A DNA stretch of 64,000 nucleotides, from positions 1,374,828-1,438,827 of the forward strand of contig CACVBU010000824.1 of assembly GCA_902728285.1 (NCBI GenBank). The letters are read 5' to 3'. The stretch is from Clytia hemisphaerica (lineage: Eukaryota > Cnidaria > Hydrozoa > Leptothecata > Clytiidae). Both the position numbers and the translations under genes were made by a program. Position 1 is the first letter of the stretch. Each line of letters starts with the position of its first letter. The notes under the pieces are model-generated. The model ran no database searches. It was not told where the DNA came from and worked only from the letters and a program-made list of their open reading frames with translations. Shown here piece after piece: positions 1 through 64,000 of the stretch.

Positions 1-720
1 TTTATTTGAAGGCGGTGTTTAATTGAGGGGGATTTTATTAAAAGAATTTTCTCAAAAGAGGGGCGTTTATTTGAGGAGGCGTTTAGAAAAAAGGGGGCCT
101 TTATTCAAAGTAATAATTTTTATAAATTTCCTTAGTTACACTTTTTTATTATTTAACAGGCTGCGTGTGTGTATCAGGTCGATTTTTCATTTTTCCAGCA
201 AATTCAGAAAAACAGTTTTTATACAGGATGAGGTAACTTTTGATCTAACGAGCGAAATTCGACAAATGACCTATCGAAATTTATGTTGATTTTTCCTCCT
301 TCTAATGAAGGATATTTTAATTCATTGAAAATTGAGCTCGAGAAATTTTACTCCAAGGAATCTAACTTAGTTCTGGCTGGTATTTCCATATTAACAAGGG
401 CTCCTATTCCTTTTAGAAGAACTAAAGGTTAATTAATATATCCGAGAATATATGACATTTCAATAAACAACGATAAGATCTTCGGAATGGTGTTAAGCAC
501 ATTTTTTATAAGAACATCCAAAGTTTTCAGATTTTCGAATTTTACCCTAAAATATATTCTCGGCATTTTTTTCATTTTGCCATTTTGTGAGTATTTTTGG
601 CTTTTTTTCTTAAGAAGACTCCTGAGAGCAGACAAACTCCATAACCCAAATTTATCTGGTCGCTTGTCGTGGTCGCCAAGTCGTGGTCGCCATTTCTGAT
701 TTAGAAACTCCCCAAAAGTC
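1..720 (+). repeat. Composite repeat R1, copy A
   Basis: First of at least six copies of an interspersed block. It begins with a G-rich stretch (GGCGTTTATTTGAGGAGGCG), continues through AT-rich sequence around TATCCGAGAATATATGAC, and ends with a stretch containing GAGAGCAGACAAACTCC. Other full or partial copies are at 1720-2365, 3098-3735, 5170-5392 continued at 7217-7450, 25115-25430, 27068-27390 and 29466-29585. Around 300-430 the plus strand reads like a protein (NEGYFNSLKIELEKF, then LVLAG), which recalls a LINE endonuclease domain before its GDFN motif. That resemblance is from memory and weak. The reading frames here are not intact genes. Confidence 0.75.
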
Positions 721-961
721 TTTTTATTATCTAATTTAGTTTTTCCAAAAACAATAGAAATTAATTTCTGAAATATTTATTATTTATTTTATTTACTTGA
801 ATGAAAATAAATGTATTGTTCTTTTATTTAATGCAACCAATAATATGTAGACGCATACTCATTTGCCCATTTGTTATCTTATTTCGATACTTTTGTATAT
901 CAAAGAAAACGTGTAATATGAAATCCCGAGTTAAACAAACCTTTTACTCTTTCATTTATAG

Positions 962-1002
962 AGTCAACAAGAAAGGACAGGCTAATTGTGAACCTAAGAA
1001 AA
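962..1002 (+). CDS. E2 microexon copy (ESTRKDRLIVNLRK)
   Basis: A 41-nt exon-like block between an acceptor (TTTATAG) and a donor of the GTGAAT type. It enters in phase 1 and leaves in phase 0. The encoded 13-residue core is basic and matches the E2 cassettes at 7616, 20120, 22178, 23672, 25597, 27555 and 29653. Differences among copies are mostly silent third-position changes, apart from one free position after KDR. About 57 bp upstream and 80 bp downstream are also shared. No E1 or E3 partner is visible nearby, so this copy may be orphaned. Confidence 0.45.
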
Positions 1003-1523
1003 GTGAATGATGTTACTTTGTAATTTACATTAATGGTAGAGTACTACAGTGCACCACATTAAGCAATTATTGAGTAATTAAGACGATCAATTTATGGATG
1101 ACACAATTACAGAATGGAATAATTTGAGTTATACTGCTAATCCTAGAAAAAATTTACTTTAAGTAAAATTTTATTCCGGTTGGAAAGTAAATAATTGGTT
1201 ATTTCATTTTTATTACAATTGTCAAAAAGCTTTCTATTATCTAATTTAATTTATTTTAGTGAAAATAATGGAAATTATCTTATTATCTTATATTTATTAT
1301 TTACTGCAACCAAGTTTATTTTATCTTATTTAGTTTATTTTGGTTAAAACAATAGAAATTAGTTTCTGAAATATTCACTAGTTTTTTTATTTACTTAAGT
1401 GGGAAATTATTCAAAAATATATTTATTATTTATTTATCTGATTTGATGCAACCAATATTATGTTAAACGTATATTCATTTTTCATCTTAACGGACTTACA
1501 GGCTCTTGTGAAATTTCTTTTAG

Positions 1524-1645
1524 ATGGGATTTTTCACGAGCATCCGATGGAGGACTGCCCCTTTGCACCGCCAATGGGGAACGACCAAGCTGTTGCTGTT
1601 AACCCTGTTGCTGTTGCTGTTGCTGTTCCTAAACCTCCTCAATAA
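1524..1645 (+). CDS. E4 terminal exon copy, Val-Ala repeat protein tail
   Basis: After the acceptor TTTCTTTTAG the phase-1 frame reads GIFHEHPMEDCPFAPPMGN, then alternating Val-Ala, then PKPPQ and TAA at 1643-1645. The same exon type occurs at 24883, 26833 and 28784, and in broken form at 1681, 7866 and 30918. The GCTGTT hexamer repeat encodes Ala-Val dipeptides and differs in number between copies. No signal peptide or known domain is visible. Unrecognised family; an intact reading frame with a good acceptor supports it as an exon, but its upstream partners are unclear. Confidence 0.45.
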
Positions 1646-1680
1646 CCACACTACGCTGACATACAGGCTCTTGTCCTTTA

Positions 1681-1745
1681 GATGGGGTTTTTCACGAGCG
1701 TCCGGTGGAGGATGCCCCTTTGCCCGTGTTTATTTGAAGGCGGTG
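1681..1745 (+). pseudogene. Truncated E4 exon copy
   Basis: A second E4 start follows 35 bp after the previous stop codon, again preceded by CTTTAG. It keeps GVFHERPVED, then loses one base relative to intact copies (GAGGATGCC instead of GAGGACTGCC) and runs straight into repeat R1 near 1720. It is a 5' fragment of the terminal exon. Confidence 0.6.
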
Positions 1746-2365
1746 TTTATTTGAAGGCGGTGTTTAATTGAGGGGGATTTTATTAAAAGATTTTTCTCAA
1801 AAGACGGGCGTTTATTTGAGGAGGTGTTTAGAAAAGAAGGGGGCCTTTATTCGAAGTAATATTTTTTATAAATTTCCTTAGTTGCATTTTTTTATTATTT
1901 AACAGGCTGCGTGTGTGTATCAGGTCGATTTTTCATTTTTCCAGCAAATTCAGAAAAAAAATTTGTATACAGGATGAGGTAACTTTTGATCTAACAAGCG
2001 AAATTCGACAAATGACCTATCGAAATTCAAGTTGATTTTTTCTCCTTCTAATAAAGGATATTTTAATTCATTGAAAATTGAGCTCGAGAAATTTTACTCA
2101 AAGGAATCTAACTTAGTTCTGGCTGGTATTTCCATATTAACAAAGGTTCTTACCCCTTTTAGAAAAATTATAGGTAAATTAATATATCCGAGAATATATG
2201 ACATTTCAATAAACAACGATAAGATCTTCGGAATGGTGTCAAGCACATTTTTTATAAAAACATCCAAAGTTTTTGGATTTAAATTTTACCCTAAAACATA
2301 TTCTCGGCATTTTCTTCATTTTGCCATTTTGTGAGTATTTTTGGCTTTTTTCTTTAGAAAACGGG
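1720..2365 (+). repeat. Composite repeat R1, copy B
   Basis: Second copy of the R1 block, in the same order as copy A from the G-rich head to the TTTTGTGAGTATTTTTGGC stretch. It lacks the GAGAGCAGACAAACTCC tail of copies A and D. Copy C matches over the same span, so B and C share one truncated form. Confidence 0.75.
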
Positions 2366-2512
2366 TGTTTTAAGGTCCACAAAGCCTTATAATGTTCTCA
2401 TTTTACTTAATCCAATCAATTTTTTGTTAAACGTTTATTTATTTGTTATCTTTTTTCAATATTTTTTGTTGAAGATTTTAAAACCTTTTGACTGAAGTTA
2501 GGTCACATTTCT

Positions 2513-2809
2513 CAGCAGCCAATGTTAAATGACCCCTCTCAACCACCACACCAACCAATAAACAATGAACACCCTCAACCACCACACTAACTAATAAATA
2601 ATGAACCCCCTCAACCACCACACCAACCAATAAACAATGAACCCCATCAACCACCACACTAACCAATCAACCGCGAACCTCCTTAACCACCACGCTACCG
2701 CCACGTTTTACCACCACCACCACCACGCTACCGACCACTTGACGACCCTCCACCATATCAACCACTCGACAAACCCCGATACTATGAATACCCTTACTCA
2801 TGGTATTAA
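2513..2809 (+). pseudogene. Long proline/tyrosine-rich E4 tail with three in-frame TAA codons
   Basis: Ninety-nine codons in one uninterrupted phase: QQPMLNDPSQPPHQPINNE, repeats of PPQPPHQPINNE, a PRYR stretch, a PPPY motif (PPxY type) and a Tyr-rich end, RYYEYPYSWY, then TAA. Three internal codons that are CAA (Gln) in related copies are TAA here, at codons 26, 50 and 58; nothing else breaks the frame. Related ends occur at 8070-8170 and 29085-29180. It is most simply a decaying copy, and the intact frame suggests the decay is recent. Confidence 0.6.
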
Positions 2810-3097
2810 TTTTGGTTTTATTTCTTTTCTGTTTACTTTAATACTTCGAATAAACTCCCCGGGCGTTAATTAATCTTGTTTGTTTTTGGAGGCGTTTAAA
2901 AAAAGGGTCGTTTATTAAATAGTTTACAACCGAGGTCAGTTTAATAATGGAAACTTTTTTTTGCTTTCTCATTACTATTTTAGTTTAAATATGCACATTA
3001 AGGGATTAGAAATGTCAAAATCAGTTCGAATACTAACAGAATACAAATATTATTGTATATCTAAGTTTTACTTCATATAATACTATCTTTCAGCTAC
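2810..3097. other. AT-rich spacer shared with 29220-29465
   Basis: No gene seen. The stretch from CTCCCCGGGCGTTAATTAAT to the start of repeat R1 is nearly the same as 29220-29465, so it moved together with the Pro-rich tail and R1 as one duplicated block. Confidence 0.6.
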
Positions 3098-3735
3098 GTG
3101 TTTATTTGAAGGCGGTGTTTAATTGAGGGGGATTTTATTAAAAGATTTTTCTCAAAAGAGGGGCGTTTATTTGAGGAGGCGTTTAGAAAAAGGGGGCCTT
3201 TATTCGAAGTAATAATTATTATAAATTTCCTTAGTTACATTTTTTTATTATTTAACAGGCTGCGTGTGTGTATCAGGTCGATTTTTCATTTTTCCAGCAA
3301 ATTCAGAAGAAAAACAGGTTTTGTACAGGATAAGGGTAACTTTTGACCTTACGAGCAAAATTCGACAAATGACCTATCGAAATTCAAGTTGATTTTCCTC
3401 CTTCTAATGAAGGATATTTTAATTCATTGAAAATTGAGCTCGAGAAATTTTACTCAAAGGAATCTAACTTAGTTTTGGCTGGTATTTCCATATTAACAAG
3501 GGTTCTTACCCCTTTTAGAAGAACTAAAGGTAGATTAATATATCCCACGAGAATATATGACATTTCAATAAACAACGACAAGGTCTTCGGAATGGTGTCA
3601 AGCACATTTTTTATAAAAACATCCAAAGTTTTTAGATGTTAGCATTTTACCCTAAAGCATATTCTCGACATTTTCTTCATTTTGCCATTTTGTGAGTATT
3701 TTTTGCTTTTTTCTTAAGAAAACGGGTGTTTTAAG
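3098..3735 (+). repeat. Composite repeat R1, copy C
   Basis: Third R1 copy, closest to copy B. It has a small insertion in the TATCC-CACGAGAATATATG stretch and ends just before the reading frame at 3939-4652. Confidence 0.75.
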
Positions 3736-3938
3736 GTCCACAAAGTCTTCTAATGTTCTTATTTTATTTAATCCAATCAAATTTTTTGTTAAACGTTTAT
3801 TTATTTGTTATCTTTTTTCAATATTTTTTGTTTACTTTAGGTGCAAAGTAATTTAAGAACATTCTAAGAGGAGGATTTTAAAACCTTTTGACTGAAGTTA
3901 GGGAGAGTATTTCATTGTTTGATAAGTTTTTTAGGATT

Positions 3939-4652
3939 ATGAGTGACTATGAGCATGATTTTAGGCAGTTGAACAAGAATGATACGGAGAATGAGGATGA
4001 TTTTGACGGGGCGGCTGAGCGAGTTTGTAAGTTTTTGGCGGATCCAGGGCAATTTATTACAAGATTATTGGAATTGTTTACGGAACAGGCAGCATCTACA
4101 ACGATGCTGTCTATGTGGACTAACTCGATGATTTGTTTGGTAGGAAATGTTAAGGAGAAAAGGATTTTTGATATGTTTCATAAGAACGCACCTATTCCAA
4201 ATTTATGAAGGAAGCGTTCTCTAAAAAATTTGATTAAGGATGTTACCAAAGGTGTTGCCAGTATGTCTCTTAAGTCTAAACCGTCTCCGGGTTTAACTGC
4301 AAAGGATTTGTTACAGCTTGTGCGGAATGAGAGAAGTGAGAAGTATTTTGGTAGTGAAGCGGGTTTTAGTGGGTATACGGCCAAGAGAGAGTTATATCCT
4401 AAGTCGCCTAAACGTAAAAGAAAATTGATGATGTCTTCTGATTCGGAATCTGACTCTGACGAGCCTTTGAAAAAGTTATTGAAGTTGAAGGATGATTTGG
4501 ACGTGGGGGCAAACATAGAGGTTGAAAATGACGAGGACAGGGGAAAGAGAAAAAAGACAAAGACCGTCAGAGTTGTCAGTGCGAGTGAGTCTCCGGACGA
4601 GGAGATCAAAGATACTCCAAAAAAAACAAAAAAGAAAAAGAAACATATCTAA
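3939..4652 (+). pseudogene. Lysine-rich nuclear-type protein frame with one internal TGA
   Basis: From ATG 3939 (MSDYEHDFRQLNKND) a single frame continues to TAA at 4650, broken once by TGA at 4206-4208. The first half is acidic to neutral with a Leu-rich stretch (FITRLLELFTEQ). The second half is increasingly basic and Ser/Asp-rich, with KSPKRKRKL (a nuclear-signal-like motif), SSDSESDSDEP and a terminal KKTKKKKKH tract. The frame is open upstream to TAA near 3878, so the start could be a splice junction rather than this ATG. Only one defect in about 237 codons suggests a recently disabled gene, a sequencing error, or an intron across the stop. I do not recognise the family; a transposon-encoded nucleic-acid-binding protein is possible. 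Confidence 0.5.
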
Positions 4653-5169
4653 TATTTCTTTTAACCTTTCACTAACCATTGCGTGTTTTCCTAACGACTG
4701 TTCCATTGTACATTTTCTTAAAAGTTCTTATTCTTCGCGTTATTTTTTGATACTAACCATTGCCTGTCTTTCTAACCACTAAATGTACATATTTTTATAG
4801 TTCTTATTCATTTCGTTATTTATCTTGTGTCTTACATTTCATTGTTATATATTACTAACTGTTCGTTGCTTCTACTAACAACTGTACATACGTTGTAGTT
4901 TCAGATTATTATATTACTAACTATTTGTTACATAAGCTAACCATCTGTATATATATGTACATGATGTTGTTGTGATGTTCATACCACTAACTGTATGCTT
5001 GATTTATTTATTTGCTCACTAACCGATGCATATACACTCGTCTTACTTCTTGTATTGATTCTTATTCTAAGAATGTAAAGTAATATAAAATCTTTCCACT
5101 ATTGTCCGTCTTTCAAATGCGTATGCATTTCTTTCTTGTTTCGTATATTTGCATTTGTTTTAAATCGTG
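4653..5169 (+). other. AT-rich region with degenerate ACTAACCA repeats
   Basis: Downstream of the lysine-rich frame. Short motifs such as CACTAACCATTGC and ACTAACTGTTCGTT recur every 40-100 bp. This could be the 3' untranslated part of the preceding gene. No open frame of note. Confidence 0.4.
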
Positions 5170-5392
5170 AGGTGTTTATTTGAAGGCGGCGCTTATTTGA
5201 GGGGCATTTTATCAAAACACTTTTCTCAAAAGAGTGGCGTTTATTCAAGGAGGCGTTTAGAAAAGAAGGGGGCCTTTATTCGAAGTAATACGTGCTATTT
5301 ATTATAAATTTCCATTACTTACATTCTTTTATTATTTTAAATACAGATAAATCGAAAGTTTTTGGATTTTCAAATTTTACCCTAAAACATAT

Positions 5393-7216
5393 TAGCCTCC
5401 GTCTCGGAAGAGGACTGGGCCCGAATTTGCGGACGTTTTCACAGTTTCACTTTCGTTTTCGGCTATGCGACAGCGTTTTCAAGCAGAAAGCAGAGGAAAT
5501 CTGTGAAATTATGGCAGGGAATGCTAACCTATTTTTCCAGTGTTTCTCAAGATTAGAGCAAGATTATTGTTCTAGAAAGTTCATAAAGGCCTAATAGTTT
5601 CAGATTAGTATGATTTCATCAGAAAAAACATTTACACCAAAGCTCCTTATTGATATGTGAAGGCTACCAAAAATAGCAATGTCCTCCATCAGAACAACTT
5701 TAACATAAGGGACAAGGATAGTCAAGAAGTCTACTTCTTTGTTGAAAATTTGCACAAAATATTTAGAGAAAATGGTACTATGGAAGCCCATTCTATACTC
5801 CTAAATGATAGTTGAAAGATCAGTAGTTGAGAGGGTTGATCAAAATAGAACTCAAAGCACACAATAAAGTATACATATATATTTGTCCAGAAAGAACTGG
5901 CATGTTGTTTGCTTTGTTTTGGTGTTTAAAAATATGTACTTATCAGTCCTAAAAAAATACAAATTTGAATATAATGAGGGCAGCGAGTCTGGTTAAATGT
6001 TACTATATTTACAAGAAAGGATTACTGAAAAATTACTACTGTATGTACTACTGACACTGATGAACTAAACTCAAAAACTAAAACTTTACCATAAATTTAC
6101 ATTACGACAATTTAAAAATCTATCTTTAATAGCAACAAAGAAAAAAACATGGCTCAAAGTTTTAAACATAGAGCTAGTCAGAGCTTCAACTCACAGATTC
6201 AGTAGGTATAAAGCTTTCAAAATTTGAAAACAGACACTGCATTGGTGTTACTACAAGACATACTATCCACACGGTTTTTTCGATTCATGAAAAAAATAAA
6301 GTATTTATCAAAAAAGGTTCTCTTTTTTTTGATAATCAATTCCAACAAACAACAATCAATATAACAGTTTTTTGAAAACCATCCCACAGTGTAATCATTA
6401 TCAACCAACTAAACCCACACCACCAAAATTGTAAAAATAAGTCAATATAATTTCTATCAACAATTTTTCGTAAAATGTTTTTTTCCAACATTCTGATACC
6501 AATCATGGCTGGAGGCATCATGTGTAGAGTGACTGTGTGGCATTTCATTGCTTTTAATGATCACAATACCAAACATCAACCAAACAAAACTGACGCCAAG
6601 CCAAATCTGGCGATTAAAAGTTTCCATGAAAATTATAATTGAAACTTATCTCGTAAAATGCTTTTTTCAACATTCTGGAGGTGTTCAAAGTTAGAGCTAT
6701 CATATGTAGAGCCAAGCAATACATGAAAAGTCATTTGCTATCCCATTTGCCATGAGATATACGAGTCAACAAATCAAACAAAAACCAACAAATCATGTCT
6801 CTTCACTTTCATGTCACATCGTGTTTATATGGGGTATCAGAAAGCCAATCCACAAGAAGAGCCATCTTCCTTTATTATGGAGTGTTCCAAAACTATTGGT
6901 AGGTTGTTTGGAAGTAAAGAAACCCACACAGTTTGCTTTATTTTGAAGATTTAACTTGAAAACAAACTGCATCTTTCCAGTAGAAACTCATGTTTCAACC
7001 TGCTACATAACATTGGTCAGTCGGGTCTGCTACTAACATGTAATAGTTTTATAATAGCTGAGCTTGAGAATCCGTATGCAGAACTTGTAACATGTATTAT
7101 GTGTATAATTATGTCAGTCGACTTGAATCATGATACATTACTCATATTTCACTGAATGCATTTTCGCTGTGAAATTATCCGCAAAATTTTCTGACCGCGT
7201 TCTGAGACGGAGGCTA
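5393..7216. mobile_element. 1.8-kb terminal-inverted-repeat DNA element inserted in R1
   Basis: The ends are inverted copies: TAGCCTCCGTCTC at 5393 and GAGACGGAGGCTA ending at 7216, with imperfect matching for about 40 bp further in (both reach TTTGCGGA). The surrounding R1 sequence is interrupted exactly here. Copies at 2300 and 25240 read straight through ACATATTCTCG, so the empty site is visible and the target duplication is only 2-3 bp (AT or ATT). The interior has no long intact frame and no transposase that I recognise, so it is non-autonomous or decayed. A short duplication, CGTAAAATG-TTTTTTCCAACATTCTG, occurs near 6470 and 6655. The superfamily is not assigned. Confidence 0.7.
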
Positions 7217-7450
7217 ATTCTCGACAGTTTCTTCATTTTGCCATTTTGTGAGTATTTTTGCTTTTTTTTCTTAAGAAAACTCTTGAGAGCAGACAAACTC
7301 CATAACCCAAATTTATCTGGTCGCTGGTCGTGGTTGCCGGTCGTGGTCGCCATTTCTGATTTAGAAACTCCCCAAAAGTCTTTTTATTATCTAATTTAGT
7401 TTTACCAAAAACAATTGAAATTGATTTCTGAAATATTTATTATTTATTTT
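7217..7450 (+). repeat. Composite repeat R1, copy D (3' part)
   Basis: Continuation of the R1 copy that starts at 5170 and is split by the element at 5393-7216. It contains the GAGAGCAGACAAACTCC tail and the following AT-rich stretch. Confidence 0.7.
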
Positions 7451-7615
7451 ATTTACTTAAATGAAAATAAATGTATTGTTTATTTTATTTAATACAACCA
7501 ATAATATGTAGACGCATACTCATTTGTTATCTTATTTCGATACTTTTGGTATATCAAAGAAAACGTGTAATGTGAAATTCCGAGTTAAACAAACCTTTTA
7601 CTCTTTTATTTTTAG

Positions 7616-7656
7616 AGTCGATTAGAAAAGACAGAGTGATTGTCAACCTAAGAAAA
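7616..7656 (+). CDS. E2 microexon copy (ESIRKDRVIVNLRK)
   Basis: A 41-nt exon with acceptor TTATTTTTAG and donor GTGAGT, phase 1 in and phase 0 out, both well formed. The core is SIRKDRVIVNLRK. The E4-type and E3-type pieces that follow (7866-8372 and 8720-8818) are partly broken, so this locus is probably a damaged member of the family. Confidence 0.5.
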
Positions 7657-7865
7657 GTGAGTGATATAACTTTGTAATCTAAATTAAAAGAGCTCTACTA
7701 CACACCACATTAAGCAATTATTGAGTAATTAAGACGATGAATTTATGGATGACACAATTACAGAATAGAATAATTTGAGTTATACTGCTAATCCTAGAAA
7801 AATATACTTTTAGTAAAATTTTAATTCGGTTGAAAAGTAAATTATTGTTTTTCATTATCTTATTT

Positions 7866-8170
7866 CACGAGCGTCCGATGGAGGATGCCCCTTTGCCCCA
7901 CCAATGGGGAATGCTGTTAACCATGTTGCTGTTAACCCTGTTGCTGTTGCTGTTGAACAATTACCACGCTAGCAGCCAATCTTAAATGACCCCCTCAACC
8001 ACCACACCAACAAATCATAAATGAACCTCCTCAACTACCACACCAACCACCACGTTTTACCACCACCACCACCACCACGCTACCGACCACTTGACGACCC
8101 TCCACCCTATCAAGCACTCGACAACCCCCGATACTATGAATACCCTTACTACCCTTACCCATGGCATTAA
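7866..8170 (+). pseudogene. Broken E4 exon with Pro/Tyr-rich tail
   Basis: Starts like E4 (FHERPMED) but has a one-base deletion in the following Cys codon region, an in-frame TAG at the CGCCAG site and further indels. The final part recovers PPRYRPLDDPPPYQALD and RYYEYPYYPYPWH before TAA at 8168-8170. The PPPY motif and Tyr-rich end match 2740-2809 and 29110-29180, with silent third-position differences. Confidence 0.6.
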
Positions 8171-8213
8171 TTTTGGTTTTATTTCTTTTTTGTTTACTAT
8201 AATACTTCGAATA

Positions 8214-8372
8214 ATGGAGAACGCTCAAGCTGTTGCTGTTAATCCTGTTGCTGTTGCTGTTGCTGTTGCTGTTCCTGAACCTCCTCAACCACCACGTCAG
8301 CAGCCAATTATAAATGAACCTCCTCAACGACAACACTGGCAACCAAACGATGAAAATGCTTCGTTAGTTTAA
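8214..8372 (+). CDS. E4-like exon: Val-Ala repeat, Pro-rich, ends NASLV
   Basis: From ATG 8214 the frame reads MENAQAVAVNPVAV, further Val-Ala dipeptides, PEPPQPPRQQPIINEPPQ, and ends DENASLV before TAA. It lacks the GVFHE head of other E4 copies and could be read from its own ATG or joined by splicing. A copy at 31000-31055 ends with the same DENASLV, so two alternative C-termini exist in this family (NASLV and the Tyr-rich YPYPWH). Confidence 0.4.
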   Translation: MENAQAVAVNPVAVAVAVAVPEPPQPPRQQPIINEPPQRQHWQPNDENASLV

Positions 8373-8648
8373 TTTCATATCAATTGAAATTGTGAAAAAT
8401 CTTTTTATTATCTAATTTAGTTTATTTTAGTTTAAAGAATAGAAATTATTTTAAAAGCATTTATTATTTATTTTATGCAACCAATATTTTGTTAAACGTA
8501 TATTCATTTGTCATCTTATTTTGATATTTTTTGTTTACTTTAAATACAAAATAATTTATGACATTCTAAGGAGGATTTTAAAACGATTTGACTAAAATTT
8601 GGTCACTTGAATTTTCAAACATTCCAACAGAGGCACTTATGGGCACTT

Positions 8649-8714
8649 ATGAGCCTTATGGATGTATTCATGGATGAGTTTCAATTAACACCATCACAGG
8701 AACTATTATGGTAA
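8649..8714 (+). CDS. Short conserved frame MSLMDVFMDEFQLTPSQELLW
   Basis: Twenty-one acidic, hydrophobic residues followed by TAA. The copy at 31322-31387 encodes the same peptide with a silent GAT/GAC difference, and a fragment (LTPLQELLW) lies at about 22694-22720 in another frame context. An upstream acceptor-like AACAG precedes it. It could be an additional exon of the E-family or a remnant. Function unknown. Confidence 0.3.
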   Translation: MSLMDVFMDEFQLTPSQELLW

Positions 8715-8719
8715 TTAAA

Positions 8720-8818
8720 GTTAGGGACCAGCAGAGGGGCAGGATCGAAGAGCTAGAGCAGAAGCTTGCCGCTCAACAACAACCAGCTACTCCACACTCC
8801 ACCAAGTGTCCAATATAA
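8720..8818 (+). CDS. E3-like coiled-coil exon (VRDQQRGRIEELEQKLAAQ)
   Basis: The frame VRDQQRGRIEELEQKLAAQ, then QQPATPHSTKCPI and TAA at 8816, follows an acceptor-like AATTAAAG. It matches E3 (24199) and the variant at 22723 over the coiled-coil part, and then ends early. The copy at 31390-31460 has lost the RDQQRGR codons. It is probably the last exon of a short family member. Confidence 0.4.
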   Translation, partial: VRDQQRGRIEELEQKLAAQQQPATPHSTKCPI

Positions 8819-9359
8819 ACCACGGCATTTCCTGCGAATTAAAAAGCTTTCTTTTCAAGTATAGTATTGGGTAGCGTGATTTAAATGAGACTACAAGAGA
8901 CGGAAACAAATCAAAAGAGAAGGTAACTTTTAATTCATCGCATCATAAAGATATCAAAAAGATTTTTGGGTCGGCTGCCGTAAAATAATGTTCGTACAAT
9001 ATGGAAATATTTCACTCGTTCCGGATTTTCCGTATATTTTATAATATATTGTACTGAAAAATCTCGGAACTCGTAAAATATTTCTCATATTGTACTCGCA
9101 AATGTCCGATAACTATTACATATGGTGAAATCTGAAAAGACCGAATTAGTTAGTTCATTTAAAGATGATGCAATTTCTCAAGAACAAAGAAACACTGGGA
9201 TGTGATTCCACCATACGAATTGTAGAAAGGAATAGTGACAAACTACGGGAATGCGAAATTTTCAAGGATAATCAATTATCAAATTAATTTAGAAATGCCA
9301 TAGAACAAAGTTGAAATGAAGATATGGCAAAATCGCAAAGTTCTATCGGGTACCTAATA

Positions 9360-9552
9360 GCTGGGGGGGGGGGTTTGGAAAAAATCTCAAAACTTAATAA
9401 GCAGGTGGGGGTTGAAAACTTTTGAAAAGGAGGCTATAATACAGCAGAATTAGGACAAAAGGCGGAACTTTCAAAACATTGAATGAGAATCTGTTTGAAT
9501 AAAAATGTCATGGGGGAAATTTTCGAAAATTCAATAAGCGGGGGGGGGGTAT
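9360..9552. repeat. G-tract repeat
   Basis: Bounded by runs of 11 and 10 guanines, with GAAAATTTT-rich sequence between. An inverted relative lies at 52425-52615 and a shortened one at 32600-32680. It belongs to the same general class as the foldbacks at 21447-21768 and 43522-43766. No gene seen. Confidence 0.5.
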
Positions 9553-10694
9553 TAGGAGTTACAAACAAAGCGACCTCGCCAAACCTGCTTTTAACACACG
9601 TTATTTGGGTCCGCCTTATCCAAGCCTAACGAAACTCCAAAATACTTATCCTTCTCACAACAAAATGGCAACGAAAAGAGACATATCACCAATAAATAAC
9701 TACTGTTTCGACAAATACACACGCTCTCACAGACCCACTGGGAGCCCTTCCCACTGAAAATATTGGCCAAATCATCATCCCCGGTGGAAAATTATCCTCC
9801 AATTTTTGTCCCACTGATATAACCAATCAAACCAATCCTCACTGCAAAATAATATGCTATTTTTCCCATCCCCATTGAGTTTTCTGACAAAAAAAATTAT
9901 ATCCCAAGCAATAAAAGATATGTATCAAGCTCCATCGTGTTTCAGTCCGTTATTTTCATCCCCACTGATCCCCACTCATTCCTACCGGGTCTGTGAGAAG
10001 AGTGTACTAATTGATCAACATTGAATGATAGTTGATTAAAGGAGAACTTCCCTGTCCAAACCAACGATTAGAAGAAAATTGGACGGACTCTGTCATTGTT
10101 AAGCAACTTTAACAACAGAACCAGAAGAGGTAAGTACAACTTGACACTTTCGAAGTACTCAGAATTTATTTGAAAAAGATTACTTTCGTTTTTCCTTCAT
10201 TTTAAACATTTCATTTCAACAGTTTGCCTTTCTTCAAATCGTCGAAATCTTACTAATTACGGCTCCGAATAGAAAAAGAAATTCCACTCCAAAAGGTACT
10301 TAGACATCGATAAGAAAGTTGTTTATGTACAGATGAAAAGCTTTGTATGTAGCTATAGTTTTATTATAGTTTTAGATGACGTTTATTTTGAAAGTGTAGC
10401 TCCAAAAACTGATAAATTCTTCCCTAAAATCATCACCAAATCTTCCTTAGGAAAACACCCAACATAAAATTTTGATTCATTCTATCTTGAAGGTGGCTCA
10501 CTCTTGAGCACAAAATTTTAACAAGACCTCCCACACGTGCATTAGTTGACCACGAATAACAATCCTACTGATTAATCAAAACATCAGAAAATTCAAACAA
10601 AAAGAAATAAAAAAGTTCAATACCAACTTCCTTGGAATTCTGTAATTCTTTCATTCATCCATTCTTTCAAAAATCCATTCATTCCAGTAACAAG

Positions 10695-10917
10695 ATCAGT
10701 CGGCCGGAAGAATCGGTTGGAGCATCTTTACACTGGATAAAAATTTTTCAAATTCAGAAAAACGTAGGAAAGGATTGACATCCACGAGATTCAATCATCT
10801 CAATTCGACCAATCGTTCCACTCAGTATGATGACTATGTCATCAAATTGCGACGTTCGACCATCGGTCAACGTCAGCGTAAGAAATTAAGTCAAGGGAAG
10901 CGTGGTAATCAAGTACC
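10695..10917 (+). CDS. Candidate basic exon in segmental duplication
   Basis: An open frame that includes EKRRKGLTSTRFNHLN and LRRSTIGQRQRKKLS ends at a consensus donor, GTACC|GTAAGT. The partner at about 34070-34278 keeps PTIGQRQ, KLS and RRG in frame near a GTACGT donor, but has a one-base deletion earlier, so it is disabled. Retention of the basic motif between diverged copies is the main support. The acceptor is uncertain (CCAG at 10686 puts TAA in frame). No family recognised. Confidence 0.35.
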
Positions 10918-11199
10918 GTAAGTTGAGAACCTCCGATGGTTTGAAAATAGAAATTCTCATCATTTTCACAAGGATAATTTCTGTCGCGTTAGAATTTCCA
11001 AGTTGGCTTGCGGAGAGGTATCAACTTTAGCAGAAATCTTCGACTCAAGTTCTTCTGTATAGATCTGTAGACGGAAAAATGAACATTTAAAAAGTCAAAA
11101 TTAAATAAGGGCTAAATATTTAAACAATCGTATTTCCAACTTGCATGCATTTTAAATTTTCAGCACGGGCATACATAAACTGAAATATGTCAACTTGAA

Positions 11200-11528
11200 G
11201 GGGGCGTACGGGGTCTGCGATCTCCGAAATACCGAATAATAAATAAATTTGCTAAAATTTTCGAAATTCTGTGAAAAAGTATTTTCAATTCCAATACCGA
11301 TTTTTTTGGGTATCTTTCCTAATTTTTCATCAAATTGGATTTTTCATGTATAAATTCCGAAAAAGGGGGATAGAAACTTTATAATACCGAAATTACAAAC
11401 CAAAAATTAATGGATTTCCGATACCGAAACAATTTCAGCATTCCGAAATACCGAAGGAATTTTACCCAATTACCGAAATTGCGAAAAAAGGGTAGATTTC
11501 CGCATTTCCGAAATACCATACGCCCCCC
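11200..11528. mobile_element. MITE with GGGGGCGTACGG ends
   Basis: The ends are imperfect inverted repeats (GGGGGCGTACGG and CCATACGCCCCCC). The interior is full of CCGAAATACCGAA motifs. It is flanked by ACTTGAA and ACTTAAA, a 7-bp target duplication with one mismatch. The partner segment near 34525 reads ACTTGAAGCACTTA without the insert, which shows the empty site. No coding capacity. Confidence 0.7.
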
Positions 11529-12935
11529 ACTTAAAGCACTTAAAATCCTTTGCTAGTGTATTTAAGTATGGAAGTAGCATAATACTAAAAAATCACTCCT
11601 AGAACCATTGGTAGGAAATATTCGTCATAACTAATGGAAAAATGCAGATACCTTTAAAGTGAAAATTACCGAAAACATGAGATTAAGATTTTCACTAACC
11701 TTTAACATATTTTCTTCCAAGAATTGTTCAATTTTGTATTGAAATATAAATCGTTTGCCATCTCAACAAATGTAAATCAAATATTTCTGGCTCGAATTCG
11801 ATTTATGGTTTTGTGAATTTACTTCTGAAGTAGCAGTTCCCTGTAAAATAAAGTAATTTTTTCATTAATCTGACTTAAAATATCAAACCACTACAAGAAG
11901 AACTCATTTTCAAAATGAGTCAAAGTCAGAATAAGCTAAGAAATTCTAAAACGTCTCAAAGTTTCTAAAAAGGTTAGAAATGTTAATTTTCGGGCAAAAA
12001 GATATGAGGTCCAAAAACTGCGGGCTTAGTAAAACCGGATCAGAAAATTGCAAAATGTTAGAGCTCCAAAAAGGAAAGGTTTATACATTTGAAAGTACAA
12101 ATAAAGTCAGGAAAAATGATCCTTGCTCAAAAGATTTAAATTTCAAATGAAATTCGGAAAAATTAAACTATTGTGAAAAGGTCTAAAACATTCATACTTG
12201 AGCGAGAAACTCATATTGGGTCTATAAAATTCTGAAAAAATTCAAATTAACAAAAAATCAAAAATAGTACCAGCCGCAAAATATGTTTAGAAGATAAAAA
12301 TTTAAACCCATTTACAAAAGGAAATGAGTTTGAAATTTTATAGTAAGAAAAATTATACTTTAGTTGAACTACCCTAAAAATAATATGCCCAAATTTCTTT
12401 TGGCAAGAAATCCACAAAGTATCCATGATAAAAAAAATGGACCATTAGAAACTGAAAATTCTCAATCTCAAAAAGAACGTCAAAAACTTAAAAGATCTGT
12501 TTAACGCTTCGGGTTACGAGCCAAAATTCGAACCTTTCCGAAATGGCAAGTGTTAAAATAAATAAGTAACAGTAAATAAAAGTAAGTCAATATGAATTTA
12601 AAGATTCCCAAAGGTTCAAAAATTGTGCAAATTTGTGCCAAAATCTCAACCCAATCACATTGCAGAGCAAAATAAAGTAATGTATTTAAGAAACTCATAC
12701 AAGTCACAAGATATGTATTGCAAAGAATAAAACTTAAGAAAAGTCTCACCTTAAATAAAGATTTCCATAAAAGAATTCCATAAAATAAATCATTTTGAAT
12801 TTCGTCGTGTCTTCAAAACTTGCCAGCTTTTCGCTCCACAAACGCTCTTTTAGCCTTGAATGAAAAACTGACATGATTTTATCTGATTTCGAACGCCCTC
12901 AAAATGTGCAATCACTAATATGCAATTCCCTAATG
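11529..12935. other. AT-rich non-coding part of the segmental duplication
   Basis: No supported gene. The sequence is A-rich and partly matched by 34530-35650. The minus-strand frame 12501-12749 and its partner 35286-35567 have no conserved start or domain. Confidence 0.4.
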
Positions 12936-12939
12936 ACCG

Positions 12940-13045
12940 ATTGAAATCGACATTAAGTGATTTGAAAATGAAATCGACAAGTAATGTAACAAAAGAAAAA
13001 GCTAAAAACAAAATAGTAATCATTACCCAAGAGACGTGTAGTCCC
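12940..13045 (+). CDS. Candidate Lys/Ser-rich exon, conserved in the two duplicate segments
   Basis: The frame DRLKSTLSDLKMKSTSNV, then TKEKAKNKIVIITQE, is open here and in the partner at 35680-35780, where three residues differ. No clear splice sites frame it, and the partner runs on for 30 more codons. Helical, highly charged and of unknown function. Confidence 0.25.
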
Positions 13046-13142
13046 GGTGTATTCGGTGTATTCACATAAACAATTGCTCGAAAAAACAGGTTTGAAAAGT
13101 TTTGAGATTGTTCACGTGTTTATGAAGAATCATTGTAATATT

Positions 13143-14550
13143 CAGTGGCGGCCTGGCAGGGGGTGCAGGGTGTGCAGTGCACCACCCAGAAAGACCTGAG
13201 AGGGGCGCCAAAAAAGCTTTTCAAGGGGGCGCCAAAAATTTTTTTGATCTTTGGTTGGGCGATTTGGCGCCCTTTGACACGTTTTTAGTGCCTTCTATAA
13301 GTGCAATTTTTTTTCGCCTGCGGCGCTTCCTTTTATTTTACGAATTTTTTCAAATCTACTATCAACATTGAATTGCAAAAAGTCAAAGCAAGAGAAGTGT
13401 TGTGTATCCACCAGGGGTTAAAGAGGATGCTTACCCCCAAAATGAGAGATTGATCGAAACTGCTCGCCGTGGTTTTTGTGGTCTTATGCGGACTAACTTT
13501 CTCTCGGGGTACCTAAGGCACTCCCCAATGGTCGCATGAGGTTCCGCCCGTTAACGTAAATGTTTTTTAGTTTTTTTCGAAGCATTTTGATATAGAAAAT
13601 GGGATGGGGCATGGTCAGATGGTCCCACTTGCTGAAAAATTGAAAATTTTTGAGAAAAACCTAATTTTTTAGCCAATTTTCATGATTTTGATGACGTCAT
13701 AGAATAAGAATTTGAATAACTTCTAGTAGGTAAAAGCCTTTGACTTTAAATTTTCACCAAATGTGTAAATCAATAAAAGGAAGCGATTGAAGAAAAAAGA
13801 ATTAAGATATTTTGCTGATGTCAGCATATTTCAGCAAAAACGTTTTTTTTGCGAATTTTGCTGACGTCAGCAAAAATTGAAAAAGTTTTTTTCGTAGATC
13901 GCTTCCTTTCGTCGATTTACACCATTGGTGAAAATTTGAAATCAAAAGCTTTCTCCGACTTAAAGTTATTCAAGATTTTCTTTTTATGACGTCATCAAAA
14001 TGAGGCAAAAATGAGGTTTTCTCGAAATTTTTCAATTATGGAGCAAGTGGGACCATCTGACCATGCCCCATCTCATTTTCTATATCAAAATACTTCGAAA
14101 AAAACTAAAAAACATTTACGTTAAGGGGCGGAACCTCATGCGACCATTGGGGAGTGCCTTAGGTACCCCGAGCTCCTTTTTAAAATATCTTTTGAGCTGT
14201 TTGACCTTTCTTACACCAAATTTTTTTGCCTGCGGCGCCAGAATTACAAAGAACCCTTATTCCTGCCAACTTTCGGAATTTTAGGGCCTCTTTCAGCCAT
14301 TGATCTTTAATGAAGAGTAAAGTAACACCAGGAAATAACAAGGAAATAGATATCAAGTTATCATTACCACCACCTTCGTATAAATAAAAGTTTGTTAACT
14401 CAGAGATTCCGGGCGTTACTTTCAACCAGTCACTGCTCTTACAGTTTAATATTTTCACTTAATGGTGGAGGGCGCAAATAAGGACAAAAATATCAGGGGC
14501 GCCAATTTCATTGTTTGCACCACCAAGAAAATTAAGCCAGGCCGCTACTG
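13143..14550. mobile_element. hAT-like non-autonomous element with 8-bp target duplication
   Basis: The ends CAGTGGCGGCCTGGC and GCCAGGCCGCTACTG are inverted repeats (one mismatch) starting with CAG, as in hAT elements. They are flanked on both sides by the perfect 8-bp duplication GTAATATT (13135-13142 and 14551-14558). The partner segment at 35861 lacks the element. No transposase frame remains, and the interior is occupied by a nested inverted repeat (13503-14172). The hAT assignment rests on end sequence and target length only. Confidence 0.8.
13503..14172. repeat. 670-bp nested long inverted repeat (foldback)
   Basis: The arm starting CTCGGGGTACCTAAGGCA returns inverted at the right end (TGCCTTAGGTACCCCGAG). 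Complementarity continues for well over 150 bp per arm, through the GGAACCTCATGCGACCATTGG and GGTCCCACTTGCT stretches. The centre contains a second palindromic pair around GCTGACGTCAGC. It lies entirely inside the hAT-like element, so it is a later insertion. A transcript would form a long hairpin. Confidence 0.8.
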
Positions 14551-14571
14551 GTAATATTGTAAAGTTGTAAT

Positions 14572-14772
14572 AGACCTTTTCATAAATAACGTTACGAACA
14601 TCACTTGCCTCGTTTTGTAATTATTGCCATGGTGATTATGTCCCAGCAGATTTTATTAAAACTACTTCCCTATTCGTAAAATAATCATTTAATGTCTCAG
14701 GAGACATAATCACCATGGTAATTGTTTGAATACGAGGCAAGTGATGTTCGCGACGTAATTTATGAAAAGTCT
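14572..14772. mobile_element. MITE, AGACCTTTTCATAAAT ends
   Basis: About 70 bp of the left arm (through CATCACTTGCCTCGTT and CCATGGTGATTATGTC) is repeated inverted at the right end. It is a nearly complete hairpin with a short central loop and no coding content. Confidence 0.7.
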
Positions 14773-14869
14773 CTATTTTAAACCGGATATTTTTTGTACA
14801 TCATCCGCATAGTATCATAAAGGAAAACGGGAAAACTTAGTGGAGTGTTAGGAGGGGAAGAAAGGACCT

Positions 14870-15630
14870 TATTCGCAGCAATCTAAAATCTTACTAAAAC
14901 GAAGTTTTTCAATTTTTTCAGTGGGTCCAATTGACCCTAAAGTGACTCTAAATGGGTCCAGGGCACTCAGTTGTGACTCTCGAGTCCAACCCTGACCCTA
15001 ACTGGTAGTGACCCAATAAGCGACAAATACGTCATTAAAGAACGTCACAATACGTTACTAAAGAACGTCACATTTTCGTCTAATCAAAGAAATGGTTTAG
15101 GCCCTCCACAACCCCGACCGAAAAAGTGAGTCCACCCCTCCCGGATTATTTGACTTGGTTCTAGCCATTAAATATCCACTACCGGTTGAAAATTACGCAT
15201 CCGACTTTTGATTATTTTGGAAAATTTTCACGGTGGAAATTAGAAATCTTTTCAAATTTTTGTTTACTTTTAGTCGTTTTTACCACTTTTCAGGGTAAAA
15301 ATTTAAAAGAATTTCGACTTTTTGTCCTGACAGGGTCCCAAATGTATCAAACGTTCATATCTGACAGGGTCCACTTTCTAGACTCCAGCGACACGCCCCT
15401 GTCGACCGTCAAGGTCAGTGCCCCGGGTTTCAACGAGGATTTTCAAGGACTTTTGAGAAAAAGATTTTCAAATTGTAATATTTTTCGTCTAATGGAATGA
15501 GACTTGTGAGACTTTAAGGTTTCTTTATAAGAATAAATTATATGAAAACATAAGGCTTCGATGGCAAAAATGTTAAGAACTCACAAGTTAAGAACATTTT
15601 AAGTCTTCGTGGACTGACGATTCCCCATTC
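14870..15630. other. No gene identified
   Basis: Contains GGGTCC-containing motifs (GTGGGTCCAATTGACCC, AATGGGTCCAGGGCACTC) between 14920 and 15440. The plus-strand frame 15186-15500 has no recognisable domain. Confidence 0.3.
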
Positions 15631-15631
15631 T

Positions 15632-15860
15632 TTTAAAGGGACATAACAGTACTTGCGAAATTTGTAAACAAACTGTATGCAGCAGATACAAAATCAAAAC
15701 AAATGTCACATGTCAAAATAAAAAATCAAACCAAATATGGCTAATTTTGATTGTTCAATTGTTTTACAAGTTTGTTTTGGACACGTGATTTTAATTGTTC
15801 TTTTTAATGACACGTGGTTCGTGCGATGTTTACATTTTACTACTGTAATGTCCCTTTAAA
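15632..15860. mobile_element. MITE with TTTAAAGGGACAT ends
   Basis: TTTAAAGGGACATAACAGT at the left and ACTGTAATGTCCCTTTAAA at the right are inverted with one mismatch. It interrupts a member of the TTTTATAAGAAC MITE family whose halves lie at about 15545-15630 and 15862-15990. Confidence 0.7.
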
Positions 15861-16069
15861 AACAAAAATGTTCATAAAGTTTTTTAAATAAGAACATGCT
15901 AAGAACATTTTCAGGCTTAAACTTAAAAAGTTAGGAGTACAAAAAAAGCTTCACAAAAATTTTGAATGTTCTTGTAAAAAAACATGTAGGGCAAGAATTT
16001 TTGCTTTCTCGAAATTTTGAATTGTCTTATGTAAGATTTCGTCGACTTAGATGATGATAAGATTATTGA

Positions 16070-17100
16070 ATTATTTCCACCGTTATTGATACTGACCTGA
16101 GCCTGTTCGGAAAAAGGAAGGAAGAGATTTATACAAGGAAGTATTATAAGGGTCTTCGAGTAATGAAGTAAAAGCCCAAAGGGCTAGAATCGAATCTCCT
16201 TGGTAGTATTTGAAGCCTACCAAAGTTGCACGGTCTAGCGCGGCCCGCCTGGTTTTACACAGATTTATCAAATGACAGATTGAAATTAAAATTAACAACT
16301 AAATTTCGAAAAAGATAGCACTCGAAAACAAAGGAATCGCTATATTAAATCAGACTTAAACATAAAAAGTAGGAGCACAAAAAAGCTCCACAAAAATTTT
16401 GAATGTTCTTATAAAAAACATGTAGGGCAAGAATTTTTCTTCCTCGAAATTTTAAATAGCCTTTGAATTATTTCCACCGTTATTGATGCTGACCTGAGCC
16501 TGTTCGAGAAGAGAAGAGGAGGAGATTTGTACAAGGAAGTATTATAAGGGTCTTCGAGCAAAATTACACGAATCTGATTGGTTTAGAGGAGTGCTATTAA
16601 TCGTTAATTGCACTATTGCCACTTTTTGCACTCTTCGGCGGGGGACACTTTTGTCCCCTTAGAAGATTTTCCCTTTATCCAAAAAACTATGATTTACTAA
16701 TGATTATTTACTGACGATTACCTCGGAATCGTATGTTTTGTCGGACTCGTGCAAATTACTATTTTCTCCTTTGTTACTCGTGATAAATCGTTAATTGCAC
16801 TCCAAACCGTACGATTACTAGTACAAATTATTTCTACCGTTATTGATGCTAGCCTCAGAAGTTCGAGAAGAGGAAAGCAAGAGATTTGTACAAGGAAGTA
16901 TTATAAGGGTCTTCGAGCAATGAAGTAAAAGCCCGAAGGGCTAGAATTGAATCTCCTTGATACCAAATCCTACCAAAGTTGCGCGGCCTAGTGCGGTCCA
17001 CCTGGTTTTTACACAAATGACAGATTGAAACTAAAATTTACACTAAAACTTTGAAGGAGATATCACTCGAAAACAGAGGAAGCGCTAGATTTGATCCGTC
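16070..17100. repeat. Copies of the AGCCCGAAGGGCT repeat
   Basis: The block from CCACCGTTATTGAT to CACTCGAAAACA occurs at 16078-16350, as a 5' half at 16480-16558, and again at 16835-17090. Related ends are at 19135, 35883-36168 (complete, inverted) and 42376-42421. No coding capacity. Confidence 0.6.
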
Positions 17101-18142
17101 GCAAAAATTCAGCGCATATTAATATACCTTTTGAGATTATTCGATACGATCACTTTGGACTTCATTGTCTTTGAGGGCTCCAGTTTTTCAAAGCATTGTG
17201 ATTATACTTATTATTTTCACCTCCTGTTTAGAGACCTGTAGCTCCTTCGATGTCGTGGGAAACATATTTTTGACGATGCTCTAACCTTCAAAAAGGATTT
17301 TCTTGGCTTTAACTGAGGAAAATAGGTGATGTTGGATTCATTGAAATGTTTATGGAAGGACTATATTTGAGCATTCCAATTTTTTAAATTTGGACCTAAA
17401 AAAAAATCAACGCAAACCGAGAGTACTACCGAAAAAGTAACGAAACAAATTTTTGCTGAGTAAATTAGAATATAGCGGTCGATGATTCTGACTATGCAGA
17501 TTGATTTAAAAGGATTTTTCAGCAATAAATAAACAGAATTTTACATTTTAACATCGTGTTTACTGTACAAAAATTGTTATCAAAATATCTTAAAATTTTT
17601 TCATTAATTTCAATAAACAAAATACAAATATCCCCTATAAAAATAATATCACAAAATGTAAAAATAGTGAAATTTTAAGGATTACAATAATATATTTGGT
17701 ATGAGATTGAAATGATTTAAATTAAGTCCAAAGAATGCACGTGAAGGGACGATATTTTTAGACAAAATCAGCAATTTCTTAAAAAGTGAGAAAGTTTGTT
17801 AAATATGGATACCTACAGAAGAATTTGCGATGATTTTGGGGGAGTTCTGTCATTTTTTTAACGGTCTGAATTTAACTGCAGAGTACACCCCTGTCTCAGT
17901 GACGTACTTCAAACGCACCAGAGCAACGAAGTGAAAAAGTGAAATTTCATCGGGTCTGTCACTCAAACCTTGCGTTAGCAAGTTTGTCTTGATTTACCTC
18001 AGCTGACTGATTTACCTTTAATTTCAATCTGTTTGTACTAGAAATCGTCAGTAAATAATTATTAGTAAATCATAGTTTTTTAGAAAAAGGGAAAATTTTC
18101 TCGCACTCCTCTAAACCAATCAGATTCGAGTAATTTTGCACG
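16558..18142. mobile_element. 1.6-kb inverted-repeat element
   Basis: Left GCAAAATTACACGAATCTGA and right TCAGATTCGAGTAATTTTGC are inverted. Matching continues about 150 bp inward through CTATGATTTACTAAT and ATTATTTACTGACGATT. The interior holds a copy of the AGCCCGAAGGGCT repeat and AT-rich sequence. No transposase seen. Confidence 0.6.
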
Positions 18143-19867
18143 GCTGACTATTACAATAATAATCCGCAGCAGAGATCAAAACATTCTCTTAGAATAAGAA
18201 TTAAAAAATAGTTTTGTGCTCGTTGAAAAGCTATTCATGAGTGGAACACTATTTTCAAAATAAAAATCTCAACAAAATGTGCAAACTGAAGATGAAAAAT
18301 AAAAATGAAAAAAAAATCACTTCTTCAATCTACATAATTATTATTTTCTCACAATTGATTCCTTCCGGTCAAACTTTTGGCATTGCTAATACGCATCTTT
18401 ATGCAAAAGATCAGACAACACTAATAATGAAATCTCCAGAAAATGCAAAAATACCAGTTTTACAAGCATATTTCGGCCGGAAAATCTTTTTGAAAATCGG
18501 GCACCGTCACTTTGTGCTAAGAATTAGAAAAATCTAATGAGCCAATCTCAAGAAAAGCTAGTAACAATGAACGAACGAACGGACGGACGAAGGTTAATTT
18601 AAAGAACCTCCGAGGAAGAAAGAACGAATGAATATGAGTACAAAATGAGAACCTTTCCGGAAACAGAAACCACTTGCACTATATCAACAAATGAAACAAT
18701 GTTAATTGAGTAAAGATGCTTGGTAATTTACTCAGATATAATGCAGGTTATTTATTTTTCAATGCGACAATATTGGAGTTTTTTCAAAATAATTTAGGTA
18801 CGCTATATCCAAAAGGATGAGAGCAGAATTTGATACAAGTTGATACACAGACGACAAATAAGAGACGATACAACATTATCGAGAGTTGTCGAAAAATTGT
18901 TCAGAATTCGATATTTTCTTTTACAGTAAAGAGAATTTTAGAATAAAACGATTAGTCTTAAAGTCCAAATTCCAGATCCAAACATTTTAAACCAACTATA
19001 CATGAATGATCAATATACATGATGCCTTGGGGGGAAATGAAAATACTTTTAAAAAACAGATTGAGATCAGATCAGAACATCATTCATCAAAGATGATCAA
19101 CAAGTAATAAGTAGAGTAGAGCTACACCATCGAGTTTAAAGCCCGAAGGGCTAGAGAAGAATCTGACCTTTCCCAGGCAAGAAATATAGCGGCTCCTATA
19201 CATACCACACAAAGTCAAGGCATTAAACAGCAACTTAAGCCAAAGTCATCAAAGACCGATATGAAAAAATACTAAGTCGGTCAATTGGGACGCGAATGGA
19301 GAACTATTTAACTCATTGTTTATAAATCCTTTGGGTATAAACACTTTCCAGCTAGGAACATTTTTTGAAAAATCTCAAAAATGTAAACTTTTTTTTGAAA
19401 CCCAAAACTTTAAAATGGCATTAAAGCTTGTAGCTCGAGATAGACAATGGGTTCTGTACCATTGGAGTGATATTTTTATAAGCATTCGGTTTATGCCCTT
19501 TTAAATCAAGTGGTCAGTCTTGGGATGATCAAAACACATGATACCTTGGGGAAGCGGAAAGATTAATAAAGACTGGATGGAGGCAGAAATGACTTCCGTG
19601 TCATCATCAACCTGCCCATTATCAACATTTTGACGGTTTCAGATAATTTTTCACAGTAAGCAATAATTTTTTTCTTCCATGTTAGTAAAGGGGAGGGATA
19701 AATAACTCCAATGAAAGTGTACAAAAGGAACATCGGTGCAAGGTGCATATTCTAGATATGGTTTCAAGAGCTCAACACCATCGACATGATATGTTTTCAA
19801 TCGACATGATATGTTTTGGTGAGAAAACAAATTTACTGAATACAACATTATGACATTTTTATTCTAG
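18143..19867. other. Repeat-derived, no gene
   Basis: 18360-18610 is an inverted relative of the 484-bp array head at 40560-40870 (shared GGACGGACGAA, TTTTCTTGAGATTGGCTCAT and GGCCGGAAA motifs). 19135-19170 carries an AGCCCGAAGGGCT end. The rest is AT-rich and without supported genes. Confidence 0.45.
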
Positions 19868-19918
19868 AAATGGTATCCAGGGCTCAATTAGAGAGAAGTA
19901 TCAATCATCACCGTCGGG
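19868..19918 (+). CDS. E1 exon copy (MVSRAQLERSINHHRR)
   Basis: A 51-nt exon between acceptor TTTATTCTAG and donor GGG|GTATGT. The frame after a leading AA is MVSRAQLERSINHHRR, leaving one G (phase 1). It matches E1 at 21241 and 23002 with mostly silent codon changes. The E2 copy that follows at 20120-20158 is 39 nt instead of 41, so the pair does not stay in frame. Probably a damaged family member. Confidence 0.5.
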
Positions 19919-20119
19919 GTATGTTCTGCAAATTCATTTCAAGTCGGCAATATCAAGCTTCGATTAACTACCTGAGGTAAAATTTGAGAAAAGCTTAAAG
20001 TTGGATGAAATATGAAGTCAATTCCAACAATCTTCGTAGAAAATGAATTTTCTATTAGCAAAGAAAACGTGAAATGTGAAATTCTGAGTTGAACAAACCT
20101 TTTACTATTTTATTTTAAG

Positions 20120-20158
20120 AGTCGATAAGAAAGGACAGGATTATCGTCAACCTAAGAA
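20120..20158 (+). pseudogene. E2 microexon copy with 2-nt deletion
   Basis: Encodes SIRKDRIIVNLR but has AAGAA instead of AAGAAAA before GTGAGT, so it leaves in the wrong phase. Its acceptor is TTTTAAG rather than TTTTTAG. Confidence 0.5.
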
Positions 20159-20299
20159 GTGAGTGATATAACTTTGTAATTAACATTTATGCAAGGTGCA
20201 TATTCAACTCACAAGCTCAGTATCAGCGAACCATCCAACACCATCGACATGATGTTTCGATAAGAGAACAAATTTACTGAATGGACATTATGACATTTT

Positions 20300-20535
20300 T
20301 ATTTTGGAAAAATGGTTTCCAGATCCCAATTAGAAAGATCAATTCAACACAATGGACATGGTATGCTTTGGCCAGAAAACAAATTTACTTAATAAAACAT
20401 TAGGACATTTTTATTCTAGAAATGGTTTCCTGGGAGCACAATTAGAGCGAACAATCCAACACAATTAACATGGTATGTTTTGGGGAGAAAAGAATTTTAC
20501 AGAATACAACATTACGTCATTCTTATTCTAGAGAG
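20300..20535 (+). pseudogene. Degenerate tandem E1 copies
   Basis: E1-like units recur about every 110-130 bp: near 19750, at 20308-20360 (MVSRSQLERSIQHNGHG, acceptor AG changed to GG), at 20420-20471 (2-nt insertion, then TAG and TAA) and the head of another at 20535. The intron stretch TTTACTGAATACAACATTATG is repeated with them, so exon plus intron were copied together. Confidence 0.55.
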
Positions 20536-21240
20536 AGGATGATGTGAAGCAATCTTTCAAAGCTCAACTCAAAATAAAAAGTTGCAGTCTTTCATTTCGA
20601 ATGACGAAATTCAAGCCAGCTGCAGTGATAATACATCAACAAGCGTAAAATAGAGCAATCTGATAAAATTTTCACACCACAAACGATTACATACTTGTAA
20701 CATATGTGACTATGCAAAGCACATCTCGACGCTAGCAATTTAATTGTTCACTCATCCTTAAAATATGTCATAGGCGATATCCAATCGTACTTGACTTATT
20801 ATCGAGGTACGCCTTATCATTCAGACAGGTGCAATGCTCTGTCAACCGGCCCTAGGGCCAAAAAAAATAAAAAAGCCGAGATAAAACCCTTAACGTTTCT
20901 TATTTTTTATGTAACATGAAAACCACATATAGTTATTTGGCAAGAACTACCCTCTCTTTGAAGCAATTAATTTTCAACATTCAAAAAATCCAGACATTCA
21001 ATTATTCTCTGACAAAGAGTAATAATGTGCTGGTACGCCAGGATATCGCCATTGATATAGCGTACCTCGTCAAATGCAGTGTGAAATTCTTTCGCGCTAC
21101 CATTTTGCTTTCCTTCGCGCCCCCAGATCAAAGGTGCTATTAATATGAATCCCCTCTGCTCGCGATTGCGCAAGTTCTTTTTCCCCCTTTTTACTACTTT
21201 CCCCGTTGAGGGTACCGAGCGTGCATTTTTTCTGGTGTAG

Positions 21241-22836
21241 AAATGGTCTCACGAGCACACCTAGAACGAACTATACAACATCACCGCCGGGGTATGTTCT
21301 GTAAATTCATTTCAGGTCGACAATATCAAGCTTTATGTGCGAAAACCGAGAAATGCTCACAGTTGATTGAATACTGAAAAAAGTTTACAACGTAATACAA
21401 ATCATAGATAATGTGTAGAATTCTTTTGCCCAGCTCCGTCGGGAGCTACTCTTAGGTTCCAAATAAACGGGCCCCCCCAGCTTGTTAATTTTTCGAAAAT
21501 TTTCCAACCCCCCCCCCCCCCCGGAGCTTATTAGGACCCCCCGTTTATTAATCTCTAAAAATATTTTCAGCTGTCAAAGAGAAGGCCCCTTATTTTGCTC
21601 TAAATAGCCTGATTTTAGCCTATTTTTACCTTATTTTTGGGTTTCAGAAGTACAATTTTCACCCCCCGGCAATTAGGTCCCCCCCGTTTATTAAAATCTA
21701 GAAAATTTTCCACCCCCCCCCCGTTTATTCGAACCCCCCCCCCGTTTATTTGGAACCTAAGAGCTCCCTCTTCTTATTCTTTTTAATTCTCAAGAGACAA
21801 AAGCTAAATCTTTATACTTACAATCATTTTAGATTATTTGAAAACCATCTTAAATAGAGTTTTTACCAATTTTTCGAGTGGGAAACGGGTTCCACCGGGT
21901 CTGTGACGCAGGAGTGTTGTGCGCACCTTTGTAATCAGGTGGCTAAGCACTTTTGACAAAAAAAATGTGACCAAATTCTCACTTGAAATAGTGGATGCAA
22001 ATCCTAGACAACTCACTGAAAAAAAAACAAATATCCCTAACGTAAAGATTTGTTGTAACAAAGTTAATCTGAGTTAAATCCGAGTTTCAAGTTTGGGGCA
22101 TAGTCAATTCCAACAGTCTTCGAAAACGTGTAATGTGAAATTCCTAGTTGAACAAACCTTTTACCTTTTATTTCTAGAATCGATAAGAAAGGACCGGAAT
22201 ATTGTGAACCTAAGAAAAGTGAGTGATATAACTTTGTAATTTACATTAATAGAGTTCTACAACGCACCACATTACGTACTTATTGAGTAATTAAGACACT
22301 GGGCTTTTGTGTTAACACTTGGTGTTAGAATTTTAAGGTTTGGGGCGACTACTTGAAACATTTTTCAAATTGTTTCACTTTGATGTAAAAGTTACTAACG
22401 GCCCCACATCGAATGACAGAAAGGAATCCTAAACAAATCGATATCTGAAACAAATGTTTAAAAATACTTATCAGCTGTTTCCATCTAGACAGAAGCTGAT
22501 GCAGAAAATCTTTACAACGAGATATCTCTGAAACGACTGGGCCACTTGAAACAAAGTTTGGAAATTCAACTGCAACTTAATTAATGAAATTTTTTTCACG
22601 TGGCCCCTGATTTTGCACTGACAGATGTATAGGATTAGTATAAAAATTCATATTTTCATTTTTAGATTCGTGACCCGCAACAGCTTGCTGACACCATTAC
22701 AGGAATTATTATGGTCATTTAGATTCGCAACCAGCAAAGGGGACAAATCGATCAGCTAGAGCAACAGCTTGCTGACACCATTCACCGGTCTGCAAAGTAC
22801 CAAATACTCATGGAAAAATCTTTATTCCTGTTATAA
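21241..22836 (+). CDS. Three-exon member of the modular E-family (short form)
   Basis: Exons 21241-21291 (E1, MVSRAHLERTIQHHRR from ATG 21243), 22178-22218 (E2, ESIRKDRNIVNLRK) and 22723-22836 (E3 variant, IRNQQRGQIDQLEQQL then ADTIHRSAKYQ, TAA at 22834). Acceptors are GTGTAG, TTTCTAG and TCATTTAG; donors are GTATGT and GTGAGT. Phases 1/1 and 0/0 match, giving about 67 residues: a basic N-terminus, then a short coiled coil. An alternative acceptor at 22676 would give a frame that stops at 22730. A G/C-tract foldback lies in the first intron. The ATG may be internal, since the E1 copy at 23002 has ACG there. Unknown function. Confidence 0.45.
21447..21768. repeat. C-tract foldback element
   Basis: The ends CTCTTAGGTTCCAAATAAACGG and its inverse enclose several runs of 7-16 cytosines alternating with GTTTATT. 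An inverted relative lies at 43522-43766. Its G-rich strand has strong quadruplex potential. It sits in the first intron of the 21241-22836 gene model. Confidence 0.65.
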
Positions 22837-23001
22837 TAGAGGGAACTTTAATATTTTTTTTCTAGTTCTGAAAACTGCTTGCAATAGAAGTTAATTGGTT
22901 TGTTTAACCCGAGAACTATAACTTCCCCAGACATTTTTTTTTTCGTGTTCTAGCAAGAAAAGAAATTTACTGAATACAACATTATGTCATTCTTATTCTA
23001 G

Positions 23002-25046
23002 AAACGGTATCCAGGGCACAGTTGGAACGTTCGATAAATCATCACCGTCGGGGTATGTTCTGCAAATTCATTTCAGGTCGACAATATCAAATTTTGCTTA
23101 AATACATGCTTTAAATTGATTGAATATGAAAGAAGTTTAAATTCGATAACAAATTGTGTTCAACGTTCAACGAAACAAAAGATAATAGAATAATAGAAAG
23201 CAATCTATTTTTGTATAATTACATGATTTCATATTGAATCATATTCTGGGTCCTCGTTAAAATACAAGCAGTGATCTTAAAGTATTAGATTTTTGGATCT
23301 CACTACCAACAATTAAAATGCTTCAATCCTTACTGAGATGTAGACCCTTTTGTTTAAAACTCATTTCCATGTTTTAGTAGAAGCTTTCGACGATTGAAAC
23401 CTTGATTAGCTGTCTCACGGGCAATAACCATATAAATGAATCAATGAATGCAACGGTACAGAATCGTTGAATGACTGGGAAATTACTATCAAACACTCCC
23501 CGGTCTCACAGCTCATGGAACTTCATTTCTCAAGAAAATTTATATCTAAATCCCAATGGGAAAAGAAAATCTATTGTTTTAAGCCATCTTCGAAGATGAA
23601 TTTTCTGTCAGCAAAGAAAACGTGTAATGTGAAATTCCGAGTTAAACAAACCTTTTACTATTTCATTTTAGAGTCGATTAGAAAAGACAGATTCATTGTC
23701 AACTTGAGAAGAGTGAGTGATATTACTTTGTATTTAACATTTATAGAGTTCTACAACGCACCGCATTACACACTTACTCATCATTTAAAAAACTGTTTTT
23801 TTTTGTGTTAACACTTGGTGTTTGAATTTTTAAGGTTTGGGATGACTTGAAAATTTTTTCATCAAATTGATACATTTTAAAAATTAAAAAACAAGCAAAA
23901 GGTTTCACTTTGATATAAAAGTTGCTAGTGGTACACCTTAAATGACGGAAAGAAATCAAGACGAATCGATTTCTTTGACGAAAAATGTTTTAAGAAAGTT
24001 TATCGGCAGTTTTTATTTGGACAGTTACGTGACGTCGACAAAAACATTTTTGGTGAGATTCCTCTGAAGCGTCTGGGTCACTTGAAACACAGTTTAGCAA
24101 TTAAACTGTAACTTGTTTAATTGAAATCTGTTGAGCTTGGTCCCAGGCCTTTCACTAACACATTTATAGGTTTATTATAGAAAATCTTTCATTTTTAGAC
24201 TCGTGACCAGCAAAGGGACGAAATCAATCGGCTGGAGCAGCAACAACTTGCTGCTCAACCTCAAGCTCCTCCAACGGCGCTAGATATTTCTAATATCTAT
24301 CGCTTCGAGCAGCGCCCTTTTTTACGAATAAGTAAGCATTTTTTATCAATATTGAAGTATAGTATTCTATTGACAATTTCGATGGATTATTACGATTCAT
24401 CTGACAGTTCTGCTCCACTTAAAGCAAAAAGTCCTCCAATAAAAACGCAGTAATTCGATAACCAACTTAAGTGTATCCGGATATAATTGGCAGTGGAAGC
24501 AAGAATGCCTGTAACTTTTGATAGTCAAATATGATTATGGAAATTCTTTTTGCTTGTTTTAGAGAATGAAAAGCACTATATTTTAATGTTTTTTTGGTTG
24601 AAAGTTCGTGATTTTTAGCGGTTGAATTTTCGATTGTATAGTGAGCTTTTTTTCTACTTATACAACAACAAAGTTAATTTTTTAAACCAGTGTTAGTTCA
24701 ACCTTTCGTTAAGAAAGTTGTCAAATTTCAAGACAAACGGAAATATTTTCGGAAAAAATGGGACCTGAAATACCCCTTGGTAGCACTTTTCTGTGAAAAT
24801 ATCAAATCTCCAACTTTTCACTAAAATCTGGATAAACTTTATTATTTGTTGATAATCTGACATACAGGCTCTTGTCTTTCAGATGGGGTTTTTCACGAGC
24901 GTCTGGTGGAGGACTGCCCCTTTGCCCCACCAATGGGGAATGCTGTTGCTGTTGAACAAATACCTCGCCAGCAGCCAATCTTAAACGACCCCCCTCAACC
25001 ACCACACCAACCAATAAACAATGAGCCCCCTCCACCACGGACATAG
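23002..25046 (+). CDS. Four-exon modular gene E1-E2-E3-E4 (most complete copy)
   Basis: Exons 23002-23052 (TVSRAQLERSINHHRR), 23672-23712 (ESIRKDRFIVNLRR), 24199-24331 (TRDQQRDEINRLEQQQL, then a Pro/Ala stretch and ISNIYRFEQR) and 24883-25046 (GVFHERLVEDCPFAPPMGN, AVAVEQIPRQQPILNDPPQ, PPHQPINNE, PPPPRT, TAG). Acceptors are TATTCTAG, CATTTTAG, TTTTTAG and GTCTTTCAG; donors are GTATGT, GTGAGT and GTAAGC. Phases fit at every junction (1, 0, 1), giving about 128 residues. E1 has ACG where sister copies have ATG, so a further upstream exon is likely. If the GTAAGC donor is ignored, E3 reads on to TAA at 24451 with a hydrophobic stretch, an alternative ending. Basic N-terminus, coiled coil, Pro-rich tail; no family recognised. 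Confidence 0.6.
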
Positions 25047-28000
25047 CTAGAACATCAGAAATCAGCAAAAATCAGGTACTTGTATATCCAGTGTATAATA
25101 AATCCTTGGGAGAACTAAAGGTAAATCAATATATCCGAGAATATATGACATTTCAATAAACAACGATAAGATCTTCGGAATGGTGTCAAGCACATTTTTT
25201 ATAAAAACATCCAAAGTTTTTAGATTTTCGAATTTTACCCTAAAACATATTCTCGGCATTTTCTTCATTTTGCCATTTTGTGAGTATTTTTGGCTTTTTT
25301 CTAAAGAAAACTCCTGAGAGCAGACAAACTCCATAACACAAATTTATCTGGTTGCTGGTCGTGGTCGCCGGTCGTGGTCAATATTTCTGGTTCAGAAACT
25401 CCCCAAAAGTCTTTTTATACCATCTAATTTAGTTTTACCAAAAACAATAGAAATTAATTTCTGAAATATTAATTATTTATTTTATTTAATGCAACCAATA
25501 TCATGTAGACGCATACTCATTTGTTATCTTATTTCGATACTTTTGTATATCAAAGAAAACGTGTATTGTGAAATTCTTTTACTATTTTATTTTTAGAGTC
25601 GATTAGAAAGGAAAGGCTAATTGTCAACCTCAGAAAAAGGAGTGATTTAACTTTGTAATTAACATTAATAGAATTCTAAAACGCACCACATTAAGCAATT
25701 ATTGAGTAATTAAGACGATCAATTTATGGATGACACAATTACAGAATAGAATAATTTGAGTTATACTGCTAATCCTAGAAATATTGTACTTTAAGTAAAA
25801 TTTAATTCCGGATGGAAAGTAATTATTGATTATTTTATTTCATTTTATTACAATTGTCAAAAAGCTTTCTATTATCTAATTTAGTTTATTTTAGTGAAAA
25901 TAATGGAAATTATCTTATTATCTTATATTTATTATTTAATGCAACCAAGTTTATTTTATCTTATTTAGTTTATTTTGGTTAAAACAATAGAAATTAGTTT
26001 CTGAAATATTCATTAGTTTTTTTATTTACTTAAGTGGGAAATTATTTAGAAATATATTTATTATTTATTTATTTTATTTGATGCAACCAATATTATGTTA
26101 AACGTATGTTCACTTGTTATCTTAACTATTATTATTATTATTTCATTTTTAGACTCGTGACCAGCAAAGGGACGAAATCAATCGGCTGGAGCAGCAACAA
26201 CTTGCTGCTCAACCTCAAGCTCCTCCAACGGCGCTAGATATTTCTAATATCTATCGCTTCGAGCAGCGCCATTTTTTACGAATAAGTAAGCATTCTTTAT
26301 CAATATTGAAGTATAGTATTCTATTGATAATTTCGATGGATTATTACGATTCATCTGACAGTTCTGCTCCACTTAAAGCAAAAAGTCCTCCAATAAAAAC
26401 GCAGTAATTCGATAACCAACTTAAGTGTATCCGGATATAATTGGCAGTGGAAGCAAGAATGCCTGTAACTTTTGATAGTCAAATATGATTATGGAAATTC
26501 TTTTTGCTTGTTTTAGAGAATGAAAAGCACTATATTTTAATGTTTTTTTGGTTGAAAGTTCGTGATTTTTAGCGGTTGAATTTTCGATTGTATAGTGAGC
26601 TTTTTTTCTACTTATGCAACAAAGTTCATTTTTAAACCAGTGGTAGTTCAACCTTTCGTTAAGAAAGTTGTCAAATTTCAAGACAAACGGAAATATTTTT
26701 CGGAAAAAATGGGACCTGAAATACCCCTTGGTAGCACTTTTCTGTGAAATATCAAATCTCCAACTTTTCACTAAAATCTGGATAAACTTTATTATTTGTT
26801 GATAATCTGACATACAGGCTCTTGTCTTTCAGATGGGGTTTTTCACGAGCGTCTGGTGGAGGACTGCCCCTTTGCCCCACCAATGGGGAATGCTGTTGCT
26901 GTTGAACAAATACCTCGCCAGCAGCCAATCTTAAACGACCCCCCTCAACCACCACACCAACCAATAAACAATGAGCCCCCTCCACCACGGACATAGCTAG
27001 AACATCAGAAATCAGCAAAAATCAGGTACTTGTATATCCAGTGTATAATAAATCCTTGGGAGAACTAAAGGTAAATTATAATATATCGAGAATATATATT
27101 CAATGACATTCAATAAACAACGATAAGATCTTCGGAATGGTGTCAAGCACATTTTTTATAAAAACATCCAAAGTTTTTAGATTTTCGAATTTTACCCTAA
27201 AACATATTCTCGGCATTTTCTTCATTTTGCCATTTTGTGAGTATTTTTGGCTTTTTTCTAAAGAAAACTCCTGAGAGCAGACAAACTCCATAACACAAAT
27301 TTATCTGGTTGCTGGTCGTGGTCGCCGGTCGTGGTCAATATTTCTGGTTCAGAAACTCCCCAAAAGTCTTTTTATACCATCTAATTTAGTTTTACCAAAA
27401 ACAATAGAAATTAATTTCTGAAATATTAATTATTTATTTTATTTAATGCAACCAATATCATGTAGATGCATACTCATTTGTTATCTTATTTCGATACTTT
27501 TGTATATCAAAGAAAACGTGTATTGTGAAATTCTTTTACTATTTTATTTTTAGAGTCGATTAGAAAGGACAGGCTAATTGTCAACCTCAGAAAAAGGAGT
27601 GATATAACTTTGTAATTAACATTAATAGAATTCTAAAACGCACCACATTAAGCAATTATTGAGTAATTAAGACGATGAATTTATGGATGAAACAATTACA
27701 GAATAGAATAATTTGAGTTATACTGCTAATCCTAGAAATATTGTACTTTAAGTAAAATTTAATTCCGGATGGAAAGTAAATTATTGATTATTTCATTTTT
27801 ATTACAATTGTCAAAAAGCTTTCTATTATCTAATTTAGTTTATTTTAGTGAAAATAATGGAAATTATCTTATTATCTTATATTTATTATTTAATGCAACC
27901 AAGTTTATTTTATCTTATTTAGTTTATTTTGGTTAAAACAATAGAAATTAGTTTCTGAAATATTCATTAGTTTTTTTATTTACTTAAGTGGGAAATTATT

Positions 28001-28240
28001 TAAAAATATATTTATTATTTATTTATTTTATTTGATGCAACCAATATTATGTTAAACGTATGTTCACTTGTTATCTTAACTATTATTATTATTATTTCAT
28101 TTTTAGACTCGTGACCAGCAAAGGGACGAAATCAATCGGCTGGAGCAGCAACAACTTGCTGCTCAACCTCAAGCTCCTCCAACGGCGCTAGATATTTCTA
28201 ATATCTATCGCTTCGAGCAGCGCCATTTTTTACGAATAAG
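24188..28240 (+). repeat. Tandem duplication, 1,954-bp unit
   Basis: The E3 exon starts at 24199, 26153 and 28107, a spacing of 1,954 bp each time, and nearly all the sequence between is repeated. Each unit carries E3, E4, an R1 fragment and E2. Copy 3 keeps the order through E4 and then diverges, with E2-type sequence reappearing at 29653. Copies differ by scattered substitutions and small indels, so the duplication is fairly recent. Confidence 0.85.
25597..26996 (+). CDS. Modular E-family copy gamma (E2, E3, E4)
   Basis: E2 at 25597 (SIRKERLIVNLRK), E3 26153-26285 and E4 26833-26996 with TAG. E3 and E4 keep intact frames and splice sites, and the E4 peptide is identical to that of the copy at 24883. 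The E2 donor has changed from GTGAGT to GGAGTG, so normal E2-E3 splicing is probably lost. E2 would read on to a TAA about 20 codons later. No E1 is present in this unit. E3-E4 could still be used as downstream exons of the copy beginning at 23002. Confidence 0.4.
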
Positions 28241-28932
28241 TAAGCATTCTTTATCAATATTGAAGTATAGTATTCTATGGATAATTTCGATGGATTATTA
28301 TTATTCATCTGATAGTTCTGCTCCACTTAAAGCAAAAAGTCCTCCAATAAAAACGCAGTAATTCGATAACCAACTTAAGTGTATCCGGATATAATTGGCA
28401 GTGGAAGCAAGAATGCCTGTAACTTTTGATAGTCAAATATGATTATGGAAATTCTTTTTGCTTGTTTTAGAGAATGAAAAGCGCTATATTTTAATGTTTT
28501 TTTGGTTGAAAGTTCGTGATTTTTAGCGGTTGAATTTTCGATTGTATAGTGAGCATTTTTTCTACTTATGCAACAAAGTTCATTTTTAAACCAGTGGTAG
28601 ACCTTTTGGTTAAGAAAATTGTCAAATTTCAAGACAAACGGAAATATTTTTCGGAAAAAGTGGGACCTGAAATACCCCTTCGTAGCACTTTTCTGTGAAA
28701 TATCAAATCTCCAACTTTTCACTAAAATCTGGATAAGCTTTATTATTTGTTGATAACCTGACATACAGGCTCTTGTCTTTTAGATGGGGTTTTTCACGAG
28801 CGTCCGGTGGAGAACTGCCCCTTTGCCCCACCAATGGGGAATGCTGTTGCTGTTGCTGTTGAACAATTACCTCGCCAGCAGCCAATCTTAAACGACCCCC
28901 CTCAACCACCACACCAACCAATAAACAATTAA
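27555..28932 (+). pseudogene. Modular E-family copy delta
   Basis: E2 at 27555 has the same lost donor as copy gamma. E3 28107-28239 is intact. E4 from 28784 reads GVFHERPVENCPFAPPMGN but stops at TAA 28930 within the first PINN repeat, where other copies have GAA or GAG. The downstream repeats continue out of frame. Confidence 0.5.
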
Positions 28933-29180
28933 CCCCCTCAACCACCACACCAACCAATAAACAATGAACCCCCTCAACCACCACACCAACCAATACACAA
29001 TGAACCCCTCAACCACCACACCAACCAATCAACAATGAACCCCCTCAACCACCACACCAACCAATCAACCGCGAACCTCAACCACCACGCTACCGACCAC
29101 TTGACGACCCTCCATCATATCAACCACTCGACAACCCACGATACTATGAATACCCTCACTACCCTTACCCATTGCATTAA
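28933..29180 (+). pseudogene. Pro-rich tail remnant with PPSY motif
   Basis: Four more PPQPPHQPINNE repeats, a one-base loss near 29008, then PRYRPLDDPPSYQPLDNPRY and YEYPHYPYPLH ending TAA at 29178. The PPxY-type motif and Tyr-rich end agree with 2740-2809 and 8070-8170. Confidence 0.5.
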
Positions 29181-29652
29181 TTTTATTTCTTCTTTGTTTA
29201 CTATAATACTTCGAATAAACTCCCCGGGCGTTAATTAATCTTTTTTGTTTTTAGGAGGCGTTTAAAAGAAGGGTCGTTTGTTAAATAGTTTACAACCAAG
29301 GTCAGTTTAATAATGGAAACTTTTTTTTTTTTGCTTTCTCATTACTATTTTAGTTTAAATATGCACATTAAGGGATTAGAAATGTCAAAATCAGTTCGAA
29401 TACTAACAGAATATAAATATTATTGTATATCTAAGTTTTACTACATATAATACTATCTTTCAGCTACGTGTTTATTTGAAGGCGGTGTTTAATTGAGGGG
29501 CATTTTATTAAAAGATTTTTCTCAAAAGAGGGGCGTTTATTTGAGGAGGCGTTTAGAAAAGAAGGGGGCCGTCTAGGCGGGCGGGGGGCGTTTAGAAAAA
29601 CGTGTAATGTGAAATTCCGAGTTGAACAAACCTTTTACTCTTTTATTTTTAG

Positions 29653-29693
29653 AGTCGATAAGAAAGGACAGACTAATTGTCAACTTGAGAAGA
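29653..29693 (+). CDS. E2 microexon copy (ESIRKDRLIVNLRR)
   Basis: A 41-nt exon with acceptor TATTTTTAG and donor GTGAGT, phases 1 and 0. Its splice sites are intact, unlike those of copies gamma and delta. The next family exons downstream (30918 and 31390) are damaged. Confidence 0.45.
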
Positions 29694-29991
29694 GTGAGTG
29701 ATGTAACTTTGTAATTAACATTTATAGAGTTCTACAACGCACCACATTACGCACTTATTGAGTAATTAAGACGATGAATTTATGGATGAAACAATTACAG
29801 AATAGAATAATTCGAGTTATACTGCTAATCCTAGAAAAATATACTTTTAGTAAAATTGTATTTCGGTTGGAAAGTAAATTATTGGTTATTTCATTTTTAT
29901 TACAATTGTCAAAAAGCTTTCTACTATCTAATTTAGTTTATTTTAGTGAAAATTAAGGAAATTATCTTATTATCTTATATTTATTATTTAA

Positions 29992-30694
29992 CCCTATTAG
30001 CCCCAGGGGGGTAGAATCTACAACGATGGAGTGCTTTTGTTTATATCTCGGAGAAAATTTTTTTAAACCGACTTGAAACTTTCTGACTTTTAATAAAATC
30101 TTATTAAGAGTAGTTGTGCAAAATTTTAGGGTCATAGGTTGTCCAGATCAGGTTTTATGACTTTATTGTGAAAGATTACATAAAACCCAGCTAAAATCGC
30201 TTAAAACTCAAAATTTTAAAGTGCTGATAACTTCTTAACTATTTATTCAATCATTTTCAAATTTTGACACCTGATAGGCATTAATAATACAAATTTAAAA
30301 AATCATTTTGAAAATTTTACTCATCTTCAGCATAGATTTTAAGAAAAAATCTTCATGGAAATTGCAAAACTGGCAATTATGTTAAAGAACAGCCTTTTAC
30401 CTTTCAGAATCTTCAAACAGAATCTAAGTATCTTTAATGGTTCGACTGTAATAGACACTTTTGTAAACCATATATTTGGGCTTTTTTCCGACAGGTGGAA
30501 ATTTTGTGATGACGTAATCGGTTTTTGAATGACGTCAAAGTTTTTTTCTTCCTGGAAAATTTTATCATGATGGAGAACATCTGCACCAAATTTCATGGCC
30601 ATAGCTTTTCTAGATCGAAAGTAATCGAAGGTGGTAGATTCTAACCCCCCCCCCCTGGGGATACAAAAGTCACAAAAAGCTTGGGGCAATAGGG
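29992..30694. mobile_element. piggyBac-like MITE (TTAA-type target)
   Basis: Starts CCCTATTAGCCCCAGGGGG and ends GGGGCAATAGGG, flanked on both sides by TTTAA. The tandem copies at about 25938 and 27890 show the uninterrupted target (TATTTAATGCAACC). Subterminal GGTAGAATCTAC and GTAGATTCTAACC are inverted too. The interior has no transposase. A TTAA-containing target with CCC termini fits piggyBac-type elements; a 5-bp TTTAA duplication would fit equally. Confidence 0.8.
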
Positions 30695-30917
30695 TTTAAT
30701 GCAACCAAATTTATTTTATCTTATTTAGTTTATTTTGGTTAAAACAATAGAAATTAGTTTCTGAAATATTCATTAGTTTTTTTATTTACTTAAGTGGGAA
30801 ATTATCTAAAAATATTTATTATTTATTTATTTTATTTGATGCAACCAATATTATTTTAAACATATATTCATTTGTTATCTTAACTGGAATTACAGGCTTT
30901 TGTATTATTTCTTTTAG

Positions 30918-31055
30918 ATGGAGTTTTCACGACCGTCCGGTGGAGGATGTCTCCTTTGCCCCACCAATGGGGAATGTTGCTGTTAACCCTGTTGCTGTTG
31001 CTGTTGAACAATTACCACGCCAGCAGCGAAACGATGAAAACGCTTCGTTAGTTTA
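30918..31055 (+). pseudogene. Frameshifted E4 exon copy ending NASLV
   Basis: After CTTTTAG the exon has GGAGTTTTCACGACC in place of GGGGTTTTTCACGAGC, which shifts the frame. Later bases still encode PPMGNVAVNPVAVAVEQLP, then RQQRNDENASLV and TAA. It corresponds to the E4-like frame at 8214-8372. Confidence 0.55.
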
Positions 31056-31475
31056 ATTTCATATCAATTGAAATTGTGAAAAATCTTTTTATTATCTAAT
31101 TTAGTTTATTTTAGTTTAAAGAATAGAAATTATTTCAAAAGCATATATTATTTATTTTATGCAACCAATATTTTGTTAAACGTATACTCATTTGTAATCT
31201 TATTGATACATTTTGTTTACTTTAAATACAAAATAAATTATGACATTCTAAGAGGAGGATTTTAAACTTTTTGACTAAAACTAGGTCACATGAATTTTTA
31301 AACATTTCAACAAAAGCACTTATGAGCCTTATGGATGTATTCATGGACGAGTTTCAATTAACACCATCACAGGAACTATTATGGTAATTCAGGCTATAGA
31401 CCAGCAGAGCTAGAACAGAAGCTTGCTACTCAACAACAACCAGCTACTCCACTGGCAGGGTCCGAAGTGTTCAAT

Positions 31476-32149
31476 CATGAACATATAAACGACTGGACAT
31501 CTATCTTTTATTGTCTCTTTGAAGCGAGCTTCGTTGCCGCCTGTATTTCAAAATTGGTATGAAAAATCCGACAATATTCCGTCATAATTTTATTTCCTTG
31601 AATTATTTGGGTAAAAGGATTGATAGAGCTTGAACATTACTCCCAATCTACAAAAAAATTATTTTCGAATTTTTTCACAAGTTTGTAATATATTTCATCA
31701 ACATTTTTAACTCTAAAATGCAGAATTTCAACTGCGTGTATACTTTTGAATCCCTTTTGTCACTTCAATTATTTTTTTTATGACTTGAAAAAAATAGCTT
31801 GCCAAAGTTTAGAGCCTGTGTCATAAGAATATCGAAATTAGAATGCGACACTTTCTAAAATTATTAGACACTTTTAAGTCAAAATTTAGAAATATTAGTC
31901 GAAGTTTTGACAAGCTGACGATGATTTTGCCTCTGTTATCTTTGTTATGATATAGATAAAAGACTTGAGAAGAGTAGAACAACAGAGACTTTTGTCGAAG
32001 TTTTGACGTTGTTAGCAAGGTACTCCCAAGTGGTATATCATCAAAATCTATTGTTTCATTTTATGCTTTTAACGAGGCGGCAACGAAGCTAGCAGCCTTT
32101 TCTACAAAAAGACAAAGGAGATGGATGTCCAGTCGTTTATATGTTCATG
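31476..32149. mobile_element. 674-bp inverted-repeat element with 7-bp target duplication
   Basis: CATGAACATATAAACGACTG at the left returns as CAGTCGTTTATATGTTCATG at the right, and both are flanked by GTTCAAT. The partner segment reads GTCCAATATAAACC near 8808 without an insert, so the empty site is visible. Subterminal inverted repeats around AACGAAGC follow. No transposase frame. Confidence 0.8.
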
Positions 32150-33246
32150 GTTCAATATATACAGCGAATTAAAAAGCTTTCTTTTAAAGTATAGTATGGG
32201 CTAGCGTGATTGCATACAGTATGCGAAAATTGAAAGAGATATTGGACGAACATTCCAATGAGACGATATGAGACGTGACAGCAACAAATCAAAAAAGAAG
32301 ATTAAGTTCTAATTCATCGCTTCATAAAGTTTTGTGGTTCGGCTGCCGTAGAATAAGGGTGAATATGGTGAAATCTAAAATGACCGAAATAGTGAATTCA
32401 TTTAAAGAAGATGTATTTTCTCAAGAACAAAGAAACACTGGGATGTGATTCCACCATACGAATTGTAGCAAGGAATAGTGACAAACTACGGGAATGCGAA
32501 ATTATCAAGGATGATCAATTATCAAATTATCTTAAAAATGCCATAAAAAAAAGTTGAAATGAAGATATGGCAAAATCGCCAAGTACTCTCGGGTACCTAA
32601 TAGCTGGAGGGGGGTTTGGAAAAAACCTCAAAATTTAATAAGCAGGGGGGGGGGTGAAAATCCTTGAAAAGGAGGCTATTAAGAGTTACAAACAAAGCGA
32701 CCTCGCCGAACCTGCTTTTAACACACGTTATTTGAGTCTGCCTTATCCAAGCCTAACGAAACTCCAAAATTCTTATCCTTCTCACAACGAAATGGCATCG
32801 AAAAGAGACATATCACCAATAAATAACCACTGTTTCGACACATACACCCGCTCTCATAGACCCACTGGGAAACCTTCCCACCGAAAATATTGGCCAAATT
32901 ATCATCCCCGGTGGAAAATTATCCAATTTTTGTCCCCACTGATAATAATCAATTAAACCAATCCTCACTGCAAAATATTATGCTTTTTTTCCCATCCCCA
33001 CTGAAATTTTCGACTTGAAAACAAAAGAATTTAAATCCACAGCAATATTGGAATATCAATCCCCATTGAGTTTCAGTCCGTTATTTTTAACTCCACTGGC
33101 TGAAAAAATCCTACCGGGTCTGTGAGAAGAGGGTGTACTAATTGATCAACATTGAATGATGGTTGATTAAAGAGAACTTCCCTGTTCAAACCAACGAGTA
33201 TAACTTGACACTTTCGAAGTACTCAGAATTTATTTGAAAAAGATTA

Positions 33247-33515
33247 CGTTTTTTTTATTTTAAGAAACACACTTTTAAGAAACATAAGGCTCAGAATGCC
33301 TAAAAACTAAGAAACATAAGAAACATGCTGAGGCTGAGAATGAGAAAATAACATTTTTTAATTCGTTTTTTTTAAGAACCTTCCAATCCAACCTTTCATA
33401 AGGCTGATTATGTCAAAAAGTTTAGAAACATGCAAGAAACATTTAAGGCTCAAAAGGCCGATTTCTTAAGAAACATTGAGGCTGCTTGGTAAAACTAGTT
33501 TCTTAAAAAAACGTG
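33247..33515. mobile_element. MITE of the CAC-TTTTTTATAAG family, TA target
   Basis: Inserted at GATTA|CTTTCG, as shown by the intact site at 10182 in the partner segment. Ends CGTTTTTTTTATTTTAAGAAAC and GTTTCTTAAAAAAACGTG, with TA on both sides. The interior repeats AAGAAACAT and AGGCTCA motifs, as in the copies at 42598, 47459, 52019 and 52979. Confidence 0.75.
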
Positions 33516-35882
33516 TACTTTCGTTTTTCCTTCACTATAAACATTTCATTTCCACAATTCACCTTTCCTCTAATCGTCGAAATCTTACTTATTGCGGCTC
33601 CAAATAGAAAAAGAAATTCCACTCCAAAAGGTAACTAGACATCGATAAGAAAGTTGTTTATGTACAGATGATAAGCTTTGCATGTAGCTATAGTTTTGTT
33701 ATAGTTTTTGATGACGTTTTCAAAGTGTTGCCCCAAAAACTATTTCTTAATCAAGCATGAAATCCAAATGATAGTTTTATCCCTTAAAATTCATCACCAT
33801 TTCTTCCTTAGGCAAACACCCAACATAAAATTTTCATTCATTATATTTAACTATCTTAAAGTATCTCCCTCGAATGTAAAATTTTGACAAGACCACCCAC
33901 ACGTGCATTAGTTGACCTCGAACAACAATCCTACTCATTAATCAAAACATCAGAAAATTCAAACAAAAAGAAATAAAAAAGTTCGATACCATCTTCCTTG
34001 GGAATCTGTAATTCTTTCAAATATCCATTCATAAATCCATTCTTTCATAAATCCATTCATTTCAGAAACACGATAAGTCTGTCGGAAGAATCCGTTAGTG
34101 CATCTTTACAATCGATAGCAAAACGTAGGAGAGGATCAACAATCACGAATTCAATCATCTCAACTTGACCAATCGTTCCACTCAGTATGATCACATCAAC
34201 AGCAACTGCGAGACGTCCGACCATCGGCCAACGTCAGCATATGAAATTAAGTCGAGGTAGGCGTGGTAAGCAAGCAACGTACGTTGAAAACTACCGATGG
34301 TGTAAGGATGAAATAAAATTTCTGTCGCGTTAGAATTACCAAGAAGGCTTGCGGAGAGGTATTACTTTTAGCAGAAATCGTCGACTCAAGTTCCTCTGTA
34401 TAGATCTGTAGACGGAAAGATGAATATTCAAAAATTTAAATAGGGGCTAAATAAAAAAACAACCTTGCGGGTCAAGGATAATAATGTATAATAAGGATCA
34501 TAATCTCATAAACTGAGATGTGTCAACTTGAAGCACTTATAATTCTTTGCTAGTGTATTTAAAGTATAGTCGTAACTAATGGAAAAAATGCTGGTACCTG
34601 TAAAAATTAAATTATCGACTAACCTTGACTCAATTTCATATTGAATTATATATTGTCTGCGACCTCAAATGTACAACAAATATTTCTAGGCTTGAATTCG
34701 ATTGAGGGTTTTGTGAATTTACTTCTGTAGTAGCAGTTCCCTGTAAAAGAAAATATATATTTTTTAAATCTGACTTGAAGTATCAAACTAGAATTCATTT
34801 TAAAAAAGAGTCAGAATAAGCTTAAAAATTCTAAAATTTTAATTTTTTGGACAAAACGGTCCGAAAACTGCGGTTTTAGAAAAAACAGATCAGAAAATTG
34901 CAAAGAAAAAAGTGTTTACACATTTGAAAGTACAAATAAAGTCCGGAAAAAAAGTTTTTTTTACAAGAAATTCACAAAGTATCAGTGATATAAAAAACCC
35001 ATAGAGATGAAAATTATCAATCTCAAAAGGAACGTCAAAAACTTCAAAAATCTCTTCAACAATTCGCCGGGGGAGGAGATACTAAGATTTGCAAGGTGAC
35101 AGGTATATCCGAGGCAAAATTCGAAAAAAATTATCAAAATTTTCGAAAAGTGACAGTTTGAGAGAGATTTCCGATTTGAGTGATTTTGGGACCCTTTAAG
35201 AGACTAACGTAGAAATTTGTACTCCTTTAAAGAACTTTTTAGGTAGGCTACCCTTATGGTTCGCACACACAGTTTCCTGTCTTTCCTAAGTGGAGAAATC
35301 CCACCTGTTCAAAAACTTCAACAACAAATAAGTAAATAAAGTAATAGTAAGTGAATAAGAATTTAAAGATTCCCAAAGGTTCAAAAATTGTATAAAATTG
35401 TGCCAAAATCTTAACCTAATCCCATCGCAGAACAAAATGAAGTAATGTAAAAAATTCATACAAGTCACAAGAATGGATTGTAAAGGATAGAATTTGAAAA
35501 ATCTCACCTTAAATAAAGTTGTTTCCATATAATAAATCATTTTGACTTTCGTAAAACGTGTCTTCAAGACTTGCCAACTTTTCGCTTCACAAACGCTCTT
35601 TTAACTTTCACATGAAAAACTGACATGATTTTATCTGATTTCGAACGCCATCAATCTCAAATATACAATTCCCTAATGACCGATTGAAATCGATATTAAG
35701 TGATTCGAAAATGAAATCGACAAGTAACGTAACAAAAGAAAAAGCTAAAAACAAAAGAGTAATCATTACCCAAGAGATATGTAGTCACATAAACAATTGT
35801 TCAAAAAACAGGTTTGGCAAAAAGTTTGAGATTGTTTGCTTATGTATTTATGAAGGATCATTGTAAAGTTGTAATCATTGAG

Positions 35883-36168
35883 TTTAAAGCCCGAAGGGCT
35901 AGAGTAGAATCTCTAACCTTTCTCAGGCAGGAAAAAGTGAAGCCTTAAGAAATGCGCCGTATTTTTTGACGACAGATTGAATCTAGCAATTCCTTTGTTT
36001 ACGATTGATATTTTTTTCGAAATTTAGTGGTAAATTTTAGTTTCAATCTGTCATTTGTGTAAAAACCAGGCGAGTCGCTCAAGGCCGCACAACTTGGGTA
36101 GGATTTGTTGGCTTCAAATCCTACCAAGGAGATTCGATTCTAGTCCTTCGGGCTTATACTTCATTGGT
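35883..36168. mobile_element. MITE with AGCCCGAAGGGCT ends
   Basis: TTTAAAGCCCGAAGGGCTAG near the left end and an inverted counterpart (CTAGTCCTTCGGGCTTATAC) at the right, with imperfect matching over about 35 bp. It contains the CAATCTGTCATTTGTGTAAA and ACCAAGGAGATTCGA stretches seen in the 16070-17100 copies. 42376-42421 looks like both ends joined with the middle deleted. Confidence 0.6.
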
Positions 36169-36573
36169 TGCAATTCTCTATCTTGAAAACCAAACAGAAT
36201 TTCAAGGGATAGAATCGATATTTTCTGTAGAGGGTAGAGATTCTTTCAAAACTAAAGAAACTGAAAAGAGTTAACCTGAAAAGTAGGGTTCCTACAGCTC
36301 CTTGAGTATTGAACCAAAATTTTCACTGTGTGAAAAATCTATGCCTGTAGAGAATTTCCGTCGCATATAAAGGCGTAAAGGAAGAACTTTTGATGATCAT
36401 TTCATTGAAGCGATTAAGAAAAACTAGGTTCAAAAGACACTTTGAAAAATTGTAGAGAATTCAAATTCCGACCTGTAAAGAAATCTACGGATTTTTGATG
36501 CAATAATATTTGGTTTCTTTCCTGTTATAAAAACAATCCAATAATAAAAGAAATCCATCTTACCTAGGTTTTT

Positions 36574-37040
36574 TTGCGGGACAGTGTAATTAGACCACAA
36601 CATTTTTGGAACAAATACCTCATGAACAGAGCGGAACATCAATCAAAATCTTCTCCTGTAATAAAAGATTCAGAAAGAAGGGCCAGAGCAAGATCTAGGA
36701 CTATAACTGAATTATTTTTCTCAAAATTGACTTTTTCCAGACCATGCCCAACGAATAAAAATTATAAGATTTAAAGTCCATTCACGTTAAGTGTGCCCTA
36801 CACTTTGCGAAAATTAACAATATCTAGCATCAGTTTTTTAATTTTTTTCTTCTTCATTTGAATTATTTTTCTCAAAAACACTATAATGCTCTAAATTATC
36901 TTTTCAACGGTATAAGATTTGTTAGATTTGAAAAATTGGTTGAAAAATTGCAAGGAAAACAAAGATCAATCGACAATCGATTAAAACAAGCAAAAAAAGA
37001 CATAATTTTTTTCGGACCGAAACTCTATTACCCTTATTAG
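36574..37040 (+). other. Weak candidate exons of an unknown gene
   Basis: Two open stretches resemble protein. About 36590-36720 gives VIRPQHFWNKYLMNRAEH and a Ser/Arg-rich end. 36900-37040 gives FEKLVEKLQGKQRSIDNRLK and DIIFFGPKLYYPY before TAG. Splice sites between them are not convincing, and the opposite strand of the first part is also open with a GTAAGA donor. Included as a possibility only. Confidence 0.2.
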
Positions 37041-37083
37041 TTCGAATTAGAGAAGTTCAAATCAGCTAGATTCTACTTTAGTA

Positions 37084-37256
37084 CACAGTGGAGTCTAACT
37101 CGAACTCGCAAGGGGAACACAAATTGATTCCGACATAAATTTGTTCGAGATATGGAGTAAGGTTTATGAGACATTGTTAACTGAAGGGACGAGCAAACTT
37201 GTTCGATTTAAGAAGACATTCGAGTTATAGAGGTTCGAATTATTAAGCTCTACTGT
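37084..37256. mobile_element. pogo/Tigger-like element fragment
   Basis: The left end CAGTGGAGTCTAACTCGAAC and the right end (inverse CAGTAGAGCTTAATAATTCG, then ACCTCTATAACTCGAA) resemble the CAGTNGAACCTCTATAACTCGAA termini of pogo-type elements. This is recognised from memory. Short and without coding sequence. Confidence 0.45.
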
Positions 37257-38010
37257 ATTCCGAAAAAACTCAAGAATTAAAGGAAAAGAAAAGTGAAATT
37301 TAGCGGTTGATATATTTCTATTAATATTTGCAAAATCTTTATATACCAAGATATTGTAAAAAATGAAATTCTAAAAGGCGAACATAATATGTACAAGCGT
37401 AAAAGGTATTATATGAAAAATATAAAATTCTATGAGGAAATAAATAATCGAACAAACAAAAAATGACACAAAAAATACATAATACATAAATACGGGATGT
37501 TCCGGACACCAAAAATCTCAAAACCTATCCGGACCGGACACTTTTTGCGGAACGAGCGTTGAGCGCGCGAAGCGCGCGAAGCGAGTGGAGCATCCTTTCT
37601 CTAGATCTGGGCATGCGAGATATGGGAATTTTGTTGTATATGCTTGAAAAATCAAAAAGTCAATCAGGTTACCACGTGAAATATCTCCTTTGCTAAACGA
37701 AAGCCAAAAAGATCTCTTTTGCTACTAAACGATAGCCAAAAGCTGAAAGGTGAAGGCTTCTTCGTAAAAGCGAAAGACATGTACCTATTTTTCGGATCCG
37801 GCATGCGGGAATAGTGTCAGGACCTGCAGGCGACCTGGTAGGGTTGGGTATGGGTGTGGTTACGTATCAGATTGGCTAGGAATTTTGTTATTATCAGTTA
37901 GGGTTAGGGTTGGAGCTCGAAAAAAGCACTCTTTTGTGATTTTCTCTTAATACAGTCTGGTCTGTAGTTTGTACAATATAAATAGCCGTCAGAAACGCTC
38001 TCTTGGCATG

Positions 38011-38278
38011 AATCCGTGGCGCAGTGGATAAGGCATTGGGTTTCATAACATCGGAACTTTGCATTTAGTGGGTTCGAATCCCACCGGTGGCGATCTGTCG
38101 GTAAGTCATTCAGTAAGTTAGAAAACATAGAAAATAACTCACACAGAACCAGAAAGTCAGAAAAACTACGAACAAGAGGCTGGAAAGTACGAAATAAGTC
38201 CAGATCTCTCTTTCGTCTTTACGAAGAAGCCACGACCAAGCTGAAAGTATCAACCAAATCGTAGTAGTAGTAGTAGTT
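38011..38278 (+). mobile_element. tRNA-derived SINE candidate with (GTA)n tail
   Basis: Perfect pol III boxes: A box TGGCGCAGTGG (38017-38027) and B box GGTTCGAATCC (38071-38081), with a T-arm GTGGG/CCCAC. The acceptor stem pairs only partly and the anticodon arm is poor, so this is not a functional tRNA. A tRNA-unrelated body follows and ends in GTAGTAGTAGTAGTAG, the usual layout of a SINE. The target duplication is not evident. Confidence 0.6.
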
Positions 38279-38312
38279 ATTTTCTTATCGACTCATGATT
38301 TTATGCTGTAAA

Positions 38313-39440
38313 AAATGATCTATTTTGGACTTTTGGTCATTTTTCATGATGATATAATTGGTGGTTGTCCCTTTTGGATTTTCAAACTTGACAATGAAAC
38401 TTTCAAACACACAGCCATTGATACACAGTATTTTTTGTGGTGTTATGCATGGCTGAAATTGATCCTGTTTTGGACTTTGTTATTGTCGTATTCATCATCG
38501 GCTGGCGACCGTTCCTTTTCACTTTTCAAACCCGACACAGATTTTTTACAAACATATCACTATGAGAATTCAATATAGGATACTGAAACACAGTTCCTGT
38601 GTAAATTTTAACAAGATTGGAGAAATTTTCACAGTCAGACAGTGTTATGGCTGAAAATAATCATTTTTGGCGACCATTCCTTTTGATTTTTCAAACCCGA
38701 CACAGATTTTTTACAAACATATCACTATGAGAATTCAGTAAAGGATACTAAAACACAATTCCTGTGTGAATTTGAACAAGATCGGAGAAATTTTCACAGT
38801 ATTATGGCTGAAAATGATCGTTTTGGACTTTGTCGTAATTTCGTCGCGGCTGGCGACCATTCCTTTTGATTTTTCAAACCCGACACAGATTTTTTACAAA
38901 CATATCACTATGAGAATTCAGTAAAGGATACTAAAACACAATTCCTGTGTAAATTTGAACAAGATCGGAGAAATTTTCACAGTATTATGGCTGAAAATGA
39001 TCGTTTTGGACTTTGTCGTAATTTCGTCGCGGCTGGCGACCATTCCTTTTGATTTTTCAAACCCGACACAGATTTTTTACAAACATACCACTATGAGAAT
39101 TCAGTAAAGGATACTAAAACACAATTCCTGTGTAAATTTAAACAAGATTGGAGAAATTTTCACAGTAATTATGGCTGAAAATGATCGTTTTTGGACCTTG
39201 TCGTAATTTCGTCGCGGCTAGCGACCGTTCTTTTTGATTTTTCAAACCCGACACAGATTTTTTACAAACATATCACTATGAGAATTCAGTAAAGGATAAT
39301 AAATCACAATTCCTGCGTAAATTTGAACAAGATCGGAGAAATTTTCACAGTGTTATAACTGAAAATAATATTTTTTGGACTTTGTCGTAATTTCATTGGC
39401 TGGGGCGACCGTTCCTTTTGACATTTTTCAAACGCGAAAC
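38313..39440 (+). repeat. Tandem repeat, unit about 183 bp, six copies
   Basis: The motif AAACCCGACACAGATTTTTT starts at 38528, 38693, 38876, 39059 and 39244, with a degenerate copy at 39430. The main unit is 183 bp (61 codons), so the phase is kept. One frame is open apart from a single TGA per unit (DTDFLQTYHYENSVKDTK, then FEQDRRNFHSIMAENDRFG). Divergence is higher at both ends. It is either a decayed repeat-protein exon or a satellite with chance openness. Confidence 0.75.
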
Positions 39441-39570
39441 AGGTTTTTTCCAAATATAACAATATTTATTACATACACACTATTGAACCATTTTATTTGG
39501 TTTATCCTACTCTTCTCCAAGTATTATCCCAGCAGAAAAAATGATGCTTAGCTAAAAACCCGTGGCTTAA

Positions 39571-39902
39571 TGGAATAAACTTTTGCGGGGATTAAATTTT
39601 GCTGATTTCGTGGATTTGGGTGTCATCCGCGAAATTAAGTCTCAATGGAAATTTGGAAAGGCCTCATCCGCGAAATATTTCTAAACAAAACTCAAAATTT
39701 GTCAAACAAATACTTTTTGAATGTTTACTGGCATCAAAGAAGTGCTAATAATGTGTATTTCAACAACAAAAATGCACGATTTGACAGTTAAGTCACAAAA
39801 TCGTGAAAATATTGCCACCCGCGAAAGTAAGTCCCTGCAAAATTTTTAAATTTCGCGGGTAGGCCCAATCGTGAAATTAAATCCTCGCGAAAGTTTATCC
39901 CA
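39571..39902. mobile_element. piggyBac-like MITE, TTAA target
   Basis: TTAA|TGGAATAAACTTTTGCGGGG at the left and CCTCGCGAAAGTTTATCCCA|TTAA at the right; the inverted ends match over about 34 bp with few differences. The interior has TTCGCGGGT and CCGCGAAA repeats. No coding capacity. Confidence 0.75.
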
Positions 39903-40649
39903 TTAACGAAATTTTATCCGGACAATCAAATCAACGGCGCATCATTGCTTCGCTATTGGCAAGTTTAGAAATAAATAAATTTATAAGAACTTGGAAATAT
40001 TGACTTCTAAATGTTTATCTCCTTTAGCTCCAATTTTGAACTTTTTAGTTGAGGATGAGTGGGCGGGGGATGGGCTTGGTTGTTTAAGCAAGAAAGTGCA
40101 TGTGTAATCACTTAGAAGAGCTAAACTTCCAGCTGGTTTATTCATTCGTTAAGATTATTTCTCATACTCGCTCTGCAATAGATTTATTGCTTTGCTTTCT
40201 GATCTGTTCTGATTAGTAGTTTGTGGGCAACGTTCGAACACAACTAATTCGTTTGTTTGATACTAGATTTTAAAGTTGTCAAGTTCTTTCCTCACAATCC
40301 ATGATTGTCTTAATTGGTTCTGGATTGTAAAATAGTTTAAACATTGCAAATTCTTTCAGGGCTCAGACTTAAGCCCAGCAACCTAAATCTCTTGTGTCCT
40401 GAATTAGATTCATCTACAAACTTTCAACTTTTCAACAGGAATTGTGAGGGACCTATTTTGTGTGATATCTATGATATCGATATTTAGTAAAATGAGTTGT
40501 GTTTTATACAACTACTCTCGAGTGAAAAATTCCGAGAGTAAAGGTAGATTGTTGATTTTTGGACCTACCTCGGAGGTCCTATAAATTAACCGATGTCCGT
40601 CCGTTCGTTCGTTCGTCTGTTCGTTCGTCCGTCTGTTACCAGCTTTTCT

Positions 40650-41990
40650 CAGGATTGGCTCATTAGTTTTTTCTGATTTTTGGCACAATGATGCAAAATG
40701 GCAATGCCCAAAATGTGACGGAGCCCGATTTTCGAAAAAAAATCATTTCCGGCCGAAAATGCCGGAAATATGCCGGAAAAACCGGTTTTTTGGCATTTTC
40801 TCAAGATTTCATCATTAGTTTTTTCTGATTTTTTGCACAAAGATGCGTATTAACAATGCCCAAAACATGGCCGAGTCAGATTTTTGAGAAAAATTTTTTT
40901 TTGGCCGAAAATGCCGGAAATATGCCGGAAATCGCCGTTTTTTCTTTTTCTGGATTTTCATTGAACTTTTTCCTTATAATTGGTTGTTTTTTCATTCAAA
41001 AACATTATTAATAGCAATGCCCACCATCAAGCATGTTTTAATTTTCAATAAAATAGATTTTTGAAGCCGGAACTTTCTAAAAATCACCGGAACAGCCGAT
41101 TTTCGCCGGAAAAACGGTATTTCTTGAATTTCTTGAGCTGTACTTTATATTTTTTCATGAAATTTTGCACACTGATGCAAAATGTCAATTCCTAAATTGT
41201 GACGGAGCCCGATTTTCGAAAAACATCTTTTTCCGGCCGAAAATGGCGGAAATATGCCGGAAAAACTGGTTTTTCGGCATTTTCTCGAGATTTCATCATT
41301 AGTTTTTTCTGATTTTTTGCTCAAAGATGCGTATTAACAATGCCCAAAACATGGCCTAGTCCGATTTTTGAGAAAAAATTTTTTCCGGCCGGAAATGCCG
41401 GAAATATGCCGGAAATCGCCTTTTTCTGGATTTTCATTGAACTTTTTCCTTATAATTGGTTGTTTTTTCATTCAAAAACATTATTAATAACAATGCCCAC
41501 CATCAAGCATGTTTTAATTTTCAATAAAATAGATTTTTGAAGCCGGAACTTTCTAAAAATCACCGGAACAACCTATTTTCGCCGGAAAGACAGTATTTCT
41601 TGAATTTCTCGAGCTGTACTTTATATTTGTTTATGAAATTTTGCACACTGATGCAATATGACAATACCTAAAATGTGACAGAGCCCGATTTTCGAAAAAA
41701 AAAATTTTCCGGCCGAAAATGCCGGAAATATGTCGGAAAAATCGGTTTTTTGATATTTTCTCGAATTTTCATTTTTATTTTTTTCTGATTTTTTGCAGAA
41801 AGATGCGTATTCGCAATGCTCAAAACATGGCCGAGTTGTATTTTTGAGAAAAAATTTTTTCCGGTTTAGTTTACTTATATTTCTATGCTTTTCACACAAA
41901 AACATTATTCATAACAATGCTCGTTATCAAGCATGATTCAATTGTCAATAAAACTGATTTTTGCGACCAGAACTTCCTATTTATTATTTC
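40650..41990. repeat. Tandem repeat, unit about 484 bp, about 2.7 copies
   Basis: CATTAGTTTTTTCTGATTTTTTGC occurs at 40813 and 41297, and in degenerate form at 41770 (spacing 484 and 473). Units are marked by GGCCGAAAATGCCGGAAATATGCCGG palindrome-like stretches and by CAATGCCCACCATCAAGCATG. It is preceded at 40590-40635 by a GTTCGTTC simple repeat. An inverted relative is at 18360-18610. Short frames on both strands come from the repeat and are not genes. Confidence 0.75.
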
Positions 41991-42597
41991 CCTACAACCC
42001 TTCCCTCTCCCCCCATCAACAATCAATGATGAATTTATTGTGTTGTGTATTTTCGCTAAACGCTATATTTTCTGACTGATTTTTTTCATTTTTCTTTTCG
42101 CATTGCTATCTAACTTTAATCATCAGGTAGGTCCATTCAGCATATTGCTTGTTATCTTTTATTATGTATTATTTATTATATATTTTTATTATATTTATTA
42201 TGCACAGTAAAAAAAGAAATTTGTAGTTTTTTAAATTATTATACTAGATAATATTCTATTAAAAAATGTAAACAATATCATAACAGAAAATTTTGATATC
42301 AAGAATAATTCAATACATCTCATGCCCATTGCTAAGACCTAGCCGTCTGTCAAGCTTAACATAAGGGGTATAACTAATGAAGTATAAGCCCGGAGGGATA
42401 GAATTAGGCTTATACTTCATTGGGTATAACGTATTTTTTAAATGGTCCAATTTGTTACGTTGTCGAATTTGAGGACTTCTTTTTGCAAAATTGATTTGAA
42501 GAAAAGCTACCCTATTTCTATTAACCTATACTAAACATCACCCACGGTACGAGATAAAAATCCCGCTTTTTAGTGAAGTGCTCGATACCTTAGTACA

Positions 42598-42829
42598 CTC
42601 ATTTTTTTATAAGCATAACGTTTATAAGCATACTGAAGCTCAAATTTCCAGAAAAATTAAGCATATACTAAGCATACATTGAGGCTGAGCCAAAGAAATT
42701 TTTAGAACCATAATTTTCATAAATTTCTTACCTAGCATAGCGTTAAGCATAACTCGAGGCTCAAAATTGAGCTTTAGGCATAGTAAGCTTCAGCCGAAAT
42801 TTATCGTATGCTTATAAAAAAAATTAGTG
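42598..42829. mobile_element. MITE of the CAC-TTTTTTATAAG family
   Basis: TA|CACTCATTTTTTTATAAGCA at the left and TGCTTATAAAAAAAATTAGTG|TA at the right; the interior has GAGGCTGAGCC and GAGGCTCAAAATT. It lies just downstream of the putative last exon of the coiled-coil gene. Confidence 0.7.
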
Positions 42830-42917
42830 TATTAGAATTTTTACTTTCTGCGTCTTCGAGTTGTGAAGGAATTCTTGCGTTTCACAAACTACACTTTTTT
42901 GGTGTAGATCGAATCCG

Positions 42918-43069
42918 TTAGGTAATCTTTGGCAATTTTCTCATTCCTTTTCTTATGTAAATCGAAAGTATTTTTACATTTTTGGAAGATTTGTCAATAA
43001 CCTTAGCCAGGCAATCAAAAGTATGTTTTTTATCGCTTTTAGCAGCGAGCGCAGCGAGCGCTGAATTTC
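42918..43069 (-). CDS. Putative terminal exon of the coiled-coil gene
   Basis: After acceptor TGTGACTCAG the frame imposed by the previous exon (one G carried over) stays open for 50 codons (GNSALAALAAKSDKKHTFD, ending RKGMRKLPKIT, TAA). The pyrimidine tract is poor and the GCGAGCGCAGCGAGCGC stretch is repeat-like (compare 37545-37590), so the true end could be elsewhere. Confidence 0.4.
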
Positions 43070-46000
43070 CTGAGTCACAAAATTTCGCTTTGCGAAAACG
43101 GAACGCTCGTTCCGCAACCCCTTTCATGTTGATTTCGTTTCAAAACATACTAACAAGAAGCTCGAATATTGTTACTACCATCTCAATGATACTAAATAGC
43201 TTTATATTGGAAAAAACAAAAAGCATGGATCGAAGGAGGTAAGTTTCATATCAAGTTTTTCCACCACACTAGTTTTAAGACCGAGTAAAGAACAAGACAT
43301 AGCTACAAAAATAACGTCTACCTCCCTCCCGCCGCACGTCAAGAGATTTCAGAGGTCAAGTCATTACCGTTTAAATGATGAGAAAGCGTGTTCGGGCTTT
43401 GATCTGTATGGTTGATGGCCATTGTGTCTGCATATTGTTTCTCGTGGCGAAGACGCTCCTAGAAAAGTGGAATGATAAATGACATTATTTTGAGCCATAA
43501 CATACAGTCGGTAACACTACTCCAAATAAACGGGGGAGGTGGAAATTGTACTTCTGAAAACCCAAAAATAAGGTAAATGCAGGCTAAAAACAGGCTTTTT
43601 AGAGCAAAATAAGGGGCCTTTTCTTTGACAGCTGAACATATTCTTAAAAATTAATAAATGGCAGGTCCTAATAAGGTCCGGGGGGGGGGGGGGTGTTGGA
43701 AAATTTACGAAAAATTAAGCGCGGGGGGCGGGGGGGGGGGGGTCGTTTATTTGGAACCTAAGAGTATATCGATATGAAAAGTATCGCCCAAATGGGAAAT
43801 ATTTCCCTGACGGGGAGGTAGTGTTGCCTGAAAAGGACACAACTTCCTGATTTGATCAATTTTTATGGCTGCAATCTTGAATTTTCCACCGATTTTTAGT
43901 GCTCCATTCGAGAAGTCAAATCAGGAAGATGAATGTTATTTATTTTCCCTCCTTTACAAGAGAAGTCAGCTATTTATTTTTCACTACCATTTCCGGGGTG
44001 CTCAAAGCCAACTTTTCCGACCAGGAAACATCCGATCTTCCTGATTAGGAAAATCTAGCCGTTTCGGGAAGTTTTCCACTTTCCCGTTCCGGGAATATTT
44101 CCCGCTAAGAATGATGTATTTTCCCAAAAAAGTTAAGAATATCCATAATGAAATGGATTTATACCATTTTTATAAAGAAAAGCGTGTATTAATAATGGAA
44201 AATAACTGATTGTCATTACCTTTGTTGACTGTTTGAGAGCGTGTTGTAGCGTCAACACTTCCAACATTTTCGATTCTAATAATGCTTGCTGCTCATTCAT
44301 CTTAACTTCCTTGTCCTGAGAGAAAAACAACATTATTTTTAGTCGCAATCAACTACAATCCTGAGGGAAACATCGTAAAATTACCATAGGGTCAACGTTT
44401 GACGTTCTAAAATACATCATGGGGGCAGAAACGATCACTTTTGGTAATCAGAGAAGTTATTTTTCTATCCCTTTACATTTCTCTGCCTAGATGGAGTTTA
44501 AAATTGATTATCTTTTCTGAAAACTCTTGGGAGACGAAACTACATCTTCTCAACAGTCAGGGCGAACCATTTATCTAAAGAATCCTGCATTACTAAAAAT
44601 AGACAAAAAGAACGAAAAATCTCATAAAAAACGACATATTTCGCCATCGACAACCCCGACCGAAAGTGACTGTACCATTCCCCTTCATTTATCACGGGAA
44701 TTAACTACATGTGGTCTAAAAGAACAACAAATTACGCATGCGTATTACAATGCAGGATCCTTTAGAGGAACAGACTGCATGCAAAATGCCCAGCAATAAA
44801 AGAAGAACTATTTAATTAGTGGCCTCAAACAAGAGTTTCAAATATAGACCTTTCGGGGCTTTGAAATCAGGAAATTCTGGGATCTTAAACTAGATTTTCT
44901 CAACAGTCGGTTGAGCTCTTTTGCTTCTTGGTAGTCATAACTAATTGCCCTAATAAAAAGAAGAACTATTTCCACGTGACCAATCGTGATATTTGACGGT
45001 TATAATTCTTACCTGAAGTTGACATTCCAAATCTTCTACTCGCCTCGTTATATCACTTGTATCGAAGACCTAAAGATCAGTTTAAGTATTTTGATAAATA
45101 ATCAATTGAAACTAGAATGCTGATCTTTAACGAGAAAGTAATATTTGAGTACAATCGCATCGAAGAAAAGATCTTAACAGGCAAAATCCTCAAACTTACA
45201 AGAAGAATGAGCTAAAAGGACACTATCTTTTTCGCAATAGTGAGTTTATGCATTTGCACTTTTAAGGACAGTAAAGTGTCTGAGCTAAAGCGATTTGGAA
45301 AACCAAAACTTTAGCAAAAGCTAACCATTTCCGTAGAAGAATAACACACATTCATAAACTCAGTACTATTTGAGACAAAAAAGGATTTGTTAACACATTT
45401 TCACACGTGTTGTATCAAAGTCATTGTCCAGGGAACAATGTACGGGCAGTTTTAAATCCCTGTCTTTACAGTAACTTTATGAGAATAAACGGAGATGACG
45501 GATGATAGCAACGGAGTTGGAAAATACATTCAGGTTAAAGTTCGGAAAGACACATCTTTTCATCGAGAGAAGATAGGTTTCAACTGACATTCGAAGCAGG
45601 TTCCTTCGAAAAAAATATCCACGAAAAAACATCTTAAAACACCATATCATGAAAAATGGGCAATAGATAACGTCAAATGACTTACCGTTAACGAGGAGTT
45701 CTTTAAATTCTCTTTCAATTGAATATTTTCTTGACGTAATTGTTGTACACGATTCTGTAGATGACGTAATAATTTGTTTGAAATGGAGGTTGTAGGTGAT
45801 GAATTGTTGGCGGAAGGTGATTGTGAAAGCTCCAGGGAAGATTGCGTCTAAAAATAAAGGATACAATGAACAATATATCATCCCTGTCTCATTGACTTGG
45901 CAGAAATGAATGAATGAATGACGCATAAAAATCTTCTCATAAATGTTATCTCATTGCGATTTTTTGCAGCTATAATATTTTTTGGGACAAAGCTTTGGGA

Positions 46001-49000
46001 GGGACTTGAAGAATTTCATTTACCTTCAATTTTTCTTGGATGGATATAGTGTACGATCTAAAGTCATCGAAGTTTTCCTTGAAGGTTTTCTGAAACAAGA
46101 GAAAGGCTTACATCGATTAATTAGTTACATCGATATCAATTTTCAGTCAATTTTCAACAGTCTTTCACACCCAACGGAAGTAAGACAAAAAAGTCGACAG
46201 TTTGAATTAGTGCTAGCAAAATTCAGTCTTCCGTTAAGCTTACAGACCAAGCGTAAAATATTCTATCGAAAGAGTACCGTGCGCCTATCTTGCCGCGGCG
46301 GTTCAAGTCAGACGGCCGCCTGTCATCTTAGGCGGCCGCCTAACTTATCGATGGATGGTCATCAAATTAGCTTTCTGGTCTACATTTTATATTTGAATCT
46401 TAGGCGGCCGCCTAACTTGTTAAATCTTAGGCGGCCGCTTGAGTTGATATAGGCGGCCGCCTATTCTAATTCAGGCGGCCGCCTAACTTGTTAAATCTTA
46501 GGCGGCCACCTGAGTTGGCCACCTATCTTCTGTTGCACGTGTTAATAAAGTAAACAAAAATACCAAAATGGTGTATCAAGTTGCAGAGGAATTTCAAAAG
46601 CAAGCAAAAGGAAAATGGCTACCATGTTTGTTGTTTGTTTTGAAATTTGAAATGATAAAACTGGCGGCCGCGTGAATTGAGATGATAAAAATACAGACCA
46701 GAATAGATCAGCAAGATTGACTAATTAGGCGGCCGCCTAAGTTAAGATAGGCGGCCGCCCGAGTTAATCCATCGCTAAGTTAGGCGGCCGCCTAACTTAC
46801 ACCGCCGCGGCAAGATAGGCGCAGGGATGCCCATATCAGCCACGGTAAAAGAGAGAGAAGAGAAAGAAAGAGAGAAATAGAAGTTACCATTGCATTCACC
46901 AAGATATTCGTCTGTTCTTTGTCCCCTGGTGAAGATGAACAAGTTAACCTGTGAAACGAAAAGGAATATCGCGTACCTTTCTTAAAAAAAGAAACGTCAA
47001 CAATTAACACATAAAGGAAGAGCGACACGCTCCTCTACCTACAGGTAGGTACCTAACGAAAAACGAATCTTTGGATCGATTATTAAAGATTGCACACGTA
47101 AAAAAATAAGAATTTCTGACCAACTATTTTTAATCTCCTGAAAGAAGATAGTTGGAAGAGATTCTATGAACTTTTTCACATTTATATTTGAGAAATTTTG
47201 ATGATGAATTTAGATTTTTGGGTTCCGTTTATTCAGTTTGAAGGCGAGTGAAAGTTTGAGCATGTATCTGAGGTTACTTCCACGATAAAAGAGACAAATA
47301 AAATCATATTGAGATACTTACTTTGGTGACTTCGGTGATGAGCCTTTGATGACCGACATTTTTGTGCATTCTTCGAAAAGTTCGATTGCCAAACTTTTGA
47401 AAAGCTTCTGGTGCTGAAAATGTAGCGCAAAAAGAAGTTTGTCAGTCTATGTGACTTACACTTTTTTTATAAGAACCAGTAAAATTTTTCTGAGGCTCGG
47501 CTGTTCTTACTTTTTTGGCATTTTGAGCCTCAGATTGTTCTCATCCTGTTCTTATTCATAGGATGTAATTGAGGTATTTTAGGCGTTATTTTACTAATTT
47601 GACCCCTAAATTGCTTAAAATTGAGTAATTTCAGGATCGGTTCTTAAATTGTTCTTATTTGTTGGTGATTTTGAGTCTCATTGTTCTTATTAAATTGTTC
47701 TTCTAAAAAAAAGGTGTACTATAGATAATGATTTTATAGCAAATCGATTGAAAATGACTTCAATTAAAATCAATCAAATATTCAAATTACTGTGCTTCAA
47801 AAAGATCAGAAAACGTCCTCTTCTGTGCTTAATTGTAGGGGGGTGTTAATTTTAATTTTTTCTATTTTTTCAACCCAAAAACACTTTATAATGACACCAT
47901 TTTAATGACTTTAATGACTTGCCAAAAAAAGTATCAAAAACCTTCATCTTCCTAGGGAAATTCACTAAAATCAATTCAATATCACGTAATTATGACACCC
48001 CGTTTTTATTTAAAAGTTCCACCTCCCCCCCGCTTCTTCTCTCCCCCCCCCCCCCTATACAACTAAGCACGGAAGAGTAATGGCCGAATCTCGAACAGAA
48101 TCCATACAACAACCATGGACAAAAGGTTTTTAATTAACTGGCTTACACCAGTATCAAAACGCTGATTTTTTGCTTGTGGTTCTCTCAAAAGCAATTGAAA
48201 AGCAATGCAACGACTTCAAAAGTGTTTTTCTTAACTTTCCTCCCCTTTCAGACACATTGAAGAGTCATTTTACACTATTTCTCATCATTTTTTTACTGAA
48301 ATTTCATTTGTCTACAACCTTTTGTCCATGATTGAACTTCAACTTAGCAGATTCTAGAATCAATACTAATTTTGCTCTATAAGCATACGGAAAATTCGTG
48401 CTGAGGCTCATCATACTTAGCAAAACTTCTTTTTCAGCAAATGCTTATGAAAGTTTTTTCAAAACATCGTCAATTTTGGTTGATTTTCATTTTCACTTTT
48501 ACTTCAGCTTGTCAAAACGATAATTGTTCATATTATTTATGTTTTACAGATCCTTGTTTCAAAGTGACAATTAAGTCAAATTATTCGTTGTCAACTACCC
48601 TGTCTCAGTGGCCCAAACACGATAATTGTTCATACTTTTACGCTTTACAGCGCTTTATATTAACGATCACTTGTTCAATGTGTCAAAATATTCGCTGTCT
48701 ACATTTCTGTCTCATTGATCATTCATCCCATTTTCAAAACAAAATTTGAATAATGTATTTTTCCCAGTTTCGTGCTATGCTTAGAATTATGCTTCTTTTT
48801 TGCTAATTCAAGTCTCAGTATACTAATAAACGCTATCCTTATAAAAAAGTGTATAACCTGGTTAAGTTGAAATTTGACATTTTCAAGATTGCGGTGTATA
48901 TCATCGACATTCCGAAGGTCTTGTTGTAACTGTTTATTTTTCTGGACTTCTCTCATCAATTGTGTTCGTAGGGTTGTGATCTCCTAGAAGTATGAGACTT

Positions 49001-52000
49001 TACAGAAATCACAATATTCTATACAGCAGGGATATTAGGGGGAGAGCACGAGTCTTGTTGTAACTGTTTATTTTTCTGGACTTCTCTCATCAATTGTGTT
49101 CGTAGGGTTGTGATATCCTAGAGTAGGAGACGTTACAGAAATCACAATATTCTATACAGCAGGGATATTAGGGGGAGAGCACGAGTCTTGTTGTAACTGT
49201 TTATTTTTCTGGACTTCTCTCATCAATTGTGTACGTAGGGTTGTGATATCCTAGAGTAGGATAAGCTAAAGACATTATAATATTCTATGCTAAAAGTAGG
49301 AGACGTTACAGAAATCACAATATTCTATACAACAGGAATTATGGGGAGGGCGCGAGTCTAGCGGTACCGTAGAGACTTATCATGTTTTAGCTAAAGGTTT
49401 TGCAACACGTTATTAGGAGGGAACGGGTCTAGCGGTGCCTTTGAGACTTTGAGATTATGTAAATTTTGAGATCTAATGGTCTTCTAAAAGTGGGAGATAT
49501 TTCAGATATTGTAATATTCTATACAAAAGGAATTATGTAATGGAGAGGGCACTAGTCTGAATTCATAATCTATGTTTAGCTAAGGATTTTATGAATTTAG
49601 AAGTCTATATCGCTAAAAACACGTTCATTGAAATAAAGACAGCACATTCAATTCAAAAATCCCTAATCTATTACAATACACACTTCTAAAAAGACTATTG
49701 ACCTCTCTTGTCCCTCTCCGATAAATACAGAAATAACATCGTTTCATTAACGCTGGAGAAAGACAACGTTTGATTCCAGTATGAAAGATATCCGGTCAAT
49801 ACTGTCTCTTAATGCTATTAAATCGAATCTGGCTCTTGGCAATTTATTTCCTAGTTATAGATAGAGTCGACATTTTACGCGGGTAGCCCAGTAATCTTGG
49901 ACTTTTAGACAGTTTTTCGATTGTTTTCACGGGGTCCACGGCCAGCCGGCTCGGCTATCTATGAACTGAACGGAACATTGGAAGAAGCGGGGAGCCGCAG
50001 GGAGCCGCGAACCCCTGGTTTGAGACGCGGACGCGCTAGACCACTTGGCCATCACTCCTAGTGAAAGAGCACACAATTCATCTCATAAAGAATTAGAATA
50101 GGTACCCCTGTTGCAACTTTAACATAAGGCATTTAATACTGTCTAACTTTGATGGTTCCCTTTCATCTAAAAACCATCGACAATATCAAAATTCTTACGG
50201 GATTAGTATAGACATCGTTCTGAACGTTTTTCACTTCGTTCTTCAAAAATTCGTTTTGTTGTTTCAACTCAGCTATTTCTTCTTCTTTGGCCTAACATAT
50301 AAAAAACGAAATAATGAAGCAGATTATTCTAAGTGTTTTGGAATTTGATGACAAGACGTAACCAAGGAAAAAGGGAACACTACATATCATACAAAGGGAA
50401 CAAGTCTACTCTTTAAACTTTAAAAAAGAAATTCACCTAGCCAACTTATATTCGTGAATTTTTTTATATATGTGAAGAAATCAAAAATTTCTGTCCAACT
50501 ATATTCACTCAGGAGATTTGGGTGGCAGAGCAGCATATGCATTTCGTCCTTATTGGGACTCATCAGCACTGCGTACTGCACCCTGGCTGGCCAGATCGAG
50601 TTAGCCAACCTCTCTAAACCACAAAATCACTTGTGGTTCAAACTAAGAGAAAAAGTGGACAGAAGGGTACATACTAGTTGGGGTTTTCAAACAAGACCTT
50701 ACTATCATTGAAATATCACGTTGTTCTTTCATTTCTTTGAATTGTGATTCAAACTCTTTGATCTTTGATAATTGTTTGTAAAAAGCCTGTTAACGAAAAT
50801 AAACACACCGTAATTAAAGAATAAGGTAAACAACAAAAATGCTCATGTTTAATGACGATCATTATATAAAGAAAGGTCGTTCGTCCCGTGAAAACTTTGG
50901 TGGATCAAGTAATTAAAAACAAAAATGTGCCCTTGCCATGAGCAAGAAATTAGGGAGGTCTGGTATGGATAGTCTCTCACAAACATTAGTATGCCTTGTG
51001 GGTGGAGAGATTTTTCCATCCCGCCCAAGCCTACGACGTGGGTGGTCGTAAAATACTATCATTATTATAATTATAAGGGTTGAAAAGAAAATTTGAACTA
51101 TGCAGATAATTTTGAAGAAATAGAAGATAACTTCAATTCTAAAAGAGAAATGAAATCTACCTTTTCTAGGTCTGATACACGATTTTCCAATTGACTTTTC
51201 TTCGATCGCAAATTTTTTACCTATATAATTGATGCATTACATAATTAAATCAAGGAAAACTAAACAACCTGGTTTGTTGCATTGGAGGTGATCTATAGAA
51301 ACGCACCATTATAACATACGTAAGTTTCCAACCCAAGTTGAGGGAGACCCAATGCTCTCTTTTCTTTAGGACTATCCGAAGGTAGGGGAGGGCGCCACTC
51401 TCATTCCCCTCTAGCTGCCGAGCATCAAGTTAAAGATGTACCGAATGCATGCAATTTTGGCAATCTTTAGTGTGACCTACTCCACAACCTTGAGTACAGT
51501 AGCTGGATGATCTAACTTCATGTTAGGGCACACCTTTATTAAAACAGACGTGAAAAACGGCTTCTAGTAGAAATTTGATGCAATATATTTAGATCGTATA
51601 TATTGGACGAAGGATCGAGACAAAAATACGATTAGATACTAGAGGTTATTTAGATCGTATTAATCTTTGTGAGATTTAATTTCGCGAGCCAAAAGATTTG
51701 TGAATCAGCGTTTTGAAAATTTTTTTGATTCTGAGGGTGAAAAATAAAAGTGAATTAACAACTACCTCTGTATTTAAATTGGATCTGTTTTCAGTCTCCT
51801 GGTGTTGCATACGGACGATTTGTTGTGATTTTTCATTCAATATTTCTTGCAGTTGTAAACAAAGATGTTCTTTCTTTGAAAGTGATTCTTTCAGCTGTTC
51901 GTTCTCTTCTTGTATCAAGTCTTTCTCTTTTGTGGTGGTGGACAATTTCTTCTGAAGAGTGCTGATTTGTCGCTCAGTTCTCTAGTACATTAGCAATGAA

Positions 52001-55000
52001 GTAAAAGCTAAGCAAATACGTTTTTTATAAGAACAATATAAGAAAATAAAACTTCGATGGCCAAAATGTTAAGAACAAGTTAAGAACATTTTAAGGCTTT
52101 GCAGATTCTAAAACACCGCAAAATGGGCAAAAATGCTCGGAAAATGGTCAAAATAAGAACACGTTAAAAACATTTATAGGCTCAAAAGGCTATAAACTCA
52201 AATGGTTAAGAACATTCGAAGGCTTCAAAAATGTTGGATGTTCTTATAAAAAAAACGTGTACTTTAATTTGAGTATGATATGTGTAAAAAAACTTTTTTT
52301 GGCAAAATCGAAAGGTTTTCGAATCAAAGGTTTTCGAATCAAAGGTTCTCATTCAGTTTTTGATCATTGCTAAAGACATCCACCTATATGATGGCTCTCC
52401 TTTGTTCCTGGTTACTCTCAGGTGCCTAATAAGCGTCCCCCCGCTCATTAATTTTCGAAAATTTACCACTCAAGACATTTTTATTCCAACAATCAACAAA
52501 AAGTTCCCTCTTTTGCCCTAATTCTGCTGTATTAGCCTCCTTTTCAAAATTTTCCACCCAGTACATTTTTTTCCAACCCAACAACACCCCCCAAACCCCC
52601 TAGCTAGCCCAGAGAGTAACAATTATTTTTGGTCTCAATGGTCTATTTTTCAGAGACATTTCAATTAAGTTTTGACCACTTGAAACTTTACATGTATCCA
52701 ATAATTGTTTACCTCGCTTAGTGTTAAGATTTCCTGACTTTTCTTCATTTCCAAATTGGCTAACTCATCTTTGAGAAAAGTGACCTCATTTTGTAAACTA
52801 TTGTCCAGTGAGCTCTGAAAGTAAAAAATCATAGCAAAGAATGTGTTTACACTGAAATACTTTGGTTGGACAAAAACTGCTTGTAATATTTCGGTCAAAT
52901 TCACCCTTTTCAGAAGACAAATAAACACGAATTTGAATTGAATCTCTTTGCATACCTGTGAAACACCATAAAACACTATTTTTTTATAAGAACAATGAGG
53001 CTCAAAATCGGCAAGAAATAAGAATAATTTAAGAACATTGCTGAGCCTAAATTTACTCAATTTCAAGCAATTTAGGGGTTTAAGAAAAAAAATTTGGTAT
53101 AACGCCTAAGATACCCCAATTACATCCAATTACATCAAAAGAACAGGATAAGAACAATTTCAGGCTCAAAGTGCCAAAAAAATAAGAACAGCTGAGCCTC
53201 AGAAAAACTTTACTGGTTCTTATAAAAAAAGCGTAAAATAATACACCGCAACGTTGACAGATAAATAGAAAATTGCATTTTTAACATACATTAAGCTTCC
53301 ATTTGAGTAATCTTGAGGTATTTGCTTCATTTTCATGATAATAACTTTCTTCGTAATAATCTTCTTGAGACTTGAAGGGTTTTTCCTCCGCAGCTGGTGA
53401 TTTGGATTGAAGGTCATAAGATTTTGTGACGTGTTTGGTGTTATTGTTTGTTTTGAAACCTACGGAGAAGACAAGATGGGAGTTAACCAAGGCGTTCTAA
53501 ATCCATAGGCCAAGCAAGCGTGCATCAACTTCGATTTTGTGGGAGCTCAATTTTTCAAAGTCGTTGCATTGAAGAAAGAAATCGAAGTCGAGATTAAAAT
53601 ATTCTGCGACCCTAAGGGATACATTTTTTAGAGATTTTCATGATGATGCAATGCGAGTAATTAGAATACCATGGAGTAAACGACTTTAGCTAAAAATATA
53701 TTGAAAAATCATAGCTACAGATAAAATTGACTACATTCTTTTTTTCAGCGTTTCTTAAAACCTTGTTCTTTCATATAAGCCATGGGAAAAAGTTTCATAT
53801 CTTGTTGGGATAGTAAGAAAACACGAAACTACAAGAACAATTTCTTACTTGGAGCTTCTTCATTGACTTCTGAAGTATTACATTTTGCTGGGCCTCTGAA
53901 TAAAGAACTTTAAAGATCATTTATTTTTGAATTGTAAATTTACATAAAAGGCATTTCACTTGTAATAAAGAAGTTGGGTAACGATAGATGTAAATATCTC
54001 AATAAGTGGGTTAATTTTTGCGAGTAGATATTTTCGCTCAGTTTCGCTAGACAATTATTTTCAAAAATAATTTAGTTTTCACAGGAGTTATTTGGGACGA
54101 GATGGAGTTTTTAAAAGCTCTTGTTTGATTTGGTTGGTTGTTAACCAGTAATAAAACAATTTTGTTACTTTTTCTAAAGAACGCGTCATTTTTATTACTT
54201 CAAATGACCAATTATTAAAATATCTTATAAAAACTCCATCTCATCTGTGTTATTTTCGGGAATTGGTACACCTTTTTCAACTAATGTCTTTCATTTTCCT
54301 AGAGGTTTTGGCAAATTTCTGTGTTTTCAAAATTTTCACTAGCTTCCAGAAGAGGAGATACATATCATCAAACCTGTTCCTTGAAATATCAGCGAGAAGT
54401 TTATTGATAATGTTCTGACCCTCTCTACATATCATCAAACCTGTTTCTTGAAATATCAACAAGAAGTTTATTGATAATGTTCTGACCCTCTCTACATATC
54501 ATCAAACCTGTTTCTTGAAATATCAACAAGAAGTTTATTGATAATGTTCTGACCCTCTCTACATATCATCAAACCTGTTTCTTGAAATATCAAACAAGAA
54601 GTTATTGATAATGTTCTGACCCTCGCCCTCTCTACATATCATCAAACCTGTTTCTTGAAATATCAGCAAGAAGTTTTATTGATAATGTTCTGACCCTCTC
54701 TACATATCATCAAACCTGTTTCTTGAAATATCTGCAAGAAGTTTATTGATAATGTTCTGACCCTCTCTACATATCATCAAACCTGTTTCTTGAAATATCT
54801 GCAAGAAGTTTATTGATAATGTTCTGACCCTCTCTACTGATCATCAAAACCTGTTTCTTGAAAATATCTGCAAGAAGTTTATTGATAATGTTCTGACCCT
54901 CTCTACATATCATCAAACCTGTTTCTTGAAATATCAGCAAGAAGTTTATTGATAATGTTCTGACCCTCTCTACATATCATCAAACCTGTTTCTTGAAATA

Positions 55001-58000
55001 TCAGCAAGAAGTTTATTGATAATGTTCTGACCCTCTCTACATATCATCAACCTGTTTCTTGAAATATCAGCAAGAAGTTTATTGATAATGTTCTGACCCT
55101 CTCTACATATCATCAAACCTGTTCCTTGAAATATCTGCAAGAAGTTTATTGATAATGTTCTGACCCTCTCTACATATCATCAAACCTGTTTCTTGAAATA
55201 TCTGCAAGAAGTTTATTGATAATGTTCTGACCCTCTCTACATATCATCAAACCTGTTTCTTGAAATATCAGCAAAGAAGTTTATTGATAATGTTCTGACC
55301 CTCTCTACATATCATCAAACCTGTTTCTTGAAATATCTGCAAGAAGTTATTGATAATGTTCTGACCCTCTCTACATATCATCAAACCTGTTCTTGAAATA
55401 TCAGCAAGAAGTTTATTGATAATGTTCTGACCTCTCTACATATCATCAAACCTGTTCTTGAAATATCTGCAAGAAGTTTAATGTTCTGACCCTCTACATA
55501 TCTCAAACCTGTTCTTGAAATATCGCAAGAATTATTGATAAGTTCTGACCCTCTCTACATATCATCAAACCTGTTTCTTGAAATATCAAGAAGTTTTTGA
55601 AATGTTCTGACCCCTCTCTACATATCATCAAACCTGTTTCTTGAACTATCTGCAAGAAGTTTATTGATAATGTTCTGACCCTCTCTACATATCATCAACC
55701 TGTTTCTTGAAATATCAGCAAGAAGTTTATTGATAATGTTCTGACCCTCTCTACATATCATCAAACCTGTTTCTTGAAATATCAGCAAGAAGTTTATTGA
55801 TAATGTTCTGACCCTCTCTACATATCATCAAACCTGTTTCTTGAAATATCAAGCAAGAAGTTTATTGATAATGTTCTGACCCTCTCTACATATCATCAAA
55901 CCTGTTTCCTTGAAATATCTGCAAGAAGTTTATTGATAATGTTCTGACCCTCTCTACATATCATCAAACCTGTTTCTTGAAATATCTGCAAGAAGTTTAT
56001 TGATAATGTTCTGACCCTCTCTACATATCATCAAACCTGTTCTTGAAATATCTGCAAGAAGTTTATTGATAATGTTCTGACCCTCTCTACATATCATCAA
56101 ACCTGTTTCTTGAAATATCTGCAAGAAGTTTATTGATAATGTTCTGACCCTCTCTACATATCATCAAACCTGTTCCTTGAAATATCAGCAAGAAGTTTAT
56201 TGATAATGTTCTGACCCTCTCTACATATCATCAAACCTGTTTCTTGAAATATCTGCAAGAAGTTTATTGATAATGTTCTGACCCTCTCTACATATCATCA
56301 AACCTGTTCCTTGAAATATCTGCAAGAAGTTTATTGATAATGTTCTGACCCTCTCTACATATCATCAAAACCTGTTTCTTGAAATATCTGCAAGAAGTTT
56401 ATTGATAATGTTCTGACCCTCTCTACATATCATCAAACCTGTTTTTGAAATATATCTGCAAGAAGTTTATTGATAATGTTCTGACCTCTCTCTACATATC
56501 ATCAAACCTGTTTCCTTGAAATATCTGCAAGAAGTTTATTGATAATGTTCTGACCCTCTCTACATATCATCAAACCTGTTTCCTTGAAATATCTGCAAGA
56601 AGTTTATTGATAATGTTCTGACCCTCTCTACATATCATCAAACCTGTTTCTTGAAATATCTGCAAGAAGTTTATTGATAATGTTCTGACCCTCTCTACAT
56701 ATCATCAAACCTGTTCTTGAAATATCTGCAAGAAGTTTATTGATAATGTTCTGACCCTCTCTACATATCATCAAACCTGTTTCTTGAAATATCTGCAAGA
56801 AGTTTATTGATAATGTTCTGACCCTCTCTACATATCATCAAACCTGTTTCTTGAAATATCTGCAAGAAGTTTATTGATAATGTTCTGACCCTCTCTACAT
56901 ATCATCAAACCTGTTTCTTGAAATATCTGCAAGAAGTTTATTGATAATGTTCTGACCCTCTCTACATATCATCAAACCTGTTCTTGAAATATCTGCAAGA
57001 AGTTTATTGATAATGTTCTGACCTCTCTACATATCATCAAACCTGTTTCTTGAAATATCTGCAAGAAGTTTATTGATAATGTTCTGACCCTCTCTACATA
57101 TCATCAAACCTGTTTCTTGAAATATCAGCAAGAAGTTTATTGATAATGTTCTGACCCTCTCTACATATCATCAAACCTGTTCCTTGAAATATCTGCAAGA
57201 AGTTTATTGATAATGTTCTGACCCTCTCTACATATCATCAAACCTGTTCCTTGAAATATCTGCAGCAAGAAGTTTATTGATAATGTTCTGACCCTCTCTA
57301 CATATCATCAAAACCTGTTCCTTGAAATATCTGCAAGAAGTTTATTGATAATGTTCTGACCCTCTCTACATATCATCAAACCTGTTCCTTGAAATATCAG
57401 CAAGAAGTTTATTGATAATGTTCTGACCCTCTCTACATATCATCAAACCTGTTTCCTTGAAATATCTGCAAGAAGTTTATTGATAATGTTTCTGACCCTC
57501 TCTACATATCATCAAACCTGTTCCTTGAAATATCAGCAAGAAGTTTATTGATAATGTTCTGACCCTCTCTACATATCATCAAACCTGTTCCTTGAAATAT
57601 CTGCAAGAAGTTTATTGATAATGTTCTGACCCTCTCTACATATCATCAAACCTGTTCCTTGAAATATCTGCAAGAAGTTTATTGATAATGTTCTGACCCT
57701 CTCTACATATCATCAAACCTGTTTCTTGAAATATCTGCAAGAAGTTTATTGATAATGTTCTGACCCTCTCTACATATCATCAAACCTGTTCCTTGAAATA
57801 TCTGCAAGAAGTTTATTGATAATGTTCTGACCCTCTCTCACTTTTTCATCCATCTTTTCTGAAAAGAAAAAAAAAGTTCCATTTTCTTCTAAGCTTAGAT
57901 AAGAATTGTAAACTTTTGTGGCACAAAGTGCTCAAAAAAGTTCAAAAAAATTCGAGTGAAATATCGAGAAATAAATAACTAACTTACAATTGCTACACAG

Positions 58001-58842
58001 TGTCATGCAGGCGCAATCAATTTAAAAAATAATGAAATAAAAATAGAAAAAAGGAAACAAAATCTACAATACACTGCATTGCCTGAAGACTGCACCAACT
58101 TGAAACACCAAGTAACAATTGTAAGTAGTGTTATAAATTTAGATCATTTATTGAAGCTCAAACAAAAACTTGGTAACGTAAAGGCAGAAGTTTAGATCAT
58201 TATTCACAGTACAAAAGAAGGCTTTTGGCTTTATATTTAGGATGATCGAATGGAAAAGAACACATAGACACAAGTCTAGGCCATTTTTCATGCCCTTTAA
58301 GCGTCCAATTATTGAACACTGCTCCTCTTGAAATTACTAAAATACTGGTAACAAGAGCTTTTTTAGTGGAAACACACTGGAAAAGTGCCCTTTTTGGCCA
58401 CCAAAGGACGCTGCCTTGCCTTTCTAAAATATGGCCTGGAGTCATTTTCAAAACATACCAAATTCTTCTTTTTCCTCTTCATTCATTAAATTCATCAAGG
58501 GATCATGAGAAGTTGTTACAACTGATACTTCATGGACATGAGGTTTATATGATGACTTCAACCGTTGGACAAAGCTCAAATCAGCTGTGGCGTCAGTGAT
58601 ATCTGACCTTTGATCACAACCATTATTCTTCGCGAAGGAGGTAAACTTGTAATTTTCTTCAGTTGTTAAACAAACTGTGTCTTGATCATCAGAATCAACC
58701 TCGCCATCTCGCTGTAGAACAAGCTTGTCTACGTTTGATGACAACAAGAAATCTGTATCATCACTATTAGTGCTAATGTTGTCGGGAAATTCAGAAAGGT
58801 AGGAAAATTCATCCATGATTGTTGTTGTTATTTTTATTATTT
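42918..58842 (-). CDS. Multi-exon coiled-coil protein gene, about 682 residues
   Basis: Seventeen exons in transcription order: 58842-58459 (ATG at 58816), 53895-53849, 53459-53290, 52814-52713, 51981-51766, 51220-51161, 50786-50703, 50291-50199, 48983-48858, 47413-47322, 46948-46888, 46089-46024, 45847-45686, 45069-45013, 44315-44220, 43458-43368 and 43069-42918. All have AG/GT borders and, from 53459 on, consistent phases. One linking microexon between 58459 and 53895 is needed for phase (see 54359-57839). The N-terminus is acidic and Ser/Asp-rich; residues from about 200 on are heptad-rich (SSLDNSLQNEVTFLKDELAN, EENEQLKESLSKKEHLCLQL, KEEEIAELKQQNEFLKNEV), with a Ser/Pro-rich break (SVIKGSSPKSPK, LTCSSSPGDKEQ) near exon 47322-47413. 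A cytoplasmic scaffold or golgin-like role is possible, but I recognise no specific family. The last exon is the least certain. Confidence 0.85.
43522..43766. repeat. G-tract repeat related to the 21447-21768 foldback
   Basis: Runs of up to 14 guanines with GTTTATTTGGAACCTAAGAG at the right end; it is the inverse of 21447-21768 with one terminus eroded. It lies in an intron near the 3' end of the coiled-coil gene, on the strand opposite transcription. Confidence 0.6.
46280..46823. mobile_element. GC-palindrome element with nine NotI sites
   Basis: Terminal inverted repeats TGCGCCTATCTTGCCGCGGC... and ...GCCGCGGCAAGATAGGCGCA (23 bp, perfect) enclose ordinary AT-rich sequence studded with TTAGGCGGCCGCCTAA palindromes. 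GCGGCCGC occurs nine times (46331 to 46788), plus near-matches. It lies in the intron between exons 46888-46948 and 46024-46089 of the coiled-coil gene. No coding capacity and no clear target duplication. Confidence 0.75.
47459..47716. mobile_element. Intronic MITE of the CAC-TTTTTTATAAG family
   Basis: TA|CACTTTTTTTATAAGAAC and GTTCTTCTAAAAAAAAGGTG|TA ends; the interior has GAGGCTCGG and TGAGCCTCAG. The left end lies 45 bp from the acceptor of exon 47322-47413. Confidence 0.75.
48918..49320 (-). repeat. Partial exon triplication (133-134 bp)
   Basis: The 5' half of exon 48858-48983 plus its acceptor and intron flank is repeated at 49052 and 49185, with a further intron-only piece near 49260-49320. 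The extra copies keep the acceptor (CTCTAG) and the reading frame (ITTLRTQLMREVQKNKQLQQ, starting DI instead of EI) but have no donor, because CAAGAC is followed by TCGTGC. They are probably silent, or decoy acceptors. Confidence 0.75.
49985..50060 (-). tRNA. tRNA-like sequence (pseudogene or SINE head)
   Basis: On the minus strand GGAGTGATGGCCAAGTGG starts the head, with A box TGGCCAAGTGG; a B-box-like GGTTCGCGGCTCC follows the CTCAAACC region. The T-loop is degenerate and the 3' part duplicates GCGGCTCCC. This is best read as the head of a tRNA-derived SINE whose body continues to about 49890. It lies in an intron, in the same orientation as the coiled-coil gene. Confidence 0.45.
50520..50583 (-). 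ncRNA. Type I hammerhead ribozyme motif
   Basis: All conserved core parts are present on the minus strand: CTGATGA (50566-50560), stem II GTCC/GGAC with loop CAATAA (50559-50546) and GAAA (50545-50542). Stem III is minimal, with A15.1 pairing to U at 50537 around a UGCA loop, giving a predicted cut after A 50536. Stem I is long: GCAG with CTGC, an internal loop (TAC opposite T), then GGGTGCAG with CTGCCACCC (one bulge). Short stem III with long stem I is the layout known from Penelope-like elements and animal retrozymes. It lies in the intron between exons 50703-50786 and 50199-50291, in the sense direction of the host gene. Confidence 0.85.
50930..51075 (+). repeat. Possible LINE 3' end
   Basis: CCCAAGCCTACGACGTGGG, GGTCGTAAAATACTATC and a terminal ATTATTATAATTATAA tract look like the end of a LINE ORF and its tail. 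Assignment is by general appearance only. Confidence 0.25.
51766..51981 (-). CDS. Largest internal exon of the coiled-coil gene
   Basis: Seventy-two codons, phase 0 on both sides, acceptor TACTAG and donor GAG|GTAGTT. It encodes RTERQISTLQKKLS, EENEQLKESLSKKEHLCLQL and EKSQQIVRMQHQETENRSN, a continuous heptad-like coiled coil. Confidence 0.85.
52019..52259. mobile_element. Intronic MITE of the CAC-TTTTTTATAAG family
   Basis: TA|CGTTTTTTATAAGAACA and TGTTCTTATAAAAAAAACGTG|TA ends. It lies 37 bp upstream of the acceptor of exon 51766-51981. The interior repeats TTAAGAACATT and GGCTCAAAAGGC. Confidence 0.75.
52425..52615. repeat. Inverted relative of the 9360-9552 G-tract repeat
   Basis: GTGCCTAATAAGCG, CATTAATTTTCGAAAATTT and CTGCTGTATTAGCCTCC correspond to the inverse of 9360-9552, with shorter C runs. 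Located in an intron of the coiled-coil gene. Confidence 0.5.
52979..53233. mobile_element. Intronic MITE of the CAC-TTTTTTATAAG family
   Basis: TA|TTTTTTTATAAGAACAATG and GGTTCTTATAAAAAAAGCG|TA ends, with inverted GAGGCTCAAAATCG and CAGGCTCAAAGTGCC inside. It ends 56 bp from the donor of exon 53290-53459. Confidence 0.7.
54359..57839 (-). repeat. 67-bp minisatellite, about 52 copies, each with a microexon-like core
   Basis: The unit starts TACATATCATCAAACCTG and ends TGTTCTGACCCTCTC; the spacing is 67 bp, with scattered 1-5 bp indels mainly around 55430-55620. On the minus strand most units read CTTCTTGCAG, then a 16-nt core (ATATTTCAAGAAACAG), then GTTTGATG, i.e. acceptor, exon, donor. Units with CAGCAAG instead of CTGCAAG lose the acceptor. 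The array fills most of the first coding intron of the coiled-coil gene. One 16-nt core supplies exactly the phase needed to join 58459 to 53895 (GAT ATT TCA AGA AAC AGA, DISRNR). Confidence 0.85.
57842..57858 (-). other. Possible 17-nt microexon at the array border
   Basis: TTTTCAG|AAAAGATGGATGAAAAA|GTGAGA has good splice signals and follows exon 58459 in frame (EKMDEK). Including it would require two (or five, and so on) 16-nt cores from the array to restore phase. It could be an alternative exon or chance. Confidence 0.25.
58459..58842 (-). CDS. First coding exon of the coiled-coil gene
   Basis: ATG at 58816 (MDEFSYLSEFPDN) with 26 nt of 5' untranslated sequence after acceptor TTTTTTTTCAG, so at least one non-coding exon lies upstream. 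It encodes 119 residues rich in Ser, Asp and Glu (NSDDTDFLLSSN, EVDSDDQDTVC) ending MNLMNEEEKEEF, then one G and donor GTATGT. It is probably disordered. The start has no competing upstream in-frame ATG within the exon. Confidence 0.75.
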
Positions 58843-59104
58843 CTGAAAAAAAAATAAAAATAGAAATAAACCTTGGTAGATTTAAGATCAATTTAGATGG
58901 TTTAATCAATAAGAATTAACTTTCTCTCCATAGTCATTATAACTCTTTAAAAATTAAAAAGGCTGTTTCAAAGGCACTTAAACATCAACAAAGTAAAAAA
59001 TAACCAAGATATAGTCTATCCATTATCAAGTGTGGGTTATTTAATGAAACAAAGCAACTGAAAAATAATTAAAACCCTTTTCTACTCACTATATGGAAAA
59101 CAAT
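58843..59104. other. Upstream intron or leader region
   Basis: AT-rich sequence upstream of the first coding exon. It probably contains the 5' leader intron; I cannot place the promoter or first exon. Confidence 0.3.
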
Positions 59105-59628
59105 GAGGTCATGGTGTCGTGGGAAGTGTCGTGATATTATACAAAAAGATAAAGAAAAAATATTGATTTCTTTTTAACATTTAAGTTTGGTCGTTTTTTC
59201 TTCTAGTTGATTATTTACAAGTAAATAAAGGTCGAGTATACATTAGCTTTTATATATACAAATCTAAGAGGATAACCAAAGTAAAAGAAGACAAGTGACA
59301 TGAATTTTGTAGTAAATACCAACACAAATTACACTTTTTGTTGCTAAAATACTTTTATTCAACTGCATTATTTTGCCAACAAAAAAAAGAATTTGAAAGG
59401 CTGGATTGCTTTAATGCAGAATAAAGCTGAATTTGCAAAAAAGAAAAAAAGTACTTAAAAGTAAATGAAGATTAACAATTTGCAAAGATAATGTGTTTTT
59501 AATAATGTAATTACAAAGATAGTGTTAATGTTGCACAAATCTTTAGCTTCCTTGATTTTTACTGTTGTAGTTTAAAAAAAAACAATAGCAAAGACTGACA
59601 TATGCGTATCTAATAATGTTCAAAAGCA

Positions 59629-59769
59629 AGGCTCGAAATAACGATTTCAAGTGGGTCATACAAAATGTCAGATCAAGGTTGCTTTAGCTTGAAAAATATG
59701 ATTTTTAGGTCGGACAAGGAGCAATTTGGGTTGGACAATGTCCGGTGTCTGACCGTTATTTCAAGCCCT
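59629..59769. mobile_element. Short inverted-repeat element (AGGCTCGAAATAACG)
   Basis: AGGCTCGAAATAACG and CGTTATTTCAAGCCCT are inverted ends about 140 bp apart. Inside, TCGGACAAGGAGCAATTTGG precedes GGACAATGTCCGG. It is repeated at 62773-62913 as part of the tandem duplication. It resembles a small MITE. Confidence 0.55.
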
Positions 59770-60239
59770 GGAAAGAGTTAAATTTCTTCCAATTAAAAAT
59801 TACTAACAAGAAACTTTAGTACTTTAGTACTAGGGATTTATGTTAGGAACAGATCATGCTGTTACCCTCTTAAAATGTGCCATAGGTTATAAAAACTTGA
59901 AAAAACATCAATTTTTGGGGTAGGAACCATTTTTGGTTTCCCTACCCGGGTATTTAGGGTCCACCAACTGCTCAAAGGGGCCGCCCTAGGAGTGATTTTT
60001 TTCTTTGTCAAAAGATAGTCATGTGACCCCTCATTGGAAAGAGAATTTTATGCAGATTCCAAAAAAGGTCACAAGTAGTGACAATGAGGTTATAAAAAGT
60101 TATGCTTGCTAAAAAATGATGATTTTGTGATTTTCCCTCTAAAACGCATGTTGAGTATATTAAGCTCTTACAATCATTTCCCTATCCAAATCGTTATACT
60201 TTGATCAATACTTTCAAAAAAATCATACAGAGTTGAGTA

Positions 60240-60740
60240 AATCAGACTTTTTGTCATAGGATAGCAGTATTTTTTCAAGAGCTCAGTAAGTACATACTTA
60301 TGAAGAAAATGATACTCAATAAAAACATGACATTCTTGAGCAAACAAATCCAAATAACTTTAACTTTAAAAAGTTTATAAAACCCTCCAAAGAAGTCAAG
60401 GTAATTAAACTTGAATAGGCTGATAAAGTCAAGGAGCAGAAAACTGAAGCCTTTACCGAAAAAGAAAAGGCAAGATTGAGAGAGCAGTAAAGTCCAAAGA
60501 CTTGTGTTATTGCCTTTTGGCTTGAGGGTATTGGTAATGAGACAAAATGACATTTAGGAGTAGTAGAAAAGGTCCAACCAGTAACAGTTTCATACTGTAC
60601 ATGACACAAACTGATAAAAGCAGACACAACTGGACATTCCCTGAAAAGGTTGAAATAATTAAGACATCTGTGGACCAAGTAATTGCGACTAAAATCAAAG
60701 TCCAATATCTTAGAACTGTGAGGATAAGATGTTGTCAAAA
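60240..60740 (+). pseudogene. Decayed coding sequence, also at 63385-63885
   Basis: One plus-strand frame reads protein-like between stops: LEQTNPNNFNFKKFIKPSK, ADKVKEQKTEAFTEKEKARL and TCVIAFWLEGIGNETK. It has at least five stops, identical in both tandem copies. The opposite strand has a 140-codon frame that looks like its shadow. The family is not recognised. Confidence 0.3.
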
Positions 60741-61425
60741 ATATTTCAATTTATTAGGTTTAAAATCTAATAGCAAAGGAAGTACCCTTCAAACTCTGTA
60801 AAATATCTTTTGGATAGTATAAGGTTTGAGAGGTTGACGGACTTTCTAACTTCGACTGTTCTCGATTAGAGCAACGAAATTTCTTATTTGTCAAATAAGG
60901 AGCCTTTATCCTTGGTTTTATAGTTTTTAAATTTTTAAAATGATCCTGTAGATTCAAAATGTATGATATCAGTAGAAAATAAGCGCTTATGTTTATTTCA
61001 TGTAGGTCTTCCAAAAAATATAATGAAAGTATGAATTAATTGCAAAAGTATGAATTTTTTAAGACATTACACGATTACACTAAAAAAACCTCTTTCAAGA
61101 GCAATGTAATGTACTCTACAACCTTATCACTTAATTTTTGATGCATAGTCATGATGTTTTTCTTAATCTACATTAAATTACCTTTCAAATGAGGGGTAAC
61201 TTGATAGGTTTTTTGATAGGTTTTTGAGAATTCTTTTTTTAGGCAACCTAGCAGTGAGATTCCGAGGTGGGCGTGGCCTTAAAGGCCCCCGTAGGGAAGT
61301 CAAAAAAGGTTTCTACCGAATTTGTTCTACTTTTTCTGAAATTATACATGTTTTAGCACATTTTGAAGGGGTAATCAGTTTATGATTCCAAAAATCCATT
61401 TTTAACATAGATCCCTATTAGTACT

Positions 61426-62136
61426 TTATTTCAAATTAGTGATCTTCTTTATCAGCTGTCTTGGTGTTTCGCAAATTGTTTGTGTTAAGTTTCCATTTAG
61501 TGTGCTATCAACATTGATAGTTTGGCATCCGATATAATTTGCTAACCTCTCTTTCTTTATCATCAGTGATTTGTGTAAATGTACCAGATGATTATTCGCG
61601 GTGTCTATTTGACAGTGCAAGTCTAAAATCTCTTTTTGTGCTTCTCTAAGCTTTTCTAAGTTTTCGTCATTTGTTTCAAGATCTGTGTCATTTTCAACAA
61701 GAGGATGGACATAATTTGATTTCAACTCTCCCCAAGTCTCAAGTTCAGCTTCCAATTCAGGAAGAACTTGTTTCAATTTTGCATCAATTGTTTTTGTTTT
61801 ATTGTTAACAATTTCTTTCACTTCATCGTCGGTTTGCCTATCAATAGGGTTTCTCCCACAAACATAATCTAGTGTGGTCCCTTTATTATCTTTTTTCATA
61901 GAACTAGTTCCTACTTCTGACACTTCCTTTTCAGTTTTGTTTGATGTTGGCACCGAATCATCTTTTGTAATATATTCTATCACTTGTTCCTCAACATTTT
62001 CATCCTTTGCTTCAACATTTTCATCTTTCTGGTCATTAACTGGTAGATCAGCCTTGGTATCAGCTGTTCCAAAATCAGAAAACCGAGGACGTCTGCCACC
62101 TACAAAACTGAACCTGATTTTTCTTTTCCTTGGCAT
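61426..62136 (-). CDS. 237-residue coiled-coil protein of unknown family
   Basis: Intronless frame from ATG 62134-62136 (MPRKRKIRFSFVGGRRPRFS) to TAA 61426; an earlier in-frame ATG at 62188 is preceded by sequence without coding character. It has a basic N-terminus with PRKRK (nuclear-signal-like), an acidic middle with a DENVEAKDENVEE repeat, then helical segments (IDAKLKQVLPELEAELETWG and NLEKLREAQKEILDLHCQ) and a conserved-looking end, ETPRQLIKKITNLK. Architecture would suit a nuclear or chromosome-associated adaptor, but that is inference. It sits inside the first unit of the 3,145-bp tandem duplication, so a second copy is expected just beyond the window. Confidence 0.7.
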   Translation of the reverse strand: MPRKRKIRFSFVGGRRPRFSDFGTADTKADLPVNDQKDENVEAKDENVEEQVIEYITKDDSVPTSNKTEKEVSEVGTSSMKKDNKGTTLDYVCGRNPIDRQTDDEVKEIVNNKTKTIDAKLKQVLPELEAELETWGELKSNYVHPLVENDTDLETNDENLEKLREAQKEILDLHCQIDTANNHLVHLHKSLMIKKERLANYIGCQTINVDSTLNGNLTQTICETPRQLIKKITNLK

Positions 62137-62772
62137 GTTGACTTTAAAGAAAAGTAAATAAGTAATAACTTGCATCAGTGCCAGTGGCAACTAATTTGAA
62201 GATCAATTTCCCAAGAAAAAGATCTACGGGGGAGACGGAATCCACCTATGAGGTCATGGTGTCGTGGGAAGTGTCGTGATATTATACAAAAAGATAAAGA
62301 AAAAATATTGATTTGTTTTAACATTTAAGTTTGGTCGTTTTTTCTTCTAGTTGATTATTTACAAGTAAATAAAGGTCGAGTATACATTAGCTTTTATATA
62401 TACAAATCTAAGAGGATAACCAAAGTAAAAGAAGACAAGTGACATAAATTTTGTAGTAAATACCAACACAAATTACACTTTTTGTTGCTAAAATACTTTT
62501 ATTCAACTGCATTTTTTTGCCAACAAAAAAAAGAATTTGAAAGGCTGGATTGCTTTAATGCAGAATAAAGCTGAATTTGCAAAAAAGAAAAAAAGTACTT
62601 AAAAGTAAATGAAGATTAACAATTTGCAAAGATAATGTGTTTTTAATAATGTAATTACAAAGATAGTGTTAATGTTGCACAAATCTTTAGCTTCCTTGAT
62701 TTTTACTGTTGTAGTTTAAAAAAAAACAATAGCAAAGACTGACATATGCGTATCTAATAATGTTCAAAAGCA

Positions 62773-62913
62773 AGGCTCGAAATAACGATTTCAAGTGGGT
62801 CATACAAAATGTCAGATCAAGGTTGCTTTAGCTTGAAAAATATGATTTTTAGGTCGGACAAGGAGCAATTTGGGTTGGACAATGTCCGGTGTCTGACCGT
62901 TATTTCAAGCCCT
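62773..62913. mobile_element. Second copy of the AGGCTCGAAATAACG element
   Basis: Duplicate of 59629-59769 with the same inverted ends, carried by the tandem duplication. Confidence 0.55.
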
Positions 62914-64000
62914 GGAAAGAGTTAAATTTCTTCCAATTAAAAATTACTAACAAGAAACTTTAGTACTTTAGTACTAGGGATTTATGTTAGGAACAGATCA
63001 TGCTGTTACCCTCTTAAAATGTGCCATAGGTTATAAAAACTTGAAAAAACATCAATTTTTGGGGTAGGAACCATTTTTGGTTTCCCTACCCGGGTATTTA
63101 GGGTCCACCAACTGCTCAAAGGGGCCGCCCTAGGAGTGATTTTTTTCTTTGTCAAAAGATAGTCATGTGACCCCTCATTGGAAAGAGAATTTTATGCAGA
63201 TTCCAAAAAAGGTCACAAGTAGTGACAATGAGGTTATAAAAAGTTATGCTTGCTAAAAAATGATGATTTTGTGATTTTCCCTCTAAAAACGCATGTTGAG
63301 TATATTAAGCTCTTACAATCATTTCCCTATCCAAATCGTTATACTTTGATCAATACTTTCAAAAAAATCATACAGAGTTGAGTAAATCAGACTTTTTGTC
63401 ATAGGATAGCAGTATTTTTTCAAGAGCTCAGTAAGTACACACTTATGAAGAAAATGATACTCAATAAAAACATGACATTCTTGAGCAAACAAATCCAAAT
63501 AACTTTAACTTTAAAAAGTTTATAAAACCCTCCAAAGAAGTCAAGGTAATTAAACTTGAATAGGCTGATAAAGTCAAGGAGCAGAAAACTGAAGCCTTTA
63601 CCGAAAAAGAAAAGGCAAGATTGAGAGAGCAGTAAAGTCCAAAGACTTGTGTTATTGCCTTTTGGCTTGAGGGTATTGGTAATGAGACAAAATGACATTT
63701 AGGAGTAGTAGAAAAGGTCCAACCAGTAACAGTTTCATACTGTACATGACACGAACTGATAAAAGCAGACACAACTGGACATTCCCTGAAAAGGTTGAAA
63801 TAATTAAGACATCTGTGGACCAAGTAATTGCGACTAAAATCAAAGTCCAATATCTTGGAACTGTGAGGATAAGATGTTGTCAAAAATATTTCAATTTATT
63901 AGGTTTAAAATCTAATAGCAAAGGAAGTACCCTTCAAACTCTGTAAAATATCTTTTGGATAGTATAAGGTTTGAGAGGTTGACGGACTTTCTAACTTCGA

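Follow-up and report, generated by a model that had tools for sequence, protein, structure and literature searches.

A 5'-truncated hammerhead retrozyme in a Clytia hemisphaerica intron, from a family probably mobilised by a Penelope-like element

Conserved hammerhead ribozymes exist in the introns of amniotes, as described in the accessible part of PMC6155905, and amphibian hammerheads with a one-pair helix III are reported in the available text of PMC7229834 and PMC6155905 to cut well as dimers and poorly alone. As for animal retrozymes, what is accessible of PMC7229834 and PMC7761336 names Penelope-like elements (PLEs) no more than strong or likely candidate movers. For one PLE, the accessible portion of PMC11167929 describes an enzyme that initiates at a fixed internal site and uses AT-rich DNA targets.

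Here we describe a hammerhead ribozyme in a 64-kb stretch of the Clytia hemisphaerica genome (the window, i.e. the whole stretch of DNA analysed). A sequence-only reading had recognised it as a complete type I hammerhead on the minus strand, lying in the sense strand of an intron, and had proposed that it acts on the pre-mRNA or, as a fallback, marks an old retroelement insertion. An intronic ribozyme is in itself ordinary, and it is the family behind it that matters. We consider that the window probably carries a 5'-truncated copy of a non-LTR retrozyme with its hammerhead complete, from a family moved by the reverse transcriptase (RT) of one Penelope-like element, called X below.

The ribozyme occupies positions 50520..50583 of the minus strand and is supported by sequence reading, a structure check, a sub-gathering Rfam match to HH9, folding and recurrence in the genome. 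Every part named in the sequence-only reading was found in its place. The sequence reading puts the CUGAUGA core at 50566-50560, stem II (GUCC/GGAC, loop CAAUAA) at 50559-50556 and 50549-50546, and the GAAA at 50545-50542. Helix III is minimal: one A-U pair (A50542-U50537) is capped by a palindromic UGCA loop, and a U50541-A50538 pair is also possible on paper. The cleavage triplet AUA (A50538-U50537-A50536) predicts a cut after 50536. An inner stem I of 6 bp (GCAGUG/UGCUGC), whose two core-proximal pairs are wobbles, is separated by the internal loop UAC/U from an outer stem I of 8 bp with one bulged C (GGGUGCAG/CUGC-C-ACCC). All three helices are present, the open end lies in stem I, and the structure check found standard pairs in 20 of 20 positions.

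The covariance search that the earlier reading had suggested gave a divided answer. Rfam returned no match at the gathering score in the 64-kb window; the top match at the ribozyme was Hammerhead_HH9, with 29.2 bits against a gathering score of 52 (E = 0.0033 on the whole window, 8e-6 on 161 bases). Because sister copies reach only 22.4-26.5 bits in cmscan (24.1-26.5 for those with an intact core in L012, L013 and L018), no better than the window copy, we judge the sub-gathering score to be a limit of the Rfam models. Taken literally, this outcome is the one the earlier reading had named as a refutation, but the motif itself is upheld.

The bare core pattern is not rare, with 10 matches in the window against 6.2 expected. 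A strict descriptor, which combines core, stem II, A-U helix III, NUH and 5 bp of stem I, matches the window at the hammerhead alone and gave one match on 60 first-order Markov sequences of 64 kb. The fold has a z-score of -3.1, with 1 of 200 shuffles equally good. These single-site statistics are suggestive, and recurrence in the genome is decisive for the motif being real: the pattern CTGAYGAGTCCN{4,10}GGACGAAA has 258 exact genome matches, a count that mixes at least two loop-II families among the matches listed (first 100 places), and the reversed-pattern control has 0. A chance hammerhead was rejected on the Markov control of the descriptor together with this recurrence. No pair changed on both sides in 28 aligned rows, the copies being too alike, and because there is no covariation among them the structure is supported by descent only.

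The ribozyme lies within a 5'-truncated retrozyme monomer of 203 bp (50465..50667, minus strand), which blastn aligns to positions 45-246 of a 300-bp unit with 94.6% identity. Its 3' end, CACATATATA (50465..50474, minus strand), is the stop point of most sampled copies. An older remnant of the family at 47084..47188 consists of inverted pieces (blastn: unit 207-253 on the minus and 194-248 on the plus strand), is 79-81% identical to the unit and does not include the ribozyme part. A 141-nt ribozyme query against the animal's own 417-Mb genome gave at least 41 matches, several spaced exactly 300 bp. The ribozyme sits in a copy of a multicopy 300-bp element, and the fallback guess of an old retroelement insertion was sound.

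We fetched 44 retrozyme loci, and the unit was taken from the array in L011 (period 300 bp, 3.8 copies, 99% matches); further arrays occur elsewhere. These 44 loci are partly dependent, since L016, L017 and the window copy represent one insertion and L042 and L047 one duplicated place, and as they were fetched with a ribozyme-containing query, shorter copies lie outside the sample. The GC content of the unit, 0.437, is below the 0.45-0.50 that bounds the low GC of retrozymes. The family consists of tandem repeats that fall in the 150-450 bp range and carry one type I hammerhead apiece; the window copy is a lone fragment. Core, GAAA and cleavage segment are retained in 40 of 54 ribozyme-spanning copies, and 14 are without them. 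We place the family among the animal non-LTR retrozymes because size, tandem build, GC and ribozyme type fit those given in the accessible text of PMC7229834, and the window ribozyme belongs to a shortened copy of such an element and is not an intron-specific device.

Among 49 retrozyme places, three of which are in the window, 35 have their 3' end at unit 245-248, i.e. within 4 nt, in CACATATATAT. The 5' starts are ragged over the unit, 19 of the 49 falling at unit 40-61. The fixed 3' end and ragged 5' ends form the pattern that target-primed reverse transcription leaves when it begins at one internal point. The arrays are multimers; most share this 3' end and open with a truncated unit. The sampled last copies cross the cleavage point, as would be expected of uncut or re-closed RNA, but this observation is biased, the query itself having contained that region, and we make no claim of it. 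Target-site duplications are clear in L011, the best case, and unclear in most loci.

The host intron belongs to a coiled-coil gene and spans 411 nt (50292..50702, minus strand), as indicated by its splice sites (GTAAG at 50702, TTAG at 50292), by open frames in the exons on both sides (ending in KEMKEQRDISMI and beginning with AKEEEIAELKQQNEF, respectively) and by alignment with the paralogous genes in L016 and L017. The intron length in the earlier reading is exact to the base, and the sense orientation of the hammerhead was right as well. Both paralogues carry the same insertion at the same point, and 2 nt of the cleavage site are missing in each. With the cleavage site deleted in both paralogous introns, conservation in homologous introns of the HH9/HH10 kind is not seen, and we find no sign of the gene having retained the ribozyme for its own use. 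As helix III is of the type found in the amphibian hammerheads that work as dimers, cleavage by the lone window copy should be weak. The copy should thus be a bystander in the intron that cuts the pre-mRNA weakly if at all, and we infer little or no effect on splicing.

Several other repeats were observed nearby. A 133-bp tandem repeat lies at 48918-49288, downstream of the intron on the gene strand, and has matching sequence in L016 and L017. Tandem arrays occupy 38503-39465 and 40644-41864, their periods being about 165-183 bp and 476 bp, repeated GC-rich palindromes (GGCGGCCGCC) stand at 46396-46516 in AT-rich surroundings, and 54359-57838 holds 52 copies of a 67-bp tandem repeat where the GC skew is strong (-0.23 to -0.28).

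Element X, which is joined to some of the retrozyme copies elsewhere in the genome, has an open frame of 817 aa and a pseudo-LTR layout: in one locus a copy of its 3' part stands on either side of the open frame. The copies are 99-100% identical, and 40 of 40 scored (the best 40 of 407 candidates) end at query 245-251; with a query running through the X end site, 38 of 40 copies stop at 129-150. This fixed end lies near the start of the open frame, when the frame is counted from the preceding stop. The match of X to RVT_1 (E 4.8e-6) scores 26.9 bits against a Pfam cut-off of 29.6. The protein also matches the PLE families B and A of the same genome weakly (E 4e-4 each, in single comparisons), and at its N terminus 20 residues, 12 of them identical, are similar to the final part of the family B GIY-YIG domain (E 3e-4). 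Pfam gave no GIY-YIG match in X, and searches of PDB and NCBIfam with X gave nothing useful. Presumably the RT motifs of X are similar to those of a PLE-type RT; PLEs with an N-terminal endonuclease bear the name Naiad. X reads as one young, putative Penelope-like element, with a likeness to the GIY-YIG families A and B that is weak but present. These two families, both with fixed 3' ends, were seen in the 3' flanks of L057-L084, and by eye they have degenerate hammerhead-like motifs near the 3' end (CTGATGATGAT...ATCGAAAC; GGCC-GGCCGAAATATTC).

The 3' end of X lies directly at the 5' junction of the retrozyme in 5 of 44 loci (L012, L018, L022, L040 and L046). The alignments at these junctions score 71-139, against 26 for the next best (180 comparisons), and the junctions fall at different unit positions and have different 3' flanks. 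X 3' sequence is present in 6 of the 44 retrozyme loci and in 3 of 6 loci of a further element, Y, described below; 38 of the 44 retrozyme loci are without X. Neither X nor Y is present within the 64-kb window. Families A and B were rejected as partners: they form no junctions, their 3' ends occur in 0 of 44 retrozyme and 0 of 6 Y loci, and they have no significant sequence in common with the unit (best E 4.1). Conversely, the 30 GIY-YIG loci, of which 18 carry A ends and 11 carry B ends, contain neither the retrozyme nor Y; the R1 model gives one weak match in them (15.8 bits, E 0.13). X and the retrozyme have the start-site sequence ATATATAT|TCT in common, a likeness that is not significant: in a set of 90 further AT-run contexts, among them a few from the retrozyme and Y, 15 are as good upstream, 5 downstream and 1 on both sides.

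How the junctions arose bears on which enzyme moved the retrozyme. X runs without loss as far as its AT tail in three loci (L018, L022 and L046), and the copy in L012 lacks just that tail, which the retrozyme's own AT end could hide; these four junctions are also compatible with insertion into an X AT tail, and some of the junctions in repeats might reflect nested insertion or misassembly. The same retrozyme might accordingly have been moved by another enzyme, a LINE or another PLE, with all X junctions being nested insertions into X AT tails, and the AT-rich flanks (over the 12 nt of 5' flank nearest the element the AT fraction is 0.76, against a background of 0.64; 10 of 45 flanks have an AT run) and the abundance of RVT_1 in the genome (7552 first-look candidates) would suit such a history. 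In L040, however, X ends 21 nt short and the missing part is not found beyond the retrozyme, which nesting does not explain and which appears to speak for template jumping. The 64-kb window also has 40 (AT)3 runs, so that the X tails (407 candidates) should be a tiny share of the AT runs expected in 417 Mb, and yet 5 of 44 retrozyme loci sit on X tails. Nested insertion, too, would imply a common target preference. We regard another enzyme as unlikely and prefer the RT of X.

Two further explanations dispense with a mover of this kind or give the ribozyme a task in its gene. Satellite DNA, spread through DNA recombination or extrachromosomal circles with the ribozyme as a passenger, would produce tandems of exactly 300 bp, but it accords badly with the many dispersed single copies that have a common 3' end and ragged 5' ends, with the head-to-head inversion of the retrozyme in L034 and with the joining of the retrozyme to a retroelement, and we hold it to be highly improbable. 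The other explanation is that the intronic ribozyme has been domesticated, cutting the pre-mRNA and tuning splicing as proposed for amniote intronic hammerheads. It draws on the sense orientation, the complete core, the position in an intron and the amniote precedent in the accessible part of PMC6155905. Against these stand the weak helix III, the frequency of the element elsewhere in the genome and the predicted native monomer fold, which at -21.1 kcal/mol lies about 3 kcal/mol higher than the MFE of -24.2 and has an inner stem I probability of 0.30. A domesticated splicing ribozyme was rejected on the two paralogous introns, which are dead at the cleavage site, and hardly any credence is left for it. 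Nor is action of the ribozyme on the pre-mRNA supported, given a multicopy element, a helix III of the weak type and a cleavage site deleted in the paralogues.

For the retrozyme family with X as its mover, we propose the following cycle, in keeping with the common 3' end, the scattered 5' starts, the tandems of exactly 300 bp and the X junctions that were observed. Tandem retrozyme copies would be transcribed, and neighbouring hammerheads, paired through the self-complementary AUGCAU segment of helix III, would cleave as dimers. By analogy with published animal retrozymes, the cut monomers may be ligated into circles. The reverse transcriptase of X would use this retrozyme RNA, primed by AT-rich nicks at a fixed internal site whose last letters are ATATATAT, and would run to a ragged 5' end or through more than one round of the template. 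This agrees with the PLE enzyme in the accessible portion of PMC11167929, which likewise starts at a fixed internal site on AT-rich DNA.

Element Y is a 352-nt tandem unit with a putative twister-P1 ribozyme (L013:983-1053, L085:1762-1832 and L101-L106), first met in L085, a contig stretch beside an X locus. The twister-P1 matches in two loci reach 59.3 and 57.7 bits (E 2.1e-11 and 5.8e-11) against a gathering score of 67.2; L085 also has a weak Twister-P5 match on the minus strand at 2376-2431 (29.2 bits, gathering 37.6). Six Y loci were fetched, and L102 and L105 look like one duplicated place. In clusters from the best 40 of 257 first-look candidates, the last copy of Y ends at unit 352 (ATATATAT), the point at which the unit was phased, in 35 of 40, at 351 in 2 and elsewhere in 3. 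A hairpin-capable 15-mer, GGCTCCAAAGGAGTC, is common to Y and the hammerhead retrozyme and lies 57 and 59 nt past their ends, respectively. An AT run with this 15-mer at 45-75 nt has 129 genome matches, overlaps being counted repeatedly, and 0 in the reversed control. A second hammerhead family, dispersed over L087-L092, L094, L096 and L097, was noted as well: its loop II is mostly TGGGAA, its helix III contains CACGTG, it seems to end about 10 nt past stem I, and it scores 28-30 bits with Hammerhead_1 in 4 of 5 scanned loci (L088, L089, L092 and L096; not L087). L096 also contains a Y end.

The three elements are found next to one another. Y immediately precedes the hammerhead retrozyme in L013; in L028 the hammerhead retrozyme is followed by a Y end and then an inverted X; L103 has the order Y-X-Y, and in L104 and L106 an inverted X stands beside Y. 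Among the sampled places, those less than 1 kb apart number 4 for X and Y (two around one Y array), 2 for X and the hammerhead retrozyme (one being the query's own) and 1 for Y and the hammerhead retrozyme. Uniform placement would give 0.018, 0.019 and 0.011, an excess to be read as an order of magnitude only, since a preference of all three for AT-rich sites would make the true expectation higher. On our reading, a single PLE would mobilise both the hammerhead retrozyme and Y. We lean slightly towards a wider form of it, in which one PLE supports a guild of unrelated ribozyme mini-elements whose ATATATAT end mimics its start site and whose GGCTCCAAAGGAGTC acts as a handle. Against a shared handle, X itself is without the 15-mer in the 111 nt read past its end. 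If the guild exists, the ribozyme class would be interchangeable and the PLE handle would define a retrozyme.

In the open-access literature we found neither a twister retrozyme nor a PLE-retrozyme junction, which is no proof, as subscription papers were mostly outside this search. The accessible text of PMC7761336, PMC8216279, PMC4918200, PMC9695139, PMC7936874 and PMC11721086 contains neither; these papers, PMC7761336 and PMC9695139 among them, do describe twisters in RTE-type LINEs and put PLEs forward as candidate movers. Since the retrozyme is joined to one PLE of this genome but to neither of two others, the mover is directly testable with one protein and few RNAs, and if a tandem twister element is built alike, retrozymes would not depend on the hammerhead.

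Of the known systems, the metazoan non-LTR retrozymes of Cervera and de la Pena (2020, PMC7229834), in the text accessible, are alike in their type I hammerhead, tandem build of about 300 bp, dispersed copies, low GC (0.437 here) and PLEs within the same genome. Unlike there, as far as that text extends, the 3' insertion end could here be placed at a single site, and one PLE adjoins some of the copies. The amphibian satellite hammerheads (newt satellite 2, HHR_Amex1) have the same one-pair helix III, palindromic tetraloop and tandems of about 300 bp, although the window element is another element, likened to them by description. The retrozyme resembles Penelope-like elements in that its 3' start site is internal and fixed, its targets are AT-rich, and its copies occur in tandem and are truncated at the 5' end. 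Unlike PLEs and their minimal hammerheads, it has a ribozyme with a full two-part stem I, in a unit whose 300 bp leave no room for an RT gene; families A and B of this genome show, by eye, only degenerate motifs. Y, finally, resembles the twisters of RTE and Perere LINEs (accessible text of PMC9695139 and PMC7761336) in carrying a putative twister inside a retroelement; those of PMC7761336 lie at the 5' end of RTE retrotransposons, whereas Y is a 352-nt tandem unit of retrozyme-like build.
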